Assembly (NCBI RefSeq): GCF_002119765.1
Contig: NZ_CP021112.1
Coordinates: 4,396,501-4,460,500 of the forward strand
Direction of reading: 5' to 3'
Length of the DNA stretch: 64,000 bases
From: Pseudorhodoplanes sinuspersici
GTDB lineage: Bacteria > Pseudomonadota > Alphaproteobacteria > Rhizobiales > Xanthobacteraceae
Numbering within the stretch: position 1 is the first letter of the stretch; every line of letters begins with the position of its first letter. Shown here one piece after another: positions 1 to 64,000 of the stretch. The notes under the pieces were generated by a model. The model made no database searches, was not told the origin of the DNA, and saw nothing but the letters and a program-made list of their open reading frames with translations. Position numbers and translations under genes: made by a program.

Positions 1-322
1 GTCGCCTGGTTCCAAGCTGCGCGAGCGCGTTCTCGAGGTGTTGAAGTCCGAAGGCTATATCCGCGGGTTTTCGACCGTGGAGCACAAGGACGGACGCAAC
101 GAGCTGGAGATCGAGCTGAAATATTTCGACGGCACGCCGGTGATCCGCGATATCTCGCGTGTGTCGAAGCCCGGCCGCCGCGTCTATGTGGCGGTGAAGA
201 ACCTGCCGCGGGTCAATAACGGCCTCGGCATTTCCATCCTGTCGACCCCGAAGGGTGTCATGGCGGATCACTCCGCGCGTGACGCCAATGTCGGCGGCGA
301 ACTGCTCTGCACGGTGTTCTGA
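1..322 (+). CDS. rpsH: 30S ribosomal protein S8, 3' part (start outside window)
   Basis: S8 is a primary 16S rRNA binding protein of the small subunit. The window opens inside the gene; the first whole codon is at base 2 and about 106 residues are present, missing roughly the first 25. The C-terminal motif around [14 protein letters not shown] followed by GGELLCTVF is diagnostic of S8. Its TGA stop overlaps the ATG of rplF by one base, so the two are translationally coupled. It belongs to the spc section of the ribosomal operon, which continues to rplQ. Confidence 0.97.
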
Positions 323-855
323 TGTCCCGCGTCGGCAAGAAACCGGTCACTGTCCCGTCAGGCGTTACCGCCAATGTGCAGGGCAAGACCATCAGCGTGA
401 AGGGGCCGAAAGGCACCTTGTCGCTCGTCGTCGACGACCGCGTGAAGGTCGCGATGGACAAGGGTGAGATCAGCGTCGATCCGGCTGACGAGAGCAAGGA
501 GGCGCGCGCGCTGTGGGGCACCACGCGAGCGAACCTGAACAATATCGTCACCGGCGTCACGCAGGGCTTCGAGCGCAAGCTCGAAATCACCGGCGTCGGT
601 TATCGTGCGGCCGTGCAGGGCAAGAACCTGCAGCTCGCGCTCGGTTACAGCCACGACGTCGTCTATCCGATCCCGGAAGGCATCGCGGTTGCGACGCCGA
701 AGCCGACCGAAATCGTCGTGACCGGCATCGACCGCAGAAAGGTCGGCCAGGTGGCGGCCGAGATCCGCGCTTACCGTCCGCCGGAGCCCTACAAGGGCAA
801 GGGCGTGAAGTATTCCGACGAATTCATCTTCCGCAAGGAAGGCAAGAAGAAGTAA
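322..855 (+). CDS. rplF: 50S ribosomal protein L6
   Basis: L6 (177 aa, normal length) binds 23S rRNA near the sarcin-ricin loop and the GTPase-associated centre. It begins MSRVGKKPV and ends with the L6 signature near [16 protein letters not shown], followed by a basic tail. The ATG shares its A with the rpsH stop. The next gene, rplR, follows after 17 bases. Nothing odd is visible in the protein. Confidence 0.98.
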
Positions 856-872
856 CGCCTGAGGGCACGTTT

Positions 873-1232
873 ATGGCACACAAAACCAAGACAGAGCGCC
901 GTCAGGCGCGTGTTCGCCGCGCCGTCAAGGCGGCGGCCAACGGCCGCATGCGGCTTTCCGTGCATCGCTCCTCCAAGCATATCTATGCTCAGGTGATCGA
1001 TGACGTGAACGGCGTCACGCTCGTTGCCGCATCGACGCTGGAAAAGACCCAGCGCGAGACCGGCAAGACCGGCGCCGATATCGAAGCGGCGAAGGTGGTC
1101 GGCAAGCTCGTTGCCGAACGCGCAAGCGAGAAGGGGATCAAGAATGTGGTCTTCGATCGCGGGCGCTTCATGTTCCATGGCCGCATCAAGGCTTTGGCCG
1201 ACGCTGCGCGCGAAGGTGGACTGAGTTTCTAA
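873..1232 (+). CDS. rplR: 50S ribosomal protein L18
   Basis: L18 (119 aa) binds 5S rRNA in the central protuberance. The start chosen is the ATG at 873 ([16 protein letters not shown]); the open frame extends far upstream through rplF in another frame, but only this start gives a normal L18. The C-terminal region [26 protein letters not shown] is the usual L18 ending. The gene sits between rplF and rpsE as in other spc operons. Confidence 0.97.
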
Positions 1233-1277
1233 CCGGGCAAAAGGCAGAGGGCCTTCAGCGCCCGAGGGATAGACGAT

Positions 1278-1838
1278 ATGGCACGTGAACCCAGACGCGA
1301 ACACCGCGGTGAACGGGAAGAGTCGGAATTCATCGACAAACTCGTTCACATCAATCGCGTCGCGAAGGTGGTGAAGGGCGGCCGGCGTTTCGGCTTTGCC
1401 GCGCTGGTGGTGGTCGGCGATCAGAAGGGCCGGGTCGGTTTCGGCCACGGCAAGGCACGCGAAGTGCCGGAAGCGATCCGCAAGGCGACCGATGCGGCGA
1501 AGCGCAACCTGACGCGCGTTCCGCTGCGCGAGGGCCGCACGTTGCATCACGACGTGTATGGCCGTCATGGCGCCGGCAAGGTTCAGTTGCGTGCGGCTCC
1601 GGCCGGTACCGGCATCATCGCCGGTGGCCCGATGCGCGCGGTGTTCGAGTCGCTCGGCATGCAGGACATCGTCGCCAAGTCGCTCGGCTCGTCGAACCCC
1701 TATAACATGGTGCGCGCGACCTTCGACGCATTGAAGAACCAGGATTCGCCGCGTTCGGTTGCGGCGCGTCGTTCGATCAAGGTCTCGACCCTGCAGGCAC
1801 GTCGCCGCGAAGAGGGTGTCGAGGCAACCGCCGAATAA
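1278..1838 (+). CDS. rpsE: 30S ribosomal protein S5
   Basis: S5 (186 aa) lies near the decoding centre and mRNA entry channel. An N-terminal double-stranded RNA binding fold (about residues 20-85, with [21 protein letters not shown]) precedes the C-terminal S5 domain (about 95-165, with [18 protein letters not shown] and [18 protein letters not shown]). Both halves are canonical. It is 45 bases downstream of rplR and 43 bases upstream of rpmD. Confidence 0.98.
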
Positions 1839-1881
1839 TACGATCGAGCAATCGGTCCGGTCACTGGAAAGCTGGTTAGTC

Positions 1882-2073
1882 ATGGCAGCGAACAAAACCA
1901 TTAAGGTCGAGCAGGTCGGTAGCCCGATCCGCAGAGACAGCGCGCAGCGCAAGACGCTGATCGGTCTCGGCTTGAACAAGATTGGCCGCGTGAAGGAATT
2001 GCAGGACAATCCTTCGACCCGCGGCATGATCGACAAGGTCGGGCATCTGGTCCGCATCGTCGAAGGAAAATAG
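1882..2073 (+). CDS. rpmD: 50S ribosomal protein L30
   Basis: L30 (63 aa) is a small large-subunit protein. The ATG at 1882 gives [18 protein letters not shown], with the typical L30 core ([12 protein letters not shown] and [16 protein letters not shown]). An upstream in-frame extension overlaps the end of rpsE and is not expected to be translated. Unlike most spc operons, the gap to rplO is long (113 bases), because a palindromic repeat lies there. Confidence 0.96.
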
Positions 2074-2078
2074 TTTTT

Positions 2079-2162
2079 CGTCATGCCCGCACGCGTTGCG
2101 GGCATCCACGTCTTACTCGTTTGAGACTGAGACGCGGGCGGTCGGGTCAAACCGGCCATGAC
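2079..2162 (+). repeat. Dispersed palindromic repeat between rpmD and rplO
   Basis: The element starts CGTCATGCCCGC, forms a 7-bp GC-rich hairpin (ATGCCCGC/GCGGGCAT around CGCGT), and ends CCGGCCATGAC, so its outer ends (GTCATG/CATGAC) pair across about 84 bases. The same GTCATGG/CCATGAC ends recur at 7273-7303. From general knowledge, repeats of this pattern are frequent in Bradyrhizobium-type genomes. It lies inside a ribosomal operon, so it is transcribed. Confidence 0.75.
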
Positions 2163-2186
2163 AAGAGAGAGAACGAGGACTGGGTT

Positions 2187-2825
2187 ATGAAGCTCAATCA
2201 GATCGCAGCCCGTCCGGGCTCCACGAAGGCGCGGACCCGCGTTGGTCGCGGTATTGGCTCGGGCAAGGGCAAGACCGGCGGCCGCGGCGGCAAGGGCCAG
2301 ACCGCGCGTTCCGGCGTTCGCATCAAGGGGTTCGAAGGCGGCCAGATGCCCTTGCATCGCCGTCTGCCGAAGCGCGGCTTCCGCAACACGATGTTCGCGC
2401 TGGCGCTGAACGAGATCAACCTCGATCGCATTCAGACGGCGATCGACGCCGGCACGCTCGACGCCAAGAACCCGATCGACATCGATACGCTGGTGAAATC
2501 CGGCGTGCTGAGCCGCGCCCGCGACGGCGTGAAGCTGCTCGGCGGCGGTGAAATCAAGGTGAAGGCTGATTTCGTGGTTTGGCGTGCCTCGAAGTCCGCC
2601 ATTGCCGCGGTCGAGAAGGCCGGCGGTACGGTGAAGGTGCTTGCGCCTTCCAAGGAAGAGCCGAAGGAGCCGCGCGGCAAGAATGCCCGTTTCGCGGCCG
2701 GTATCGACAAGCCGAAGATCATCGAATCCGCCCCGGCTCCAAAGGGTGGCAAGAAAAAGGCTGACGCCAAGGCCGACACCAAGGCAGAAAAGCCAGCCAA
2801 GGGTGCAGGCAAAGCCTCGACGTGA
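2187..2825 (+). CDS. rplO: 50S ribosomal protein L15 with long Lys/Ala-rich C-terminal tail
   Basis: L15 is an early-assembling 23S rRNA binding protein. The start at 2187 ([22 protein letters not shown]) gives 212 aa. Residues 1 to about 150 match the normal protein, including the Gly/Lys-rich loop [13 protein letters not shown] and the C-terminal VEKAGGTV. The remaining 60 or so residues are extra: a [20 protein letters not shown] segment, then a low-complexity Lys/Ala tail ([19 protein letters not shown]). Family members are usually about 145-165 aa, so the tail is unusual but in frame and uninterrupted. Confidence 0.96.
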
Positions 2826-2877
2826 GCCCCATATGACGCCTGCAGGGCGACGGGGTTAGACGGGGTCAGGAGCGAGC

Positions 2878-4209
2878 ATGGTCTCTGCAGCGGAACAATT
2901 GGCAGCCAACATCAACTTCTCGGCGCTTGGAAAAGCCGAGGAGTTGAAGAAGCGTATCTGGTTCACGCTTGGCGCTCTGCTGGTCTACCGGCTCGGCACG
3001 TATATTCCGCTGCCGGGTATTGATCCGTCCGCGTGGGAACAGATTTTCCGCACCCAGGCCGGCGGCATTCTGGGCATGTTCAACATGTTCGCCGGCGGCG
3101 GCATCCAGCGCATGGCGATTTTCGCGCTGAACATCATGCCGTATATCTCGGCCTCGATCATCATTCAGCTGATGACGACGGTGTCGCCGACGCTGGAAGC
3201 GCTGAAGAAAGAGGGCGAGGCGGGCCGCAAGACGATCAATCAATACACCCGCTACCTGACCGTGGTGCTGGCCGTGTTCCAGGCCTATGCCATTGCCATC
3301 GGCCTTGAAGGCGCCGGCAATGTGATCAGCGATCCGGGCTGGATGTTCCGCATCTCGACCGTGATCACTCTGACGGGCGGCACCATGTTCCTGATGTGGC
3401 TCGGCGAGCAGATCACCTCGCGCGGTATCGGCAACGGCATTTCGCTGATCATCATGGCCGGCATCGTCGCCGAGCTGCCGTCGGCCATCGCCGGAACTCT
3501 TGAACTCGGCCGCCAGGGCGCGCTGTCCACCGGACTGATCCTGGTCGTGATCGTGATGGCGATCGTCGTCACCGCTTTCATCGTGTTCATGGAGCGCGCC
3601 CAGCGCCGCCTGTTGATCCAGTATCCGAAGCGCCAGGTCGGCAACCGCATGTTCGAGGGCCAGTCCTCGCATCTGCCGCTGAAGCTCAACACGTCGGGCG
3701 TGATCCCGCCGATCTTCGCGTCATCCCTGCTGCTGTTGCCCACCACGATGGCGAACTTCGCCGCCGGGCAGGGATCGGGCTGGTTGACCACGATCACGAC
3801 GCAGCTCAGCCACGGACGGCCGCTGTTCCTCGTGCTGTATATCTCGCTGATCGTATTCTTCTGCTTCTTCTACACCGCGATCGTGTTCAACCCGACCGAG
3901 ACCGCGGACAATCTGAAGAAGCATGGTGGCTTCATTCCGGGCATCCGTCCGGGCGAGCGCACCGCCGAATATATCGATTACGTGCTGACGCGCATCACGG
4001 TGATTGGCGCAATCTACATTTCGATCGTGTGCCTTATCCCGGAAATCCTGATCTCGTATGCGGCTGTGCCGTTCTATTTCGGCGGCACATCGCTGTTGAT
4101 TGTGGTGACGGTGACTATGGACACGGTCGCACAAGTTCAGGGACACTTGCTGGCACACCAATACGAAGGCCTGATCAAGAAATCGAAGTTGCGGGGGCGA
4201 CGTAGATGA
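2878..4209 (+). CDS. secY: Protein translocase subunit SecY
   Basis: SecY (443 aa) is the channel subunit of the Sec translocon in the inner membrane. The sequence shows ten hydrophobic segments, the plug region near [10 protein letters not shown], the conserved [12 protein letters not shown] segment of TM2, and the cytoplasmic loop rich in basic residues ([23 protein letters not shown]) that contacts the ribosome. The stop overlaps the adk start by four bases (ATGA), the usual coupling of secY and adk. Confidence 0.98.
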
Positions 4210-5144
4210 GGTTGATCCTGCTCGGACCGCCGGGGGCGGGTAAGGGCACTCAAGCGCAGAGGCTGGTTGAGAAGCACGGCATCGTGCAGCTTTCCACTGG
4301 CGATATGCTCCGCGCCGCGGTTGCGGCCGGCACGCCAGTAGGACAGCGCGCCAAGGATATCATGGCGCGCGGCGAGCTTGTTCCGGACGATGTGGTGGTC
4401 GATATCATCGCTGACCGGATCGAGCAGCCCGACGCGAAGAATGGTTTCATTCTCGATGGGTTTCCGCGCACGGTCGGCCAGGCCGAAGCGCTGGAAAAGC
4501 TGCTGGCGAGGAAGGGCCTGAAGCTCGACGGCGTGATCGAGCTGATGGTCGATGACAGCATCCTGCTGCAGCGGATCGAGAAGCGAATCGCGGACATGCA
4601 GGCGCGTGGCGAACCCGTCCGGGCCGATGACAATGCCGAATCGCTCGGCAAGCGCCTGACTGCCTACCACCTCCAGACGGCGCCGCTGTCGCATTACTAC
4701 CGCCAGAAAGGCCTGCACAAGGCCACCGATGGCATGGCGCCGATCGATGAGGTGACCGAAGCGATCGGGCAGCTTCTGGCGTCGAAACCGCGCCGGAAGG
4801 CCGCTGCTACGGGCAAACGCCGGGCCCGGGTGACGACTGGTCGCCGCCCGGCAGGCCGCAAGCCGGCTGCGCGGACCGCGCCAAGAAGTGCTTCAGGAGG
4901 CGCGTCAGGGCGCGCGACTGGCAAGTCGACCGCCAAAAAGGCGAAAAAGGTATCTAAGGGTGTCGTCCGCAAGGCCGCCGCCAAGAAGAAGCCGGCCAGA
5001 AAGGCGGCTAAACGCACCAAAGCCGCGAAAGCGGCCAAAAGTGCAACCACCCGCCGCAAGGCGGTCAAGACGAGGAACTCGACCCGGAATCGGGCTTCAA
5101 AAGCCCGTTCCGGCCGCGGCCGGAGGTTGACGAAGCGTCGTTGA
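4206..5144 (+). CDS. adk: Adenylate kinase fused to a 120-residue Lys/Arg/Ala-rich tail
   Basis: Adenylate kinase interconverts ATP + AMP and 2 ADP in the cytosol. Residues 1-192 are a complete kinase: P-loop [10 protein letters not shown] at 7-16, STGDMLR near 30-36, DGFPRT at 84-89, and a short loop in place of the LID domain (no zinc cysteines), the alphaproteobacterial short form. Residues 193-312 are a low-complexity basic tail ([33 protein letters not shown]) resembling histone H1/AlgP-type tails. Normal length is about 190-217 aa. The frame is open without interruption to the TGA at 5144. A nucleic-acid binding role for the tail is inference only. Confidence 0.96.
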
Positions 5145-5314
5145 ATCCGTACATACCGCGTCATTCAGTGGGAGAACGTACGCGCGATACCGGGCCCCGA
5201 AAGAGGCGGGGGCAGGGTGTCGTGCTAAATTATTGCGGTCCCCTCCGGAGACACGGACAGAACAGAAAGGTTGATCGGCAGTCCTGACCGACTGTCGGCA
5301 CATGGAGCGAGATC

Positions 5315-5683
5315 GTGGCCCGTATCGCAGGTGTCAATATTCCGACCAACAAGCGCGTCGTCATCGCGCTTCAATACATTCATGGCATCGGCGAGAAAGC
5401 AGCCGACGACATCATGCAGCAGCTACACATTCCGTATGAACGGCGTGTGTCGCAACTCACCGACGCCGAGGTGCTGCAGATCCGCGAGATGATCGATCGC
5501 GATTATACGGTCGAGGGCGATCTGCGCCGCGAAACGGCAATGAACATCAAGCGTCTCATGGATCTCGGTTGCTACCGCGGTCTGCGTCACCGCAGGGGCC
5601 TGCCGGTGCGCGGTCAGCGCACGCACACCAACGCCCGTACCCGCAAGGGGCCGGCGAAGGCGATTGCAGGCAAGAAGAAGTAA
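5315..5683 (+). CDS. rpsM: 30S ribosomal protein S13
   Basis: S13 (122 aa) sits at the head of the small subunit and contacts the P-site tRNA and 50S bridge. It uses a GTG start at 5315 ([15 protein letters not shown]), with GGAGCGA upstream as ribosome binding site. The C-terminal [19 protein letters not shown] is diagnostic. A 170-base gap separates it from adk, larger than the other spacings here, so a separate promoter for the alpha section could lie in it, though I see no clear -35/-10 pair. Confidence 0.98.
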
Positions 5684-5734
5684 TTTCGGATTGGTCGCTC
5701 CGGGTCGCGAACCGGAGCCGCGAAAGGAACGAGA

Positions 5735-6124
5735 ATGGCAAAGGAAGTGACGCGCGTCCGTCGCCGCGAGCGCAAAAATATCGTCTCCGGCATCGCGCAT
5801 GTGAATGCCAGCTTCAACAACACCATGATCACCATAACCGACGCACAAGGCAATACGATTGCTTGGTCGACGGCTGGTACGATGGGGTTCAAAGGCTCGC
5901 GCAAATCGACCCCTTACGCCGCGCAGATTGCGAGCGAAGACGCCGCCAAGAAGGCGCAGGAACACGGCATGCGCACGCTTGAAGTCGAAGTGTCGGGCCC
6001 GGGCTCGGGACGCGAATCAGCCCTTCGCGCGCTGCAGTCGGCGGGCTTCACGATCACCTCGATCCGCGACGTGACGCCGATCCCGCATAACGGCTGCCGT
6101 CCGCGCAAGAGGCGCCGCGTATAA
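5735..6124 (+). CDS. rpsK: 30S ribosomal protein S11
   Basis: S11 (129 aa) forms part of the 30S platform near the mRNA exit path. It starts [16 protein letters not shown] and contains [18 protein letters not shown] and the C-terminal [21 protein letters not shown], both highly conserved. A purine-rich AAAGGAACGAG stretch just upstream of the ATG serves as ribosome binding site. Gene order rpsM-rpsK-rpoA-rplQ is that of the bacterial alpha operon without rpsD. Confidence 0.98.
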
Positions 6125-6227
6125 GCGATACGACAACCCGGCGGCTGGGCGTATTCGTCTGCCGCCGCCGACACCTCTCACGGGGCGGGCGTGGGTTTCG
6201 CAGAACAAGACCGAGCCGTTTAAGGCG

Positions 6228-7259
6228 ATGGGTGCAAACGTGACGATCCAGAAAAATTGGCAGGAACTGATCAGGCCGAACAAGCTGCAGGTGTCGGCGG
6301 GTGCCGATCCGCGTCGTGAGGCGACGCTGATCGCAGAACCGCTTGAGCGCGGCTTTGGTCTCACACTTGGTAATGCGCTGCGGCGCATTTTGTTGTCTTC
6401 GCTGCAGGGCGCCGCTGTGCAGTCAGTCCATATCGACGGTGTGCTGCACGAATTCTCGTCGATTGCCGGCGTCCGCGAGGACGTGACCGACATCGTCCTC
6501 AATATCAAGGACATCGCCATCAAGATGCAGGGCGAAGGCCCCAAGCGCATGGTGGTGAAGAAGTCCGGCCCCGGCATCGTGACCGCCGGCGACATCTCGA
6601 CCGTCGGCGATATCGTCATCCTCAATCCGGAACTCGTGCTCTGCACCCTGGACGAGGGGGCCGAGATCCGCATGGAATTCACCGTCAATACCGGCAAGGG
6701 CTATGTCGCCTCCGAGCGCAATCGTCCCGAGGATGCGCCGATCGGCCTGATCCCGGTCGACAGCCTGTATTCGCCGGTGAAGAAGGTCTCCTACAAGGTC
6801 GAGAACACCCGCGAAGGTCAGATCCTCGATTACGACAAGCTGACGCTGCAGATCGAAACCAATGGCGCGGTGTCGCCTGAGGACGCGCTCGCCTATGCTG
6901 CACGCATCCTGCAGGACCAGCTCAACGTGTTCGTGAATTTCGAGGAGCCGCGCAAGGAAGTCGTCGCCGAGTCGATCCCCGATCTCGCCTTCAACCCGGC
7001 CTTCCTCAAGAAGGTGGACGAACTGGAATTGTCGGTGCGTTCGGCCAACTGCCTGAAGAACGACAACATTGTCTATATCGGCGATCTCGTTCAGAAGACC
7101 AAAGCCGAGATGCTGCGGACCCCGAATTTCGGCCGCAAGTCGCTGAACGAAATCAAGGAAGTGCTGGCGCAGATGGGCCTGCACCTCGGTATGGAAGTGC
7201 CTGGCTGGCCGCCGGAGAATATCGACGACCTCGCCAAGCGTTTCGAGGACCATTACTGA
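6228..7259 (+). CDS. rpoA: DNA-directed RNA polymerase subunit alpha
   Basis: The alpha subunit (343 aa) dimerises to nucleate RNA polymerase assembly and binds UP elements and activators. The N-terminal domain (to about 235) includes [21 protein letters not shown]; the C-terminal domain (about 255-330) includes [20 protein letters not shown] and [16 protein letters not shown]. The ATG at 6228 gives [11 protein letters not shown]; most relatives begin [10 protein letters not shown], so the GTG at 6240 is an alternative start four codons in. AAGG lies just upstream of the ATG. Confidence 0.97.
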
Positions 7260-7272
7260 GTTTGAGTTGACC

Positions 7273-7303
7273 CGTCATGGCTGGATTTCGTCCGGCCATG
7301 ACG
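7273..7303 (+). repeat. Short palindromic repeat between rpoA and rplQ
   Basis: A 13-bp hairpin (CGTCATGGCTGGA pairing with TCCGGCCATGACG, one G-U pair) with a TTTCG loop lies 14 bases after the rpoA stop. It shares its CGTCATG ends with the repeat at 2079-2162, so it looks like a short member of the same dispersed family. It has no T-run and so is not a typical terminator. Confidence 0.7.
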
Positions 7304-7386
7304 TTGTAAAGGGCGAACGCAGGAAGCCCACCTGAGCAGAGAGTCCGGCGGATTGTCGCGACACAGAGAAGAGAAGGAATAGTTCA

Positions 7387-7809
7387 ATGCGTCACGGCAA
7401 GGCTCACCGGAAACTCAACAGGACCGCCGAGCATCGCAAGGCGATGTTTGGCAACATGTGCGCAGCCCTGATCAAGCACGAGCAGATCATCACCACGCTG
7501 CCGAAGGCGAAAGAGCTTCGCCCGGTTGTTGAGAAGCTGATTACGCTGGGCAAGCGCGGCGACCTGCATGCGCGCCGGCAGGCTGTTGCGCAGATGCGCG
7601 ACGTCGGCATGGTCAAGAAGCTCTTCGAGGTGCTTGGCCCCCGCTACAAGGAGCGCAACGGCGGCTATACCCGCATCATCAAGGCTGGTTTCCGCTACGG
7701 CGATTCCGCTCCGGTTGCGGTGATCGAATTCGTCGATCGCGACGAGGATGCAAAGGGCCAGGATTCAGGTCCGGTGCAGGCCAAAGCTGAGGACGCGGCC
7801 GCAGCGTAA
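7387..7809 (+). CDS. rplQ: 50S ribosomal protein L17
   Basis: L17 (140 aa) lies near the peptide exit tunnel. It starts [24 protein letters not shown], the family signature, and contains [32 protein letters not shown]. The last 25 residues are a variable acidic/Ala-rich tail. It is the last gene of the operon, with a strong terminator 22 bases downstream. Confidence 0.98.
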
Positions 7810-7831
7810 CGCTGCCTGCCGAACCGATTTG

Positions 7832-7863
7832 AAAAAGCGGCGCACACAAGCGCCGCTTTTTTT
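7832..7863 (+). terminator. Rho-independent terminator of the ribosomal/rpoA operon
   Basis: AAAAAGCGGCG, a CACACAAG loop, then CGCCGC followed by seven or eight T residues. A GC stem flanked by A- and T-runs is the textbook pattern, placed 22 bases after rplQ. The A-run on the left means it could also work for the opposite strand. Confidence 0.93.
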
Positions 7864-7938
7864 GTTTGTGCCAATCGTCGAAATCCGGAGCCCGGCGTTA
7901 CTTCCATCAAAGCTGGAAAGGACTCTGAGGAGAAATCG

Positions 7939-8232
7939 ATGGCGGCCTATGTGATATCGGAAGTGGAGTTCCGCGATCCGGCGCTGGTGGCACAATATCG
8001 GGCGATTGCGCAGGACACGATCGAACGCTATGGCGGCCGTTATCTCGTTCGCGGCGGGGCCGCCGAACTGGTCGAAGGCAGCGGTGAGCTGCGCACGATG
8101 ATCATCGTCGAATTTCCGTCGATGGAGGCCGCGCGCCAGTGGTACCGCTCTCCCGAATATGCCGAGGCGCTAAAGGTGCGCCGCGATGCGCTGGAGCGCC
8201 GGCTGATCTTCGTCGAGGGTGTCCCCGGTTGA
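7939..8232 (+). CDS. DUF1330 family protein
   Basis: A 97-aa soluble protein of the DUF1330 type, a ferredoxin-like alpha/beta barrel found in dimers. The family pattern is visible in YVISEVEFRDPALVAQYRAIA and in the second half with IIVEFPSMEAARQWYRSPEYAEALKVR. No enzymatic role is established. A GAGGAG sequence precedes the ATG. It is monocistronic, between the ribosomal terminator and a convergent MDR gene. Confidence 0.88.
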   Translation: MAAYVISEVEFRDPALVAQYRAIAQDTIERYGGRYLVRGGAAELVEGSGELRTMIIVEFPSMEAARQWYRSPEYAEALKVRRDALERRLIFVEGVPG

Positions 8233-8285
8233 TTGCCGCCACAACTTTTCGAATCCGGCAGGTCATGTCACCGGCATAAGCGTTC

Positions 8286-9311
8286 TCAATCCCATCCCGC
8301 CAGCACGATCTTGCCCTTGGCGCGCCCGCTTTCCAGCATGGCATGCGCGCGCTTCAGATTGGCGGCATTGATCGCGCCATACTCCTCGCCAAGCGTCGAC
8401 CTGACAACGCCGTCGTCGATCAGCGCCGCGACATCGTTGAGCAGATTATGCTGCGCGATCATGTCAGCGGTCTGGAACAGGCTGCGCGTGTACATGAATT
8501 CCCAATGCAGCGCGACGCTTTTGCGCTTCAACAGCGACACCGCGAGCGTTGCCGGATCGTCAATCAGTCCGAAATGACCCTGTGGTGCGATCAGATCGAC
8601 AATCGCTTCGAAATGCTGGTCGGTGTTGGTCAGGCTGGCGACGAGGCTGACCGGCGGGATTTTCAGCTTGTCGATCTGCTCACGCAGCGGCTTGCTGTGA
8701 TCGATCACCGCATGCGCGCCGAGATCGAGACACCACTGCGTGGTTTCCGGGCGCGAGGCCGTGGCGACAATCGTCAACCCGGTGAGGCGCCGCGCCAGTT
8801 GAATGAGGATCGATCCGACGCCGCCGGCGCCGCCGATGATCAGCAGGGTTCGATCATCGGGTGACTTGCCCGGGCGAACGGCAAGTCGGTCGAACAGCAA
8901 CTCCCAGGCGGTGATCGTCGTCAGCGGCAGGGCCGCGGCCTGCGTGAACGAGAGTGATGCCGGCTTACGTCCGACGATGCGCTCGTCCACGAGATGCAGT
9001 TGCGCGTTTGCGCCCGGCCGGTCGATCGCACCCGCATACCAGACTTCGTCGCCTGGCCTGAACATCGTCACGTCCGGGTCGATGGCATCGACCACGCCTG
9101 CGACGTCCCAGCCAAGGACCGCCGTTTCACCGTCGGACGGCGCTGACCGCACCCGCATCTTGGTATCGACCGGATTGACCGAAATCGCTTTCACCGCAAC
9201 GCGCAGGTCGCGTCCCGCCGGCGTCGGGACGGGGAGATCGACATCGATCAGCGATTGCGCATCCGCAATGGGAAGGGACTTGTGATAGCCGACGGCTTTC
9301 ATGATTGGCAT
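8286..9311 (-). CDS. Zinc-independent MDR oxidoreductase (quinone reductase/alcohol dehydrogenase-like)
   Basis: A 341-aa medium-chain dehydrogenase/reductase. The N-terminal GroES-like domain shows VNPVDTKMR and LGWDVAGVVDAI; the Rossmann domain shows LLIIGGAGGVGSILIQLARRLTG. The Cys and His ligands of zinc-dependent alcohol dehydrogenases are absent, which places it with the quinone-oxidoreductase-like group. NAD(P)H-dependent reduction of quinones or enals is the likely activity. It is divergent from an HxlR regulator (138 bases between starts), a layout often seen when the regulator senses reactive electrophiles and controls the enzyme. Confidence 0.88.
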   Translation of the reverse strand: MPIMKAVGYHKSLPIADAQSLIDVDLPVPTPAGRDLRVAVKAISVNPVDTKMRVRSAPSDGETAVLGWDVAGVVDAIDPDVTMFRPGDEVWYAGAIDRPGANAQLHLVDERIVGRKPASLSFTQAAALPLTTITAWELLFDRLAVRPGKSPDDRTLLIIGGAGGVGSILIQLARRLTGLTIVATASRPETTQWCLDLGAHAVIDHSKPLREQIDKLKIPPVSLVASLTNTDQHFEAIVDLIAPQGHFGLIDDPATLAVSLLKRKSVALHWEFMYTRSLFQTADMIAQHNLLNDVAALIDDGVVRSTLGEEYGAINAANLKRAHAMLESGRAKGKIVLAGWD

Positions 9312-9449
9312 CCGCGCGATGAGACCGGAATTGAGAATGAAGGTTGTGGTGACTTGCGTGTTTTCTGCTAGGAATACAAGTACTGCCCTGAAGTGTAGAT
9401 AGGGACCATTTGGATACTAATAGCCGTTTTCGCGGGGAAATGACGCGTC

Positions 9450-9824
9450 ATGAAAACGAAACGATATGATTGCGCACCCGGCTGTCCGGTGGAGGCGACC
9501 CTCGATCTGATCGACGGCAAATGGAAGGGCGTGATTCTGTATCACCTGCAGGACGGCACACTCCGGTTTGGCGAGTTACGCAAAAAACTGAATGCCATCA
9601 CCCAGCGCATGCTGACCAAGCAATTGCGTTCGCTGGAAACGTCCGGCCTGATCACCCGCACGGTCTATGCTGAGGTGCCGCCTCGCGTGGAGTATGGCTT
9701 GTCGGCCGAGGGAAGGCGTCTGCAGCCGGTGATCGAAGCGTTGCGGCTCTGGGGTGAAGCCTATCTCGCCCGGCAGTCCAGGGAGACTGCAGAGCCGCGC
9801 AAGCGGCGTGCCCGCGCGGCATGA
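9450..9824 (+). CDS. HxlR-family transcriptional regulator
   Basis: A 124-aa winged-helix regulator. The HxlR signature is clear: YDCAPGCPVEATLDLIDGKWKG with Cys residues near the N-terminus, FGELRKKLNAITQRMLTKQLRSLE as recognition region, and VEYGLSAEGRRLQPVIEAL. N-terminal Cys residues in this family can be redox- or quinone-sensing. The shared intergenic region with the MDR gene contains AGTACT (9379-9384) and two similar motifs, GGAATAC and GGATACT; these are candidate operator parts but not a convincing palindrome. Confidence 0.92.
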   Translation: MKTKRYDCAPGCPVEATLDLIDGKWKGVILYHLQDGTLRFGELRKKLNAITQRMLTKQLRSLETSGLITRTVYAEVPPRVEYGLSAEGRRLQPVIEALRLWGEAYLARQSRETAEPRKRRARAA

Positions 9825-9898
9825 CTTGATACGTCTTCGCTGGTGGGTTGCCTTTTGCCTTATCGGCGCGGAAAGATCCGTGTTTGCTTGTTGTCAGC

Positions 9899-11413
9899 TT
9901 ACGTTGCCTCGATCGCCTTGGCCGGCCGGCGGCGCAATGCACCGAACGCCGCCCATGCCAGCAGAGCAGCCGTAATGGCCATGACGGTGGCACTGATCGG
10001 GCGTTCCAGGAACACCATGAAGTCACCGCGCGAGATTAATAACGTGCGGCGCAGGTTTTCCTCCATCAGCGGCCCCAGTACGAAGCCGAGGAGCAGCGGA
10101 GCGGGCTGAAAGTCGACCAGACGCATGGCATAGCCGAGCCCTCCAAACACCATGACCATTACGACGTCGGAGGGGCTGTTATTGATGCTGTAAACGCCGA
10201 TGCAGACGAACATCAGGATGGCGGGATACAAAAGGTGATAGGGGATCACCAAAAGCCTGATCCATAGGCCGATGAGCGGTACGTTCAGGATCACGAGCAG
10301 AACATTGCCGATCCAGAAGCTCATGACCAGGCCCCAGAACATGTCCGGATGTTTGGCCATCAGTTGCGGGCCCGGCACGATGCCGTGGATGGTGAGCGCG
10401 CCGAGCATCAGCGCCATGACGACATTGCCTGGAATGCCCAACGTCATGGTCGGAATGAACGCGGTCTGGTCGGCCGCGTTATTTGCGGCTTCCGGTGCCG
10501 TAATGCCTTCGATCGCGCCTTTTCCGAATCGGGAGGGATCGCGTGCGATTTTCTTTTCGATCGCATAGGCCATGAAAGAGGCGATCACACCCCCGGTCCC
10601 GGGCAGCGCGCCGAAGAATGAGCCGAGGCCCGTACCGCGCAATATCGGCATCCAGGAGCGGCGGACTTCGTCGCGGGTGGGAATCATCGAACGAAAGGTG
10701 ATGCTCTTGCGGTCAATCTCCCCGCGCCGGATCGTACGAATGCTTGCGATAACCTCGGAAACGCCAAAAAGACCCATGGCGACGACGACAAGGCTCACGC
10801 CATCGTATAATTCAGGGATATCGAAAGTGAAGCGCCCAGCTCCCGTCTCAAGATCGGAGCCGGCGGTGCCGAGCAAAATGCCGAGCACGACCATGGCGAT
10901 GCCCTTGAGAGCGGAGCCGCTCGAGATGGTCGAAGCCGCGACCAATCCCAACACCATCATTGAGAAATATTCGGCCGGCCCGAATTTCAGCGCAGCGCTC
11001 ACGATCAGCGGGGACAGCAGCATCATGACGACGATACCGATGCTGCCGCCGATAAAGGATGCGACCGTGGTCATCAAGAGCGCGACGCCAGCGCGGCCCT
11101 GCTTGGCCATGGGATAGCCATCGAGACAGGCGACTGCGGCCGAAGGCGTGCCGGGCAGATTGAGCAGGATCGACGCGGTAGAGCCGCCATAACTCGCCCC
11201 ATAGAACACGCCGGCCAGCATGACGATCGCGGACGTTGCGTCGAGATGAAACGTGATCGGCAGCAACAGCGAGATCGCCGCGAGTGCGCCGATGCCCGGC
11301 AATACGCCGACCAGCGTCCCGAGGAGAACGCCGACGAAACAATAAAACAGGTTGGACAGGGAGAAAGCGACCGTCAGCCCGATCGTCAGATTGTCGATGA
11401 AGCTCGCAAACAT
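9899..11413 (-). CDS. tctA: Tripartite tricarboxylate transporter large membrane subunit, TctA family
   Basis: A 504-aa polytopic inner-membrane protein with about 11-12 hydrophobic segments. The TctA signatures are present: GTLVGVLPGIGALAAISLLLPITF near the N-terminus and YGGSTASILLNLPGTPSAAVACLDGYPMAKQG. It is the permease of a TTT system that imports carboxylates using a periplasmic TctC receptor. It follows tctB by 21 bases in one operon. No TctC is encoded here; such receptors are often scattered in these genomes. The substrate cannot be told from sequence. Confidence 0.93.
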   Translation of the reverse strand: MFASFIDNLTIGLTVAFSLSNLFYCFVGVLLGTLVGVLPGIGALAAISLLLPITFHLDATSAIVMLAGVFYGASYGGSTASILLNLPGTPSAAVACLDGYPMAKQGRAGVALLMTTVASFIGGSIGIVVMMLLSPLIVSAALKFGPAEYFSMMVLGLVAASTISSGSALKGIAMVVLGILLGTAGSDLETGAGRFTFDIPELYDGVSLVVVAMGLFGVSEVIASIRTIRRGEIDRKSITFRSMIPTRDEVRRSWMPILRGTGLGSFFGALPGTGGVIASFMAYAIEKKIARDPSRFGKGAIEGITAPEAANNAADQTAFIPTMTLGIPGNVVMALMLGALTIHGIVPGPQLMAKHPDMFWGLVMSFWIGNVLLVILNVPLIGLWIRLLVIPYHLLYPAILMFVCIGVYSINNSPSDVVMVMVFGGLGYAMRLVDFQPAPLLLGFVLGPLMEENLRRTLLISRGDFMVFLERPISATVMAITAALLAWAAFGALRRRPAKAIEAT

Positions 11414-11434
11414 GAATGTCCTCGCGGCCGTTCG

Positions 11435-11899
11435 TCAGAATGACGGAATGAAAGACGGCCATATGAATGGCTGTATCGGCATGCCGAGACCGACACGGAA
11501 GATAAGCACCGCCAGTAATGACAGCGCCGCGCTGAGAAGCGCTGCTTCGACAAATCGAAGCTTATTGTCAGCGAGAACGGCCGCTAAGGTTAGCAGCACG
11601 ATCGCTGGCACGAGGCCTGCGGTCCTGATGGTGAGCGCAAACAGCAGTGTGCTGACGAGGACGGCGGCCAACGAGCGATAATCAGGCTGAGGCAGACGAC
11701 CTGGCCTGAACAATGCAGGGACGGCGACGAGCACGCCGAGGCCGGCAAGGATGTAGCCGAGTGCCATCGGAAACATGCCTGGGCCCATATGAGTGACAGT
11801 GCCGAGCGGTAAATTCTGCGCTGCATGAACAGCACAAAATACGCCCAGCGCGATCAAAGCGGCACCGCCAATGATGTCGCGATAATCACGGGTCTGCAT
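11435..11899 (-). CDS. tctB: Tripartite tricarboxylate transporter small membrane subunit, TctB family
   Basis: A 154-aa membrane protein with four predicted hydrophobic helices (IIGGAALIALGVFCAVHAA, GYILAGLGVLVAVPALF, LAAVLVSTLLFALTI, LLSAALSLLAVLIF), the size and topology of TctB. It is the first gene of the tctBA pair and pairs with TctA in the membrane. Its identity rests on topology and on its place next to tctA rather than on a strong motif. Confidence 0.82.
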   Translation of the reverse strand: MQTRDYRDIIGGAALIALGVFCAVHAAQNLPLGTVTHMGPGMFPMALGYILAGLGVLVAVPALFRPGRLPQPDYRSLAAVLVSTLLFALTIRTAGLVPAIVLLTLAAVLADNKLRFVEAALLSAALSLLAVLIFRVGLGMPIQPFIWPSFIPSF

Positions 11900-12226
11900 G
11901 AATGATCAGCCTCGTCGTGGCGTTGGATGTCTATTTGGGGAAGCAAGCAGGGGACTTTGTCCAGCACGATTTATGCGGGACGCGCCTCCTGTTTACGGCC
12001 AACCTGCCACACGTATTCCCTGCCGATACCCTGTGTACATTGACAGGTAGCTCAGACACTTGGGGCCGAAGACGCGCGCTAGGGCGTGTCGAAATTCATT
12101 CGCGAGGCTTGTTTCTTCAAGGTGTGGCAACAGGCGAAGTGCTCACGGCAGTGATATCGACTGCTTGTTCGTGCGAGCGCGACAATTCAGCGCACACAGA
12201 CAGCGGAAGCAAATGGAGCGTCTATT
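11900..12226. other. Intergenic region, no gene supported
   Basis: About 327 bases between tctB (leftward) and the 3' end of the spermidine synthase-like gene (also leftward). It should contain the tctBA promoter, but I see no clear -35/-10 pair. An open frame crosses it on the plus strand, but its translation has no domain-like or signal-like features and it runs into the opposite gene, so I do not call it. Confidence 0.6.
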
Positions 12227-13798
12227 TTATTTCTTCTTCTCTGGCCCGCCGATCGCGCCATAGAGATCGACGGGGGCGAAGTCGTCGGTGATGATTTCGC
12301 CGCGCTTGGTTTGCGATTTCACATCGGCAATGCGCTTGCCGATCATCTTCGGCAGCGAATAGCGGAACTTGTATTGTTCCTGCATCGCCTCGGCGCGCTG
12401 TGAAAGAGTCTCCGGCGAAATCTCGGCGTCGGTGACCACCGTAATCACTTCGCCTTCGCCGGACGGATAGAGATCGACCCGCTTGAAGACGTCGCCGAGT
12501 GTCAACACCGTCGAGGCATAAAGCTTCGTGCCGTCATGCACGTTAAACGCCGCTGCGCCGCCGGGATTCAGCCGATTCTTGAGAAGCTGGTAGAACTCCT
12601 TCGTCAAAAGATGGAACGGCACGAAACCGCCGTGGAACGCATCGACCAGGATCAGGTCGTATGTCTTCTTGTTGCGATTGAGATAGACGCGGCCGTCGGC
12701 GTCGAAATATTTGACGCGGTCGGAATCCGTGATGCCGAAATAGTTGCGCGCAGCGGTGATGACGCCGGGATCGATCTCGACTGTGTCGATCTGTACGCTC
12801 GGCATCGCGCGGCCGAGATAGGTCGAGATCGAGCCGCCGCCGAGGCCGATCATCAGGATGCTTTTCGGCTCGGCCGGATAGATCACCGGGACCGTCATGA
12901 ATTGGGTATAGGCGACAGGAAGGTCATCGGGATCGCGCAGGTTGGTCACCGACTCGGTGTAGTTCCAGCCCTTGAGCTGAAACGACATGGTGATTTCGTT
13001 GCGGCGCTTATGAATAAAGATGTCGTTGTATTCGGTCTCGATCCGCGTGAGCTGACCGTCCGGCTTTTTCAGAAGTTCGCTGCGCAGCTTTTCGTTGACC
13101 AGCGTATCGGCTTGCGCCTCGTTGCCAGCGAACGCGGCAAGGAGGGCCAGCAGCGATAATGCGACGGCGTTGCGGTTCTGCCGGGTGAGCGCGGGGAGCA
13201 TGATCAGCAATAATGCGGCAACGATCCCGGCCGTTCCGAGCGAGAGCGTGATCGCACGCGAGCCCATGGTCGGAATGAGGTAGAAGGTGGTGCCCAGCGT
13301 GCCGATAATCGAGCCTGCGGTGGAGACGCCATAGACCGTGCCCGACACCATGCCGCTCGACGCCGGCGATTTCAGGAGCAGCCGGATTGCGAATGGCGAA
13401 TACATGCCAAGGAATGTCACCGGGAAGAACAGGATGGTGATCGCGGAGACGAGGCTGCCGATCTTGATATCATCGATCGCATTCAGCACGACTTCCAGCA
13501 TCGGCTGGGAGAAGGCCGGCAGCACGAGGATGTAGAGGGAGCCGATCAGGACGGTAATGCCGAGGACGCGCGGGGAGGGCGTGCGGTCTGCCAGCCAGCC
13601 GCCGATGAAATAGCCGACGGTCAGTGACAGCAGCACGGTCGAGATCAGCGAGGCCCAAGTATAGATGCCGCTTCCGAAATAGGGGTTGAGGTAGCGCGAG
13701 CCGAGCATTTCGAAGCTCATGACGATGGCCCCCACCACGAAGGCGACGACATAGATGATCACCGCCGCGGCCGCGGTTCTGCCCGGAATTTCGCTCAC
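12227..13798 (-). CDS. Membrane protein fused to spermidine synthase-like domain
   Basis: A 523-aa fusion. Residues 1 to about 215 contain six or seven hydrophobic helices of the type found in fused MFS/spermidine synthase proteins. The C-terminal half (about 245-500) is a spermidine synthase/methyltransferase Rossmann fold: ILMIGLGGGSISTYLG nucleotide-binding loop, VEIDPGVI, DGRVYL and LILVDAFHGGFVPFHL. The HxxD and other polyamine-pocket residues cannot be confirmed by eye, so true aminopropyl transfer is uncertain. It is transcribed alone, divergent from the DegP-like protease. Confidence 0.85.
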   Translation of the reverse strand: MSEIPGRTAAAAVIIYVVAFVVGAIVMSFEMLGSRYLNPYFGSGIYTWASLISTVLLSLTVGYFIGGWLADRTPSPRVLGITVLIGSLYILVLPAFSQPMLEVVLNAIDDIKIGSLVSAITILFFPVTFLGMYSPFAIRLLLKSPASSGMVSGTVYGVSTAGSIIGTLGTTFYLIPTMGSRAITLSLGTAGIVAALLLIMLPALTRQNRNAVALSLLALLAAFAGNEAQADTLVNEKLRSELLKKPDGQLTRIETEYNDIFIHKRRNEITMSFQLKGWNYTESVTNLRDPDDLPVAYTQFMTVPVIYPAEPKSILMIGLGGGSISTYLGRAMPSVQIDTVEIDPGVITAARNYFGITDSDRVKYFDADGRVYLNRNKKTYDLILVDAFHGGFVPFHLLTKEFYQLLKNRLNPGGAAAFNVHDGTKLYASTVLTLGDVFKRVDLYPSGEGEVITVVTDAEISPETLSQRAEAMQEQYKFRYSLPKMIGKRIADVKSQTKRGEIITDDFAPVDLYGAIGGPEKKK

Positions 13799-13984
13799 GA
13801 AGGTCTCCTCGACACTGAATCCTGCCGTTGAACCGGATTATCGGCGACTTTCACTGCCCGGTACAAGCAGTTGCTCTCGTTGAATTATTCGCTCCAGCCG
13901 ATGAACATCATGTGTACGCGCCGGCCCTTCTATTGACGCAAGCTCCGGCCTATATCTGACCGCAGATTCGCTACGGGATTTCCT

Positions 13985-15412
<1,428 letters not shown>

Positions 15413-15433
15413 GTACCGGTTGCACCACTGGGG

Positions 15434-15589
15434 TGTCCCGGATGCAGTGCAGCGCCGCAAGCGCGTTTACGCGCGTCTTCGACGCGCTATGGCGGTGCAC
15501 TGCTAAGCCGGGACCCATCCTTCAGTTTTGCAATATCTGGGTCCCGGTTCTGCACGGCAGCGTTTCACGTTGCTGTGCGCCCGGGACAC
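15434..15589 (+). repeat. Long dispersed palindromic repeat upstream of rarA
   Basis: About 156 bases with outer ends TGTCCCGG and CCGGGACA, an inner GTGCAGCGCCGC/GCGGTGCACTGC hairpin, CCGGGACCCATC and GGGTCCCGG arms around a short AT-rich centre, and a second CAGCG/CGCTG-like arm. The nested arms pair over nearly the whole length. From general knowledge, this is a familiar repeat pattern of Bradyrhizobium-like genomes. It ends 11 bases before the rarA ATG, so it provides most of that gene's leader. Confidence 0.8.
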
Positions 15590-15599
15590 GAGACCGCTC

Positions 15600-16934
15600 A
15601 TGACGCCGCGCGCCAAGCAAAGCGGCCCCAACCTGTTCACCGCGGCAGGGCTGGACAAGAATGCGCCGCGCCCGCTGGCCGATCGGTTGCGTCCGCAGAA
15701 ACTGTTGGAGGTCGTGGGGCAGGACCACCTGCTTGGGCACGACGGCACGCTGACGCGGATGCTGGAGACGCGCTCGCTCGGCTCACTGGTGTTCTGGGGG
15801 CCGCCCGGCACCGGCAAGACCACGGTGGCGCGATTGCTGGCGCAGGAAACCGACCTGCATTTCGAGCAGATTTCCGCGATCTTCACTGGCGTTGCCGATC
15901 TGAAGAAAGTGTTCGAGCAGGCGCGCGCGCGGCGCGAGAGCGGGCAAGGCACGCTGCTGTTTGTCGACGAGATTCACCGGTTCAATCGCGCGCAGCAGGA
16001 TTCATTCCTGCCGGTGATGGAAGACGGCACCATCGTGCTTGTCGGAGCCACCACGGAAAACCCATCGTTTGAACTGAATGCGCCGCTGCTCTCGCGTGCG
16101 CGCGTGCTGGTGTTTCGTTCGCTGGACGAAGCGGCGATCGAAAAGCTGCTGGCGCGCGCCGAAGAGATCGAGGGCAAGCCGTTGCCGCTCGATGCGGATG
16201 CGCGGGCCTCGCTGATCCGCATGGCCGATGGTGATGGCAGAGCCTCTCTGACGCTGGTCGAAGAAGTGTGGCGCGCCGCGCGCGCCGGTGAAATCTTCGA
16301 TGAAGCCGGGCTGCAGAATATCGTGCAGCGCAGAGCGCCGATCTACGACAAGGGCCAGGACGGGCATTACAATCTGATTTCGGCCCTGCATAAATCCGTG
16401 CGCGGATCCGATCCCGATGCGGCGCTCTATTATCTCGCGCGCATGTTCGATGCCGGCGAAGACCCGCTCTATATCGCGCGGCGCGTCGTGCGGATGGCGG
16501 TGGAGGATATCGGGCTCGCCGATCCGCAGGCGCTGGTGATCTGCAATGCCGCCAAGGATGCTTACGATTTCCTCGGCTCTCCCGAAGGCGAGCTCGCCAT
16601 CGCACAGGCGGTGATCTATGTCGCCACCGCGCCCAAATCGAATGCCGGCTATACGGCCTATGGCGCGGCGATGCGCACCGCCAAGGAGCACGGCTCGCTG
16701 CTGCCGCCCAAGCACATCCTCAATGCGCCGACGCGCTTGATGAAGGATGAGGGCTATGGCCGCGGCTATGCCTATGACCACGACACGCAGGAAGCGTTTT
16801 CTGGCCAGAATTATTTCCCCGACGCCTTGCCGCGCCAGACATTCTACGATCCGCCCGAGCGCGGCTTCGAACGCGAGATCCGCAAGCGGCTGGATTACTG
16901 GGCCAAGCTGCGCAAAGAGCGCAATTCGTCGTAG
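15600..16934 (+). CDS. rarA: Replication-associated recombination protein A (AAA+ ATPase)
   Basis: A 444-aa clamp-loader-like ATPase (RarA/MgsA, related to eukaryotic WRNIP1) acting at stalled replication forks. Walker A is GPPGTGKTT at 67-75, Walker B LLFVDEIHRFN near 121, followed by AAA lid and the MgsA C-terminal oligomerisation domain (GHYNLISALHKSVRGSDPDAALYYLARM, GYTAYGAAM). The ATG at 15600 was chosen over an in-frame extension that would be translated from inside the palindromic repeat. Confidence 0.95.
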   Translation: MTPRAKQSGPNLFTAAGLDKNAPRPLADRLRPQKLLEVVGQDHLLGHDGTLTRMLETRSLGSLVFWGPPGTGKTTVARLLAQETDLHFEQISAIFTGVADLKKVFEQARARRESGQGTLLFVDEIHRFNRAQQDSFLPVMEDGTIVLVGATTENPSFELNAPLLSRARVLVFRSLDEAAIEKLLARAEEIEGKPLPLDADARASLIRMADGDGRASLTLVEEVWRAARAGEIFDEAGLQNIVQRRAPIYDKGQDGHYNLISALHKSVRGSDPDAALYYLARMFDAGEDPLYIARRVVRMAVEDIGLADPQALVICNAAKDAYDFLGSPEGELAIAQAVIYVATAPKSNAGYTAYGAAMRTAKEHGSLLPPKHILNAPTRLMKDEGYGRGYAYDHDTQEAFSGQNYFPDALPRQTFYDPPERGFEREIRKRLDYWAKLRKERNSS

Positions 16935-17152
16935 CGTGCCAGCGCTTTCCGGAAGAGCGGGCCTTGCGTCCATCGCTTCGGCAAGGCGGCTCACGAAACA
17001 GTGACACATCGGAGGATCGGCGCAGGCTAGACGACGTGTCTTTACCGGTTGGACTGCGGCGGGCGGCAGCCCGGCGCTGACGACGCCCGGTGAAGATCGG
17101 CTGGACTTGGGGGGTAACGCAGAAATTGGACGAATCCATTTCGAGAACCACG

Positions 17153-18337
17153 ATGGCCCTGATCGGGCCGGGGATCCTCAGCGTCTTCGGGCTTGCCTTC
17201 CTGTGGGCCTGGATCATCGAAAAGAAGCGTCACTACCTGCTTCTCCTTGCGGCCGCCCCGGTCCTGTTCGCCTTGGGCGTGATCGTCCAGGTGTTTTCCT
17301 GGCCCCCCGGCGTCGGTCCGAATGCGTTGCTGTCCGGCCTTTTCTACACACTAGCGGTGCTGCTTACGGCGGAGGCGATTGTCCGCAGGTCCGGCAAGCG
17401 GTTCGGTCTTCCGCTTGATCTCGTCTTCCTCACGGCCATCATGGGTGGCCTGTGGTATTTTGCCTATATCGCGCCGAACGTGCTCGTGCGCGTCTATATC
17501 CAGAACTTCGGATACGGGCTCATCTTCCTCGTCGCCGCTCTGTTCTTGACGCATCTGATGCGCGGCAGGCGTGTCGATCGCGTGCTGTTTTGGGTGCTGC
17601 TTGCCTTCAGCGTTCACTTTTTCGTCCGTACGGTGCTGACAATCGGCTTCAGCGCGCCAGTCGGCGTCAAAGCGTTTGGTGCATCGCTGTTCTGGCATGC
17701 GCTGCATTTGTCACTGGCGGTGCTGGGCGCAGGCCTTGCGCTGACTGTGCTTGCGGCGGCGCTGTCCGACGTGATCGACGACTTGCGCCGGGAGGGCGAG
17801 GTCGATGGGTTGACCGGTGTGCTCAACCGTCGCGCTTTCGAAAACCGTGCTTCATCTCTGATGGCTAAGGCGGAATATACACCCTGTAGCCTGGTGGCCT
17901 GCGATCTCGATCGCTTCAAAGAGATTAACGATCGTTACGGACATGCGGCCGGCGACGAGGTTTTAAGGGTTTTTGGTGATTTCCTCAGGGTGGCCATTCG
18001 TGCATCCGACCTTGCGGGACGGATTGGCGGCGAGGAGTTTGCCATTCTGCTGCCGGGCTCAACCCGGGATGACGCGTATCGGCTTGCGGAGCGCCTGCGC
18101 GTTGATTGGTCGGAGGTCGAATTTGCATGTCTTCCCGCCGGCAAACGCGTGACGTCGAGTTTCGGTATTGCCGAGGTGAGGCCAGGCGATGACCTTTTCG
18201 AACTGCTCGAGCGTGCTGACACGCAGCTGTATCAAGCCAAGGCGACGGGACGAAACCGCACGGTCTTCGACGATGCCGCCTTGTACCGGATGGCAGAACC
18301 GCTCGATCGTGAGCGCGTCGCTATTTCAAGCTCTTGA
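17153..18337 (+). CDS. Membrane-bound diguanylate cyclase (GGDEF)
   Basis: A 394-aa protein that likely makes cyclic di-GMP. About seven hydrophobic helices occupy residues 1-205, with no recognised sensor family. The GGDEF domain follows: DGLTGVLNRRAFE, then DLDRFKEINDRYGHAAGDEVL, and an active-site GGEEF at about 292-296. An inhibitory I-site RASD lies exactly five residues upstream, so product inhibition is expected. A GTG at 17090 would add 21 residues without hydrophobic character; neither start has a good ribosome binding site. It converges on an esterase gene (17-base 3' overlap). Confidence 0.9.
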   Translation: MALIGPGILSVFGLAFLWAWIIEKKRHYLLLLAAAPVLFALGVIVQVFSWPPGVGPNALLSGLFYTLAVLLTAEAIVRRSGKRFGLPLDLVFLTAIMGGLWYFAYIAPNVLVRVYIQNFGYGLIFLVAALFLTHLMRGRRVDRVLFWVLLAFSVHFFVRTVLTIGFSAPVGVKAFGASLFWHALHLSLAVLGAGLALTVLAAALSDVIDDLRREGEVDGLTGVLNRRAFENRASSLMAKAEYTPCSLVACDLDRFKEINDRYGHAAGDEVLRVFGDFLRVAIRASDLAGRIGGEEFAILLPGSTRDDAYRLAERLRVDWSEVEFACLPAGKRVTSSFGIAEVRPGDDLFELLERADTQLYQAKATGRNRTVFDDAALYRMAEPLDRERVAISSS

Positions 18338-19187
18338 TGAATTCGAGGATCGGCCCCGTTAGCGCCGTATCGTCCGTACCAATCGAATAGCCGAGCGACA
18401 GGTGGCTGTGCTGATCGAGGAGCAGCGTGCGTGGCTTGCCGCCCGGCGCATTCGCCATTGCGGCAGCCAGCTTTTCGAATTGCGAGACGAAAGGTCCCGG
18501 ATCGCGTTCGGCATAAACGAGCATGGAAGGAATGCCCAGTTTGTCGAGGCCGTTGATCGGCGAGCGCTCGGCATAGAGCGAAGCATCGTCGCCGATATAG
18601 GAGCGGTAATTGTCGGTCAGCGGGAAGGTCGTCATGTCGTAGATGCCGGAGGTCAGGATCAGCCCGGTGAGGCTGATGCCCCTCGGACCGTGGAACTGCG
18701 GCATGGCCGCGTAGGTGCCGGCATGGGTAGCTCCGGCCGAATGTCCGAACAGGATGATTTTCGACGGATCGCCGCCAAAGGTCGCAATATTGTCGATCAC
18801 CCAACGCACGGCGGCGCCAACATCTTGCGCGCCCGCCGGCCACGGGCCTTCGGGCGCCAGCCGATAGGTGATGTTGACGCCGACCAAGCCGTTGCGTGCG
18901 GCCCAGAGCGGGACATTGTCGTAATAGGGCGTGCCGGGCGTATGCTTGTTGCCGCCGGTAAAGCCGCCGCCATGAACGAAAACCAGCACCGGCCGGGTGC
19001 CGGTCGCACCTTGCGCGGTGAAGACATCGAGGATGTTGCGCTCTGCCGGTCCGTATTGGATGTTGCGGACGACGGTCACACCCGGATAGGGCTCCTTGTC
19101 GTGCATGGCGGCATAGATCGCGCCGGTCTTGGCGGGATCGATGACGCGGCCGATGGCGGCGATCTGTGCGGCGATGTCTGGGGACAT
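18321..19187 (-). CDS. Alpha/beta hydrolase (HSL-like esterase)
   Basis: A 288-aa hydrolase. HGGGF at 72-76 forms the oxyanion hole of hormone-sensitive-lipase/carboxylesterase types, and the nucleophile Ser150 lies in GHSAG. A later Asp (YAERDPG) and His (DQHSHLSL) are candidates for the rest of the triad. The start MSPDIAAQ at 19187 has AAGG upstream; an upstream extension rich in Cys/Arg is rejected. The substrate is unknown. The neighbouring diguanylate cyclase is convergent, so a shared function is not implied. Confidence 0.88.
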   Translation of the reverse strand: MSPDIAAQIAAIGRVIDPAKTGAIYAAMHDKEPYPGVTVVRNIQYGPAERNILDVFTAQGATGTRPVLVFVHGGGFTGGNKHTPGTPYYDNVPLWAARNGLVGVNITYRLAPEGPWPAGAQDVGAAVRWVIDNIATFGGDPSKIILFGHSAGATHAGTYAAMPQFHGPRGISLTGLILTSGIYDMTTFPLTDNYRSYIGDDASLYAERSPINGLDKLGIPSMLVYAERDPGPFVSQFEKLAAAMANAPGGKPRTLLLDQHSHLSLGYSIGTDDTALTGPILEFIKSLK

Positions 19188-19323
19188 GGGACGTGACCTT
19201 GGGCTTGTTTTTATGAGCCGCAGGCGACAGCGCAGGGCGCCGGAACCGCCGCAGCAGGCGAAGAGCGCTTCATAGGCATCGAAGTTTCGCTTTCGGCAAG
19301 CCATTTTGTGCTAAGGCGCCGCC

Positions 19324-20922
19324 ATGACATCGCGCCGGAACCGCCCGCCCTCGAAACAGCATCGCCGCCCGGAAGGGGGACGGCCGCATAAGCCATCGCG
19401 CCCGCTCAAAGGGCGGTCGGAACCGCGTGACGTGCGGACCGAAGAGCGCGGCCGCCAAGACGACCGTAAACTTTCCGACCGTAAACCTTCCGGCCGGACA
19501 TTCTCCGAACGAAGCGAGGCGACATTTCGGGAGCGTAAGTTTTCCGATCGCAAGTTTTCGGAACGCCGACCGGAGCGCAGGCCTGCAGACGACAGGTCTT
19601 CAGAGTATCAGTCGTCTGAACGGAAGCCGTCCGGGCACAAGCGTCCGGCGCGCAAATATGGCGAAGAAAAATCCTTCGAGCATGGATCCGAGCGCCTATC
19701 GCGCGGGCGCAAGCCTGATGATCGCAAGTCCGATGGCCGCAAGCCTACGGATCGCGACCGCAAGTCAACAGATCGCCAGCGCACCGAACGCAAATTCACC
19801 GACCGCAAACAGATGGCGGATCGTCGGCCGGAACATCGCAAACCCTTCGAGCGCAGATCGCCAGAACGCCGGCAACCTGAACGCAACATCGATCAGCCGG
19901 AGATCGCGGCCGAAACACCGGCTGTACAACTCAGCGCGGCCGTACAAACCGTCGAAGTGACGCCCGACGAGAACGGCATGCGCGTCGACCGTTTTCTCGA
20001 AGCGCGCTTTGCCGGCCTGTCCTTCAGTCATATCCAGCGCATCATTCGCAAAGGCCAGCTGCGCGTCGATGGCAAGCGCGTCGAGCCGAAGGATCGTCTT
20101 GAAGCTGGGCAATCGGTGCGCATTCCGCCGTTGCGGCTCGATCCGGAAAAGCCGCGTCCCGAAGGCGGCAAGGACGAAGAGACACGCCAATTCCTGAAAT
20201 CCATCACCCTGTTTGAAGACGACGACGTGATGGTGCTGAACAAGCCGGCCGGGCTCGCGGTGCAGGGCGGTTCCGGCACTACACGCCATATCGATGGCAT
20301 GCTTGGCGTTATCCGCACCAAGGACGGACAGCGTCCGCGCCTCGTGCATCGGCTCGACAAGGATACGGCCGGGTGTCTGCTGATCGCGAAATCGCGGTTT
20401 GCCGCCGCGGCGTTGGCCAAGACCTTCCGCTCGCGCTCGGCGCGCAAGATCTACTGGGCGCTGGTGCCCGGCGTCCCGAAGCCGAAACAGGGCCGCATCT
20501 CCACTTATCTGGCGAAGGAAGAACGCGAGGACGATTCCGTCATGCGCGTTGCCCAGCATGGCGAAGAGGGTGCAAGCCACGCCATCACCTACTATGCGGT
20601 GGTGGAAACGGCGGCGGCGCGGCTGGCCTGGCTGTCGCTGAAGCCGGTCACCGGACGCACGCATCAATTGCGCGTGCAGCTCGCGCATATCGGCCATCCG
20701 ATCGTCGGCGATCCGAAATACTTCAACATCGAAAATTGGGAATTGCCGGGCGGTATCCAGAACCGCCTGCATCTTCTGGCGCGGCGGATCGCGGTGCCGC
20801 ATCCACGCGGTGGCGTGATCGATGCCACGGCGCCATTGCCACCGCATATGCAGCAGACCTGGAATCTGCTCGGGCTGGATGCCAGCCGGTACGATCCGAT
20901 TGAAGACGCGCCGGAAGGATAG
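19324..20922 (+). CDS. RluA-family 23S rRNA pseudouridine synthase with ~200-residue charged N-terminal extension
   Basis: A 532-aa protein. Residues about 212-265 are an S4 RNA-binding domain (MRVDRFLEARFAGLSFSHIQRII), then the RluA catalytic domain with PRLVHRLDKDTAGCLLIAKS, the Asp of HRLDKDT being catalytic, and GRTHQLRVQLAHIGHPIVGDPKY. RluC (23S positions 955/2504/2580) is the nearest match by feel. Residues 1-200 are low-complexity Arg/Lys/Asp/Ser repeats of the type (S/T)DRKxxxR, with no hydrophobic core. Such a tail is likely disordered; it more than doubles the non-catalytic part. The frame is uninterrupted. Confidence 0.93.
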   Translation: MTSRRNRPPSKQHRRPEGGRPHKPSRPLKGRSEPRDVRTEERGRQDDRKLSDRKPSGRTFSERSEATFRERKFSDRKFSERRPERRPADDRSSEYQSSERKPSGHKRPARKYGEEKSFEHGSERLSRGRKPDDRKSDGRKPTDRDRKSTDRQRTERKFTDRKQMADRRPEHRKPFERRSPERRQPERNIDQPEIAAETPAVQLSAAVQTVEVTPDENGMRVDRFLEARFAGLSFSHIQRIIRKGQLRVDGKRVEPKDRLEAGQSVRIPPLRLDPEKPRPEGGKDEETRQFLKSITLFEDDDVMVLNKPAGLAVQGGSGTTRHIDGMLGVIRTKDGQRPRLVHRLDKDTAGCLLIAKSRFAAAALAKTFRSRSARKIYWALVPGVPKPKQGRISTYLAKEEREDDSVMRVAQHGEEGASHAITYYAVVETAAARLAWLSLKPVTGRTHQLRVQLAHIGHPIVGDPKYFNIENWELPGGIQNRLHLLARRIAVPHPRGGVIDATAPLPPHMQQTWNLLGLDASRYDPIEDAPEG

Positions 20923-21016
20923 TTGATCGCAATCAGGGACCTGAAACAGCCTTCGCGCGTTCCTATATGGAACCGTGCTTCAAGCATTGCTGCTGAAGCA
21001 CAATCTGAGGCTCTGG

Positions 21017-21538
21017 ATGATCGACGTGCGAAAACACCTCAAAGCTCCTGTTTTGCTTGCGATTTGCTTCTGTGTTGCTGGTTCTGCAGCGCAGGCGCAA
21101 GATCGCACCGGCCTGGATGAGTATCCTTATTCGATCATGAAGCCGGAGCCCGGCGCACGGCGCGCTCGCCCGCCTGTGCAGCAAGTGACGCCGCCGGAAG
21201 CGGAACCGCAATCGCGTCCTGTGCAAGAGGCCAGGAAGACAACCCGCCGCGTGCGCGGTTCGTCCACGTTCTCGACGATCCCTACCTACCAGTCGCCGCT
21301 GACGCCGCTCGGTACGGCACCAACCATCGGCACGGCTCCCACACAGGCTTATCCGGCGTCGCGAGCTGCGCCGGTGCCTGGCGTGAGAGGAACCGGCGGA
21401 GCGATTGCCGTTACGCCGCCGCGCCCGGCCGGCCAGAGTTTCCAGGGTCGCGCGGCGAGCTGTGTGCATGCCGGCAGCGCCGCGGGAGTACGGCCAGGGC
21501 AGCTCGGCACCTTCACGCGCAGCTGCGTCAATCGCTGA
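21017..21538 (+). CDS. Secreted Pro/Thr-rich hypothetical protein
   Basis: A 173-aa protein with a signal peptide (hydrophobic LLAICFCVAGSAAQA at about 11-27) and a mature region rich in Pro, Thr, Ala and Arg without obvious secondary structure. Two Cys near the C-terminus (AASCVHAGS and GTFTRSCVNR) could form a disulfide. The ATG at 21017 has GAGG eight bases upstream. I do not recognise a characterised family. It follows the pseudouridine synthase on the same strand. Confidence 0.75.
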   Translation: MIDVRKHLKAPVLLAICFCVAGSAAQAQDRTGLDEYPYSIMKPEPGARRARPPVQQVTPPEAEPQSRPVQEARKTTRRVRGSSTFSTIPTYQSPLTPLGTAPTIGTAPTQAYPASRAAPVPGVRGTGGAIAVTPPRPAGQSFQGRAASCVHAGSAAGVRPGQLGTFTRSCVNR

Positions 21539-21596
21539 GGCAACGGCTGGAGCTGTCCGCGGCGGAACTTTTTACCGTCTCTCCGGTTGGACAGCG

Positions 21597-21851
21597 ATGG
21601 CGCGTCAGCTTTCACAACGGACTCTGCCGCAAGCGGCGCTCTCGCCGTCTTTGACTGCGCGCACGGCCGCCGCGGGCGCCTTGGCTGTCGGCGCGCTGGC
21701 GCTCGGCGCTGCGGCCATCGGCGCGTTTGCCATCGGCCGTTTGATCGTCGGCAAGGCGCGCGTCCGGTCGCTGGAGATCGACGATCTCACCGTCAATCGC
21801 CTGCATGTCGTGAACGCCAATCGCAGACATTCCTCTCGCAAAACCAGGTGA
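21597..21851 (+). CDS. Small single-span membrane protein, function unknown
   Basis: An 84-aa protein with a Gly/Ala/Val/Leu-rich hydrophobic run (GALAVGALALGAAAIGAFAIG, about residues 28-50) in a near five-residue periodicity, followed by a basic segment and a short beta-like repeat (VRSLEIDDLTVNRLHVV). Similar small proteins are common in Hyphomicrobiales, but no function is known to me. It is 58 bases downstream of the secreted protein gene. Confidence 0.65.
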   Translation: MARQLSQRTLPQAALSPSLTARTAAAGALAVGALALGAAAIGAFAIGRLIVGKARVRSLEIDDLTVNRLHVVNANRRHSSRKTR

Positions 21852-21887
21852 TTAGCAGCGAACCAATCCGCGCATTTTGGCGTTGCC

Positions 21888-21917
21888 TTGACATGCAACC
21901 AAATAGTTGCATATTGT
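21888..21917 (+). promoter_or_regulatory. Promoter with embedded ArsR-type operator
   Basis: A perfect -35 TTGACA (21888-21893) precedes a 7-bp inverted repeat ATGCAAC-CAAATA-GTTGCAT (21893-21912), and a -10-like TATTGT ends at 21917 (18-base spacer). The operator covers the spacer, so bound repressor would block polymerase. The expected transcript start falls on or beside the regulator's ATG at 21922, implying autoregulation and a leaderless or nearly leaderless mRNA. Confidence 0.75.
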
Positions 21918-21921
21918 GGCC

Positions 21922-22245
21922 ATGAAGAATCTCGACCCGGTGTTCAAGGCACTGGCTGACGAAAGCCGGAGAGGGCTGCTGGACCGCTTGCGCGCACGCA
22001 ACGGTCTGACGCTCGGCGAACTCTGCGAACGTCAGGACATGACGCGGCAGGCGGTGAGCAAGCATCTGGCCATTCTGGAGGAGGCCAATCTCGTCGTCAC
22101 GGTGAAGCGCGGGCGCGAGAAGCTGCACTATCTCAACCCAGTGCCGATCCATGCGATCGCGGAACGCTGGATCGGCAAATACGAAAGTCATCGCCTGCAG
22201 GCGCTGAGCGACCTGAAGGCCAGTTTGGAGAAGCGTAATGGGTAA
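21922..22245 (+). CDS. ArsR-family transcriptional regulator
   Basis: A 107-aa winged-helix repressor: FKALADESRRGLLDRLRARNGLTLGELCERQDMTRQAVSKHLAILEEANLVVTVKRGREKLHYLNP is the full ArsR HTH and wing. No CxC metal site is visible, so it belongs to the non-metal type that commonly accompanies SRPBCC proteins. The MKNLDPVF start (21922) is preferred to an upstream one lying within the operator. It overlaps the first SRPBCC gene by eight bases and heads an operon of four genes. Confidence 0.94.
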   Translation: MKNLDPVFKALADESRRGLLDRLRARNGLTLGELCERQDMTRQAVSKHLAILEEANLVVTVKRGREKLHYLNPVPIHAIAERWIGKYESHRLQALSDLKASLEKRNG

Positions 22246-22699
22246 GCCGAGTTTCGTTTATGTGACCTACATCCAGACGACGCCGGAGACATTGTGGAAT
22301 GCGCTGCTCGATCCGGAGATGACCAAGGATTATTGGGGCCGGCATCGCAATGTATCGGACTGGAAGACGGGCTCGGCGTGGCGTCACGAAGATTACGACG
22401 ATGCGAATAATGTCCGCGTTGTCGGGACGGTGCTTGAAAGCAATCCGCCGCACCGTCTGGTTTTGAGCTGGGCATCGCCTGAAAAAGGTGACGATCCGGC
22501 GAAACAATCGCGCGTCACTTTCGACATCGAGCCGTATATGGGCGAGGTGCGTTTGACCGTGACGCATGAGGATCTCGATAACGAGATGCTGCGTCGCGTG
22601 TCGGGCGGCTGGCCGGCCATTCTCTCCAGCCTGAAGACCTTGCTCGAAACCGGCAAGGCTATGCCGATGACGCAGAAGCGCTGGTCCGGCAAAAGCTGA
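22238..22699 (+). CDS. SRPBCC (AHSA1-type) domain protein, copy 1
   Basis: A 153-aa START-like ligand-binding protein related to the Aha1 C-terminal domain. Family marks: FVYVTYIQTTPETLWNALLDPEMTKDYWG at the N-terminus, a central PPHRLVLSW, and the C-terminal SGGWPAILSSLKTLLETGK. It starts inside the end of the ArsR gene, so translation is coupled. Family members bind hydrophobic ligands; no substrate is implied here. Confidence 0.9.
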   Translation: MGKPSFVYVTYIQTTPETLWNALLDPEMTKDYWGRHRNVSDWKTGSAWRHEDYDDANNVRVVGTVLESNPPHRLVLSWASPEKGDDPAKQSRVTFDIEPYMGEVRLTVTHEDLDNEMLRRVSGGWPAILSSLKTLLETGKAMPMTQKRWSGKS

Positions 22700-22738
22700 A
22701 CATCATGGACCGAAATCGTTGTACGCAGGGAGTGGGAC

Positions 22739-23224
22739 ATGACTGCTGACAAGCCGAAATTCGTCTATGTCACCTACATCGCCTCGACGGCCGAAAAGGT
22801 CTTCGAGGCGCTGACGGACGCATCCATTTCGAAACAATTCTGGTTCGGCTTTCACGTCGATTCGAACTGGAAGAAAGGTTCGGCCTTCGCGCTGAAAAAG
22901 GACGGCGTCACCATGGACTCGGGCGTCGTCCTGTTGTGCGAACCGCCGCATCGGCTCTCCTACACATGGCATCCCGAATACGAAAGCCATCGGCATGAGC
23001 GGCCATCGCGCGTGCTGTTCGAACTCGAACAGTTGAAGGGCCAGGTGAAGCTCACCGTCACGCACGATGATTTCGACGAAGACAGCAAGGTGTTCGAAAG
23101 CATCAGCGGCGGATGGCCGCTCGTTCTCTCGAGCCTCAAGAGCATGCTGGAGACCGGCAAGTCACTGGAGCCGACCTTCAGCGAAGACGACATCAAGAAG
23201 CTCGAGGCGGCATGCGCGCAATGA
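22739..23224 (+). CDS. SRPBCC (AHSA1-type) domain protein, copy 2
   Basis: A 161-aa paralogue of the preceding gene, with KFVYVTYIASTAEKVFEALTDASISKQFW, PPHRLSYTWHPEY and SGGWPLVLSSLKSMLETGK. It lies 39 bases downstream with GGGAG before the ATG and is the second of three tandem copies under the same ArsR regulator. It carries a slightly longer C-terminal helix than copy 1. Confidence 0.9.
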   Translation: MTADKPKFVYVTYIASTAEKVFEALTDASISKQFWFGFHVDSNWKKGSAFALKKDGVTMDSGVVLLCEPPHRLSYTWHPEYESHRHERPSRVLFELEQLKGQVKLTVTHDDFDEDSKVFESISGGWPLVLSSLKSMLETGKSLEPTFSEDDIKKLEAACAQ

Positions 23225-23275
23225 AAGATCGAGCATTCGATATTGCGCGGTATGTCGCTGTGAAAGGGTGAGGGC

Positions 23276-23800
23276 ATGACCGACATCAGCCAGTTCAAGC
23301 CGAAGACCGTCTACGTCACCTATATTGCCTCGACACCGGAGAGGGTGTGGCAGGCTCTGACCGATCCGGAATTCAGCCGGCAATATTTCTTCGGTTTCGC
23401 TATCGACGTCGAACCGAAGCCGGGCGGTGCGTTCCACTACCGCTATCCGGATGGCCGCGTTCACATCAGCGGTAAAGTGCTGGATTGGTCGCCGCCGCGC
23501 CGTTTCGTCTGCACCTGGATCGTGGAAGGCATGGAAGGCTTCGGCGAGTTGCCGGAATGCATCGTGGCCTATGACATCGAGCCGGCGGGCGACGCGGTCA
23601 AACTGACGATGACCGAGTCGCATAGCTGGGACGTGCCCGAGGCGATCATGGCTGGCGGCCGGTCCGGCTGGCCGGCGATCCTGTCCAATCTCAAGAGCGT
23701 CTTGGAGACCGGCAGGCCGATGACCATCCAGATGGCGCCGCCGGAGGGGTTTATGGAAGCGGTAAAACGCGCGGTTGCGGAGAGGCCTTGGAAACGATGA
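23276..23800 (+). CDS. SRPBCC (AHSA1-type) domain protein, copy 3
   Basis: A 174-aa third paralogue: TVYVTYIASTPERVWQALTDPEFSRQYFFGF, PPRRFVCTWIVEG and GRSGWPAILSNLKSVLETGRP. The three copies share the YVTYIxST(P/A)E start and WPxxLSxLKxxLETG end but differ in the pocket-lining middle, suggesting different ligands. A GTGAGGGC sequence precedes the ATG. Confidence 0.9.
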   Translation: MTDISQFKPKTVYVTYIASTPERVWQALTDPEFSRQYFFGFAIDVEPKPGGAFHYRYPDGRVHISGKVLDWSPPRRFVCTWIVEGMEGFGELPECIVAYDIEPAGDAVKLTMTESHSWDVPEAIMAGGRSGWPAILSNLKSVLETGRPMTIQMAPPEGFMEAVKRAVAERPWKR

Positions 23801-23871
23801 CGCCTTAACAAGGACGCCTTCGAGACGATAACGGACTACAATGCCGGCCTCGCATCCGAATCGGGGTCGAT

Positions 23872-24369
23872 ATGGCCGTCAAACGTCCGCCCGCGCTCGA
23901 TCGCATCGACATCAAGATTCTCGCTGCGCTTCAGCAGGACGGGCGGCTGACCATCCAGAAACTGGCGGGGATCGTCGGCCTCACCGCGCGGCCATGCCTT
24001 GAGCGGGTGCGCCGCCTGGAAGCCGCCGGCATCATTGCCGGCTATCGGGCGGTGCTGGCGCTGGAGCGTTTGTCGAAGCCGGTCACGATCTTCGCGGAGA
24101 TCGCTCTCGAAAAGCAGGGCCATCAGGATCGTCTGGAAAAGCGCCTTGTGGCGATCGAAGAGGTCGTGGAGTGCTGGGAGGTCAGCGGCAATGTCGACTA
24201 TGTCGCGCGTTTCGTCTGTGCCGATCTCGGACGCTACGAAACGCTGACGGCCGATCTAATCGATGACAAGACGCTGGGCGTGTCCCGCATCGTCAGCCAC
24301 ATCGCGCTGCGTCCGGTGCGGCGCTTTGGCGGTTATCCAATGTCATTGTTGAGCCCGCCATACGGTTAA
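23872..24369 (+). CDS. Lrp/AsnC-family transcriptional regulator
   Basis: A 165-aa feast/famine regulator: N-terminal HTH (LDRIDIKILAALQQDGRLTIQKLAGIVGLTARPCLERVRRLEAAGII) and C-terminal RAM ligand domain (ERLSKPVTIFAEIAL, VVECWEVSGNVDYVARFVCADLGRYETL). It lies 125 bases upstream of an ornithine aminotransferase gene on the same strand. Lrp-type regulators of amino-acid catabolism commonly sit beside their targets, so control of the following rocD-amidino hydrolase pair is likely but inferred. Confidence 0.92.
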   Translation: MAVKRPPALDRIDIKILAALQQDGRLTIQKLAGIVGLTARPCLERVRRLEAAGIIAGYRAVLALERLSKPVTIFAEIALEKQGHQDRLEKRLVAIEEVVECWEVSGNVDYVARFVCADLGRYETLTADLIDDKTLGVSRIVSHIALRPVRRFGGYPMSLLSPPYG

Positions 24370-24494
24370 TGCACCGCGACAGCAAGTTCTGTCGCCGCCA
24401 GCGCGCCTTGCAGCCGTTTTTGTCGCCAGCGTGTCTGCATTCAGCAACATAAGCATCTGCACGCACCTATTCTTTATTGATGGAGGTGCGCCCA

Positions 24495-25751
24495 ATGACA
24501 CGCCCAGGGAAACGCTTTGAGATCCGGTCGGAAACGCCGCTTGCTTTGGAGCAGCGTTATTCCGCGCATAACTACGATCCGCTTCCGGTGGTGCTGACAC
24601 GCGGGAAGGGCGCGTTCCTGTGGGACGATGCCGACCGCCGTTACATCGACATGATGAGCGCTTATTCCGCAGCGAGCCATGGTCATGGCCATCCGCGGAT
24701 TCTGGCGGCGCTGGAAGCGCAGGCGTCCCAATTGGCGGTGCCATCACGCGCTTATTTCAATGACAAGCTTGGACCGTTCCTTGCGGCTTTGTGCAAACGC
24801 ACCGGCCTCGACGAAGCCTTGCCGATGAACACCGGCGCCGAGGCGGTCGAAACCGCGATCAAGGCCGCGCGCCGCTGGGGCTATTACGTCAAGGGCATTC
24901 CGCATAACAAGGCCGAAATCATCGTTGCGGACGGCAACTTCCACGGCCGCACCACGACGATTGTCGGGTTCTCGTCGGAGCCCGATTATCGCGATGGCTT
25001 CGGACCCTTCGCGCCCGGTTTCGTCTCGGTGCCGTTCGGCGATCTGTTGGCGATGAAAAGGGCGATTACGCCGCGGACGGCGGCCATTCTGATCGAGCCC
25101 ATTCAGGGCGAGGGCGGAATCATCGTGCCGCCGCAAGGCTATCTCGCCGGTCTGCGCCAACTCTGCGACGAACACCGCGTGCTGCTGATCCTCGATGAAG
25201 TGCAATCCGGTCTTGGCCGTGCGGGCGACTGGTTCGCCTTCCAGCACGAAGGCGTGATGCCCGATGGCATTGTGCTCGGCAAGGCGCTGGGCGGCGGCAT
25301 GCTGCCGGTCTCGGCCTTCGTCGCGCGCCGGGAGGTGATGGCTGTGTTCACGCCGGGGTCGCATGGTTCGACCTTTGGCGGTAACCCTCTGGCGGCGGCG
25401 GTCGGCTTCGAGGCGTTGCGCGTGATCGAGGAGGAAGGCCTCGTCGAGCGAAGCCGCATGCTGGGCGAACACATGTTCGATCGTCTGCGCGCGATCCGCA
25501 ATCCGGCTTTGAGGGCGGTGCGGGGACGCGGACTTTGGGCGGGCGTGGAGATCGATCCCAGGCAAGCCAGCGCCCGCGATGTCTGTTTGCGGATGCTGGA
25601 TAAAGGCGTGCTGTCAAAGGACACCCACGGCACCGTCGTCCGCCTCGCGCCACCGCTCGTGATCCGCAAATACGATCTCGATATCGCGCTTGATATCTTT
25701 GCCGAGGCGCTGAACGAAGCGGTGCCATCGGGGCAGCCGGTCGCCGCGTAA
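24495..25751 (+). CDS. rocD: Ornithine aminotransferase
   Basis: A 418-aa PLP-dependent class III aminotransferase converting ornithine + 2-oxoglutarate to glutamate-5-semialdehyde + glutamate. Features: SAHNYDPLPVVLTRGKGAFLWD, the MNTGAEAVETAIKAARRWGY phosphate-binding region, ILIEPIQGEGGIIVPP, LILDEVQSGLGR and the PLP lysine in GIVLGKALGGGMLPVSA; GSHGSTFGGNPL is typical of the family. The ATG at 24495 has GGAGG eight bases upstream; two earlier in-frame starts (24477, 24480) would include that site. It is 25 bases from the next gene. Confidence 0.95.
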   Translation: MTRPGKRFEIRSETPLALEQRYSAHNYDPLPVVLTRGKGAFLWDDADRRYIDMMSAYSAASHGHGHPRILAALEAQASQLAVPSRAYFNDKLGPFLAALCKRTGLDEALPMNTGAEAVETAIKAARRWGYYVKGIPHNKAEIIVADGNFHGRTTTIVGFSSEPDYRDGFGPFAPGFVSVPFGDLLAMKRAITPRTAAILIEPIQGEGGIIVPPQGYLAGLRQLCDEHRVLLILDEVQSGLGRAGDWFAFQHEGVMPDGIVLGKALGGGMLPVSAFVARREVMAVFTPGSHGSTFGGNPLAAAVGFEALRVIEEEGLVERSRMLGEHMFDRLRAIRNPALRAVRGRGLWAGVEIDPRQASARDVCLRMLDKGVLSKDTHGTVVRLAPPLVIRKYDLDIALDIFAEALNEAVPSGQPVAA

Positions 25752-25776
25752 CCAATCGATCCATCGAGGGGAAGCT

Positions 25777-26691
25777 ATGAAAGTCCAGTCGAACCCACGC
25801 ATCCTGATGTGCCGGCCCGAACATTTCGGAGTCGTCTATGCCATCAATCCGTGGATGGACCCGTCTGAATGGGAACGCGATGTGCGCAAGCTGGCCGCGG
25901 CCTCGCACAGCCAGTGGATGGCGCTGCGCAAGACGCTGCGCGATCTCGGTGCGCGGATCGAGCTGGTGCCGCCTGTGGCCGGTGTGCCCGATCTCGTCTT
26001 CACCGCCAATGCGGCGGTGGTGATGGACCGCAAGGCGCTGCTGGCGCGCTTTCGTCATCCGCAACGGCGCGCGGAAGAAAACCATCTTGCCGCGGCCTTC
26101 CAGAGCCTGCGCGCGCGTGGGATCATCGACGAGATCGTGACGCTTCCCGATGATGTGACGCTGGAAGGGGCAGGCGATTGCGTGTTCGACCGCGCCCGCA
26201 ATCTGTTCTGGCTTGGCTATGGCCCGCGTTCCGACGCCGCCGCGGCAAACACCGTCAAGGATGTGTTCGGCCTCGATGTCGTGCCGCTCGAACTGGTCGA
26301 TCCGCGCTTCTATCACATGGATACGGCGCTGAGCGCCTTGCCGCGTGGCGAGATCATGTATGTTCCGCAGGCCTTTTCAGCGGAAGGCAGGGCAGCGATC
26401 GCTGCGCATGTGCCGGCCTCGCAGCGCATCGGCATCGCCGAGGATGACGCCGTGCAGCTTTGCGCCAATGCGGTCTCAATCGGTGACACGCTGGTGATGT
26501 CGGCCTGCAGCGATTATCTGAGCGCGCAGCTTGCGGAGCGTGGCTATCGCGTGGTGACGACGCCGCTGACCTCGTTCCTGCGCAGCGGCGGTTCGGCCTT
26601 CTGCCTGACGCTGCGGCTCGACCTGACATCGGCACAGTCGGCCAGCCAGTCCGCTCCCAAAATGCGGGACGCTATCGCAGGCCGGCGTTGA
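25777..26691 (+). CDS. Amidino hydrolase of the DDAH/arginine dihydrolase-like family
   Basis: A 304-aa member of the guanidino-group modifying superfamily (arginine deiminase, DDAH, ArgZ/AgrE). Recognisable parts are MCRPEHFGVVYAINPWM near the N-terminus (Asn24), DLVFTANAAVV (Asn78), EGAGDCVF (Glu130, Asp134), FYHMDTAL (His180, Asp182) and the nucleophile Cys276 in GGSAFCLTLRLD. The NPWM and TANA asparagines are the ones I associate with cyanobacterial arginine dihydrolases, which release ornithine and ammonia directly. Pairing with rocD fits arginine to ornithine to glutamate semialdehyde. DDAH or citrulline-type activity remains possible. It converges on korB with a 20-base overlap. Confidence 0.82.
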   Translation: MKVQSNPRILMCRPEHFGVVYAINPWMDPSEWERDVRKLAAASHSQWMALRKTLRDLGARIELVPPVAGVPDLVFTANAAVVMDRKALLARFRHPQRRAEENHLAAAFQSLRARGIIDEIVTLPDDVTLEGAGDCVFDRARNLFWLGYGPRSDAAAANTVKDVFGLDVVPLELVDPRFYHMDTALSALPRGEIMYVPQAFSAEGRAAIAAHVPASQRIGIAEDDAVQLCANAVSIGDTLVMSACSDYLSAQLAERGYRVVTTPLTSFLRSGGSAFCLTLRLDLTSAQSASQSAPKMRDAIAGRR

Positions 26692-27727
26692 TCCGGTCGA
26701 GCGCCGCCGAACCGGGACACAGCTCTTTCTCGCCGAGCGCATTCAGCGGCATCTGCACGGTCTTCAATGACGTGTGCAGATCCTGCGGCTCGTCGGCGAT
26801 GTAGAGCACGCCGGTGACGATCTGTCCTTCCGACGCATGCTTCTGCAGGAAATTCATCGCCGCATAGCGGTCATGGATTTCGTAGTCGGCACCGAGCTTG
26901 CGCAACGCCAGTTTCGAGCCGTCGTGCTGCTCGACGATCTGCACCGTGCCTTCGGGATAATCCACCGCAATCGGTGCGCGGGCCGAAATCACGTCGAGCC
27001 GGTTCACCGCTTCGTTATGCTCGCGCACATAATCGAAGCTTTTGGTCGAGCCGGCATGATTGTTGAAGGCGACGCACGGCGAGATCACGTCGAGGAAGGC
27101 CGCGCCCTGATGTTCGATGGCGGCCTTGATGATCGGCACGAGCTGTTTCTTGTCGCCGGAGAAAGAGCGGGCGACGAAGGTGGCGCCAAGCTGCAGCGCC
27201 ATGGCGGCGAGGTCGATGGAATTGTCGGTATTGATCACGCCGCGCTTTGACTTAGAACCGCGATCGGCGGTCGCCGAGAACTGTCCCTTGGTCAGGCCGT
27301 ACACGCCGTTATTCTCGACGATATAGGTCATGTTGACGCCGCGCCGCATCACATGCGCGAACTGGCCAAAGCCGATCGAGGCCGAGTCGCCATCGCCGGA
27401 AACGCCCAGATAGATCAGGTCGCGATTGGCGAGATTGGCGCCCGTCAGCACCGACGGCATGCGGCCATGCACGGAATTGAAGCCGTGCGAATTGCCGAGG
27501 AAGTAAGTCGGCGTCTTCGATGAGCAGCCGATGCCGGAAATCTTCGCCACCCGGTGCGGCTCGATCGAGAGTTCGAAACACGCCTCGATGATCGAGGCGG
27601 TGATCGAGTCATGACCGCAGCCGGCGCACAGCGTCGAGATCGTGCCTTCATAGTCCCGGTGCGTGTAACCGAGGTCGTTCTTCGGCAGCGCCGGGTGGTG
27701 GAATTTCGGTTTGGCGATGTAGGTCAT
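26672..27727 (-). CDS. korB: 2-oxoacid:ferredoxin oxidoreductase beta subunit (KorB-like)
   Basis: A 351-aa TPP-binding subunit of a 2-oxoglutarate:ferredoxin oxidoreductase type enzyme. STLCAGCGHDSIT carries the Fe-S cluster Cys pair, IGCSSKTPTYFLG adds another, and GVSGDGDSASIGFGQFAHVMRRGVNMTYIVENNGVYGLTKGQ is the TPP/Mg site. It lies downstream of korA, separated by a palindromic repeat. KorAB makes succinyl-CoA and reduced ferredoxin, or the reverse. The preferred oxoacid cannot be fixed from sequence. Confidence 0.94.
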   Translation of the reverse strand: MTYIAKPKFHHPALPKNDLGYTHRDYEGTISTLCAGCGHDSITASIIEACFELSIEPHRVAKISGIGCSSKTPTYFLGNSHGFNSVHGRMPSVLTGANLANRDLIYLGVSGDGDSASIGFGQFAHVMRRGVNMTYIVENNGVYGLTKGQFSATADRGSKSKRGVINTDNSIDLAAMALQLGATFVARSFSGDKKQLVPIIKAAIEHQGAAFLDVISPCVAFNNHAGSTKSFDYVREHNEAVNRLDVISARAPIAVDYPEGTVQIVEQHDGSKLALRKLGADYEIHDRYAAMNFLQKHASEGQIVTGVLYIADEPQDLHTSLKTVQMPLNALGEKELCPGSAALDRINAGLR

Positions 27728-27739
27728 GACGCGTCCTTT

Positions 27740-27860
27740 ACCCTCCCCTGGAGGGGGAGGGTCGGCGTGCGAAGCACGCCGGGGTGGGGTGATGGAATGA
27801 CCGTGTCACCCCATCCCGGCGCACTATGTGCGCCGACCTCCCCCCTCCAGGGGGAGGTGA
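27740..27860. repeat. Long palindromic repeat inside the kor operon
   Basis: The outer arms are CCTCCCCTGGAGGGGGAGG on the left and CCTCCCCCCTCCAGGGGGAGG-like sequence on the right; inner arms include GGCGTGCGAAGCACGCC, GGGGTGGGGTGATG/CACCCCATCCC and GGCGCACTATGTGCGCC. It nearly fills the korA-korB gap. Repeats of this make-up are widespread in Hyphomicrobiales. Since korB depends on read-through, the hairpins may modulate its level relative to korA; that is inference. Confidence 0.82.
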
Positions 27861-27886
27861 AGAGTGACGGCTGCGGCAGAACATTT

Positions 27887-29728
27887 TCATGACGCCGCCT
27901 GCTTTCGCTTGACCTTCAACTGGTCGAGATGATCGCCGATCGCCTTGGCGATAAAGCGCGCGGTGATCGGCGTGCCGTCGAAATGCAGGATCGGCACCAG
28001 CCGCACCGGATCGATGCCGCATTCGTTGACGATCAGCGAGCGAAGTTGTCCGTCGCGGTTCTGCTCCACCACATAGACGAAGTCGTGATCGGCGACGAAG
28101 CTGTTGACGCTGGAATGGAACGGGAAGGAGCGAATGCGCATGCGGTCGAGCCGGTGGCCTTTGGCCTCGATCAGTTCGATCGCCTCATCCATCGCCGGTG
28201 ATGTCGAGCCATAATAGATCACGCCGTATTTCGTTTGCTGTTCCGCATTGGCGATCAGGGGACGCGGCACGATGTCTTTGGCGCTCTCGAATTTGCGGAG
28301 AAGCCGCATGACGTTGTCGACATAAGGTCCGCCTTCTTCGGTGTAGCGGGCATAGCGGTCGCGGGTCGAACCGCGGGTGAAGAAGGAGCCGCGGGTCGGA
28401 TGCGTGCCTGGATAGGTGCGATAGGGAATGCCGTCACCATGGACGTCGAGATAGCGGCCGAAATCGGTGCCGGCCTCCAGCTCCTCGTAGGTCATCACCT
28501 TGCCGCGGTCATATTGGCGCGTGTCGTCCCATGTCAGCGGCGCGCACAGCCGGTGGTTCATGCCGATATCGAGGTCGAGCATGACGAAGATCGGCGTTTG
28601 CAACCGGTCGGCGAGATCGAACGAGAGGGCGCCGAATTCGAACGCCTCGTGCGGGTCTTCCGGAAACAGCAAGATGTGCTTGGTGTCACCATGCGAGGCA
28701 TAGGCGCAGATCAAGAGATCGGATTGCTGCGTGCGAGTCGGCATGCCGGTCGATGGCCCGCCGCGCTGCACGTCGAAGATGACGGCCGGCACTTCAGCGA
28801 AATAGGCCAGGCCGCAGAATTCCTGCATCAGCGAAATGCCGGGACCGGACGTGGCGGTGAAGGCGCGGGCGCCATTCCACGATGCGCCGATCACCATGCC
28901 GATGGAGGCGAGTTCGTCCTCGGCCTGGATGATGGCGTATTTGGCTTCGCCGGTGTCCTTGTCGACGCGCAGCTTGGCGCAATAGCGGGTGAAGGCGTCA
29001 GCGAGTGACGAGGACGGTGTGATCGGATACCAGGCGCAGACGGTGGCGCCGCCATAGACGGCGCCGAGCGCCGCCGCGGAATTGCCCTCGATGAAGATGC
29101 GGTCGCCGACCTTGTCCGATGCGCGCACCCGCAAGCCGATCGGGCATTTCAGATTTTCCAGAGCCCAGTCGCGGCCGAGATGCAGCGCATGCACGTTCGG
29201 GCCGATCAGCTTGTCCTTGCCCTTGTACTGCTCGCCGATCAGCGTCTCGATCACTTTCGCATCCATATCGAGCAATGCCGACAGGACGCCGAGATAGATG
29301 ATGTTCTTGAACAGCTGACGCTGGCGCGGGTCGGTATATTCCTTGTTGCAGATCGCGGTCAGCGGCACGCCGATGACATTGATGTCGTCGCGGAATTTCG
29401 ATTGGGGCAGGGGCTTGGTCGAGTCGTAAAGCAGATAGCCGCCCGGTTCGATCCCGGCGATGTCCTTGTCGAAGGTCTGCGGGTTCATCGCTACCATGAA
29501 GTCGACGCCGCCGCGCGCGCCAAGATGGCCCGCTTCCGTGACCCGCACTTCATACCAGGTCGGCAATCCCTGAATGTTGGAGGGAAAGATGTTGCGGGGA
29601 GAAACCGGTACGCCCATCCGCATCACCGCGCGGGCGAACATCTCGTTGGCACTCGCCGAACCTGACCCGTTCACATTGGCGAAGCGGATGACGAAGTCGT
29701 TTACGCTGCTGATCGTGCCGCCTGGCAT
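27887..29728 (-). CDS. korA: 2-oxoacid:acceptor oxidoreductase alpha subunit with fused gamma domain (KorA-like)
   Basis: A 613-aa subunit. Residues 1 to about 190 form the gamma domain (FVIRFANVNGSGSASANEMFARAVM, GVDFMVAMNPQTFDKDIAGIEPGGYLLYD); the alpha part begins near 210 (EGNSAAALGAVYGGATVCAWYPITPSSSLADAF) with TSGPGISLMQEFCGLAYFAEVPAVIFDVQRGGPSTGMPTRTQQSDL as the pyrimidine-binding region. A gamma-alpha fusion is normal for the two-subunit KorAB enzymes. Its start overlaps the preceding oxidoreductase gene by 28 bases, so translation is coupled. Confidence 0.95.
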   Translation of the reverse strand: MPGGTISSVNDFVIRFANVNGSGSASANEMFARAVMRMGVPVSPRNIFPSNIQGLPTWYEVRVTEAGHLGARGGVDFMVAMNPQTFDKDIAGIEPGGYLLYDSTKPLPQSKFRDDINVIGVPLTAICNKEYTDPRQRQLFKNIIYLGVLSALLDMDAKVIETLIGEQYKGKDKLIGPNVHALHLGRDWALENLKCPIGLRVRASDKVGDRIFIEGNSAAALGAVYGGATVCAWYPITPSSSLADAFTRYCAKLRVDKDTGEAKYAIIQAEDELASIGMVIGASWNGARAFTATSGPGISLMQEFCGLAYFAEVPAVIFDVQRGGPSTGMPTRTQQSDLLICAYASHGDTKHILLFPEDPHEAFEFGALSFDLADRLQTPIFVMLDLDIGMNHRLCAPLTWDDTRQYDRGKVMTYEELEAGTDFGRYLDVHGDGIPYRTYPGTHPTRGSFFTRGSTRDRYARYTEEGGPYVDNVMRLLRKFESAKDIVPRPLIANAEQQTKYGVIYYGSTSPAMDEAIELIEAKGHRLDRMRIRSFPFHSSVNSFVADHDFVYVVEQNRDGQLRSLIVNECGIDPVRLVPILHFDGTPITARFIAKAIGDHLDQLKVKRKQAAS

Positions 29729-31503
29729 TTCGTCTCACCCGCATATGCCATTTCGATAAGATATTTTTGCATGTCCCAGGCGCCGGTCGGGCATCGTTCG
29801 GCGCACAGGCCGCAATGCAGACAGACGTCCTCGTCTTTCACCATGACACGGCCGGTCTTCAGATTGTCCGCGACATAGAGATCTTGCGTCAGATTGTTGG
29901 CCGGCGCGCTGAGGCGCTGGCGCAGGTCCGCTTCCTCGCCATTCTGTGTGAAGGTGATGCAATCCATCGGGCAGATATCGACGCAGGCATCGCATTCGAT
30001 GCAGAGTTGCCCGGTGAACACCGTCTGCACGTCGCAATTCAGGCAGCGATGCGCTTCGCCAAGCGCGAGCTTAACGTCGAAGCCCAGTTCGACCTCGGCC
30101 TTGATGTCGCGCAACGCCACCGTCTTTTCCCTTAAGGGGACGCGGAAACGCTGATCCAGCGTGATGTCGTTGTCATACGACCATTCGTGGATGCCCATCT
30201 TCTGGCTTTCGATCTCCACATGCGGCAATGGCCGCTCGGTGATCTCTTCGCCGGAGAGCAATTTGTGGATCGACAGAGCGGCGTCATGTCCGTGCGCCAC
30301 CGCCCAGATGATGTTCTTGGGTCCGAAAGCGGCATCGCCGCCGAAGAACACTTTCGGGTTTGTCGACACGAAGGTTTTCGGATCGACGACCGGCATGTTC
30401 CATTTATCGAACTCAATGCCGATATCGCGTTCGATCCAGGGATAGGCATTCTCCTGGCCGACCGCGACGAGCACGTCATCGCAGGGGAAATGCTGATCGG
30501 GTTCGCCCGAAGGCACGAGATTGCGCCGGCCCTTGGCGTCGTATTCGGCTTTCACCTTCTCGAAGGTGATGCCGGTCAATCTGCCATTCTCGTGCGTGAA
30601 GGCTTTGGGCACGAGATAATTGTGGATCGGGATATCCTCGTGCATCGCGTCTTCCTTTTCCCAGGGAGACGCCTTCATCTCATCGAAACCGGAACGCACG
30701 ACGACCTGCACATCCTCGCCGCCGAGCCGTCGGGCGGAACGGCAGCAATCCATCGCGGTATTGCCGCCACCAAGCACGATCACGCGCTTGCCGATCTTGT
30801 CGATATGGCCGAACGCGATCGAGGACAGCCAGTCGATGCCGATATGGATGTTCCTGGCCGCTTCCTTGCGGCCGGGGATGTCGAGATCGCGGCCGCGCGG
30901 CGCACCGGAGCCGACGAACACCGCATCGTAATTTTCAGCCAGCAACGATTTCAGGCTATCGATACGCTGGCCGCCGCGAAATTCGACGCCGAGATCGAGG
31001 ATGTAGCCGGTTTCTTCATCGATGACGGAATCGGGCAGGCGGAATTTCGGGATCTGCGTGCGCATCATGCCGCCGGCGCGCGGATCGCCGTCAAACACGA
31101 TGCATTCATAGCCAAGGGGCGCGAGATCGCGGGCAACGGTGAGCGAAGCGGGTCCGCCGCCGACCAGCGCGACGCGCTTGCCGTTTTTGCGCTGCGCCTT
31201 GCGCGGCATCCGCGCCGACACGTCATTCTTGTAGTCGGCGGCGACGCGCTTCAAGCGGCAGATCGCCACCGGTTCCTCTTCGACACGGCCGCGCCGGCAG
31301 GCCGGTTCACAAGGGCGGTCGCAGGTGCGTCCGAGAATTCCCGGAAACACGTTGGATTGCCAGTTGACCATGTAGGCGTCGGAATAGCGCCCCTGTGCGA
31401 TCAGCCGGATGTATTCGGGAACGGGCGTATGCGCCGGACAGGCCCATTGGCAGTCGACGACTTTATGAAAATAGTCCGGCGCCGAAATATCGGTCAGCTT
31501 CAT
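29701..31503 (-). CDS. GltD-like FAD/NAD(P) oxidoreductase with C-terminal ferredoxin domain
   Basis: A 600-aa flavoprotein resembling the small subunit of glutamate synthase. N-terminal Fe-S helical domain: CQWACPAHTPVPEY and GRTCDRPCEPACRRG. FAD-binding VALVGGGPASLTVARDL (about 110) and NAD(P)-binding VIVLGGGNTAMDCCRSARRLG (about 245). C-terminal 2[4Fe-4S] ferredoxin: CIECDACVDICPMDC and CLHCGLCAERCPTGA. It is the first gene of the kor operon and has no GltB partner here. The likely job is to pass electrons between NAD(P)H and KorAB, or to couple them to a ferredoxin pool. Confidence 0.93.
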   Translation of the reverse strand: MKLTDISAPDYFHKVVDCQWACPAHTPVPEYIRLIAQGRYSDAYMVNWQSNVFPGILGRTCDRPCEPACRRGRVEEEPVAICRLKRVAADYKNDVSARMPRKAQRKNGKRVALVGGGPASLTVARDLAPLGYECIVFDGDPRAGGMMRTQIPKFRLPDSVIDEETGYILDLGVEFRGGQRIDSLKSLLAENYDAVFVGSGAPRGRDLDIPGRKEAARNIHIGIDWLSSIAFGHIDKIGKRVIVLGGGNTAMDCCRSARRLGGEDVQVVVRSGFDEMKASPWEKEDAMHEDIPIHNYLVPKAFTHENGRLTGITFEKVKAEYDAKGRRNLVPSGEPDQHFPCDDVLVAVGQENAYPWIERDIGIEFDKWNMPVVDPKTFVSTNPKVFFGGDAAFGPKNIIWAVAHGHDAALSIHKLLSGEEITERPLPHVEIESQKMGIHEWSYDNDITLDQRFRVPLREKTVALRDIKAEVELGFDVKLALGEAHRCLNCDVQTVFTGQLCIECDACVDICPMDCITFTQNGEEADLRQRLSAPANNLTQDLYVADNLKTGRVMVKDEDVCLHCGLCAERCPTGAWDMQKYLIEMAYAGETKCQAARSAA

Positions 31504-31930
31504 TCGGTCCTCGGACGCGCCTATGCAGCACGCGTGGCGCGCAAACGACGGTTTTCCCCCGATGGTCCGGCTTGTGCCGCCGAATCCACTTCCTAAACCT
31601 AATTAGTCTAGTTCTTGAATTCTAGTCGCCAAAAGACGCATAGCGGAAGTCACTATCGAGTTAAGTTTGTCGCGCGCATGCGAATGACCCGCCTTGCGGA
31701 ACACGCGATTGACCGATATTGCGATGCAACAGCGCGTAGGCACCACCTCAGCGCGTGTTGTTTCAGATCTGTGAAAAAAATCAGCCTTGCGGGGCGGTCT
31801 TTTGCGGGGCAGGGCTGTTGCCGACGCGGGTTAACCCGGCTTTTTCAGTTTGGCTGTTCCATTCACTTTTCTTTGCTCTCGCGCACCAATCATCACAGCG
31901 CGGTGAGTGTCAGGCGAGATGTTTAACGGA
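31504..31930. other. Divergent intergenic region between the kor operon and a HAD gene
   Basis: About 400 bases, more AT-rich than its surroundings. It should hold promoters in both directions, but I cannot assign hexamers with confidence. CTAG-flanked TTCTTGAA (about 31605-31622) is a weak dyad. Near 31829-31848 a short CGGGTTAACCCG hairpin followed by GCTTTTT looks like a weak terminator. No coding sequence is supported. Confidence 0.5.
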
Positions 31931-32608
31931 ATGAAACTTGTCATCTTCGATTGCGACGGCACGCTGGTGGACAGCCAGCACATGATCTGCGCGGCGATGC
32001 AGCGCGCTTATGACGCCCATGCCATTGTCTGCCCGCCCCGTGAGACTGTGTTGTCGATCGTCGGGCTGTCGCTGCGCGAAGCATTCGAAGTGCTGGGGCG
32101 CGGACACGACGATTTCCCGTTCGATGGCATGATCGAACACTACAAGCAGGCCTTTTTCGATCTTCGTCATTCGGTCGATCATCAGGAGCCGCTTTATACC
32201 GGTGTCCGCGAAACGATCCTGACTTTGGCCAGCCGCGGCGATTGCCTGCTCGGTGTTGCCACCGGCAAATCGCAACGCGGGGTCCGTGCCATTCTGACCC
32301 ATCACGGCCTGCTGTCGCATTTCGCCACCATCAAGACAGCGGACGATGCACCGTCCAAGCCGCATCCCGGCATGATCCTGGAGGCGATGCGCGAGGCGGG
32401 CGCGGAGCCCGGCGACACGCTCATGGTCGGCGATACCTCCTACGATATCGAGATGGCCCGCGCCGCCGGTGTGACGTCCATCGGCGTGACCTGGGGTTAT
32501 CACACCGAGGCGGTGCTGAAAGCCAGCGGCGCTGACCATGTCGTCAGCGATCACATGGAACTGGCCGCTTCCATCGACGGTTTACTCTTTGCGCCGCAGG
32601 CGGCCTGA
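31931..32608 (+). CDS. HAD-family phosphatase (phosphoglycolate phosphatase-like)
   Basis: A haloacid dehalogenase-type hydrolase (about 225 aa from the chosen ATG). Motif I is IFDCDGTLVDSQ with the nucleophile Asp, motif II ATGKS, the Lys of motif III in DDAPSKPHPGM and motif IV MVGDTSYDIEMARAAG. The cap between motifs I and II is helical (class C1). MKLVIFDCDG at 31931 is the usual family start; ATG 31919 and GTG 31907 are in-frame alternatives without better ribosome binding sites. The next gene, for ATP12, starts 24 bases later; the substrate is unknown. Confidence 0.9.
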   Translation: MKLVIFDCDGTLVDSQHMICAAMQRAYDAHAIVCPPRETVLSIVGLSLREAFEVLGRGHDDFPFDGMIEHYKQAFFDLRHSVDHQEPLYTGVRETILTLASRGDCLLGVATGKSQRGVRAILTHHGLLSHFATIKTADDAPSKPHPGMILEAMREAGAEPGDTLMVGDTSYDIEMARAAGVTSIGVTWGYHTEAVLKASGADHVVSDHMELAASIDGLLFAPQAA

Positions 32609-32632
32609 GGCCGAGCGCGGTCGAGATAACTC

Positions 32633-33406
32633 ATGCGCGATATTTTCGAAGACATTTTCAAGAATGATCCGCTCGATCCGATGGAGGCGGCACGGCGCCA
32701 TGTTCGCCCGACCTTGCGCAAGCGCTTTTACGATACGGCCGGCGTCACCCAGAACGGTGATCTGTTTGAGGTGACACTCGACGGCAAGCCGGTGCGCACG
32801 CCTGCGCGCCATGCGCTGGCAACCCCGTCGCGGGCGTTGTCGCAGGCCATCGCCGACGAATGGCAGGCCCAGACCGATATGATTGATCCGGCTCATATGC
32901 CGCTGACACGTCTTGCAAACTCGATCATCGATGGCGTCGCCGCATCGCCCGAGCTGGTGCATGATGAGATCGTCAAATATCTCGGCTCCGATCTTTTATT
33001 CTATCGCGCCGACGGCCCGGAGCGATTGATCGAACGGCAGGCCGCGGCCTGGGATCCGGTGGTGGCCTGGGCGGCGAATGCGCTCGACGCTCATTTCATC
33101 ATGGTCGAAGGGGTTGTCTTTGCCGCACAGCCGCCGGAAGCGGTGGCCGCGGCCGGCAAGGCGATCCCGACTAATCTCTGGCGGCTCGGCGCGGCCCATT
33201 CGGCGATGACACTGACCGGTTCGGCCTTGCTGGCGCTTGCGCTCGCCCATGATGCGATCTCGCTGGACGAGGCCTGGAAGGCTGCTCATGTCGACGAGGA
33301 CTGGCAGATGGAACAATGGGGCCGCGACACGCTGGCGATGCAGCGCCGCGAGCATCGGCTGGCCGAGATGAAAGCCGCCGCCGCGATTCTGAAATTCATT
33401 CGATAA
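32633..33406 (+). CDS. ATP12-family F1-ATPase assembly chaperone
   Basis: A 257-aa member of the ATP12/ATPAF2 family, which in mitochondria binds the F1 alpha subunit during assembly and is shared with alphaproteobacteria. Typical segments are KRFYDTAGVTQNGDLFEVTLDGKPVRTPARHALATPSRALSQAIADEW, IDPAHMPLTRLANSIID and LGSDLLFYRADGPERLIERQAAAWDPVVAWA. It is 24 bases downstream of the HAD gene, a pairing I believe is conserved in this order. Confidence 0.93.
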   Translation: MRDIFEDIFKNDPLDPMEAARRHVRPTLRKRFYDTAGVTQNGDLFEVTLDGKPVRTPARHALATPSRALSQAIADEWQAQTDMIDPAHMPLTRLANSIIDGVAASPELVHDEIVKYLGSDLLFYRADGPERLIERQAAAWDPVVAWAANALDAHFIMVEGVVFAAQPPEAVAAAGKAIPTNLWRLGAAHSAMTLTGSALLALALAHDAISLDEAWKAAHVDEDWQMEQWGRDTLAMQRREHRLAEMKAAAAILKFIR

Positions 33407-33491
33407 GCCCGTAGCCTCTCTCCGGATAAGACAATTGGATAAACCAGTCACTGGCCACGATTGCGCCATAACCTTTGGCTTTCTGCGGCGC

Positions 33492-34316
33492 ATGAGCAAG
33501 ATCGATCGTCGTACCTTCGTCACGACTTTGGCCGGTGCCGCTGTCTGCCCCTTCGTTGCCGGCGCTTCTCCGAATTTCGAACTGAAAGCGGACATGGCCG
33601 CCAGATTCAGCGAAGCCGGCACCGAGGGCGTGTTTGCCGTGCTGCGCGTGCGTGACAACAAGCTGCTGTCGACAGATGAAGGACGCATGCGGCAGCCCTT
33701 CATCCCGGCTTCGACCTTCAAGGTGCCGCATGCGCTGATCGCGCTGGAGACCGGCGTCGTGGCCGATGCCGATAAGGAAATCATCCATTGGGACGGGCAG
33801 GTGCGGTCGATCGAGGCCTGGAACAAGGATCACACCTTGCGCAGCGCCATGGCCGTGTCGGCGGTGCCGGTCTATCAGCAGATTGCGCGCCGCATCGGCA
33901 CCGAACGCATGCAGAAATATCTCGATGCGTTTCAGTACGGCAATCGCGAGATCGGGCCTGTGATCGACCGCTTCTGGCTGGATGGGCCATTGCGCATTTC
34001 GGCGCTGGAGCAGATCGCGTTTTTCGACAAGCTGCGCCGCGGCGATTTGCCGGTGTCAAAGCGCAGTCTCGATATCGCCCGCGAGATCATTCCATCCGAA
34101 GCGGTTTCCGGCGGACACCTCCGCTCAAAAACCGGTGCGCTCGGTATCGATGGGACGCCGGGCGAGAAGGCGACGCTCGGCTGGCTGGCCGGTTATGTCG
34201 ACCGTGGCGAGGATTCGTCGGTCTTTGCGATGAACATCGATATCCGCAGCCCGGCCGATCTCGCGCGCCGCATGGAGATCACGAAATCGATCCTCGGCGA
34301 GATCGGGGCGATCTGA
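33492..34316 (+). CDS. Class D (OXA-type) beta-lactamase family protein
   Basis: A 274-aa serine hydrolase with all class D landmarks: STFK at 74-77 (Ser74 nucleophile, Lys77 the carbamylation site), SAV at 123-125, YGN at 149-151, KTG at 213-215 and WLAG at 231-234. The N-terminus KIDRRTFVTTLAGAAVCPF resembles a twin-arginine signal, pointing to Tat export. ATG 33492 is chosen over a TTG at 33435 that would bury the signal. Beta-lactam hydrolysis is expected from the family, but spectrum cannot be inferred. No mobile element lies beside it, so it looks like a resident chromosomal gene. Confidence 0.9.
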   Translation: MSKIDRRTFVTTLAGAAVCPFVAGASPNFELKADMAARFSEAGTEGVFAVLRVRDNKLLSTDEGRMRQPFIPASTFKVPHALIALETGVVADADKEIIHWDGQVRSIEAWNKDHTLRSAMAVSAVPVYQQIARRIGTERMQKYLDAFQYGNREIGPVIDRFWLDGPLRISALEQIAFFDKLRRGDLPVSKRSLDIAREIIPSEAVSGGHLRSKTGALGIDGTPGEKATLGWLAGYVDRGEDSSVFAMNIDIRSPADLARRMEITKSILGEIGAI

Positions 34317-34378
34317 AGGAATGCCATCATACCAGAATCACGTGCTGGCGCACGTGACCCGGAATGACAAAATTGGGA

Positions 34379-34897
34379 TTACTGCCCCGTCGCGGTCGCC
34401 GCACGGCCGCTCTCATACAGGAACCACACCCGCTTTTCGGCTTCATCGATGAAGTTTTCGAGCAGGCTCGCGGTCGCGACATCGCCGTGTTCGTCGCATA
34501 CGTCGTGGACCTGCCGCATCGACGCGATGAAGCGCTGGTTGTCCTCGCGCAGTTCGGCCAGCATGTCCTGCGTGTCGACATAGGGAGCGTCGTTGTCGGC
34601 GAGCCGCTGCTGGCGCGAAATGTCGCCGATCGAGCGCAGCGTCGTACCGCCGATCTTGCGGACACGTTCGGCGATGACGTCGGTCATCGCGAAGATCTGA
34701 TCGCCTTGCTCGTCGAACATCAGATGATAGTCGCGGAAATTCGGGCCTGAGACATGCCAGTGAAAATTCTTGGTCTTCAGGTACAGCGCAAAGGTATCGG
34801 CAAGCAGCGCATTCAGCGCGCCGGAAATATCCTTGGTGGCATTGGCGCCGAGGTCGGTCGGGGTGGCGAGGCGGGCTTTGGTTTTTTCAGCGCTCAT
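34379..34897 (-). CDS. dps: Dps-family DNA-protecting ferritin-like protein
   Basis: A 172-aa four-helix-bundle protein. The Dps ferroxidase pattern is present: LKTKNFHWHVSGPNFRDYHLMFDEQGDQIFAMTDVIAERVRKIGG, with His and Asp/Glu residues at the inter-subunit iron site, and EKRVWFLYES near the end. Dps assembles as a dodecamer, stores iron and protects DNA under stress. The start at 34897 (MSAEKTKARLAT) is preferred to an upstream Cys-rich extension. It converges on the beta-lactamase gene across a short region with a CACGTG hairpin. Confidence 0.93.
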   Translation of the reverse strand: MSAEKTKARLATPTDLGANATKDISGALNALLADTFALYLKTKNFHWHVSGPNFRDYHLMFDEQGDQIFAMTDVIAERVRKIGGTTLRSIGDISRQQRLADNDAPYVDTQDMLAELREDNQRFIASMRQVHDVCDEHGDVATASLLENFIDEAEKRVWFLYESGRAATATGQ

Positions 34898-35039
34898 GGC
34901 GATAGGTCCAGTGACAAGGGAGGGGGAGGGTTTGAATAGTCTAGATCGATGAAATGAGGCTTTTGTTCCGGGACAACAGACGGCGCACGGTAAACAGCCC
35001 GTTAACGCCCGTTTCACCCTTGAACATTAGCATGCTTGC

Positions 35040-36074
35040 ATGACGAGGATTAGTGCGGGCTTGCCTCAAAACATTGTTTTCAGCCCTTCCGCGGTTGATC
35101 TGTCGACCATGCATGCCGGTAAGGCTGTGCTGCCCCGCGCTGCGAGCATCGCACCATCGATGCCGGACAACGCGGCGCTTGCAGCGAACACGGTGATCAA
35201 GGATGCGGCGGCCCGGCTGGTCTCGCAGCAAAGCGGACTGGCACAGCTTTATGGGGATCTGGACGCGGCGATCACACGCACGGATCTGCCGCAAGCCGTG
35301 CGGGCGGCGGCACAGTCCGTCCTGTCATTGCGCATGGACGCTGGCCATGCCGATGCGCTGAAGACCGCCGTGCTGAAATCGGGCTTGTTCACCGAAGCGA
35401 TGCTCGCTGCCGGCCTTGCGCCCGCGGGTGACATGAAAACCGCTTTGCTGTCGCTCCGGCAGACATTGCAAAGCTGGCTCGGTGTATCGGTGCCGGAGAC
35501 GCGTGCCGATCCGCAATTGCCGCCGCCGTTTCGTGGCGCAGCACCGGTCGCGCAACAGCCTGCCGTGTCACCGCTTGCGATGCTCGATGCTCGTGCCGCC
35601 GGTTTTCAGCTTCTTGCCGAAACCGACGGCGCGCTGGCGCGTCAGACATTGCTGCAGATTGCGTCGCTGCCGGATGCCGTCGCCCCGCAGCAAACCGACG
35701 CTTCGCCCAAGCTGACGATGGATATTCCGCTGGCGACACCGCTCGGCACCGCGATCATCCAGCTTCAGATCGAACATGACGAAGAACGGCAGGATGGCGA
35801 AGCCAGCCGCGAGAAGACCTGGCGCATCAATCTGGCGATCGATCTCGAGCCGCTGGGGCCGGTGCGGGCCAGCGTGTCGCAGATTGGCGGTCTCACGCAT
35901 GTCGCGCTGATGGCCGAACGCAAGGACAGCGCGAAGGCCCTGCGCGATGATTTGCCGATGCTTGAAGCATCGCTCGCCGAAGCTGCGCTCGATGTCGGCG
36001 ATTTGCAATGCCGCACCGGCAAACCGCAAATCTCATCGGCGCCGGCCGGACTGTTCGTGGATCGCGCGTCATGA
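35040..36074 (+). CDS. FliK-like flagellar hook-length control C-terminal domain protein
   Basis: A 344-aa protein, mostly low-complexity Ala/Leu/Gln-rich in its first 200 residues. The last 130 (TPLGTAIIQLQIEHDEERQ, WRINLAIDLEPLGPVRASVSQIGGLTHVALMAERKDSAKALRDDLPMLEASLAEAAL) match the Flg_hook (FliK C-terminal) pattern. The gene overlaps the FlhB-like gene by four bases (ATGA). True FliK measures hook length together with FlhB; here the pair stands alone, without hook or export genes in view, so it may be a remote part of a flagellar set or another secretion-related system. Confidence 0.78.
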   Translation: MTRISAGLPQNIVFSPSAVDLSTMHAGKAVLPRAASIAPSMPDNAALAANTVIKDAAARLVSQQSGLAQLYGDLDAAITRTDLPQAVRAAAQSVLSLRMDAGHADALKTAVLKSGLFTEAMLAAGLAPAGDMKTALLSLRQTLQSWLGVSVPETRADPQLPPPFRGAAPVAQQPAVSPLAMLDARAAGFQLLAETDGALARQTLLQIASLPDAVAPQQTDASPKLTMDIPLATPLGTAIIQLQIEHDEERQDGEASREKTWRINLAIDLEPLGPVRASVSQIGGLTHVALMAERKDSAKALRDDLPMLEASLAEAALDVGDLQCRTGKPQISSAPAGLFVDRAS

Positions 36075-36334
36075 GCGGGCAAAAGGTTGCGGTCGCGCTG
36101 AAATACGATGCGCCGACCGCGCCGCGCGTCACCGCCATCGGGCGTGGCGAACTGGCGGAGCGCATCGTCGAAGCGGCGAAGGCCAATGGCGTGCCGTTGT
36201 CGGACAATCCGGTTTTGGCCGAGGCGTTGTCGAAAATCCCGCTGGATCAGAACATTCCGGAGAGCCTGTACCGCGCCGTCGCGGAGGTGCTGAGCTACAT
36301 TCTGCGCACGTCCGGCCGCATGGGGAATCGTTAG
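36071..36334 (+). CDS. FlhB C-terminal-domain-like protein
   Basis: An 87-aa protein equal to the cytoplasmic C-terminal part of FlhB/YscU: VAVALKYDAPTAPRVTAIGRGELAERIVEAAKANGVPLSDNPVLAEALSKIPLDQNIPESLYRAVAEVLSYI. The NPTH autocleavage motif of full FlhB is absent because the segment begins just after it. Stand-alone FlhB-like proteins (FhlB) occur in several bacteria. The start ATG overlaps the FliK-like stop; its end overlaps the convergent PfpI-like gene by four bases. Confidence 0.85.
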   Translation: MSGQKVAVALKYDAPTAPRVTAIGRGELAERIVEAAKANGVPLSDNPVLAEALSKIPLDQNIPESLYRAVAEVLSYILRTSGRMGNR

Positions 36335-37014
36335 ACTTTACTGCGCAGGTTGAAAGCGGCTCGTTCGGTCGCCGCTCTCCGTCTGGCGATGAAGGGGGCG
36401 ATCTTCTCGCGCATCGCCTCGACCACGGCTTCCGGGGCTGAGCGGGGTGATCCGGCTCGAAACGGCGGCTCAGGATCGTATTCCATCTGTAACTGTATCT
36501 CTTGGGCGGTTTGCTCTCCGAAGAGATCGGCAACAACGGTCAGCGCGAAATCGATTCCAGAGGTGACACCTGCGCCGGTCACACGATTTCGGTCTTTGAC
36601 GACACGCTCAGCGGTTGGGATGGCACCCAGCAAACGAAGCTGATCAATCGAAGACCAATGGCAGGTCGCCCGGTATCCGTTCAACAGACCCGCTGCGGCG
36701 AGGACCAGTGAGCCGGTGCAAACGGATGTTACCAATTGGCAGCTCGGCGCGATGCGGGATAAAAAATTCAAAGTCTCTTTGTCGTCCATCAGGTCGATCT
36801 GGCCCGGTCCTCCCGGAACACAAATGAGATCGAGAGCGGTGCAATCAGCAAATCTCATCGTGGGAAGGATCGACATGCCACGATCGGACGAGACGGGCTC
36901 AATCGTCTTCCAGAGCAGATGAACGCTGGCCCCCGGCACCCGGTAGAACACCTCCGCCGGACCTGTCAGATCGAGTTGCGTCAACTTCGGAAAGAGAACG
37001 AAGCCAATCTGCAT
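36331..37014 (-). CDS. DJ-1/PfpI family protein, isonitrile hydratase-like
   Basis: A 227-aa GATase1-like protein. MQIGFVLFPKLTQLDLTGPAEVF contains the N-terminal strand and the conserved acidic region, and the nucleophile elbow Cys lies in LVTSVCTGSLVLAAAGLL, followed by RATCHW. This arrangement matches isonitrile hydratase (InhA) and the ligand domain of GlxA-type AraC regulators, but no HTH domain follows, so an enzyme is more likely. The substrate is unproven. Confidence 0.87.
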   Translation of the reverse strand: MQIGFVLFPKLTQLDLTGPAEVFYRVPGASVHLLWKTIEPVSSDRGMSILPTMRFADCTALDLICVPGGPGQIDLMDDKETLNFLSRIAPSCQLVTSVCTGSLVLAAAGLLNGYRATCHWSSIDQLRLLGAIPTAERVVKDRNRVTGAGVTSGIDFALTVVADLFGEQTAQEIQLQMEYDPEPPFRAGSPRSAPEAVVEAMREKIAPFIARRRAATERAAFNLRSKV

Positions 37015-37094
37015 TCTTCCAAGCCCCGCTGATGATCCGATCCACTGTAATTCAGTACGGTGCGACCGTTAAGGGGCTGCGAGCTGACCGTCCC

Positions 37095-37130
37095 GCCAAG
37101 TCTTTAGCCAAGTCTCCAGCCAAGTCTCTC
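37095..37130 (+). repeat. Three tandem copies of a 12-bp unit
   Basis: GCCAAGTCTTTA, GCCAAGTCTCCA and GCCAAGTCTCTC stand head to tail in the gap between the PfpI-like gene and a membrane protein gene. They share GCCAAGTCT. This is probably slipped-strand expansion; no function is evident. Confidence 0.7.
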
Positions 37131-37278
37131 TCTTTCTCTTCTCTCCGAAGTCACTGCGCGGACAATGCGGATCCGATATCGCTTGCGTCGGCCGCGCTGA
37201 TGATGAACGTATCCGCCAGATCAAAGCCTTCACATCGCGGCGTTGAACCCTTTTTCGATTCCGGGCGACATTGTCCTC

Positions 37279-38259
37279 ATGAAAATCACACTCGATCTGT
37301 CGAAGTTGCTCGAACAGGGCAAGATCACAGCCGCCGACGCTGAGCGCCTGAAGGCGCTGGCCGCGACCGAAACCGGCAATCTCGGCCTCAATATCCTGAC
37401 CGGCTTCGGCGTCATCGCCGCAAGTGCCGGCGCCGTCGCGGTGATGCTGACGGCGTTCGATTTCACCGCGCAATCGGCGGCGATCATCGGCGGCTGCGTG
37501 TTCGGTCTAGGCCTTCTTCTTCTGCTGGCCCGCGGCGAGATGGTAAGCCTGCTCTCGCAGACGCTGATCCTGATCGGCGCGCTGACCGGCGGTGCGGGTT
37601 TACTGATCCTTGAAGATGGTTCGCTGCGCGCTGCGGCTTTCGTCACCGCCGTGCTGGCGGTGACGGCGGTGCTGGCGCGATCCAGTCTGATGGCGGCCTT
37701 GGCGGTGGTGTCGCTCGCCGGCTGTCTCGGTGCGCGGACCGGCTATATCCACGCGATGTATTCGCTGTCGATCCAGGAGCCGCTCGTCACGGTGGTGCTG
37801 TTTTCAGGTCTCGCGTTCGCGCTGTATCTGATCTCGCAGCAGGTGAGGGCCGATTACGAGCGCATCAGCCTCGCGGCAGCGCGCATGTCATTGGTGCTGG
37901 TGAATTTCGGTTTCTGGATCGGCTCGCTCTGGGGCGACCGTCTGCGGCTCTACCGTTACATCGTCTATAACGATCCGAAGGGCGGCCCGGATTTCACCGC
38001 CCATGGCGCGGTTATCCCGCCTTATGTCTTCTCGATCGGCTGGGCGGTGGCGCTGATCGCCGCCGGCGTCTGGGGCGTCAAGTCGGGACGGCGCTGGGTG
38101 GTCAATCTCGCCGCGGTATTCGGCGGCATCCACTTCTATACGCAGTGGTTCGAGCATCTCGGCGCCAATGCCTTCAGCGTGCTGGCGGGCGGCATCCTGC
38201 TGATCGTGATTGCCTTCGCGTTGCGAACGCTGAATCGCAAGCCTTCGCCGGCGTCCTGA
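37279..38259 (+). CDS. Polytopic membrane protein, DUF2157-like
   Basis: A 326-aa inner-membrane protein with a short soluble N-terminus (LDLSKLLEQGKITAADAERLKALAA) and about nine or ten hydrophobic helices. The N-terminal helix followed by a membrane bundle resembles DUF2157 proteins, though this is by pattern only. The ATG at 37279 is preferred to an upstream TTG at 37243. Function unknown. Confidence 0.75.
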   Translation: MKITLDLSKLLEQGKITAADAERLKALAATETGNLGLNILTGFGVIAASAGAVAVMLTAFDFTAQSAAIIGGCVFGLGLLLLLARGEMVSLLSQTLILIGALTGGAGLLILEDGSLRAAAFVTAVLAVTAVLARSSLMAALAVVSLAGCLGARTGYIHAMYSLSIQEPLVTVVLFSGLAFALYLISQQVRADYERISLAAARMSLVLVNFGFWIGSLWGDRLRLYRYIVYNDPKGGPDFTAHGAVIPPYVFSIGWAVALIAAGVWGVKSGRRWVVNLAAVFGGIHFYTQWFEHLGANAFSVLAGGILLIVIAFALRTLNRKPSPAS

Positions 38260-38330
38260 TCGCTCTCTTAAGAAATTCGTCGCCGGGGCTCGGTGGGGCG
38301 TCGAACGAGCCCCGGCGACAACGGCCTGGG

Positions 38331-38768
38331 CTACAGACAGGCCGCCTTGACAACTGCCGGCGTGGGCTCTGGTGACGGCAGCCGTACGAGCAGGCTCTTC
38401 AGCCGGTCCTTCATCCCGGTGAGGCCAAAGAGTGAATTTTCAGGGTTTTGGCGCGTGGCATCGCCGGCCCGGTAGAGCACCTGGCCGGCCTCGTTCGTCA
38501 CCACATCGACGCGCGCGCCACCGGTCAGTTCGCCATAGGCAAAGACCGCGGCCGCGCAGGCACGGATGCTCGCGCAGTCTGTTGTATCCAGGTAATGCAA
38601 AATCGCGCCGTCACGCTCGAGATCGGCCATCTCGTCCAGCCGCCGCGCGGCGGCATGCACGACATAGCCGTCAGCCAGGAAGCGACGCACAGTCTCTTTG
38701 CCGGTGCTGGAAGCCGCACCGGTAACGACTGCCACCTTGGAGGGAATCGTGGAAGACTTGGTATTCAT
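38331..38768 (-). pseudogene. Decayed short-chain dehydrogenase/reductase
   Basis: The reading frame of 145 aa begins like an SDR (VAVVTGAASSTGKETVRRFLADGYVVHAAARRLDEM, then GAILHYLDTTDCASI), and VDVVTNEAG stands where LVNNAG is expected. After that the sequence departs; the catalytic Ser and YxxxK are absent, and normal SDRs are about 250 aa. It is divergent from a TetR regulator, as an intact SDR would be. A truncated remnant is the simplest reading; a small protein reusing the nucleotide-binding half cannot be excluded. Confidence 0.7.
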
Positions 38769-38813
38769 GGTGGCTCCTGATCGGCCCCCCGGCCCATCGG
38801 ATCGCGTTACAGA

Positions 38814-38846
38814 TTGACAGAATAGCGAAAAATGTTACATTGTCAA
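38814..38846 (+). promoter_or_regulatory. Promoter/operator dyad of the TetR gene
   Basis: TTGACA (38814-38819) and TGTCAA (38841-38846) form an inverted repeat across 21 bases in the 80-base gap between the SDR remnant and tetR. TTGACA also serves as a -35 with a -10-like TACATT at 38836-38841 (16-base spacer). Transcription would begin close to the ATG at 38849, suggesting a leaderless transcript and autoregulation. Confidence 0.6.
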
Positions 38847-38848
38847 CC

Positions 38849-39397
38849 ATGTCAGACATAACTGTCGCTACATCACGGGATCGTGAAGACGAGCGCCGCG
38901 ACGCCATCATGGCCGGCGCCCACGCCTGTTTTCTGCAATACGGCTTTGCCAAGACCTCGCTGGATGACATCGCCCAGCGCGCTGGTATCTCGCGGCCGCT
39001 GATCTACCGGAAGTTCAAGAACAAGGAGGCCATCCTCGCCGCCCTCTACGACTTCAAGCTCAACGCTCTTTACCCGCAGGTGGAGGCGGTGCTGGCAAAG
39101 CGGGGCAGTGACAAGCGCGAGACGCTGCTGCGGATGTGGGAGGTGCTGCTGCTCGATGCCTGGGCGGAGCTGATCCAGATCCCGATGGTGTCGGAGCTGT
39201 TCGATGCCTGTTCGCGCCACGTGCCTGAACTTGAAAAGAAGCATGAGTTGCGGCGGATCGAATATGCGCAGGCCGTGCTCGGCTCGCATGACCTCGCCGA
39301 GGTGTTCGTGCTGGCCACCAAAGGGCTGACCAAGGATCTGCCGAGCGAAGCGGTGCTGCGCCGCCGGCTGATGATCCTGATCGACCGGTTCGTCTGA
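38849..39397 (+). CDS. TetR-family transcriptional regulator
   Basis: A 182-aa regulator. The N-terminal HTH is typical: RRDAIMAGAHACFLQYGFAKTSLDDIAQRAGISRPLIYRKFKNKEAILAALYD. The C-terminal ligand domain is helical and family-specific. The ATG at 38849 is chosen over a TTG nine bases earlier that lies inside the operator dyad. Its divergent neighbour is a decayed SDR, so its former target may be lost. Confidence 0.92.
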   Translation: MSDITVATSRDREDERRDAIMAGAHACFLQYGFAKTSLDDIAQRAGISRPLIYRKFKNKEAILAALYDFKLNALYPQVEAVLAKRGSDKRETLLRMWEVLLLDAWAELIQIPMVSELFDACSRHVPELEKKHELRRIEYAQAVLGSHDLAEVFVLATKGLTKDLPSEAVLRRRLMILIDRFV

Positions 39398-39416
39398 TCT
39401 GCAAACACTCTTTGCC

Positions 39417-39514
39417 GTCATTCCGGGGCGCGGGCCTTCAGCCCGCGAACCCGGAATCCAGTCAGACACTCCTGGATTCCGGGCTCGCTTGCCGCGCAAG
39501 CGCCCCGGAATGAC
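39417..39514. repeat. Dispersed palindromic repeat upstream of pccB
   Basis: The ends are GTCATTCCGGGGCG and CGCCCCGGAATGAC (14-bp inverted repeat over 98 bases), with an inner GCGGGCCTTCAGCCCGC hairpin and GGAATCCAG/CTGGATTCC arms. This is a well-known pattern in Hyphomicrobiales genomes. It lies between tetR and pccB and could give the convergent-looking boundary some hairpin function. Confidence 0.85.
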
Positions 39515-39623
39515 ACCCAATGGGAGAGGTGAACAAGAGCGCCGCTCGTGACGCCGAATCCTGCCTCGTGCTATGGCCAAAGGAAGCCGAATTCGAGCGC
39601 GCAGGGCAAAGGGCGGCAAGGGC

Positions 39624-41150
39624 ATGAAAGACATCATCGAAAAACTCGATCTCCGCCGGGACAACGCCAAGCTCGGCGGCGGCAAGGCCCGCATCGAAGC
39701 GCAGCACAAGCGCGGCAAACTCACGGCCAGAGAGCGCATCGAACTCCTCCTCGACAAGGGCTCGTTCGAGGAATTCGACATGTTCGTCGAACACCGCTCG
39801 AACGAATTCGGCATGGAGAAGCAGAAGATCCCCGGCGACGGCGTCGTTACCGGCTGGGGCACGGTCAATGGCCGCACCGTCTTCCTGTTCTCCAAGGACT
39901 TCACCGTGTTCGGCGGTTCGCTCTCCGAAGCGCACGCCCAGAAAATCATCAAGGTGCAGGATATGGCGCTGAAGGCGCGGGCGCCGATCATCGGCCTGTT
40001 CGATGCCGGCGGCGCGCGCATCCAGGAAGGCGTCGCAGCTCTCGGCGGCTATGGCGAAGTGTTCAAGCGCAACGTGATCTCGTCCGGCGTCATCCCGCAG
40101 ATCAGCGTCATCATGGGACCGTGCGCGGGCGGCGATGTCTATTCGCCGGCGATGACCGATTTCATCTTCATGGTGCGCGACACGAGCTACATGTTCGTCA
40201 CCGGCCCCGACGTGGTGAAGACCGTCACCAATGAAGTGGTGACAGCGGAAGAACTCGGCGGCGCCTCGGTGCATACGACCAAAAGTTCGGTGGCCGACGG
40301 TGCGTTCGAGAACGATGTCGAGTGCCTTCTTCAGATGCGCCGGCTGATCGACTTTCTCCCCGCGAGTTTCGATGCCGGCGTGCCGCAATGGCCGACGCTC
40401 GACGATCCCGACCGCATTGACAATTCACTCGATACGCTGATCCCCGACAATCCGAACAAGCCCTACGACATGAAGGAGCTGATCCTGAAGGTCGTGGACG
40501 AGGGCGACTTTTTCGAAATCTCGCCGAGCTTCGCCAAGAACATCGTCACCGGCTTCGGCCGCGTGGCCGGCCGCAGCGTCGGCTTTGTCGCCAACCAGCC
40601 GATGGTGCTGGCCGGCGTGCTCGACTCAGATGCCTCGCGCAAGGCCGCGCGCTTCGTGCGCTTCTGCGATGCCTTCAACATCCCGATCGTCACCTTCGTC
40701 GATGTGCCGGGTTTCCTGCCGGGCACGGCGCAGGAATATGGCGGGCTGATCAAGCATGGCGCCAAGCTGCTCTTCGCCTATTCGCAGGCGACGGTGCCGC
40801 TGGTCACCGTCATCACGCGAAAAGCCTTCGGCGGCGCCTATGACGTGATGGCGTCTAAGCATGTCGGCGGCGATCTCAACTATGCCTGGCCGACCGCGCA
40901 GATCGCGGTGATGGGCGCAAAGGGCGCGGTGGAGATCATCTTCCGCGGCGGCGATGCCGACACCATCGCCGCGCGCACCAAGGAATATGAAGAGCGTTTC
41001 CTGTCACCCTTCGTCGCCGCCGAGCGCGGCTATATCGACGACGTGATCATGCCCCACTCGACACGCAAGCGCATCGCGAGAGCGCTGGCGATGTTGCGGA
41101 CGAAGAAGGTCGAGATGCCGCCGAAGAAGCACGATAACTTGCCGTTGTAG
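39624..41150 (+). CDS. pccB: Propionyl-CoA carboxylase beta subunit (carboxyltransferase)
   Basis: A 508-aa carboxyltransferase that moves carboxyl from biotin to propionyl-CoA, giving methylmalonyl-CoA. The N-terminal half shows [38 protein letters not shown] and [24 protein letters not shown]; the C-terminal half shows [24 protein letters not shown] and [18 protein letters not shown]. It starts at ATG 39624 ([12 protein letters not shown]); an upstream basic extension from 39573 is not family-like. The alpha subunit gene is 18.6 kb away at 59728. A degenerate copy of its 3' end lies at 41478-41627. Confidence 0.95.
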
Positions 41151-41182
41151 CAAGATTGCGGATGTGATCCGCGGGGGGAGAC

Positions 41183-41473
41183 ATGGATTGGCTTGTCGTA
41201 GCAGGCGTAGTTAGTCTTGGATTTTTAGTTGGACTTCTTGTCGGCTGGTACGTGAACGAGGATCAGCCATTTACGGCAACAGGGCTTGTTGCGTCGATAA
41301 CGATCTTATCCGGAGCAGGGGTATTGGGGGTATTTCATATGATTGCTCCGACCGGGCCAACGCGAGAGTTTTGGCTTTATCCCATTGCGGTATTGTTGGG
41401 GGTTCTGATCGCGCCTCCATTGAGTAAGCTTTACGATCGATTGTATGTCGAAGACAGCAAGATCAAGCGATAA
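41183..41473 (+). CDS. Small membrane protein, three helices, unknown
   Basis: A 96-aa protein with three hydrophobic segments (LVVAGVVSLGFLVGLLVGWYV, VASITILSGAGVLGVFHMIA, FWLYPIAVLLGVLIAPPL). GGGGGGAG precedes the ATG. Base composition and codons are more AT-rich than in pccB, which fits acquired DNA. It lies between pccB and a degenerate repeat of the pccB 3' end. I do not recognise the family. Confidence 0.65.
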   Translation: MDWLVVAGVVSLGFLVGLLVGWYVNEDQPFTATGLVASITILSGAGVLGVFHMIAPTGPTREFWLYPIAVLLGVLIAPPLSKLYDRLYVEDSKIKR

Positions 41474-41477
41474 GAGA

Positions 41478-41627
41478 TTTTCACCTTCGTCGCCGATACG
41501 GCCTGCTCAACGAGCCTGATTTTGTCTGCACTCGACGAGGAAGCGCATCGTCCGTGCTCTGGCCATGCAGCGGACCAAGCAGGTCGAGATGCCGCCGAAG
41601 AAGCGCGTGAATTTTGCCGTTGTGAGG
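41478..41627 (+). pseudogene. Degenerate second copy of the pccB 3' end
   Basis: From about 41529 the DNA parallels the last 99 bases of pccB: CACTCGACGAGGAAGCGCAT against CACTCGACACGCAAGCGCAT, then GGTCGAGATGCCGCCGAAGA identical in both. It translates as KRIVRALAMQRTKQVEMPPKK against Pcc[22 protein letters not shown]. Weaker similarity (CACCTTCGTCGCCG) extends left to about 41478 with small deletions. An extra T near 41613 breaks the frame before the TGA. This looks like a leftover 3' end from integration or from recombination with a divergent pccB. Confidence 0.75.
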
Positions 41628-41640
41628 GGAAGGTGCTCTT

Positions 41641-42507
41641 GTGCCCATCGATTTGCATCATCGATTGTCGGAGTTTTCTTACGGATACGGAGTAACGCGT
41701 GAGATTGAGCGTTATTTGGCCGCAGTCGGGATTGAGGCGACACCGTTTCTACCCAGCCTGTTGCACGAGGCAAAACTTGGATTTGACGTGGCATTCGATA
41801 GGCCTGGCAAACCGCTGCTGTTGCAATTTAAGCTTGGAGAGGTGGTGAAGCGCTTCAAGAGCAAAAGCGGCAAAGCGGCACCAACTCTTCAAAGACCATT
41901 TTGGCGCTTTCGGGTAGATACCGCTGAGCCGGACGGACAGTACGACGTATTGTTGAAGGCTGAAAAGGCCGGTGCGGAGGTATATTACGCCGCACCGCGT
42001 TTCACAGATTGGGACGCATATGCCAGCCATTTCCAAAAGGGGAAGGTTCTTGATCGATCTTTGCTGATGAGGCCTTCAGAAATTGAACAAAAGCTAATTA
42101 GGCAGGGCGAGCCCGATGGATCACATCTTGTGGTCTACGATCGTTCCTCAGTCCACGTATATTCGGACGGCGATGAGGTTGAGGAAGTCGATCCAGAGGA
42201 ATTGGCAGAGAAGATACGAGCCGATCTGCTTCAGCAAAGGGAGAGGGCGGACTTGCTACTTCAGCGAGTATACTTGGGTTTAGGGGAATTTAGAAGGGTT
42301 AGGCTTGTGGACGGACATATCGAACAGGCCGCACAAACTTCGCCCGATTTGGCTCGCTCACCGAAGCGGCGCGCGCAGGAGCGTGAACGTCGCCTTGAGT
42401 CGTTTAAAGGGCGCGCCGATCGAGAAGGAGATGCGATTTTCGCGGCTCTGGGTGCGGAAACTTGGTCTATGGGCACGCAGCTGATTTTTGCAGCGTTGAA
42501 AACGTGA
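41641..42507 (+). CDS. Unknown protein with possible PD-(D/E)XK-like core
   Basis: A 288-aa soluble protein starting at GTG 41641, with GAGGGGAAGG as ribosome binding site seven bases upstream. N-terminal LSEFSYGYGVTREIERYL is followed by SLLHEAKLGFDVAFDRPGKPLLLQFKLGE, where Glu, Asp (GFD) and QFK have the spacing of a nuclease-fold core with a QxK variant. The C-terminal half is charged and helical (EKIRADLLQQRERADLLLQRVY; KRRAQERERRLESFKGRADREG). Codons are AT-richer than in neighbours. No family is recognised; the nuclease idea is tentative. Confidence 0.7.
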   Translation: MPIDLHHRLSEFSYGYGVTREIERYLAAVGIEATPFLPSLLHEAKLGFDVAFDRPGKPLLLQFKLGEVVKRFKSKSGKAAPTLQRPFWRFRVDTAEPDGQYDVLLKAEKAGAEVYYAAPRFTDWDAYASHFQKGKVLDRSLLMRPSEIEQKLIRQGEPDGSHLVVYDRSSVHVYSDGDEVEEVDPEELAEKIRADLLQQRERADLLLQRVYLGLGEFRRVRLVDGHIEQAAQTSPDLARSPKRRAQERERRLESFKGRADREGDAIFAALGAETWSMGTQLIFAALKT

Positions 42508-42512
42508 CCAGT

Positions 42513-42586
42513 GTAGCCCGGATGCAGCGAAGCGAAATCCGGGGCATAACAATCCCGCATTTCCGTTGCGCTCCCATGCAGGGTAC
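42513..42586. repeat. Dispersed palindromic repeat (GTAGCCCGG type)
   Basis: The left arm GTAGCCCGGATGCAGCGAAG with AAATCCGGG and the right arm TCCCGCATTT with GCAGGGTAC form an imperfect palindrome of about 74 bases. Elements with the string TAGCCCGGATG-AGCGAAGCG are common in Bradyrhizobium and relatives. It lies between the unknown gene and the 3' end of the toxin gene. Confidence 0.78.
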
Positions 42587-42602
42587 GTTTCCGTCAAAGC
42601 CG

Positions 42603-43004
42603 CTACAGCCCCTTAGCCTTGATCTTCGTTTTCTTCGTCGCTGCGAGCAGTCGCTCGTCAGCGGTAATGAGCGTTGCGGCTTCGCGCTCGGCCAGCGCCA
42701 GATAGAAGCAATCGTAGATCGGATGCCGCAGGTCCGTCGCAAAGGCCAGCGCGGGCGTCATCAAATCCTCGACGGGTAAAAGCCGATGATAGTGCGCAAC
42801 GACGATTTTGAGCGCGTGCTGTGCGTCGGCCGCGTTCATGTCGCCCCGCATCGCGCTTTTCCAGATGGCATTGCCAATCTCGGCGATCACAAGCGAAGGC
42901 GCGATGATGTCGGTGTCGCTGGTGCGAAGCAGTGCGGCCTTGTTTGAATCGGCTTCAGGCAAAACCCATTTTACTGCCACGCTGGCATCGACAATCAGCG
43001 TCAT
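42603..43004 (-). CDS. vapC: PIN-domain toxin (VapC-type)
   Basis: A 133-aa PIN-domain ribonuclease, toxin of a type II toxin-antitoxin pair. The acidic metal-binding residues are in place: Asp6 (LIVDASV), Glu42 (LVIAEIGNAIW), Asp98 (HPIYDCFYLAL) and Asp116 (LITADERLL). Length is normal. Its start overlaps the antitoxin stop by four bases, so the toxin is made only when the antitoxin is translated. Confidence 0.93.
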   Translation of the reverse strand: MTLIVDASVAVKWVLPEADSNKAALLRTSDTDIIAPSLVIAEIGNAIWKSAMRGDMNAADAQHALKIVVAHYHRLLPVEDLMTPALAFATDLRHPIYDCFYLALAEREAATLITADERLLAATKKTKIKAKGL

Positions 43005-43243
43005 CGATACCGTTCGTCATTGTCGCGCCACTCCCTGATATCGGCCGTGGAGTCGCCTGTGACCTTCCCGATCTTTTGACGCAAGCGATCGGCCTCAGCC
43101 CAGGCTTCTTCCTTGCTGGGCTTCGCGGCTGCAGTCAGCGCCTCGCGGGCAATCTCGCTCACCGACTTGCCCTCGGCCTTCGCCTTTTGCTTCAGGCGGT
43201 CGGCGGTCGCCTGATCGACGTTGCGGACCAGAATGTCCACCAT
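43001..43243 (-). CDS. vapB: Ribbon-helix-helix antitoxin (VapB/FitA-type)
   Basis: An 80-aa antitoxin. MVDILVRNVDQATADRLKQKAKAEGKSVSEIAREALTAAA is an RHH DNA-binding domain of the FitA type; the C-terminal SADxLRQKIGK-like helix and charged end would wrap around the PIN toxin. A strong ribosome binding site (AGGAGG) precedes the ATG. It is divergent from the structured RNA element at 43.3 kb. Confidence 0.92.
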   Translation of the reverse strand: MVDILVRNVDQATADRLKQKAKAEGKSVSEIAREALTAAAKPSKEEAWAEADRLRQKIGKVTGDSTADIREWRDNDERYR

Positions 43244-43259
43244 CTCCGCCTCCTGCGGA

Positions 43260-43278
43260 TGATATCAGTCTGATATCA
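43260..43278 (-). promoter_or_regulatory. Perfect palindromic operator of the vapBC pair
   Basis: TGATATCAG-T-CTGATATCA is a perfect 9-bp inverted repeat, 17 bases upstream of the antitoxin ATG. Its position and perfect dyad fit autorepression by the VapB RHH dimer or VapBC complex. A TTGACA on the minus strand (43306-43301) could be the -35; the matching -10 is poor. Confidence 0.82.
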
Positions 43279-43312
43279 AGATGGGGCGGCGCGATCTTTT
43301 TGTCAAACGCTC

Positions 43313-43341
43313 TTGACAATATTCCTATAAGCAAATAATCC
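43313..43341 (+). promoter_or_regulatory. Sigma70-like promoter of structured RNA element A
   Basis: TTGACA (43313-43318), a 17-base spacer and TAATCC (43336-43341). The same -35, the spacer start ATATTCCTATAA and a TAGTCC -10 recur at the same distance before element B (47433-47461). Flanking DNA outside is unrelated, so the promoter is part of the repeated unit. Start is predicted near 43348, at the foot of the first hairpin. It is back to back with the vapBC -35. Confidence 0.7.
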
Positions 43342-43347
43342 TATATC

Positions 43348-43757
43348 CGCTCGCCCCAAGCGAGGGACGTTCTGCAGGACGTTGCTGGATGGGGGTGAGT
43401 GCGGCGCCCGCGGGTGAGGCTCGTCACCTCACACTCGGGCGGTGCCGGGGCTCCGCCCGGGACCACTAAGAGTCCCTGCCAGGAGCTGGCTGACACGGGC
43501 CTCGTTTCGATACGAGGTCCGCGCGAAGCGCGGCCCGGCACTGGTTAAACGTCGCGGTGGAGCGCTGGAAGGCGGGGTGTCCCGATCGCAAGGGACGCCG
43601 ACGCCAAGGCGCATTGGACGCCGCGCAAGCGGTGGAGGATGCGTCGCGGCGTAGTGAAAAGGAACAGCGCCTTCCGGCGCTCCACTCCCTCGCACATCAC
43701 ACGCACCGGGTGTTTCCGGTGCGTGCCAAGACGCATGCCGGGTGTTCCCGGCATGCG
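43348..43757 (+). ncRNA. Repeated structured RNA, element A
   Basis: A 575-base gap without a gene folds into an ordered set of helices also present at 47468. These are CTCGC/GCGAG (43350-43364); ACGT/ACGT (43367-43382); GAGTG/CACTC enclosing TGAGG/CCTCA (43397-43436); a long-range GTGCCGGG/CCCGGCAC (43442-43449 with 43534-43541) enclosing CCAG-GAG-CTGG and CTGACACG; and a 17-bp helix 43558-43574 with 43668-43684 enclosing GTCCC-GATCGCAA-GGGAC. Two further strong hairpins end at 43724 and 43757. Against element B, several pairs change on both sides while loops are kept. Orphan relatives of HNH-associated (HEARO/omega) RNAs are one possible identity, unproven. Confidence 0.72.
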
Positions 43758-43818
43758 ACGCACAAGCACGCGCAAAAGAGGCAAGCGCAGGATGTTGAGC
43801 GACGTGAGCCCTGATGGG

Positions 43819-44712
43819 TCAGTTAATCGCCGCCATCTTGCCGGTGGCGATGTCCGTCACCGATCCATCCTCGAGGCTGATGCGATAGATCTCGCGCAGC
43901 ACATTGCCGGCAAATCCGAGCTCGACGATGGAGACGGTCTTGAACGTGGCGGGAATGCCGTCCGGCAGGATCTGGTTGAATTCCTTCGCGGTCTGATCGA
44001 AGGTGGCCTTGATCTCGGGTGTGAATTTCGCCATCGAATAGACCAGCGTGTTGTGCGGATTATGCGCGGCCAGGGTCTTGCCGTCCTTGACGACATTCAG
44101 GCCGCTGACGCCGACCGTCCGCACCAGCTCCTTTCCGGCCTCGCTCATCACGGCATAAACCGGGCCGGTCACCCGCGGCAGCGGGCCGTCGCGCAACGGC
44201 GTCAGCGCCACGGTGGCGGCGGTGTTGAAGGCCATCATCGCGTCAAAGCCCTCGCCGGATTTGACGATGCCAAGATCGAGCCACCACGGATGGCCGGCGC
44301 CTTTGGCGGCTTCGGTGGTATAGAAGTTCTTCAACGTGACATTCAGCACACCCGGCAGCTTCGGCAGCGCCTTCAGCATCTTTTGCGGCGTTTCGGGATC
44401 GGCATTGTGGATGTGCAGCACGGTGACATGCGGAATGTTGAAACGCTGCGCCTCGTCTTCGAGCTTGGCATTCAGCAGTTTCTCGCGCAGCAGGCCGCCG
44501 GTGGCGACCGCCAGCCGATCGTTGACGTCCTTGGGCAGCGTATAGACGAGACCGAACGTACGCTTGTGCTCACGGAAGGCCGGCGAGGCGAGGGCGCTGT
44601 TGTCGACCGGGGTCTCCGTCTGGGCCTGCGCGATCGGAGTGGTCAGGGCAAAGGCGCTGACCATGACGAGCGCGGCCATGCTGCTTGTCAATGTGTCGGT
44701 GGTCTTGAACAT
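43819..44712 (-). CDS. Secreted protein with 2H phosphoesterase-like HxT motifs
   Basis: A 297-aa protein with a signal peptide ([16 protein letters not shown], cleavage about residue 30). Two HxT motifs, HVTVL at 95-97 and HNTLV at 220-222, stand about 125 residues apart as in the 2H phosphoesterase superfamily (2'-5' RNA ligase, cyclic phosphodiesterases), each in a hydrophobic strand-like context. The start at 44712 has AAAGGGGCC upstream; the longer frame is rejected. A periplasmic or secreted location would be unusual for this superfamily. Family assignment is by pattern only. Confidence 0.65.
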
Positions 44713-44954
44713 ACGGTGGCCCCTTTCGTGAGCAACGTGCAATAAAATGCCGGATTCCGGTGAAGGACGCAGAGCGGCGACGCATCGACCCGCCGCCACG
44801 ATGGTTCTCGGATACGCCGGCAATCTGGCGCGATCGTATGACAGTGATGTTACGGCAGCGTCGTCATCCACCGGGGCGTATGCTAAGTCCGGCCCTTGCG
44901 CTCCCTTTCCTGCGGGCTACAAGGGGCCGGAAGCATTCAGGGAGAAAACGACCA

Positions 44955-45422
44955 ATGCGAACCTTCCCAGGCCTGACTTTCCCAGGCCAGAACCTGAAGG
45001 CTGTGGTCGCCGCCTTCGCAATGATGAGCATCGCAATTATGACCTCCGACGACGCCAACGCCCAATCGAAACCCGTCACCACATCCTCGGGCCTGCAGAT
45101 GACCGACACCAAGGTCGGCACTGGCGCTTCGCCGAAGCAGGGCCAGACCGCGGTCGTGCATTACACCGGCTATCTCAATGACAACGGCGCCAAGGGCAAG
45201 AAATTCGATTCATCGGTTGATCGCGGCCAGCCGTTCGAGTTTCCGGTCGGCGCCGGCCGTGTGATCAAGGGCTGGGACGAGGGCGTTGCGACGATGAAGG
45301 TCGGCGGCAAGCGCACCTTGGTGATCCCGCCGCAGCTCGGCTATGGCGCGTCGGGCGCCGGCGGCGTCATCCCGCCAAATGCGACGCTGATCTTCGATGT
45401 CGAATTGCTCGGGGTGAAATGA
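44955..45422 (+). CDS. Secreted FKBP-type peptidyl-prolyl isomerase
   Basis: A 155-aa protein. A signal peptide ([13 protein letters not shown], cleavage about 37) precedes an FKBP domain (about 45-155): [69 protein letters not shown] and [15 protein letters not shown]. Such proteins assist proline-limited folding in the periplasm. GGGAG lies about 12 bases before the ATG at 44955; the upstream frame is Arg-rich and rejected. Confidence 0.93.
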
Positions 45423-45427
45423 GTTGT

Positions 45428-45463
45428 AGGGTGGGTTACGCGCCTTCGGCGCCAACCCACCCT
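45428..45463. terminator. Hairpin between convergent genes, repeat-type terminator
   Basis: AGGGTGGGTT and AACCCACCCT (10 bp) enclose GCGCCTTCGGCGCC, itself a hairpin. It lies six bases after the FKBP stop and eight before the end of the convergent DUF6455-like gene. No T-run follows. A related AACCCATC hairpin closes the next convergent pair at 46475, so this is a repeat family used at convergent ends. Confidence 0.6.
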
Positions 45464-45470
45464 GCACGCT

Positions 45471-45857
45471 TCACCGCTGCAAATTCTGCAGCGTCGTCGC
45501 ATTCGGGCAGTAATCCTTGAAGCTCTGCACCGCACGGCCGTGACCGATCTCGTCGGCGCAATGAAGTTTTGCAGTGCAGCCGGCGCAGGTGCGCTCAAGT
45601 TCGCGCATGGTCTTCGGCGGCACTTTATCTTCGTCGATGCCGGTCACGTCCAGCATATGGCAAAGAAGTTCGGTCGAGCCGGGTTCGCGGCCGACCAGCC
45701 AGCGCAGATCCTCGGGCCGGCCGCGCACATGCGCGCGCAACCGCTCCATCTCCTCGCCGCGGGCCTTTTCGAGGAAGGCGAGGTCGCGCTCATAATCATT
45801 GGGCTTCAGCCAGTCGATGAGCTTGCCGATCATGGGCCATTGTGCGCGAACGGACAT
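45471..45857 (-). CDS. Cys-containing small protein, DUF6455-like
   Basis: A 128-aa soluble protein. The C-terminal half carries spaced cysteines (LLCHMLDV, RTCAGCTAKLHC, KDYCPN) that could bind a metal or Fe-S cluster; ERTCAGCTAKLHCADEI is the pattern I associate with DUF6455 of Hyphomicrobiales. GGGAGGAT is the ribosome binding site. An FNR/FixK-type box lies 57 bases upstream of the ATG, suggesting expression under low oxygen. Function unknown. Confidence 0.78.
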   Translation of the reverse strand: MSVRAQWPMIGKLIDWLKPNDYERDLAFLEKARGEEMERLRAHVRGRPEDLRWLVGREPGSTELLCHMLDVTGIDEDKVPPKTMRELERTCAGCTAKLHCADEIGHGRAVQSFKDYCPNATTLQNLQR

Positions 45858-45913
45858 GGATCATCCTCCCGATTACATCGGCAGACAGCCTGACACGATC
45901 TTCGGGAACGGCG

Positions 45914-45927
45914 TTGATCCGGATCAA
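45914..45927 (-). promoter_or_regulatory. FNR/FixK-type binding site
   Basis: TTGATCCGGATCAA is a perfect match to the TTGAT-N4-ATCAA consensus of FNR, FixK and Anr, extended by one pair (GTTGATCCGGATCAAC). Its centre is 63 bases upstream of the DUF6455-like ATG on the minus strand and 144 bases upstream of the MAPEG gene on the plus strand. Class II spacing (-41.5) would put the transcript start 22 bases before the DUF6455-like ATG, though no clear -10 is seen there. Confidence 0.72.
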
Positions 45928-46064
45928 CCGCGCAAGCGCGACGGCAAAAAAGTGTAGGATTGACGAAGGCGCATGCGGATCGGCGGCTTCGCAACGTTTA
46001 TCATCGGGCCGCGCTTCGCGTAGAGCCGTTGGCTCAATCGACCCAACGTGCATAGGGATCAACC

Positions 46065-46451
46065 ATGCCGCATTACACCGCGATCGTCACCATCCTCGCC
46101 GTGCTGTTCTACTTCTTTATCGCGACGCGCGTCGCTGCGGCTCATATCAAGTTTGGCGTCAAGCTGCCGGCGATGTCCGGCCATCCCGATTTCGAGCGCA
46201 TCTATCGTGTGCAGATGAACATGCTGGAATGGATGCCGATCTTTTTGCCGCTGCTCTGGCTGTCCGCGATCTATTTCAGCGATGCCGCCTCGGCCGCCGT
46301 CGGTCTTTTGTGGATCTTCGGCCGCATCCTGTATTTTCGCGGCTATCGCCAGGCGGTGGACAAGCGGGTGCCCGGCTTTCTGATCCAGGCAACGGCGTGC
46401 ATTTTGCTGTTCATCGGCGCTGTGACCGGGTTGGTGATGGAGTTGCTGTAG
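46065..46451 (+). CDS. MAPEG-family membrane protein
   Basis: A 128-aa inner-membrane protein with four helices. The MAPEG pattern is visible: VAAAHIKFGVKLPAMSGHPDFERIYRVQMNMLEWMPIFLPLLWLSAIYF, where the FERxxRVQxNxxE element binds glutathione in eukaryotic relatives, and GRILYFRGYRQ. A glutathione-dependent transferase or peroxidase role is possible. It converges on a GFA-family gene, another glutathione-linked type. Confidence 0.9.
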   Translation: MPHYTAIVTILAVLFYFFIATRVAAAHIKFGVKLPAMSGHPDFERIYRVQMNMLEWMPIFLPLLWLSAIYFSDAASAAVGLLWIFGRILYFRGYRQAVDKRVPGFLIQATACILLFIGAVTGLVMELL

Positions 46452-46474
46452 GGAGGCGTGCCAGCAATGCGCAG

Positions 46475-46502
46475 GATGGGTTGAGCGTCAGCAAAACCCA
46501 TC
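46475..46502. terminator. Hairpin between convergent MAPEG and GFA genes
   Basis: GATGGGTT and AACCCATC (8 bp) with a 12-base loop, 24 bases after the MAPEG stop and 18 before the GFA gene end. There is no T-run. It resembles the AGGGTGGGTT hairpin at 45428. Confidence 0.5.
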
Positions 46503-46520
46503 AGCGAAGCGCCCTTCTGA

Positions 46521-46943
46521 CTATATCGGCGGGCGGGGAGGCATCTCGGGAAATGACGGCAGACTGGCGTCCGGTCGGTCCCAGGACGGGGCCCGGTCGG
46601 TATAGACGACCAGTTGCGGCTGGAAAATTTCCGGATCGTCGAGACTCGATGCGCGGATGAAGGCGAGGCCGGGCATCCCGGAATTGGTGGAATAGATCGG
46701 CGTCCCACATGTCGGGCAGAACCCACGGCTGACCACATTCCCGCTGTCCGCCGGAGCATCGTAGAAAGTCAGATCGCCGATAACACGAAAGCCTGCCTGC
46801 GGCACCCCCATATGCGAGCAGTGTCCGGTGCCGCTCGATTTCCGGCAATCCAGACAATGGCAATGACCGCTTGCGACCGGCTCGCTATCGCCCTCGTAGC
46901 GGACGCGCCCGCACAGGCACCCGCCGGAAAATGTCGCCGACAT
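46521..46943 (-). CDS. GFA/CENP-V family zinc protein
   Basis: A 140-aa glutathione-dependent formaldehyde-activating enzyme family protein. Zinc ligands are seen in GGCLCGRVRYEG, GHCHCLDCRKSSGTGH and GFCPTCGTPIY, the full Cys set of the fold. The start at 46943 (MSATFSGGC) follows GAGGGG. It is divergent from an HxlR regulator, with two dyads in the 79-base gap, so regulation by that protein is likely. True formaldehyde activation is known for only some members. Confidence 0.92.
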   Translation of the reverse strand: MSATFSGGCLCGRVRYEGDSEPVASGHCHCLDCRKSSGTGHCSHMGVPQAGFRVIGDLTFYDAPADSGNVVSRGFCPTCGTPIYSTNSGMPGLAFIRASSLDDPEIFQPQLVVYTDRAPSWDRPDASLPSFPEMPPRPPI

Positions 46944-46957
46944 CAATCCCCCCTCTA

Positions 46958-46974
46958 ACTTGTAAAAGACAAGT
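46958..46974. promoter_or_regulatory. Palindromic operator candidate, GFA/HxlR divergent region
   Basis: ACTTGT-AAAAG-ACAAGT is a perfect 6-bp inverted repeat. Nearby, TTGCAAATTGCAA (46994-47006) contains two self-complementary TTGCAA units. Both lie between the divergent starts and are candidates for HxlR binding; the first is close to the GFA start, the second to the regulator's. Confidence 0.6.
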
Positions 46975-47022
46975 GACATGCTTTCATAGTGAGTTGCAAA
47001 TTGCAAGTGATAGGCTACGCAG

Positions 47023-47394
47023 ATGAACACAATCGATTCGCAAAGATCCGGGTGCCCGATCGCCACGACACTCGATTTGGCCGGCGACAAATGGACGTTC
47101 GTCATCGTTCGGGACATGCTGACCGGGAAGTCGCGTTTTGGAGAGTTCTTGGCTTCGCCCGAGACAATCCCGACGAACATCCTGACCGAGCGCCTCAAGC
47201 GCATGGAGAAAGCGGGCTTGTTGCTGAAGCGCGCCTATCAATTGAACCCGCCGCGATTTGAATATCTCCTGTCGAAGAAAGGCATGGCGCTGCTGCCGAT
47301 CCTTCAGGAGATGTGCCGGTGGGCCAATACATTCATTCCCGGAACGTGGACGCCGCCGAAGAGCTTTATGTCCCGAAAAACGGACACCCGATAA
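47023..47394 (+). CDS. HxlR-family transcriptional regulator
   Basis: A 123-aa winged-helix protein: SGCPIATTLDLAGDKWTFVIVRDMLTGKSRFGEFLASPETIPTNILTERLKRMEKAGLL is the HxlR domain, with a single Cys11 in the usual N-terminal place. The divergent GFA-family gene is the natural target. Directly downstream begins structured RNA element B. Confidence 0.93.
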   Translation: MNTIDSQRSGCPIATTLDLAGDKWTFVIVRDMLTGKSRFGEFLASPETIPTNILTERLKRMEKAGLLLKRAYQLNPPRFEYLLSKKGMALLPILQEMCRWANTFIPGTWTPPKSFMSRKTDTR

Positions 47395-47432
47395 AGGCCT
47401 ACAGGTTCGACATCATTGAACTGAACTGTCTT

Positions 47433-47461
47433 TTGACAATATTCCTATAAGGATATAGTCC
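47433..47461 (+). promoter_or_regulatory. Sigma70-like promoter of structured RNA element B
   Basis: TTGACA (47433-47438), a 17-base spacer beginning ATATTCCTATAA and a -10-like TAGTCC (47456-47461), matching the promoter of element A in both hexamer positions and in the left half of the spacer. Transcription would begin near 47468, directly at the first conserved hairpin. Confidence 0.7.
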
Positions 47462-47467
47462 TAACGC

Positions 47468-47915
47468 CGCTCGCCCCAAGCGAGGGCCGTTCTGCACGAC
47501 GGAACCGGACGGGGGAGTGCCGCGCCCGCGGGCCTGGCTTCGTCAGCCGGGCACTCGGACGGTGCCGGGGTACGCGCAAACAAGTTTACGCAGTTTGCGC
47601 AAGCGCAACTGCTATGCCGGAGTTACTAGGGACCCCTGCCAGGAGCTGGCTGACACGTGCTTCGACCCAAAGCCGAGGTGCGGGGTAAAGCGCGGCCCGG
47701 CACCTGATAAATCGGCGCTGTGGAACGCTGGAAAGGCGGGACGCCCGATCGCAATGGGCGTCGATGCTGAAGCATGCGGGCGGCGTTAGCTTTCGTCGAC
47801 TGTCTGTGAAAGCGTCTGTGAGAACGGTGCCTTCCGGCGCTCCATGCCCTCGCACGTTTAACAACGCCGCCGGTGGTCGGGCGAGCGGGAGATCGCGCAT
47901 GCGCGTTGTTTTTTT
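47468..47915 (+). ncRNA. Repeated structured RNA, element B
   Basis: The second copy of the element at 43348, between the HxlR gene and a leftward PRC-barrel gene, in a 558-base gap without a gene. Helices: CTCGC/GCGAG (47470-47484); CCGT/ACGG (47487-47502, A-U in A replaced by C-G here); GAGTG/CACTC enclosing CCTGGC/GCCGGG (47533-47551; a different sequence from A with the same fold and GTCA loop); long-range GGTGCCGGG/CCCGGCACC (47561-47569 with 47696-47704); a long helix 47721-47737 with 47829-47844; and CGCCC-GATCGCAAT-GGGCG. B has an extra insertion (TACGCGCAAACAAG onward) where A has a short GGGAC hairpin. It ends with AACAACGC/GCGTTGTT and a T-run to 47915, a likely terminator. Confidence 0.73.
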
Positions 47916-47952
47916 ACGACATCAAGCGGCGCGGAGCCGCCTTCCGTATCGT

Positions 47953-48288
47953 TTACGTGCCCCAGTACAGCGGCGGCGCGTAGGGCGGGGCGCGGTTGCC
48001 CCAGTCGAACGCATCGCCATCGAGTTCAGACGCGCCGGCCTGCATTTCGGCCAGCGTCAGGTCGGCTTCATAGACGCGGCGTTGCGAGTTGTATTTCAGC
48101 GAGTTCCACAGCACCGGATAGTGATGCGTATTGCTGAACATAAAGCCGCTATGCCGCACCACAGCATAGGCAACGGCGCCGGTGGTCTTTTCCAACATCA
48201 GCCGCTCGATGGTGCCGAGCTTCTCGCCGTCGCGCCCATAGACGGCGGTGCCCTCCACGAGATCGCTGGGAACGAGAGTGTGAGTCAT
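47953..48288 (-). CDS. PRC-barrel domain protein
   Basis: A 111-aa protein: DLVEGTAVYGRDGEKLGTIERLMLEKTTGAVAYAVVRHSGF is a PRC-barrel of the kind found in RimM and in small stress-related proteins; FSNTHHYPVLWNSLKYNSQRRVYEADLT completes it. The excellent AAGGAGG site supports the start at 48288. A structural or stress role is suggested by family only. Confidence 0.9.
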   Translation of the reverse strand: MTHTLVPSDLVEGTAVYGRDGEKLGTIERLMLEKTTGAVAYAVVRHSGFMFSNTHHYPVLWNSLKYNSQRRVYEADLTLAEMQAGASELDGDAFDWGNRAPPYAPPLYWGT

Positions 48289-48494
48289 GACGTCCTCCTT
48301 GCCGGGCGGGCGCGTTCGGCAGCAGAGCCACTCGCGCGCCGATGGCGCCAGTTGCGCCCGGCTCTGGTCCGCAACCATCGCGGGCCATGTTTTTGTCAGC
48401 GTATCAAAGGCGCAGGCCGGTGGAGGGTTCCCTACCTGCGGCCAAACATCACGATCGCGCGATCCGCAGGGCCGGGTCGGATGCGTGTGCAGAC

Positions 48495-48525
48495 AAAAAA
48501 CCTCCGGCTTTTCACCGGAGGTTTT
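48495..48525 (-). terminator. Terminator of the DoxX gene
   Basis: On the minus strand CCTCCGG, a 7-base loop, CCGGAGG and six T residues follow the DoxX gene end by about 26 bases. The plus strand also has four T residues, so it may act both ways. Confidence 0.88.
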
Positions 48526-48551
48526 CGTAAGACCGAGAACGATGCTGTTTT

Positions 48552-48983
48552 TCAGGCCGGCGCGAACAGGGCCGTGGAAACGCGGATGCGCCTGGCGAGA
48601 ATGTCCTTCCACGCGTGCACCGCGAGCGCCAGCGACGCAACGCCCCAGAACACGATGTATTCGACGCCGCCGAAATTCCACATCCAGTGCACACCTTTGG
48701 TGGCGAAAGTACCATAAGCCGCGAGCGCCATCGTGCCGGCAGAGGCAAGGCCGACATAGCGGGTGTAGAGATTGAGTGTCAGTCCGACGGCGCAGACAAG
48801 TTCGGTGGCGATCGCCAGCAGCACCCAGAAGGCGGCCGGCTCAAATCCCATCTTGGCGAAAGCCGCGACCGATCCCTCGAAGCCGTTAATCTTGAAAAAT
48901 GCATGTGGAAGATAGAACAGCCCGCACATCAATCGGACGACAACGGTGGGATTGGTGAGGTCAAAGTCTTTGGACAGCGTCAT
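48552..48983 (-). CDS. DoxX-family membrane protein
   Basis: A 143-aa protein with four hydrophobic helices: VVVRLMCGLFYLPHAFFKINGFEGSVAAFAKMGF is the DoxX start, then FWVLLAIATELVCAVGLTL, YVGLASAGTMALAAYGTFA and VEYIVFWGVASLALAVHAW. The ATG at 48983 is preceded by AAAGGTG. DoxX-like proteins act in membrane redox complexes in some species; the specific role here is unknown. Confidence 0.88.
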   Translation of the reverse strand: MTLSKDFDLTNPTVVVRLMCGLFYLPHAFFKINGFEGSVAAFAKMGFEPAAFWVLLAIATELVCAVGLTLNLYTRYVGLASAGTMALAAYGTFATKGVHWMWNFGGVEYIVFWGVASLALAVHAWKDILARRIRVSTALFAPA

Positions 48984-49164
48984 GGTCGCACCTTTCAATT
49001 GATCGAATTGGATCGCTGGCATTCTGGCGCGAGCTGCTTGCGTTGTGTTTTGATCTGCCTCAACGTTCCGGCATTTGAGTGGCTTGCGATAGTGCCTAGA
49101 AATGCATCAAAATGCTGCGTGGTTTGTCGACACTGAAATATGAAAACATGTTGGGGAGGGCTTG

Positions 49165-49566
49165 ATGTTGAAAATGCTTTGGGCCGCTTTGCTGGCCGGA
49201 TCGCTTTCCTTCAGTGCGTATGCGCAACAGCCGCCGGTGCAGCCGTCGCCAATCAAACGTACGCCGATCGGCAAGAGCGATGTGCCCAATTCGAATTACG
49301 AAGTCATCACCGCGATGGTCGAGCTTGCGCCTGGCTTCAAGGCGGGGCGTCATTCGCGTCCCGGCATCGTGCAGGCGCAGGTGGTGGATGGCGAGTTTTT
49401 ATTGGCGCTCGACGGGCAGCCGGAAAAGACTTTCAGGGCTGGCGAAGCTCTGGAGGTGCCGCATGGCGCGGTCCACAACGAAGGCGCGGTCGGCGACAAG
49501 CCGGCGAAGCTGATCGCGGTCTATGTCGTGGAGAAGGGCAAGCCGTTGGTCGTACCGGCGCAATAG
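49165..49566 (+). CDS. Secreted cupin-domain protein
   Basis: A 133-aa protein with a signal peptide (LWAALLAGSLSFSAYAQ) and a single cupin barrel. PGFKAGRHSRPGIVQAQVVDGEFLLALDGQPEKTFRAGEALEVPHGAVHNEGAV has the Gly-rich motif 1 (with one His) and motif 2 (PHGAVH). GGAGGG lies just upstream of the ATG. Metal-dependent enzyme or binding protein; substrate unknown. Confidence 0.88.
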   Translation: MLKMLWAALLAGSLSFSAYAQQPPVQPSPIKRTPIGKSDVPNSNYEVITAMVELAPGFKAGRHSRPGIVQAQVVDGEFLLALDGQPEKTFRAGEALEVPHGAVHNEGAVGDKPAKLIAVYVVEKGKPLVVPAQ

Positions 49567-49586
49567 CCCCAGCACGCCACATCCGC

Positions 49587-49937
49587 TTAGCGTTTTGAAT
49601 CGTCCGGAGTCGCCGGCTTTGTCTGCTCCGGTGCTGGCTGCTGTGCGGGCTGGTTCGGCTGTTGCGCTGCCGGTGGCGTCTGGTCGACATTCTTGCCCCC
49701 GGCGGTATTGCCGCCGGTCTGTTCCTGCTGTGGCGCGGCGCCCGTCGTTTCCGTGCCTGGGGTGGAGGCGACGTCGCGTTCCGGCTGGTTCAGACCATAG
49801 ATCGTCAGGCCCAGAATGAGTGCGCAGGCTGCAGCGACCAGCGTCATCTGCACCCAATTGGCGCGCCCGCTCGACAGTTTCAGTTGCGGGTCGGGCTGCA
49901 GCTCTTCGCGGGTCGGTCTCTTGTCCTTGTCGGTCAT
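49587..49937 (-). CDS. Single-span membrane protein with Gln/Pro-rich tail
   Basis: A 116-aa protein: a charged N-terminus (MTDKDKRPTREELQPDP), one hydrophobic helix (MTLVAAACALILGLTIYGL) and a low-complexity periplasmic tail rich in Gln, Pro, Thr and Ala (QQPNQPAQQPAPEQ). I do not recognise a family. It converges on the cupin gene. Confidence 0.7.
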   Translation of the reverse strand: MTDKDKRPTREELQPDPQLKLSSGRANWVQMTLVAAACALILGLTIYGLNQPERDVASTPGTETTGAAPQQEQTGGNTAGGKNVDQTPPAAQQPNQPAQQPAPEQTKPATPDDSKR

Positions 49938-50095
49938 GACGAAGCTCCGTGCATCTCGCATATGCAACCGCCCGGGAGGCATCTGGTTCCTCGGTCCCGG
50001 CAGCGGGCAGGGCTTGCGTGACATCGATTGCTTAGTGCTACGACGAATGATTAGCTTCGCAAATCAATGCAGCCGCGTGCTGAGCGGGAGAGATC

Positions 50096-51112
50096 ATGAT
50101 GGTTCGTTTCGCTCTGATCTTACTTGCATCGTGTCTTGCCATCGCGCTCGATCTGCCGCGCAGTCAGGCGCAGGAAACAACGCTCACCTTCAGTCATTTC
50201 CTCGGGCCGTCGAGCTTCTTTCAGCTCGACGTGGCCGAGCCATTCGCCAAGGAGCTCGAAGCCAAGACGGGCGGACGGGTGAAGGTGAAAATCTTCAACG
50301 GTACAGATCCGCAAGGCAAGGTCACCGAACAGGCGACACAGGTGAAGAACGGCACGGTCGACATCGCGCTCGGCTTGCGCGGCGCCGAGGGGGACCGGTT
50401 TCCTGGCTCTTCGGTGATCGAACTGCCTTTCCTCGTACCGGATGCTTTGCGCGGATCGAAGGCGCTGTGGTCACTCTATCAGGACGGAACGCTGGCCGAC
50501 GAATACAAGGATTTCAAAGTCCTTGCGCTGTTCGTGCACAACCCAGGGCTCATCCACACCAGCAACAAGAAAGTTCTGGAGCTGTCGGATCTGAAGGGCT
50601 TGCGTCTGCGCTCGCCGAACAAGACGGTGTCAACGGCGCTGGAATATGTCGGCGCCGTGCCTGTGCTTTTGCAGGTCAACGACGTGATGCCCGCGGTGAA
50701 GGAGGGAAAGATCGACGGCATCGTCACCAACTGGGGCAACCCGCTGCAGGGCTTCAACGATTACATGAAGCATCATACCGACACGCAGTTCTACACGTCG
50801 GCCTTCTTCATCGTGATGAACCGCGCCAAATTCGACTCGCTGCCAAAGGACGTACAAGCGGTAATCGATTCCATGTCGGGCGAGGTCTGGTCTGCGAAAT
50901 TCGGCCCGCTCTGGGATAAATGGGACAAGCCGGTGCGCGACGGCGCGGCAGGTCCGGGGCATGAGGTGATCGTTCCGGACGAGGCAGTCATGGCGCAATG
51001 GCGTGAGGGCTTGCGTCCCGTCACGGAGAGTTATCTCGAGACCTTGAGCAAAAGTTTTCCGGGAGCGCGCCAGGCTTACGAAAAGCTGAGCGCGCAGTTG
51101 CGTCGCAATTGA
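50096..51112 (+). CDS. TRAP transporter solute-binding protein, DctP family
   Basis: A 338-aa periplasmic receptor. A signal peptide (LILLASCLAIALDLPRSQA) is followed by the DctP fold: TLTFSHFLGPSSFFQLDVAEPFAKELEAKTGGRVKVKIFNG, KVLALFVHNPGLIHTSNK, LSDLKGLRLRSPNKTVSTALEYVGAVPV with the conserved Arg of the carboxylate clamp, and YTSAFFIVMNRAKFDSLP. No DctQ/DctM permease genes are in the window, so it is an orphan receptor here. It precedes a secreted cyclase-family gene by 19 bases, suggesting one operon. Confidence 0.93.
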   Translation: MMVRFALILLASCLAIALDLPRSQAQETTLTFSHFLGPSSFFQLDVAEPFAKELEAKTGGRVKVKIFNGTDPQGKVTEQATQVKNGTVDIALGLRGAEGDRFPGSSVIELPFLVPDALRGSKALWSLYQDGTLADEYKDFKVLALFVHNPGLIHTSNKKVLELSDLKGLRLRSPNKTVSTALEYVGAVPVLLQVNDVMPAVKEGKIDGIVTNWGNPLQGFNDYMKHHTDTQFYTSAFFIVMNRAKFDSLPKDVQAVIDSMSGEVWSAKFGPLWDKWDKPVRDGAAGPGHEVIVPDEAVMAQWREGLRPVTESYLETLSKSFPGARQAYEKLSAQLRRN

Positions 51113-51131
51113 TCAGGCAGGGGGAAGCAAG

Positions 51132-52181
51132 GTGTTCAGAACCGCAATCGTCATCACGCTCGTTGTGAGCACGACCGCTTTTTCAGCATCGACCGACGTG
51201 TCGGCGCAAAGCCGCTGGCCGGCCGGCGACCAGATCGGCATGGCCAACAATCTCGGCACCGCGACATGGCAGCGCTGTGCGCCGCTGCTGGCCAATCCGA
51301 AAGCGAAATCCTACGAGATCTCGCATGTCCGCTCGAACACCATGCCGCAATCGCCGTTCGGCACACCATTGGTCGAGAAATATCGTCCGACGGTCGGCAT
51401 TCCCGGTACGCGCCATGCCTTCAACGGCGAGGACACGATAAGCGGCGAGCCGGGCGCGCAGGGCACGCAGATGGATGCGCTGGGGCATTTCGCCGTGTTG
51501 CCGGAGCCCTGGGACGGCAAGAGCGAATTTCCGTCTAGCCGCGCAACGTACTATGGCGGGTATACGCAACAGCAGGTGAAACCCGCGCCTGACGTGCCGC
51601 TGCAAAAACTCGGCATTGAGAACGTGCCGCCCATTGTCACGACCGCCGTGCTGCTTGATGCCAAGACGCATCTCGGCAAGGGGCAGGCGATGCAGCCGGG
51701 CGCTGTGGTGACCGCCGCCGACATCGAAGCGATGCTGAAGGCGCAAGGGCTTGGGGAGCGGGGACTGATGCCAGGGGACGTGCTCTACATCTACACGGGA
51801 TGGGGCGACGGCTGGATCGATCCCGACACCGCAAAAGATTATTACACCAAAGGTCCGGGGCTGGCCTATGACGCGGCGAAATATATAGAAGATAGGCAGG
51901 TCGTGCTGGTTGCGCTCGACAATCCGTTCACCGATCCGGTACCCGACGGACTGCTGATGGGAAAAGCTGGGCCGGCGCCGGGGACGCCGCCCGCGCTGCC
52001 ATTCGCGATCCATCATCACAATCTGGTTCAGGCCGGCATTCACCAAATCCAGAACGCCAATCTCGGCGAACTAGCAAAGGACAAGGTGTGGCTGTCCTGC
52101 ACGATCATCCTGCCGCTGCGATCCAAAGGCGGATCAGGATCGCCCGTGCGGCCGGTTTCGATCGGGGTGCCAGCGCAGTAG
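51132..52181 (+). CDS. Secreted cyclase-family (kynurenine formamidase-like) hydrolase
   Basis: A 349-aa protein starting at GTG 51132. The signal peptide (VITLVVSTTAFSASTDVSA) precedes a cyclase-family domain (PF04199 type): GTQMDALGHF carries the metal-binding HxGTHxD-like motif in variant form, with a later HHHNLVQAGIHQIQN and GDVLYIYTGWGDGW. Family members hydrolyse amides or lactones with a metal ion. Coupling to the DctP gene suggests that the receptor may bind its substrate or product. Confidence 0.85.
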   Translation: MFRTAIVITLVVSTTAFSASTDVSAQSRWPAGDQIGMANNLGTATWQRCAPLLANPKAKSYEISHVRSNTMPQSPFGTPLVEKYRPTVGIPGTRHAFNGEDTISGEPGAQGTQMDALGHFAVLPEPWDGKSEFPSSRATYYGGYTQQQVKPAPDVPLQKLGIENVPPIVTTAVLLDAKTHLGKGQAMQPGAVVTAADIEAMLKAQGLGERGLMPGDVLYIYTGWGDGWIDPDTAKDYYTKGPGLAYDAAKYIEDRQVVLVALDNPFTDPVPDGLLMGKAGPAPGTPPALPFAIHHHNLVQAGIHQIQNANLGELAKDKVWLSCTIILPLRSKGGSGSPVRPVSIGVPAQ

Positions 52182-52190
52182 CTTGCCTTG

Positions 52191-52907
52191 CTACCGCCGC
52201 GCGACCGTGACCTTCTTTGGCGGCTGCTTCTTGGCCGCGGCGAGCGCGCGTTTCGCCTTCGCGACCTTTTTCTTCTTGAGCGCTTCCTGCCGTTTGCATT
52301 CGGCATGCTCGGCTTTCGCAAGCTCGATGCGCTCGGCAGTGCTGGCTTCGCGGAAGAATTCGTGGCGACCGGCCTGCACGACAGGGACGAACTCCTTCCT
52401 GAAGCGGCAGGCATTGCGTGGCGACGTCAGCGCGGCGTTCATGTAATAGCGGATGGATTGCTCTTCGACATTGCTGCGGCCTTCCAGTTCGTCCTTGGCA
52501 ATGGCCATCGAATAGGTCCAGGCCGCTCCGCCGCGGGGCGTTCGTCGTGCGCTGGGCAGACAGGCAAAGGAAAACTGGCAGGTCTTGCTGCGTTGATAGA
52601 AGACGACGTCGCAAATGTTCGAGCCGCCCCAGATCGCCCTGTTGGCATTGGCCCGTGCAACGACGACACGCGCGACATGACGCTGTCCAATCTCCGGCTC
52701 GTCCGTGGAGCCGCCCTCGAAATAGACCGCGAGGGCGAGACAATAGAGCTGTGTTTCGGCAACGATGTTGCGGCTGATATCGATATTATCGTCGCGGATG
52801 ACGCGCGGCTCTTCAAATAAAACGGCCCGCGCTTGTGCGTGACCGATATTCAGACATGCAATGGTTGTTGCGAACGCAAGATGAAATAATGCAGTCTTCG
52901 GCTGCAT
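52191..52907 (-). CDS. SleB-like cell wall hydrolase (Hydrolase_2)
   Basis: A 238-aa protein with a signal peptide (FHLAFATTIACLNIGHAQA). The SleB/Hydrolase_2 domain is clear: AETQLYCLALAVYFEGGSTDEPEIGQRHVARVVVARANANRAIW and CDVVFYQRSKTCQFSFAC, where the Glu of YFEG is the likely catalytic acid. The C-terminus is Lys/Ala-rich (KKKKVAKAKRALAAAKKQPPKK). GGGAGG precedes the start at 52907. It probably cleaves peptidoglycan glycan strands. Confidence 0.88.
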   Translation of the reverse strand: MQPKTALFHLAFATTIACLNIGHAQARAVLFEEPRVIRDDNIDISRNIVAETQLYCLALAVYFEGGSTDEPEIGQRHVARVVVARANANRAIWGGSNICDVVFYQRSKTCQFSFACLPSARRTPRGGAAWTYSMAIAKDELEGRSNVEEQSIRYYMNAALTSPRNACRFRKEFVPVVQAGRHEFFREASTAERIELAKAEHAECKRQEALKKKKVAKAKRALAAAKKQPPKKVTVARR

Positions 52908-53054
52908 TGCCTCCCTCCCACTTCCGTCCTGTCCCTTCGCGATCCTATAAACAGGGCACGCCATTTGGCCAGACCCCTGAAAGGGAAAGTCCCAGCTCAA
53001 TTGTGGCGAGGGAACCGGGCAGGGCAATCGAGTTCTTAAGAAAGGGTTAACGTC

Positions 53055-53447
53055 ATGGCCGCCGCGACTATGATCGAATATGATGAGGCATCACCGGCGG
53101 TTCGTGCGGTGTTCGACGACATCAAGGCGTCTCGCAACGTGCTGGACGTCAACAATTTCTGGAAGTATCTCGCGCGCGATCCGGCGCTGCTGCAGCGCAC
53201 CTGGGAGAGCGTAAAACAGGTGATGGCGCCCGGTGCGCTCGATCCCTTGACCAAGGAAATGATCTATCTCGCGGTCAGCGTCACCAACGGCTGCGCCTAT
53301 TGCATCGCCAGTCACACCGCAGCCGCACGCAAGGCCGGCATGACCGAAGAGATGTTCGGCGAGGTGATGGCCGTGACCGGCATGGCCAACGAAACCAATC
53401 GGTTGGCGAATGGCTATCGCGTGCCGATCGATCCGATGTTTGATTGA
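53055..53447 (+). CDS. AhpD/carboxymuconolactone decarboxylase-like protein
   Basis: A 130-aa helical protein. LTKEMIYLAVSVTNGCAYCIASHTAAARKAGMTEEMFGEV contains the CxxC and downstream His of the AhpD-type redox site (Glu-x-Cys-x-x-Cys-x-x-x-His). Such proteins act as peroxidase-linked disulfide reductases or in carbon-compound metabolism. It stands alone; a hairpin region follows. Confidence 0.9.
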   Translation: MAAATMIEYDEASPAVRAVFDDIKASRNVLDVNNFWKYLARDPALLQRTWESVKQVMAPGALDPLTKEMIYLAVSVTNGCAYCIASHTAAARKAGMTEEMFGEVMAVTGMANETNRLANGYRVPIDPMFD

Positions 53448-53451
53448 AGCC

Positions 53452-53508
53452 TTAGAGCGTTTTCGAGTGAAGTGGGTACCTGTTCGCGTAAAGAAAACGC
53501 GTCAAAAC
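53452..53508 (+). repeat. Dispersed repeat (AGAGCGTTTTCGAG type)
   Basis: TTAGAGCGTTTTCGAGTGAAG, then GGTTCGCGTAAAG-like sequence and AAAACGCGTCAAAAC, with GCGTTTTC and GAAAACGC as inverted arms. This is a repeat type frequently found after genes in Bradyrhizobium and Rhodopseudomonas. It immediately follows the AhpD-like gene. Confidence 0.75.
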
Positions 53509-53516
53509 AAAAAGCG

Positions 53517-53553
53517 AGAGCCCTGGCTTTGATTCCATCAAAGCCAGGGCTCT
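53517..53553. terminator. Perfect 17-bp hairpin downstream of AhpD-like gene
   Basis: AGAGCCCTGGCTTTGAT and ATCAAAGCCAGGGCTCT pair perfectly around TCC. The stem is long, but only a short ATTAAC follows, so it may act as a processing or mRNA-stability structure as much as a terminator. It lies between two convergent genes. Confidence 0.65.
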
Positions 53554-53583
53554 ATTAACACAGGCTCGTATGGGTGAGGGCTG

Positions 53584-54027
53584 CTACCACTCTTCTGGGC
53601 AGGGCAGTAGCATCGCCCACAGATCGGGGCCGTTTTTCACGATCTTCATTTTCGGCGTGAGTCCGCCCTTGCGCTCGATCCAATCCAGCACGGGTTCGGG
53701 ATAATAAGACATCAGATCCCGCGTGCCGGATGCGCTGGCAAGCTTTCCCTTGAATGGCCAGTTTTGCACCGTATAGGCTTCATGAAAGCCAAGGCTTGCA
53801 CGCGGTGTCACACAAATTTTGTTGTGGGGCACGATGCCCAATACCAGGGTGCAGGCTGAATTGCAGATGCCATCGATGATAACGCGCTCGCCGCTATCGC
53901 GAACGCGCTTGTACTTGACCTTGTATTTTTCGACTTCGCCGCCGTGATCGCGCGTAATGCGCAGGTCGGCAAAGGCCGGCACGGACGTCAGGCAGAGCAA
54001 GCCGACGACAACCCCCACAAACCGCAT
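53584..54027 (-). CDS. Periplasmic ClpP/crotonase-like protein (COG3904-like)
   Basis: A 147-aa protein with a signal peptide (VVVGLLCLTSVPAFA). VIIDGICNSACTLVLGIVPHNKICVTPRASLGFHEA matches the ClpP/crotonase-like pattern of small periplasmic proteins: the candidate nucleophile Ser57 in SAC and His82 in GFHEA at the expected spacing. Two or more Cys suggest a disulfide. Protease activity is unproven for the group. Confidence 0.75.
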   Translation of the reverse strand: MRFVGVVVGLLCLTSVPAFADLRITRDHGGEVEKYKVKYKRVRDSGERVIIDGICNSACTLVLGIVPHNKICVTPRASLGFHEAYTVQNWPFKGKLASASGTRDLMSYYPEPVLDWIERKGGLTPKMKIVKNGPDLWAMLLPCPEEW

Positions 54028-54190
54028 CCCCGCCCCGAACTGATTTCTGACGCACACTCACTGCGCATCCCAAAAGGCCGCAGCTGGGCAACAAATTGGC
54101 GAAATCGCGTTTTCAAATGGTTAACGTTAAACATCCGTTGCCGGGATTGGGTGTTCAACGACAGGGCTGGCGCCCCCCAACGTTAAGCCC

Positions 54191-55318
54191 TCAATAGACC
54201 ACGACGCTCCGGATGCTCTTGCCTTCATGCATCAGGTCAAAGCCCTTGTTGATGTCCTCCAGGGGCAGGAGATGCGTGATCATCGGGTCGATCTCGATCT
54301 TCTTGTCCATGTACCAGTCGACGATCTTCGGCACATCGGTGCGGCCTCTCGCGCCGCCAAAAGCCGAGCCTTTCCACACGCGGCCGGTGACAAGCTGGAA
54401 TGGCCGGGTCGAAATCTCCGCACCCGCCGGCGCGACGCCGATGATCACCGAGACGCCCCAGCCGCGATGACAGGCTTCCAGTGCCTGACGCATGACCGTG
54501 ACGTTGCCGGTACAGTCGAATGTGTAGTCGGCGCCGCCGATCTGGTCGGCCGGCGTTTTGGTCATATCGACGAGATAGGGGACGAGGTCCTTGCCAATTT
54601 CTTTCGGATTGACGAAATGCGTCATACCGAAGCGCTCGCCCCAGGCCTTGCGATCGTTGTTGAGGTCGACGCCGATGATCATGTCGGCGCCTGCAAGTCT
54701 TAATCCCTGGATCACGTTGAGCCCGATGCCGCCGAGGCCGAACACGATCGTCTTCGAACCGATCTCGACCTTGGCCGTGTTGAACACTGCGCCGATGCCG
54801 GTGGTGACGCCGCAGCCGATATAGCAGATCTTGTCGAAGGGCGCGTCCTCGCGCACCTTCGCGACGGCGATTTCCGGCAGCACGGTGAAGTTCGCAAAGG
54901 TCGAACAGCCCATATAGTGATGCAACGGCTTGCCATTGAGCGAGAAACGCGAGGTGCCGTCCGGCATCAGGCCTTGACCCTGCGTCGAACGGATCGCAGT
55001 GCAGAGATTAGTCTTGCGCGAGAGACACGACGGGCATTGCCGGCATTCGGGTGTGTAAAGCGGAATGACGTGATCGCCTTTCTTCACGCTGGTCACGCCG
55101 GGACCGACGTCCACGACGACGCCGGCACCTTCATGCCCCAGAATGGCAGGAAAAAGGCCTTCCGGATCGGCGCCGGATAGCGTGAATTCGTCGGTATGGC
55201 AGATGCCGGTCGCCTTGATTTCGACCATGACTTCGCCGGCCTTTGGGCCTTCGAGCTGGACCGTCATAATTTCCAGCGGCTTGCCCGCCGCTGTCGCCAC
55301 CGCCGCGCGCACATCCAT
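54191..55318 (-). CDS. frmA: S-(hydroxymethyl)glutathione dehydrogenase (class III ADH)
   Basis: A 375-aa zinc MDR enzyme oxidising the glutathione adduct of formaldehyde with NAD+. Catalytic zinc ligands: Cys in [13 protein letters not shown], His in LGHEGAGVV, and Cys in [11 protein letters not shown]; the structural zinc Cys set is [28 protein letters not shown] binds NAD. The start at 55318 follows GGAG. It is divergent from a DMT-family transporter. Together with the GFA-family gene at 46.5 kb it points to glutathione-linked aldehyde detoxification. Confidence 0.96.
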
Positions 55319-55453
55319 GGCAATCTCCATTCCAGCGCCGCGAATTGATCGCGGCCATTCCATTCTTGCCTGTCATGCACCGATTGCAACGCCTAGCGCA
55401 ATGACATTGCGGCGAGCGTCCGCTAAAGACGTCCGCTGCTGGGAACTGCCTTT

Positions 55454-56332
55454 GTGAAGCCGTCTTTTTCCGACCTCGCCATCCGCGCAGCGCCGCTCAC
55501 TTTCGTGTTCCTGTGGAGCACGGGGTTTATCGGCGCAAAATTCGGTATGCCTTACGCGGAGCCGATGACCTTCCTGACGCTGCGAATGGCTTTCGTCGTC
55601 GCCATTCTTGCATTGATCGTTGCGGTGGTTCGGCCGCGCTGGCCGGTGGGTCTCGAGGCGGCGCATAGTGCGGCCGCGGGACTTCTGGTCCACGGTCTTT
55701 ATCTCGGCGGCGTCTTCGTTGCCATCGGCCAGGGCGTGCCCGCCGGAATTGCGGCTTTGATTCCGGGGCTTCAACCCATCCTGACATCCACGATCGCCAG
55801 CCGCTTTCTGGGTGAGCGGGTGACACCGTTGCAATGGTTTGGCCTTGCTATGGGTCTCATTGGCGTGCTGCTGGTGCTGCACGATCTCACCATCATCGGC
55901 TCAGGCTCGATACTTGGCTGGATTGCGTCATTCATGTCGTTGATCGGAATCACACTTGGGACGCTCTATCAGAAGCATTTCTGCGGGCCGATTGATTGGC
56001 GCAGCGGTAATTTGATCCAGTTTGGTGCCTGCACGATCCTGTTCGGTGCCGCCGCATGGATATTCGAGACGGGTCACGTCATCTGGAGCGGCGAGTTCAT
56101 CTTCGCGATGTTCTGGCTGGTCGTCGTGATGTCGATTTTAACAATCGCGCTGATGTACTGGCTGATCAAGCGCATCCCCGCAACCCGGGTCGCGAGCCTG
56201 TTCTATCTGGTGCCGGCAACCACGGCGGTCCTGGCCTGGCTCTTGTTCAACGAACGGCTGGATGCGCTGTCTATCAGCGGTATTGTGCTGTGTGCCGCGG
56301 CTGTCTTCATCGTCAATTACCGCAAGGCGTAA
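55454..56332 (+). CDS. DMT/EamA-family transporter
   Basis: A 292-aa inner-membrane protein with ten hydrophobic helices arranged as two EamA repeats: VFLWSTGFIGAKFGMPYAEPMTFLTLRM opens the first, and WLIKRIPATRVASLFYLVPATTAVLAWLLFNERLDALSISGIVLCAAAVFIVNY closes the second, each with the PxxxxxxxxxxxGE/NE motif of the family. It uses a GTG start. The exported or imported metabolite is unknown. Confidence 0.9.
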   Translation: MKPSFSDLAIRAAPLTFVFLWSTGFIGAKFGMPYAEPMTFLTLRMAFVVAILALIVAVVRPRWPVGLEAAHSAAAGLLVHGLYLGGVFVAIGQGVPAGIAALIPGLQPILTSTIASRFLGERVTPLQWFGLAMGLIGVLLVLHDLTIIGSGSILGWIASFMSLIGITLGTLYQKHFCGPIDWRSGNLIQFGACTILFGAAAWIFETGHVIWSGEFIFAMFWLVVVMSILTIALMYWLIKRIPATRVASLFYLVPATTAVLAWLLFNERLDALSISGIVLCAAAVFIVNYRKA

Positions 56333-56342
56333 ATGTCGGCCT

Positions 56343-56741
56343 TCACGTCCCAAACTTGCCCGGGATCACGAGCTGCGTCTGCGTAACGATCGCCGCGAGC
56401 TTTCCATCGCCTCGGGAAATCTTTGTCTGCCAGACCATCGTGGTGCGTCCGCGATGAAGTGGCGTGCATTCCGCCCTGACGGTGTCGCCGATATTGATGG
56501 CGGCAAAGAAATTGGTCTTGCTTTCGATCGTCGCCGTCGTCGTGTTTTCAGGAAGATTGATGATCGTCGCCGCGCCGCCAAGGTCGTCGGCCAGCGCCAT
56601 CACCGCGCCGCCATGCATGTTGCCGTTGCGATTGCCGAGCTCCGGCCGCACGTGCAGTTCGGCTTCGACGCGTTCGGGAGAATAGTGGATGACCTTGATG
56701 CCCAGCGTGGAGGCGAAGGGCGGCGGCTGATCCTGACGCAT
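56343..56741 (-). CDS. Hotdog-fold thioesterase (PaaI-like)
   Basis: A 132-aa acyl-CoA thioesterase-like protein. NRNGNMHGGAVMALADDLGGAATI holds the conserved HGG and Asp of PaaI-type enzymes; TATIESKTNFFAAINIGDTVRAE follows. The start at 56741 with GGAAG avoids overlap with the upstream carboxylesterase gene; an ATG at 56786 would add 15 residues inside it. The pair is probably one operon. Confidence 0.88.
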   Translation of the reverse strand: MRQDQPPPFASTLGIKVIHYSPERVEAELHVRPELGNRNGNMHGGAVMALADDLGGAATIINLPENTTTATIESKTNFFAAINIGDTVRAECTPLHRGRTTMVWQTKISRGDGKLAAIVTQTQLVIPGKFGT

Positions 56742-56757
56742 GAGCTTCCAATATAGA

Positions 56758-57393
56758 TTACGCCTGAGCGGGAAAATATCGCTCAAGCCAGTTGAACGCG
56801 AAGATGAGATCCTGCTGCGTCAGAGTGTGTCCAGCCGGAACCATTTCCAGCGTCACGTCGGCACCGGCTTCACCGAGCAATGCAGCAAAGTAGGATGGTT
56901 GATCAGAGGGCACGAGCGGGTCGTCCTTACCGGACAGGAGCAACACCGGAAAACCGGTCAGGTCGGGGAGGGGCCGCGGATCGAATGGCAGCATCGCCCT
57001 CATCAACAATGCGCCGGCAAGCTGATCCGGATCGCGCCGCATTAACGACCAACCGATATTGGCGCCGTTGGAAAAGCCGAGCACGACGGGCGGAGCCAGG
57101 TGATAGACAGCCCGCGCCCGCGCCAGAAACCCCGCCAGCTCATTCGTGCGTGTTTCGAAATCGGGAAGGTCCCAGACGCCTTCTTCGTGACGGCGGAAGA
57201 AGCGGTTGAGACCTTCTTCAGACACTCTCCCGCGCGGAGACAGAATTGCGGCGCCTGGAGCCAGCATTTCGCCAAGCGGAATCAGGTCGTTCTCGTCGGC
57301 GCCTGTGCCATGCAACAACAGAAGTGGTGGCCGCGACGGATCTGCCGCCGGAATGTATCGATGAACGAATCCAAGATCGGGTGCCTGTGTCAC
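56758..57393 (-). CDS. Carboxylesterase/phospholipase-type alpha/beta hydrolase
   Basis: A 211-aa serine hydrolase of the YpfH/acyl-protein-thioesterase type. LLLLHGTGADENDLIPLGEMLAPGAAILSPRG opens the fold, VVLGFSNGANIGWSL is the nucleophile elbow, SGKDDPLVP supplies Asp and VPAGHTLTQQD supplies His. It is 16 bases upstream of the thioesterase start used here. The natural substrate is unknown. Confidence 0.9.
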   Translation of the reverse strand: MTQAPDLGFVHRYIPAADPSRPPLLLLHGTGADENDLIPLGEMLAPGAAILSPRGRVSEEGLNRFFRRHEEGVWDLPDFETRTNELAGFLARARAVYHLAPPVVLGFSNGANIGWSLMRRDPDQLAGALLMRAMLPFDPRPLPDLTGFPVLLLSGKDDPLVPSDQPSYFAALLGEAGADVTLEMVPAGHTLTQQDLIFAFNWLERYFPAQA

Positions 57394-57467
57394 GGCCCAT
57401 CATACATGCCGTTGGGGTGTGGCATGCAAGTGCCGGGACGCAGATCAAGCCCGCGCCCCGGCACAGA

Positions 57468-58127
<660 letters not shown>

Positions 58128-58372
58128 GATAATCCTCCTGAAGGCTCTTTCAGCGATCGCGCTCTTCCGAGCGAGGCAAAATTAAACTAATGGCAAAAGA
58201 GCAGACGCCGGTCGGTGTTGGCGACACTATATAAAGGGGAATGGGAACAAATATAAGACGGTAATGTCCCAGTTTGAGGCCGATGCAGAGTGACTTTTTC
58301 TTGAATTGCAAATGGCATCGCAACAATTTTTTCCAAGCCGGATCATGGCGACTTCCGGTAGCTTGAGCCAGC

Positions 58373-59668
58373 ATGGATATTGAGAGTCTCCTGTCCCATT
58401 TTGCCGTAGCGCTTGGCATCGGTCTCCTGATCGGCATCGAGCGGGGCTGGCGTACGCGTGATCATGCGGAGGGCAGCCGGACGGCCGGGGTTCGCACTTT
58501 TACAATCATAGGCCTGCTTGGCGGCACCATCGGTATGATTGCGGACGCCACAGGGGCACCGCTCAGTCTTGCGGGCGGTGTCATTCTGGGGCTCGGCTTC
58601 ATCGCCTTTGCCGTCCCCTTCACAATCATGTGCCGCGACGAAAATCTTGCCGACAAAAGCTATTCGGCGACCACGGCAATCGCCGGCATGCTCACTTTTG
58701 CGTTGGCCGCTTATGCGATGATCGGCGATATGCGCGCCGCCGCCGCTGCGGCCGTCGCGACCGTTTGCATTCTGGCCCTGCGTGCGCCGCTGCATGAATG
58801 GCTGACGAAGATCAACGAGAACGAAATCCGAAGTGCGCTGATCCTGCTGGCGATGACGTTCATCGCCTTGCCGATTATACCGAACGACCCGATCGGTCCG
58901 TTCGGCGGTGTCAAGCCGCGTGAGATATGGCTGATTGCCATCATCCTCGCGGGGGTGTCGTTCGCCGGCTATGTTGCGGTTAAAGTGCTGGGTGCCCGGC
59001 ATGGCACGTTGCTGGCTGCCGCCGCGGGCGGCCTCGTTTCCTCGACGGCCGTCGCCGCATCGAATGCGAAGCGCGCCGCCGCCGGCGAGGGAACACCGCG
59101 TTTGCTGGCAGCCGGCGTTGCGCTGGCAACCGCCGTGTCATTCGCCCGCGTGATCGCGATCGTGGCTGTCCTGAAGCCGGACCTTTTGCGGCTGATTGCG
59201 CCGCCGCTCGTCGTGGCTGTCATCATCGCGACGGCCTATGCCTTGATCACGACTTACTGGCGGAAAGGAGAAAAGGACGAGGACCAGACGGTGAAGTTCC
59301 GTAATCCGTTCGGCTTCTGGTCGGTGATCGGATTTGCGGTGTTACTGGCCGCGATCGTTCTGGCCGGACGTGTGCTCGGGGAGAGCCTTGGTGCTGCGGG
59401 CGCCATCATCGGCGCGCTGGCGTTAGGCCTCGCCGACGTCGATGCTGTGACTGTGTCAATGGCAAACCTGACGCCGCAGCCCTTGTCTCTTCAAAACGCG
59501 GCGGTTGCCATTCTCGCTGCCGTGGTCAGCAATAACCTTAGCAAGATTGCCATTGGTGCCGCGGTCGGCCGCGGCGCCTTCGCCATCGAGATCGCCGCGA
59601 TGGCCTTCCTCTGTTTTGCCGGCGGAGCGGTCGCCTTTTGGCTGGCGGCTCTGATGCTGTCGGCGTAA
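58373..59668 (+). CDS. MgtC/SapB N-terminal plus DUF4010 membrane protein
   Basis: A 431-aa polytopic protein with about 12 helices. Residues 1-140 are MgtC-like (LLSHFAVALGIGLLIGIERGW and RTAGVRTFTIIGLLGGTIGM); residues from about 180 are the DUF4010 half (PNDPIGPFGGVKPREIWLIAIILAGVSFAGYVAVK, GGLVSSTAVAASNAKRAA). Such fusions are common and their transport role is unproven. ATG 58373 has no strong ribosome binding site. Confidence 0.9.
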   Translation: MDIESLLSHFAVALGIGLLIGIERGWRTRDHAEGSRTAGVRTFTIIGLLGGTIGMIADATGAPLSLAGGVILGLGFIAFAVPFTIMCRDENLADKSYSATTAIAGMLTFALAAYAMIGDMRAAAAAAVATVCILALRAPLHEWLTKINENEIRSALILLAMTFIALPIIPNDPIGPFGGVKPREIWLIAIILAGVSFAGYVAVKVLGARHGTLLAAAAGGLVSSTAVAASNAKRAAAGEGTPRLLAAGVALATAVSFARVIAIVAVLKPDLLRLIAPPLVVAVIIATAYALITTYWRKGEKDEDQTVKFRNPFGFWSVIGFAVLLAAIVLAGRVLGESLGAAGAIIGALALGLADVDAVTVSMANLTPQPLSLQNAAVAILAAVVSNNLSKIAIGAAVGRGAFAIEIAAMAFLCFAGGAVAFWLAALMLSA

Positions 59669-59727
59669 TCCGAATTGACATTTCTGCTGCAGCGCCGAAA
59701 AGTTAGGCGAGTAGGGGCTATCGCCGT

Positions 59728-61734
59728 ATGTTCAAGCGAATTCTGATCGCCAATCGCGGCGAAATCGCCTGCCGGATTATCAAGACCGCCCGCCGCATGG
59801 GCATCGAGACGGTGGCCGTTTATTCGGATGCCGACCGTGATGCCTTGCATGTTGAGATGGCGGATGAAGCCATTCACATCGGACCTCCGCCGGCGGCCGA
59901 AAGCTACCTCCTGATCGATAAAATCGTGGCGGCATGCCGGGCGACCGGCGCCGAGGCCGTGCACCCCGGCTACGGCTTCCTGTCTGAACGGGAGGCCTTT
60001 CCCAGGGCGCTTGAGGCGGCCGGCATCGTCTTCATCGGGCCGAATGCCAAGGCCATCGCTGCCATGGGCGACAAGATAGAGTCCAAGAAGGCGGCGGCCG
60101 CAGCCAAGGTCTCGACCGTTCCTGGCTACCTCGGTGAAATCGCCGATGCCGAACAGGCCGCAAAAATTGCCGACGAGATCGGCTATCCGGTGATGATCAA
60201 GGCGTCAGCCGGTGGAGGCGGCAAGGGGATGCGCATTGCCTATTCGCACGCCGAAGTGGCCGAAGGGTTTGCCCGTGCGCGCTCGGAGGCGAAATCGTCC
60301 TTCGGCGACGACCGCGTGTTTGTGGAGAAATTCATCGTCGATCCGCGCCACATCGAAATCCAGGTGCTGGGCGACAAGCATGGCAATGTCATCTCTCTCG
60401 GCGAGCGCGAATGTTCGATCCAGCGTCGCAACCAGAAGGTGATCGAGGAAGCGCCATCGCCACTGCTCGACGAGGCGACACGCAAGACCATGGGCGAGCA
60501 GGCGGTCGCGCTGGCAAAGGCCGTCGGCTACGACAGCGCCGGTACGGTCGAATTCGTCGCCGGGCAGGATCGCTCATTTTATTTTCTGGAGATGAATACG
60601 CGCCTGCAGGTCGAGCATCCGGTGACCGAACTTGTCACCGGTATTGACCTTGTCGAGCAGATGATCCGCGTCGCGGCCGGCGAGGAACTGGCGATCAAGC
60701 AATCTGATGTGAAGCTGGTCGGCTGGGCTGTGGAAAGCCGCGTCTATGCGGAAGACCCTTATCGTGGTTTCCTGCCATCGACCGGTCGTCTCGTCCGCTA
60801 CCGGCCCCCCGTTGAGTCGCAGATTAACGGCGTTACGGTGCGCAATGACACCGGCGTGTATGAAGGCGGCGAAATCTCGCTCTACTACGATCCGATGATC
60901 GCCAAGCTCGTCACGCATGCGCCGACACGCGAGCAGGCCATCGACGCGCAATCCGATGCGCTCGACGCATTCTATGTCGGCGGTATTCGGCACAATATTC
61001 CGTTCCTGTCGGCGCTGATGGCGCATCCGCGCTGGCGATCGGGCAAGCTCTCGACCGGCTTTATCTCCGAAGAATTCCCGGACGGCTTTCATGGTGTCGC
61101 GCCCGAAGGCGAGACGGCGCATGTGCTGGCGGCCGTCGCAACGGCGATTGATCACGTGCTGGGCGAGCGCAAGCGGCAGATTTCCGGCCAGATGCCGCAT
61201 CGCCTCGTCACGCGCGAGCGGCAGCGCGCAGTGTGGCTCAACGACGACGAATACAAACTCGACGTCACACGCGCCAACGGTACCATCGAGGTTGCATTCC
61301 GTAACGGCGCCACCCACACGCATCGGATCGAGTCGGACTGGCGGCCGGGCGATCCGGTATGGATCGGTCGCGTCGATGGCAAGCCGGTCACGGTGCAGGT
61401 CAATCCGATCCCGAACGGTTTCGACCTCAGCCTTCGTGGCGTGCAGGCGCGGGCCTATGTGTTCACGGAAAGCGAGGCGGCTTACGCCCGTCTCATGCCG
61501 ATCAAGAAGGCCGCCGATACCGGCAAGTTTTTGCTCTGTCCGATGCCGGGGCTTGTTGTCTCTATTGCCGTGGCTGAAGGGCAGGAGGTGAAGGTCGGAG
61601 AGACGCTGGCAGTCGTTGAAGCCATGAAGATGGAAAACGTCCTGCGCGCCGAGCGCGACGGGACGGTGAAAAAGATCCACGCCAAGAAAGGGGATAGTCT
61701 TGCTGTGGATGCCGTGATCATGGAATTTGCCTGA
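59728..61734 (+). CDS. pccA: Propionyl/acetyl-CoA carboxylase alpha subunit (biotin carboxylase + BCCP)
   Basis: A 668-aa biotin-dependent carboxylase subunit. The biotin carboxylase domain (1-450) includes FKRILIANRGEIACRI, KASAGGGGKGMRIA (ATP), QRRNQKVIEEAPSP and FLEMNTRLQVEHPVTE; a middle BT region links it to the C-terminal biotin carrier (about 595-668), with biotinyl Lys634 in EAMKMEN. It works with PccB, encoded at 39.6 kb, to make methylmalonyl-CoA. The ATG at 59728 opens the usual sequence. Confidence 0.96.
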   Translation: MFKRILIANRGEIACRIIKTARRMGIETVAVYSDADRDALHVEMADEAIHIGPPPAAESYLLIDKIVAACRATGAEAVHPGYGFLSEREAFPRALEAAGIVFIGPNAKAIAAMGDKIESKKAAAAAKVSTVPGYLGEIADAEQAAKIADEIGYPVMIKASAGGGGKGMRIAYSHAEVAEGFARARSEAKSSFGDDRVFVEKFIVDPRHIEIQVLGDKHGNVISLGERECSIQRRNQKVIEEAPSPLLDEATRKTMGEQAVALAKAVGYDSAGTVEFVAGQDRSFYFLEMNTRLQVEHPVTELVTGIDLVEQMIRVAAGEELAIKQSDVKLVGWAVESRVYAEDPYRGFLPSTGRLVRYRPPVESQINGVTVRNDTGVYEGGEISLYYDPMIAKLVTHAPTREQAIDAQSDALDAFYVGGIRHNIPFLSALMAHPRWRSGKLSTGFISEEFPDGFHGVAPEGETAHVLAAVATAIDHVLGERKRQISGQMPHRLVTRERQRAVWLNDDEYKLDVTRANGTIEVAFRNGATHTHRIESDWRPGDPVWIGRVDGKPVTVQVNPIPNGFDLSLRGVQARAYVFTESEAAYARLMPIKKAADTGKFLLCPMPGLVVSIAVAEGQEVKVGETLAVVEAMKMENVLRAERDGTVKKIHAKKGDSLAVDAVIMEFA

Positions 61735-61787
61735 GTCTCAGAAACAGTGGCGTTGGCGTCTGCGTGGTCGCATGCGATCCTGATCCG

Positions 61788-62312
61788 ATGAGCATTCTCG
61801 AATCGTTTTCTCCGTCGGGCGAATTGGAACAGGGGCCCTATGTGCGCTCCATGCTGGCCCTGCTGATTGGCGCGGTCTTGTCGCATCTGTTGACCGCGCC
61901 CGCTGTGCTGACGCAACTCGGCATCCTGCCGTTCCTGATCGTGCAGATTGTCATTGTCTGGTGGTGGTTCGCGCTGATCGTCAAGCGTCTCCACAACGCC
62001 GAGCGCAGTATTCTCGGTGTGACTGCGGTGGCGCTGATCTCATTCACCGCCGTCATTTTCCTGGCGGTAATGCTGGTCCTGCAGGTCAGTGATACGAGCG
62101 CAAACGCCGTCGGATCATGGTTGCCGGCATCGATCGGACTGCTGCTCTATCCCTTTGTGTTCTTCTTCAATCTTGTGACCGGCCCCGCAACCAGTGCGCA
62201 GGATCTGCACATCGCGTTGCTGGCGCTAATGATCGTTGCTCCACCCTTGCTGACGATCTGGTGGTCGGTCTGGGCGGCGCTGCAGCCGTCCGAACTTCAT
62301 ACGACTGAATGA
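61788..62312 (+). CDS. DUF805-like four-helix membrane protein
   Basis: A 174-aa protein with four hydrophobic helices. IVWWWFALIVKRLHNAERSILG resembles the DUF805 signature (usually RLHD), so membership is likely but not firm. The start MSILESFSPSGELEQGP at 61788 is chosen over one 24 bases earlier. Its stop overlaps the next gene's start by four bases. Confidence 0.75.
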   Translation: MSILESFSPSGELEQGPYVRSMLALLIGAVLSHLLTAPAVLTQLGILPFLIVQIVIVWWWFALIVKRLHNAERSILGVTAVALISFTAVIFLAVMLVLQVSDTSANAVGSWLPASIGLLLYPFVFFFNLVTGPATSAQDLHIALLALMIVAPPLLTIWWSVWAALQPSELHTTE

Positions 62313-62776
62313 TGCTGTTGCATTTCGCTTATGGCTCGAACATGAGCCGTGTGCCGATGCGACAAAGATGTCCAGGCGCGGCTGAGGCTGGTCTCGCCAT
62401 TTTGCGTCACCATCGCTTTGTCGTTATGACGAATGGCTACGCTTCGGTGGTGCCCGCACCGGGCGAAACGGTTCATGGCGTGCTGTGGCGGATCACGCCG
62501 CGCGATTTGGCCGCACTCAACGCCTATGAAAATGTGGCCGGCGGTCTTTATCGTCAGGCGATGCTTCCCGTCATTCAGGGTGCAAAAACGATGGCGGCCT
62601 TGATCTATCTCGGAAACGACATGGGCGAGGGGCGTCCTCGTCCTGGATATATCGAGCTCGTTGTCGAGGCAGCACGCGAATGGAATCTGCCTTCTGATTA
62701 TATTGAAGGTTTGGCGCGCTGGTCGCCTGGTGGTTGGCGTGGTGCGTCCGCGCCGGACACAGGAGCGATCGGATGA
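62309..62776 (+). CDS. Gamma-glutamylcyclotransferase-like (AIG2/GGCT) protein
   Basis: A 155-aa GGCT-fold protein. FAYGSNMSRVPMRQRCPGA is the YGSN substrate-binding loop; ALNAYENVAGGLYRQAMLPV contains the Glu expected to act as acid/base. Family members cleave gamma-glutamyl amides to 5-oxoproline. It overlaps genes on both sides by four bases (ATGA), forming a tight operon with DUF805-like and acyP. Confidence 0.88.
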   Translation: MMLLHFAYGSNMSRVPMRQRCPGAAEAGLAILRHHRFVVMTNGYASVVPAPGETVHGVLWRITPRDLAALNAYENVAGGLYRQAMLPVIQGAKTMAALIYLGNDMGEGRPRPGYIELVVEAAREWNLPSDYIEGLARWSPGGWRGASAPDTGAIG

Positions 62777-63072
62777 GTGAGCGCGTCATTCGCCAGGTTG
62801 TCATTCGCGGCCGTGTGCAAGGTGTCGGATATCGCGACTGGACACGCCACGTCGCGCGGGACCGGGGCATCGAAGGCTGGGTGCGCAACAGACAAGATGG
62901 GAGTGTGGAGGCTGTGTTTGCCGGCACGCCGCAAGCGGTGTCCGGCATGATCGCGGCTTGCCGTAAAGGGCCCTCGAATTCAGCCGTTCAGGCAATTCAG
63001 GAGCGTGACGGAACGGCGGAAGAGTTCGAATTGCGCGGCGACAGGGCGTTCGCGGTTCTGCCGACAGCCTGA
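62773..63072 (+). CDS. acyP: Acylphosphatase
   Basis: A 99-aa acylphosphatase that hydrolyses carboxyl-phosphate bonds. VIRGRVQGVGYRDWTRHVARDRGIEGWVRNRQDGSVEAVFAG carries the phosphate-binding loop GRVQGVGYR with the catalytic Arg, and the catalytic Asn in GWVRNRQDGSVE. The start ATG at 62773 overlaps the GGCT stop. Confidence 0.95.
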   Translation: MSERVIRQVVIRGRVQGVGYRDWTRHVARDRGIEGWVRNRQDGSVEAVFAGTPQAVSGMIAACRKGPSNSAVQAIQERDGTAEEFELRGDRAFAVLPTA

Positions 63073-63074
63073 TT

Positions 63075-63818
63075 TCAGTCTGTCCCCCTGCGAGCTTCCG
63101 CCTCCGCGGGAACAGCCAATTCGGATGACCCGAACAATCCTTCAAACTCAACCTTCAGCGCCATATCGAGATCGCCCATCGTGACCGGCAAGCCGAGGTC
63201 GACAAGGCTGGTCACGCCGAATTTCTGCTCGCGCACCCCGCAGGGGACGATGCCGGCAAAATGCGACAGGTCGGGCTCCACATTGACGGCAATCCCGTGC
63301 AGCGATACCCAGCTTTTCAGCCGGATGCCTATCGCTGCGATCTTGTCCTCATAACCGTCGCCCTTGACCGGCCGCCGCACCCAGACGCCGACGCGATCGT
63401 CACGCCGCTCGCCCTGCACGTTGAAATGGGCCAGCGCCCGGATGATCCATTCTTCCAGCGTCGCGACGAAAGCCCGGACATCCGGCCGGCGGCGCTTCAG
63501 GTCCAGCATTAGATAGACCACACGTTGGCCAGGCCCGTGATAGGTCATCTGACCGCCACGGCCGGCCTGGTAGACGGGGAAACGGGCCTCCAGCAATTCG
63601 GTCTCACCGGCGCTGGTGCCCGCGGTATAGAGCGGAGGGTGTTCCACCAGCCAGATCAGCTCCGGCGCCTGGCCAGCCGCCACGTCGGCGACGCGAGCCT
63701 CCATGCCGGCCAGCGCCACGTCATAGGGCGTCAAGCCGCTGTCCACCCGCCATTCGGGGGCAGGACTGCCGGGACGGGCAGGAAAGCCCAGAGAGAGCTG
63801 ATTTCGGGAATTAACCAC
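63075..63818 (-). CDS. lipB: Octanoyltransferase LipB
   Basis: A 247-aa enzyme that transfers octanoyl from acyl carrier protein to lipoyl domains. [21 protein letters not shown] is the substrate loop; the catalytic pair is Lys159 (DKIAAIGIR) and Cys193 (GIVPCGV), joined by [10 protein letters not shown]. It would feed 2-oxoacid dehydrogenases. It converges on acyP and is divergent from the FliN-like gene. Confidence 0.95.
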
Positions 63819-63902
63819 CGATTAACCATAGCATGGTGACCTGCCTGCACATCACTCCGGTACCCGAATCCGGGTGCCGACAGGCCGCAAGGACATAACC
63901 AC

Positions 63903-64000
63903 GTGCCCACACTCGACAAGGTCTCTCTCGATATTTCGGTTGTTCTCGGTACCTGCGTGATGCCGGTCCATCAGGTCCTGCGGCTCGGCCGAGGCGCGAT
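63903..64000 (+). CDS. FliN-like flagellar motor switch protein, 5' part (cut by window end)
   Basis: From a GTG at 63903 (AAGGAC about nine bases upstream) the frame reads TLDKVSLDISVVLGTCVMPV followed by HQVLRLGRGA. The sequence VSLDISVVLG...MPVHQVLRLGRG is the SpoA/FliN pattern of the flagellar C-ring. Only about 32 codons are visible. The normal FliN is 100-130 aa, so most of the gene lies outside. Confidence 0.72.
   Translation, partial: MPTLDKVSLDISVVLGTCVMPVHQVLRLGRGA

Follow-up and report, generated by a model that had tools for sequence, protein, structure and literature searches.

Dispersed, multi-copy elements with a conserved RNA fold and a changing palindromic loop in Pseudorhodoplanes sinuspersici and related bacteria

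The window studied here, a stretch of 64,000 nucleotides from the genome of Pseudorhodoplanes sinuspersici, contains two intergenic elements on the + strand, which we call A (43313-43757) and B (47433-47915), and which lie where the initial annotation had placed them. The nine genes around these elements, when scanned against Pfam, encode PIN, RHH, FKBP, DUF6455-like (an assignment that falls below the cut-off), MAPEG, GFA, HxlR and PRC-barrel proteins, along with one protein without a family. Directly upstream of A, on the - strand (42603-43243), are a PIN-domain gene and a FitA-like RHH gene, a probable toxin-antitoxin pair. Two short stretches of the window, 45430-45463 (97% over 34 bp) and 45996-46035 (92-93% over 38-40 bp), recur in relatives and are probably REP-like palindromes.

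Element A begins with a promoter-like sequence (43313-43339), recognised from its letters and from the genome count of TTGACAAWATTCCTA reported below, in which TTGACA and AATAAT are separated by 15 nt and accompanied by the operator-like halves TTCCTATA. The 5' domain (43349-43400) follows, where the stem P1 (43349-43357 with 43392-43400) surrounds a hairpin; this arrangement is supported by our 5'-domain model R3, by the predicted fold and by covariation in 29 sequences. The loop hexamer of the hairpin, CUGCAG (43372-43377), is self-complementary, and on the basis of the loop-palindrome test we propose it as a kissing loop. The core (43401-43542), which our core model R1 recognises at 136.9 bits (E 1.1e-18), consists of five helices, four of which show double-sided changes among the copies. 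In the predicted fold, GCGGCG at 43401-43406 pairs with CGUCGC at 43550-43555, forming a long-range helix that closes the core. Next comes the long helix (43556-43686), found by the longest-helix scan and by folding, whose arms 43556-43574 and 43668-43686 form 19 bp with variable hairpins inside. To its 3' side lies the conserved CCCUCGCAC (43687-43695), identified in the alignment of A with B. Finally, two terminal hairpins discerned by eye at 43700-43757 (43700-43725 and 43732-43757) take the place of the 3' pseudoknot found elsewhere.

Element B repeats this arrangement with several departures. Its promoter-like sequence (47433-47459; TTGACA, 15 nt, TATAGT) is identified by sequence, by the TTGACAAWATTCCTA count and by promoter scoring, and its 5' domain (47470-47519) by R3; the loop, CUGCAC (47492-47497), proves not to be self-complementary in the loop test. 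The core (47519-47704; R1 87.2 bits), also placed by alignments, has one of its hairpins enlarged by an insertion of some 40 nt. The long helix (47720-47845), placed by sequence, fold and helix scan, is imperfect: the longest-helix scan finds no long run, and A-C mismatches are visible by eye. The element ends with CCCUCGCAC and a possible terminator with a T run, assigned by eye (47847-47916), which a terminator scan to 48000 does not list. B departs from the conserved features in the palindromic loop, in the long helix and in one pair of the first core helix. The fold of A is far better than the folds of its own shuffles (z -6.3, with 0 of 100 shuffles as good), and that of B is not (z -1.36, 11 of 100).

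The two elements align over approximately 470-520 bp, and the order of promoter, P1 hairpin, core, long helix and CCCTCGCAC is common to both. Across the window, R1 yields the two cores as its only strong matches, with two more rows at E 0.12 and 0.96, and R3 yields 43350-43399 and 47470-47519, with one more row at E 1.5. A tree built from 57 copies places A and B as sisters, supported at 100/97. Judged by these sequences, A and B are diverged sister copies of one structured RNA.

In order to assess structure beyond this pair, we compared pairing in alignments of many copies with pairing in shuffled controls. The core alignment, A2, contains 30 sequences picked from 49 segments that were found by regular expression, some of these segments being unrelated or duplicates. 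Over its 29 pairs, 96.9% of cells are paired, compared with 82.9 +/- 0.7 in shuffles, and 118 cells are changed on both sides; shuffles give 29.5 +/- 4.3 such cells, slid controls 4-11. Double-sided changes occur at 17 of the 29 pairs, and the first core helix is without any. For the 5' domain (29 sequences) the corresponding values are 85.1% versus 73.9% paired, and 64 double-changed cells versus 26.3, with 5-29 in slid controls; in its outer stem, 78.6% of cells pair. Where columns pair, G-U is more frequent than A-C in each of three alignments, by 39:5 (cores), 57:20 and 185:40, and this excess marks the + strand as the RNA strand.

Helices outside these domains vary in how well they can be followed. 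A helix of at least 12 pairs lies 3' of the core in most copies scanned, but not in B. The pairing GCGGCG/CGCYGC does not rise clearly above chance across copies: the mean gives p 0.17 and the number of full pairs, 7 of 16 versus 5.0, gives p 0.04, several of the misses being extraction errors. At the 3' end, 24 tails form an H-type pseudoknot, GGCG..CCCG.CGCC..AAACAA.A.CGGG, with 97.4% of cells paired versus 89.8%, and its pair CCCG/CGGG changes to CCCC/GGGG; these tails were chosen for showing the pseudoknot, and copies without it, including A and B, were left out, so that its frequency cannot be read from this set. Many copies end in a covarying 3' pseudoknot. Two copies in the genome G007, L065 and L066, have extra hairpins inserted in the 5' domain, and L066 has kept TTGACA though most of its spacer sequence has been replaced.

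The initial annotation had described two gaps with the same order of parts and had quoted pairs that differ on both sides between A and B; the alignment of A with B agrees with the former, and the quoted changes are present. It had concluded that this is a repeated long RNA under selection on its structure, on the strand named, and had proposed a search for covariation in a larger alignment. Such an alignment does show an excess, in the core, in the 5' domain and in the pseudoknot, and the G-U excess falls on that same strand.

REP/BIME and other palindromic intergenic repeats are dispersed, intergenic, hairpin-rich and non-coding; their unit is a short DNA palindrome that a Y1 (RAYT-type) transposase moves. 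Our elements resemble them in the first four respects, and one might suppose that they too are only a DNA-level repeat, whose differences arise by random divergence or hairpin-templated correction. This is very improbable, given that the elements are hundreds of bases long, with units of about 470 bp, that covariation extends to a long-range helix and loops are conserved, that the G-U excess singles out one strand, and that the promoter-like sequence stands near a fixed place at the 5' end. As a specific candidate, a Y1-driven REP repeat was rejected on the length of the unit and because Y1_Tnp was not found in P. sinuspersici.

A further feature of the family is the loop that tips the 5' hairpin. 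Its six bases are complementary to themselves in 90.8% of cells, compared with 63.2 +/- 3.1 in shuffles, and 27 cells are double-changed, compared with 7.1. The 84 matches to R3 represent 36 distinct hairpins, of which 34 contain a palindromic hexamer (the null averages 3.6 and peaks at 10 in 2000) and two, L412 and L435, do not. Since the loop columns of R3 were trained on such loops, we repeated the test on copies found through their core. Here 28 of the 29 different loop windows contain a palindromic hexamer (shuffles average 6.7 and reach at most 15 in 2000), the exception being element B; in other windows of the same elements such a hexamer occurs in 335 of 1678. The loop hexamers of the core-found copies are UCAUGA, UCCGGA, UCGCGA, UCUAGA, CUGCAG, CUUAAG, CUCGAG and ACCGGU. 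Because the two central bases of the loop cannot pair with one another in a single molecule, an intermolecular kissing contact is the simplest reading, and a palindrome that changes from copy to copy suggests a kissing-loop homodimer.

The loop hexamer (H1) is also partly complementary to a downstream segment (H2), with a mean of 4.45 pairs versus 3.74, a value reached in 0 of 5000 shuffles. The centre pairs form in 35 of 66 distinct combinations (13.3 expected) and full pairing in 11 (3.8 expected), and the exceptional, non-palindromic hexamers UUGAGA and UCACGA are both fully complementary to H2. This partial complementarity means that a cis hairpin or switch could explain part of the constraint on the loop. 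One may go further and attribute the palindrome entirely to an alternative H1-H2 hairpin, that is, to a folding switch and not to dimerisation; we regard this as a tentative alternative, since such a switch requires no self-complementary H1, yet nearly all of the distinct R3 hairpins have one, and since only a sixth of the combinations pair in full. The kissing contact and the cis hairpin may, moreover, be two states of one switch.

For the analyses of promoters, gene context and descent we assembled 62 elements. In 56 of them we placed the 5' domain by hand, guided by GAGGG-like positions, and 57 are in the tree. A TTGACA/TATAAT-like pair with at least 9 of 12 matches is found upstream of P1 in 42 of the 56 copies, compared with 5.2 expected from shuffles, mostly 2-9 nt before the stretch taken as P1; in the other 14 a good match is absent. 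The promoter that had been proposed for A is matched by a promoter-like sequence in most copies. The pentamer TCCTA or its complement TAGGA occurs in 44 of the 56 copies, against 6.3 expected, which suggests a common operator. For A and B the best -35/-10 pair has a spacer of only 15 nt, and a generic promoter scan, with spacings of 16-18 nt, gives no + strand site at either promoter and one - strand site overlapping that of B.

Among the 62 elements, the upstream gene lies on the strand of the element in 31 cases and on the opposite strand in 30, whereas for the downstream gene the counts are 39 and 18. This downstream bias leaves room for a cis role, and would be expected if the element were a leader or terminator of the gene that follows it. 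As a general account we find that improbable: the elements have a promoter-like sequence of their own, few flanking genes are common to different copies, and in those 18 copies the next gene faces the element. A trans-acting RNA fits the gene context best, and a cis role is possible for some copies.

The elements are numerous in their own genome and patchily distributed beyond it. In the 5.97 Mb of P. sinuspersici, a DNA search gives 11 strong matches, A and B included, the rest being short or weak pieces; R1 likewise gives 11 matches. The string TTGACAAWATTCCTA, allowing at most one mismatch, has 9 sites in this genome and 12 in G007, and its reversed controls have 0. Six of the 9 sites begin elements with the core, and two begin elements with another body (L076 and L088), to whose 5' domains R3 gives no more than 22.6-22.7 bits (E 0.009). 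The last site, L078, has a 5' sequence related by eye, which R3 does not match at E up to 1; its promoter string and hairpin-like stretch (1501-1650, by eye) lie upstream of what appears by eye to be a MucR/Ros-like regulator gene. In G007 at least one site (L092) is without an element.

L076 and L088 belong to a second kind of large element with a different body, of which L481-L483 in G005 and L073 and L077 in G007 are further examples. Most of these carry the same promoter string, and their 5' hairpins are weakly similar (R3 18-23 bits, E 0.009-0.07). L481 shares 95% identity with L482 across 509 bp, 90% with L483 and, across 154 bp, 84% with L088; L481, L482 and L483 have a 3' tail in common.

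By DNA search, 15 of 41 genomes are positive when P. sinuspersici is counted, including all 8 of the genus. With R1 (E up to 1e-5), the core occurs in 83 of 248 genomes of the bacterial family, in 26 of 47 genera, and with R3 (E up to 1e-3), the 5' domain occurs in 119 of 248 genomes, in 32 of 47 genera; copy counts from both models refer to a limited number of scored candidates per genome. In an order-wide sample, R1 matches 3 of 297 genomes, two of which are within the same bacterial family. A sequence-pattern search of genome contigs returned mostly chance matches, R1 being clear in 11 of 120 among the matches listed, with the weak L227 and L187 not counted. Named records with core matches are from Pseudolabrys, Pseudorhodoplanes and Rhodopseudomonas, together with two contigs labelled Rhizobium sp. 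Q54. Since the core is present, at this threshold, in only about a third of the genomes of its bacterial family, it is not essential to the group.

Copies at different sites can be nearly identical. In G007, identity reaches 96-99% along about 470 bp among L059-L062, whose common unit begins at the -35, and L065-L068 are 94-98% identical. L059 and L068 also share about 270 bp of upstream flank, for a total of 743 bp at 84.8%, and other near-identical copies of G007 have no common upstream flank of this sort. At the site of L062, the distance between the same flanking matches is 775 bp in G007 and 248 bp in the relative G003, where neither R1 nor R3 finds a match; the intergenic flanks do not align, so that the insertion site is not readable at base level. 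The match to this site in P. sinuspersici (L485, G000:C1:1790700-1796200) spans about 5.0 kb versus 1.7 kb in G007, measured between corresponding matches, and R1 and R3 have no match in it. On the tree of 57 copies, genome labels require 9 changes, compared with 36.5 in shuffles and a least possible number of 6. There are also elements that stand in the same orientation beside flanking genes common to different species, the best cases being L068/L367, L376/L384 and L065/L363, and these suggest long persistence of sites. Spread or homogenisation within genomes thus seems to go together with some long-lived sites. In G003, L358 has the upstream gene of one G007 copy and the downstream genes of another (L066 and L068), as would result from a chromosomal rearrangement by inter-copy recombination.

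These patterns bear on the possibility that we are dealing with a selfish, non-autonomous mobile element with an RNA that works solely towards its own propagation, for example by recruiting a transposition enzyme, and does nothing for the host. The near-identical copies found at separate sites, the empty L062 site in G003, the patchy and genome-clustered distribution, and a unit that starts at the -35 in four copies of G007 would all be expected of such an element. Yet inspection by eye showed neither inverted termini nor target duplications, the Y1 transposase (Y1_Tnp) occurs in 3 of 7 carriers and was not found in P. sinuspersici itself, some sites appear to have persisted between species, and the promoter-like sequence has been kept in most copies. 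We consider a purely selfish element unlikely on balance, and prefer an independently transcribed RNA that acts in trans.

Element A has no blastn match in phage and plasmid collections. Of 79 viral stretches containing a first pattern, one (L314) has a clear core, and of 10 containing a second pattern, L306 has two weak cores. The record of L314 (L409) includes head and tail genes, and L306 has phage-type transposition genes. The copies in these two phage-like viral contigs, at 999-1142 of L409 and 2542-3251 of L306, are 93.6% identical over 250 bp. Beside the L409 copy is an IS1595-type transposase fragment, which makes a host flank likely.

No family of Rfam 15 matches the elements at gathering scores, nor did a scan of the window give a match; scans of the copies recovered a tmRNA and a TPP riboswitch, which lie beside the elements. 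The initial annotation had named HEARO or omega RNAs as possible relatives, while pointing out that no IscB/IsrB-like gene is adjacent, and a guide RNA of an IscB, IsrB or TnpB nuclease would indeed be a large structured RNA within a dispersed repeat (RF02033). The second remark agrees with the Pfam scan of the nine neighbouring genes, which gives no IscB/IsrB-type nuclease. The kinship finds no support: HEARO is absent both from the ten rows that A gives when E is allowed up to 10, every one of them well under its cut-off, and from the Rfam search of L059 at E up to 2. No variable guide segment is visible by eye, and the elements have their own promoter-like sequence, unlike HEARO/omega RNA. 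A search for the RRXRR family was positive in 0 of 7 genomes, a weak negative since 0 of 14 controls gave a signal. We therefore regard a HEARO-like or omega-type RNA as extremely improbable. The repeated RNA of the initial annotation, with its promoter-like sequence, its strand and the selection on its structure, is supported. Four things had escaped that annotation: the self-complementary loop, the pseudoknot with which other copies end, the presence of 11 copies in this genome, and a distribution that is patchy and clusters by genome.

The Pfam scan of the nine neighbours gives no reverse transcriptase, such as would accompany a group II intron or retron RNA. The sRNA BjrC68 (RF02353) was rejected with 10.5 bits on A and 15.4 on L059 against a cut-off of 39; it is a non-coding RNA of related bacteria, the Bradyrhizobiaceae, and has a weak 28-nt reverse-strand match on some elements, but the loci that exceed the cut-off are at other places, a single one per genome in 6 genomes. 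Searches of open-licence articles in PMC listed none whose title or abstract opening describes this RNA family, and none of six alphaproteobacterial names turned up in a term search of PMC11109978. The family of large folded RNA genes represented by A and B is apparently undescribed.

An analogy may be drawn with GOLLD, ROOL and OLE, large bacterial RNAs of elaborate structure, which are described in PMC12286853 as homo-oligomers stabilised in part by kissing loops, with covariation supporting the intermolecular contacts. Our RNA may work like one of these. Our elements differ in having no Rfam match to these families, in being chromosomal, multi-copy and mainly confined to one alphaproteobacterial family, and in that their proposed contact would be a single changing palindromic loop.

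Our preferred interpretation, to which we assign a probability of roughly 55%, is that A and B are copies of a family of independently transcribed, folded RNAs that dimerise through their loops and act in trans. An RNA of approximately 350-480 nt would be transcribed from its own promoter and would act, as RNA, on some presumed target. Its 5' hairpin would display the self-complementary hexamer, such that two molecules kiss and form a homodimer, and subtypes with different hexamers would for the most part find partners of the same subtype. A conserved scaffold would be provided by the core and the long helix, and the pseudoknot would cap the 3' end in many copies. The DNA units would multiply in their genome, through duplication or transposition, and be homogenised or replaced there, so that copies cluster by genome. 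As to the role of such an RNA, a scaffold or decoy is most likely, though this is a guess. A bolder and rather doubtful version holds that these are mobile RNA genes with a private palindromic loop code, whereby each genome maintains several orthogonal homodimeric subtypes and the RNA controls the number or spread of the element, or serves as a decoy against invaders.

The near-identical dispersed copies pose the question of how an RNA gene that carries its promoter moves without a gene of its own. A loop that changes, and yet is nearly always self-complementary, offers a cheap test of private homodimer codes in natural RNAs. If our interpretation is correct, these elements would add a multi-copy, fast-evolving class to the few classes of large structured RNA in bacteria.
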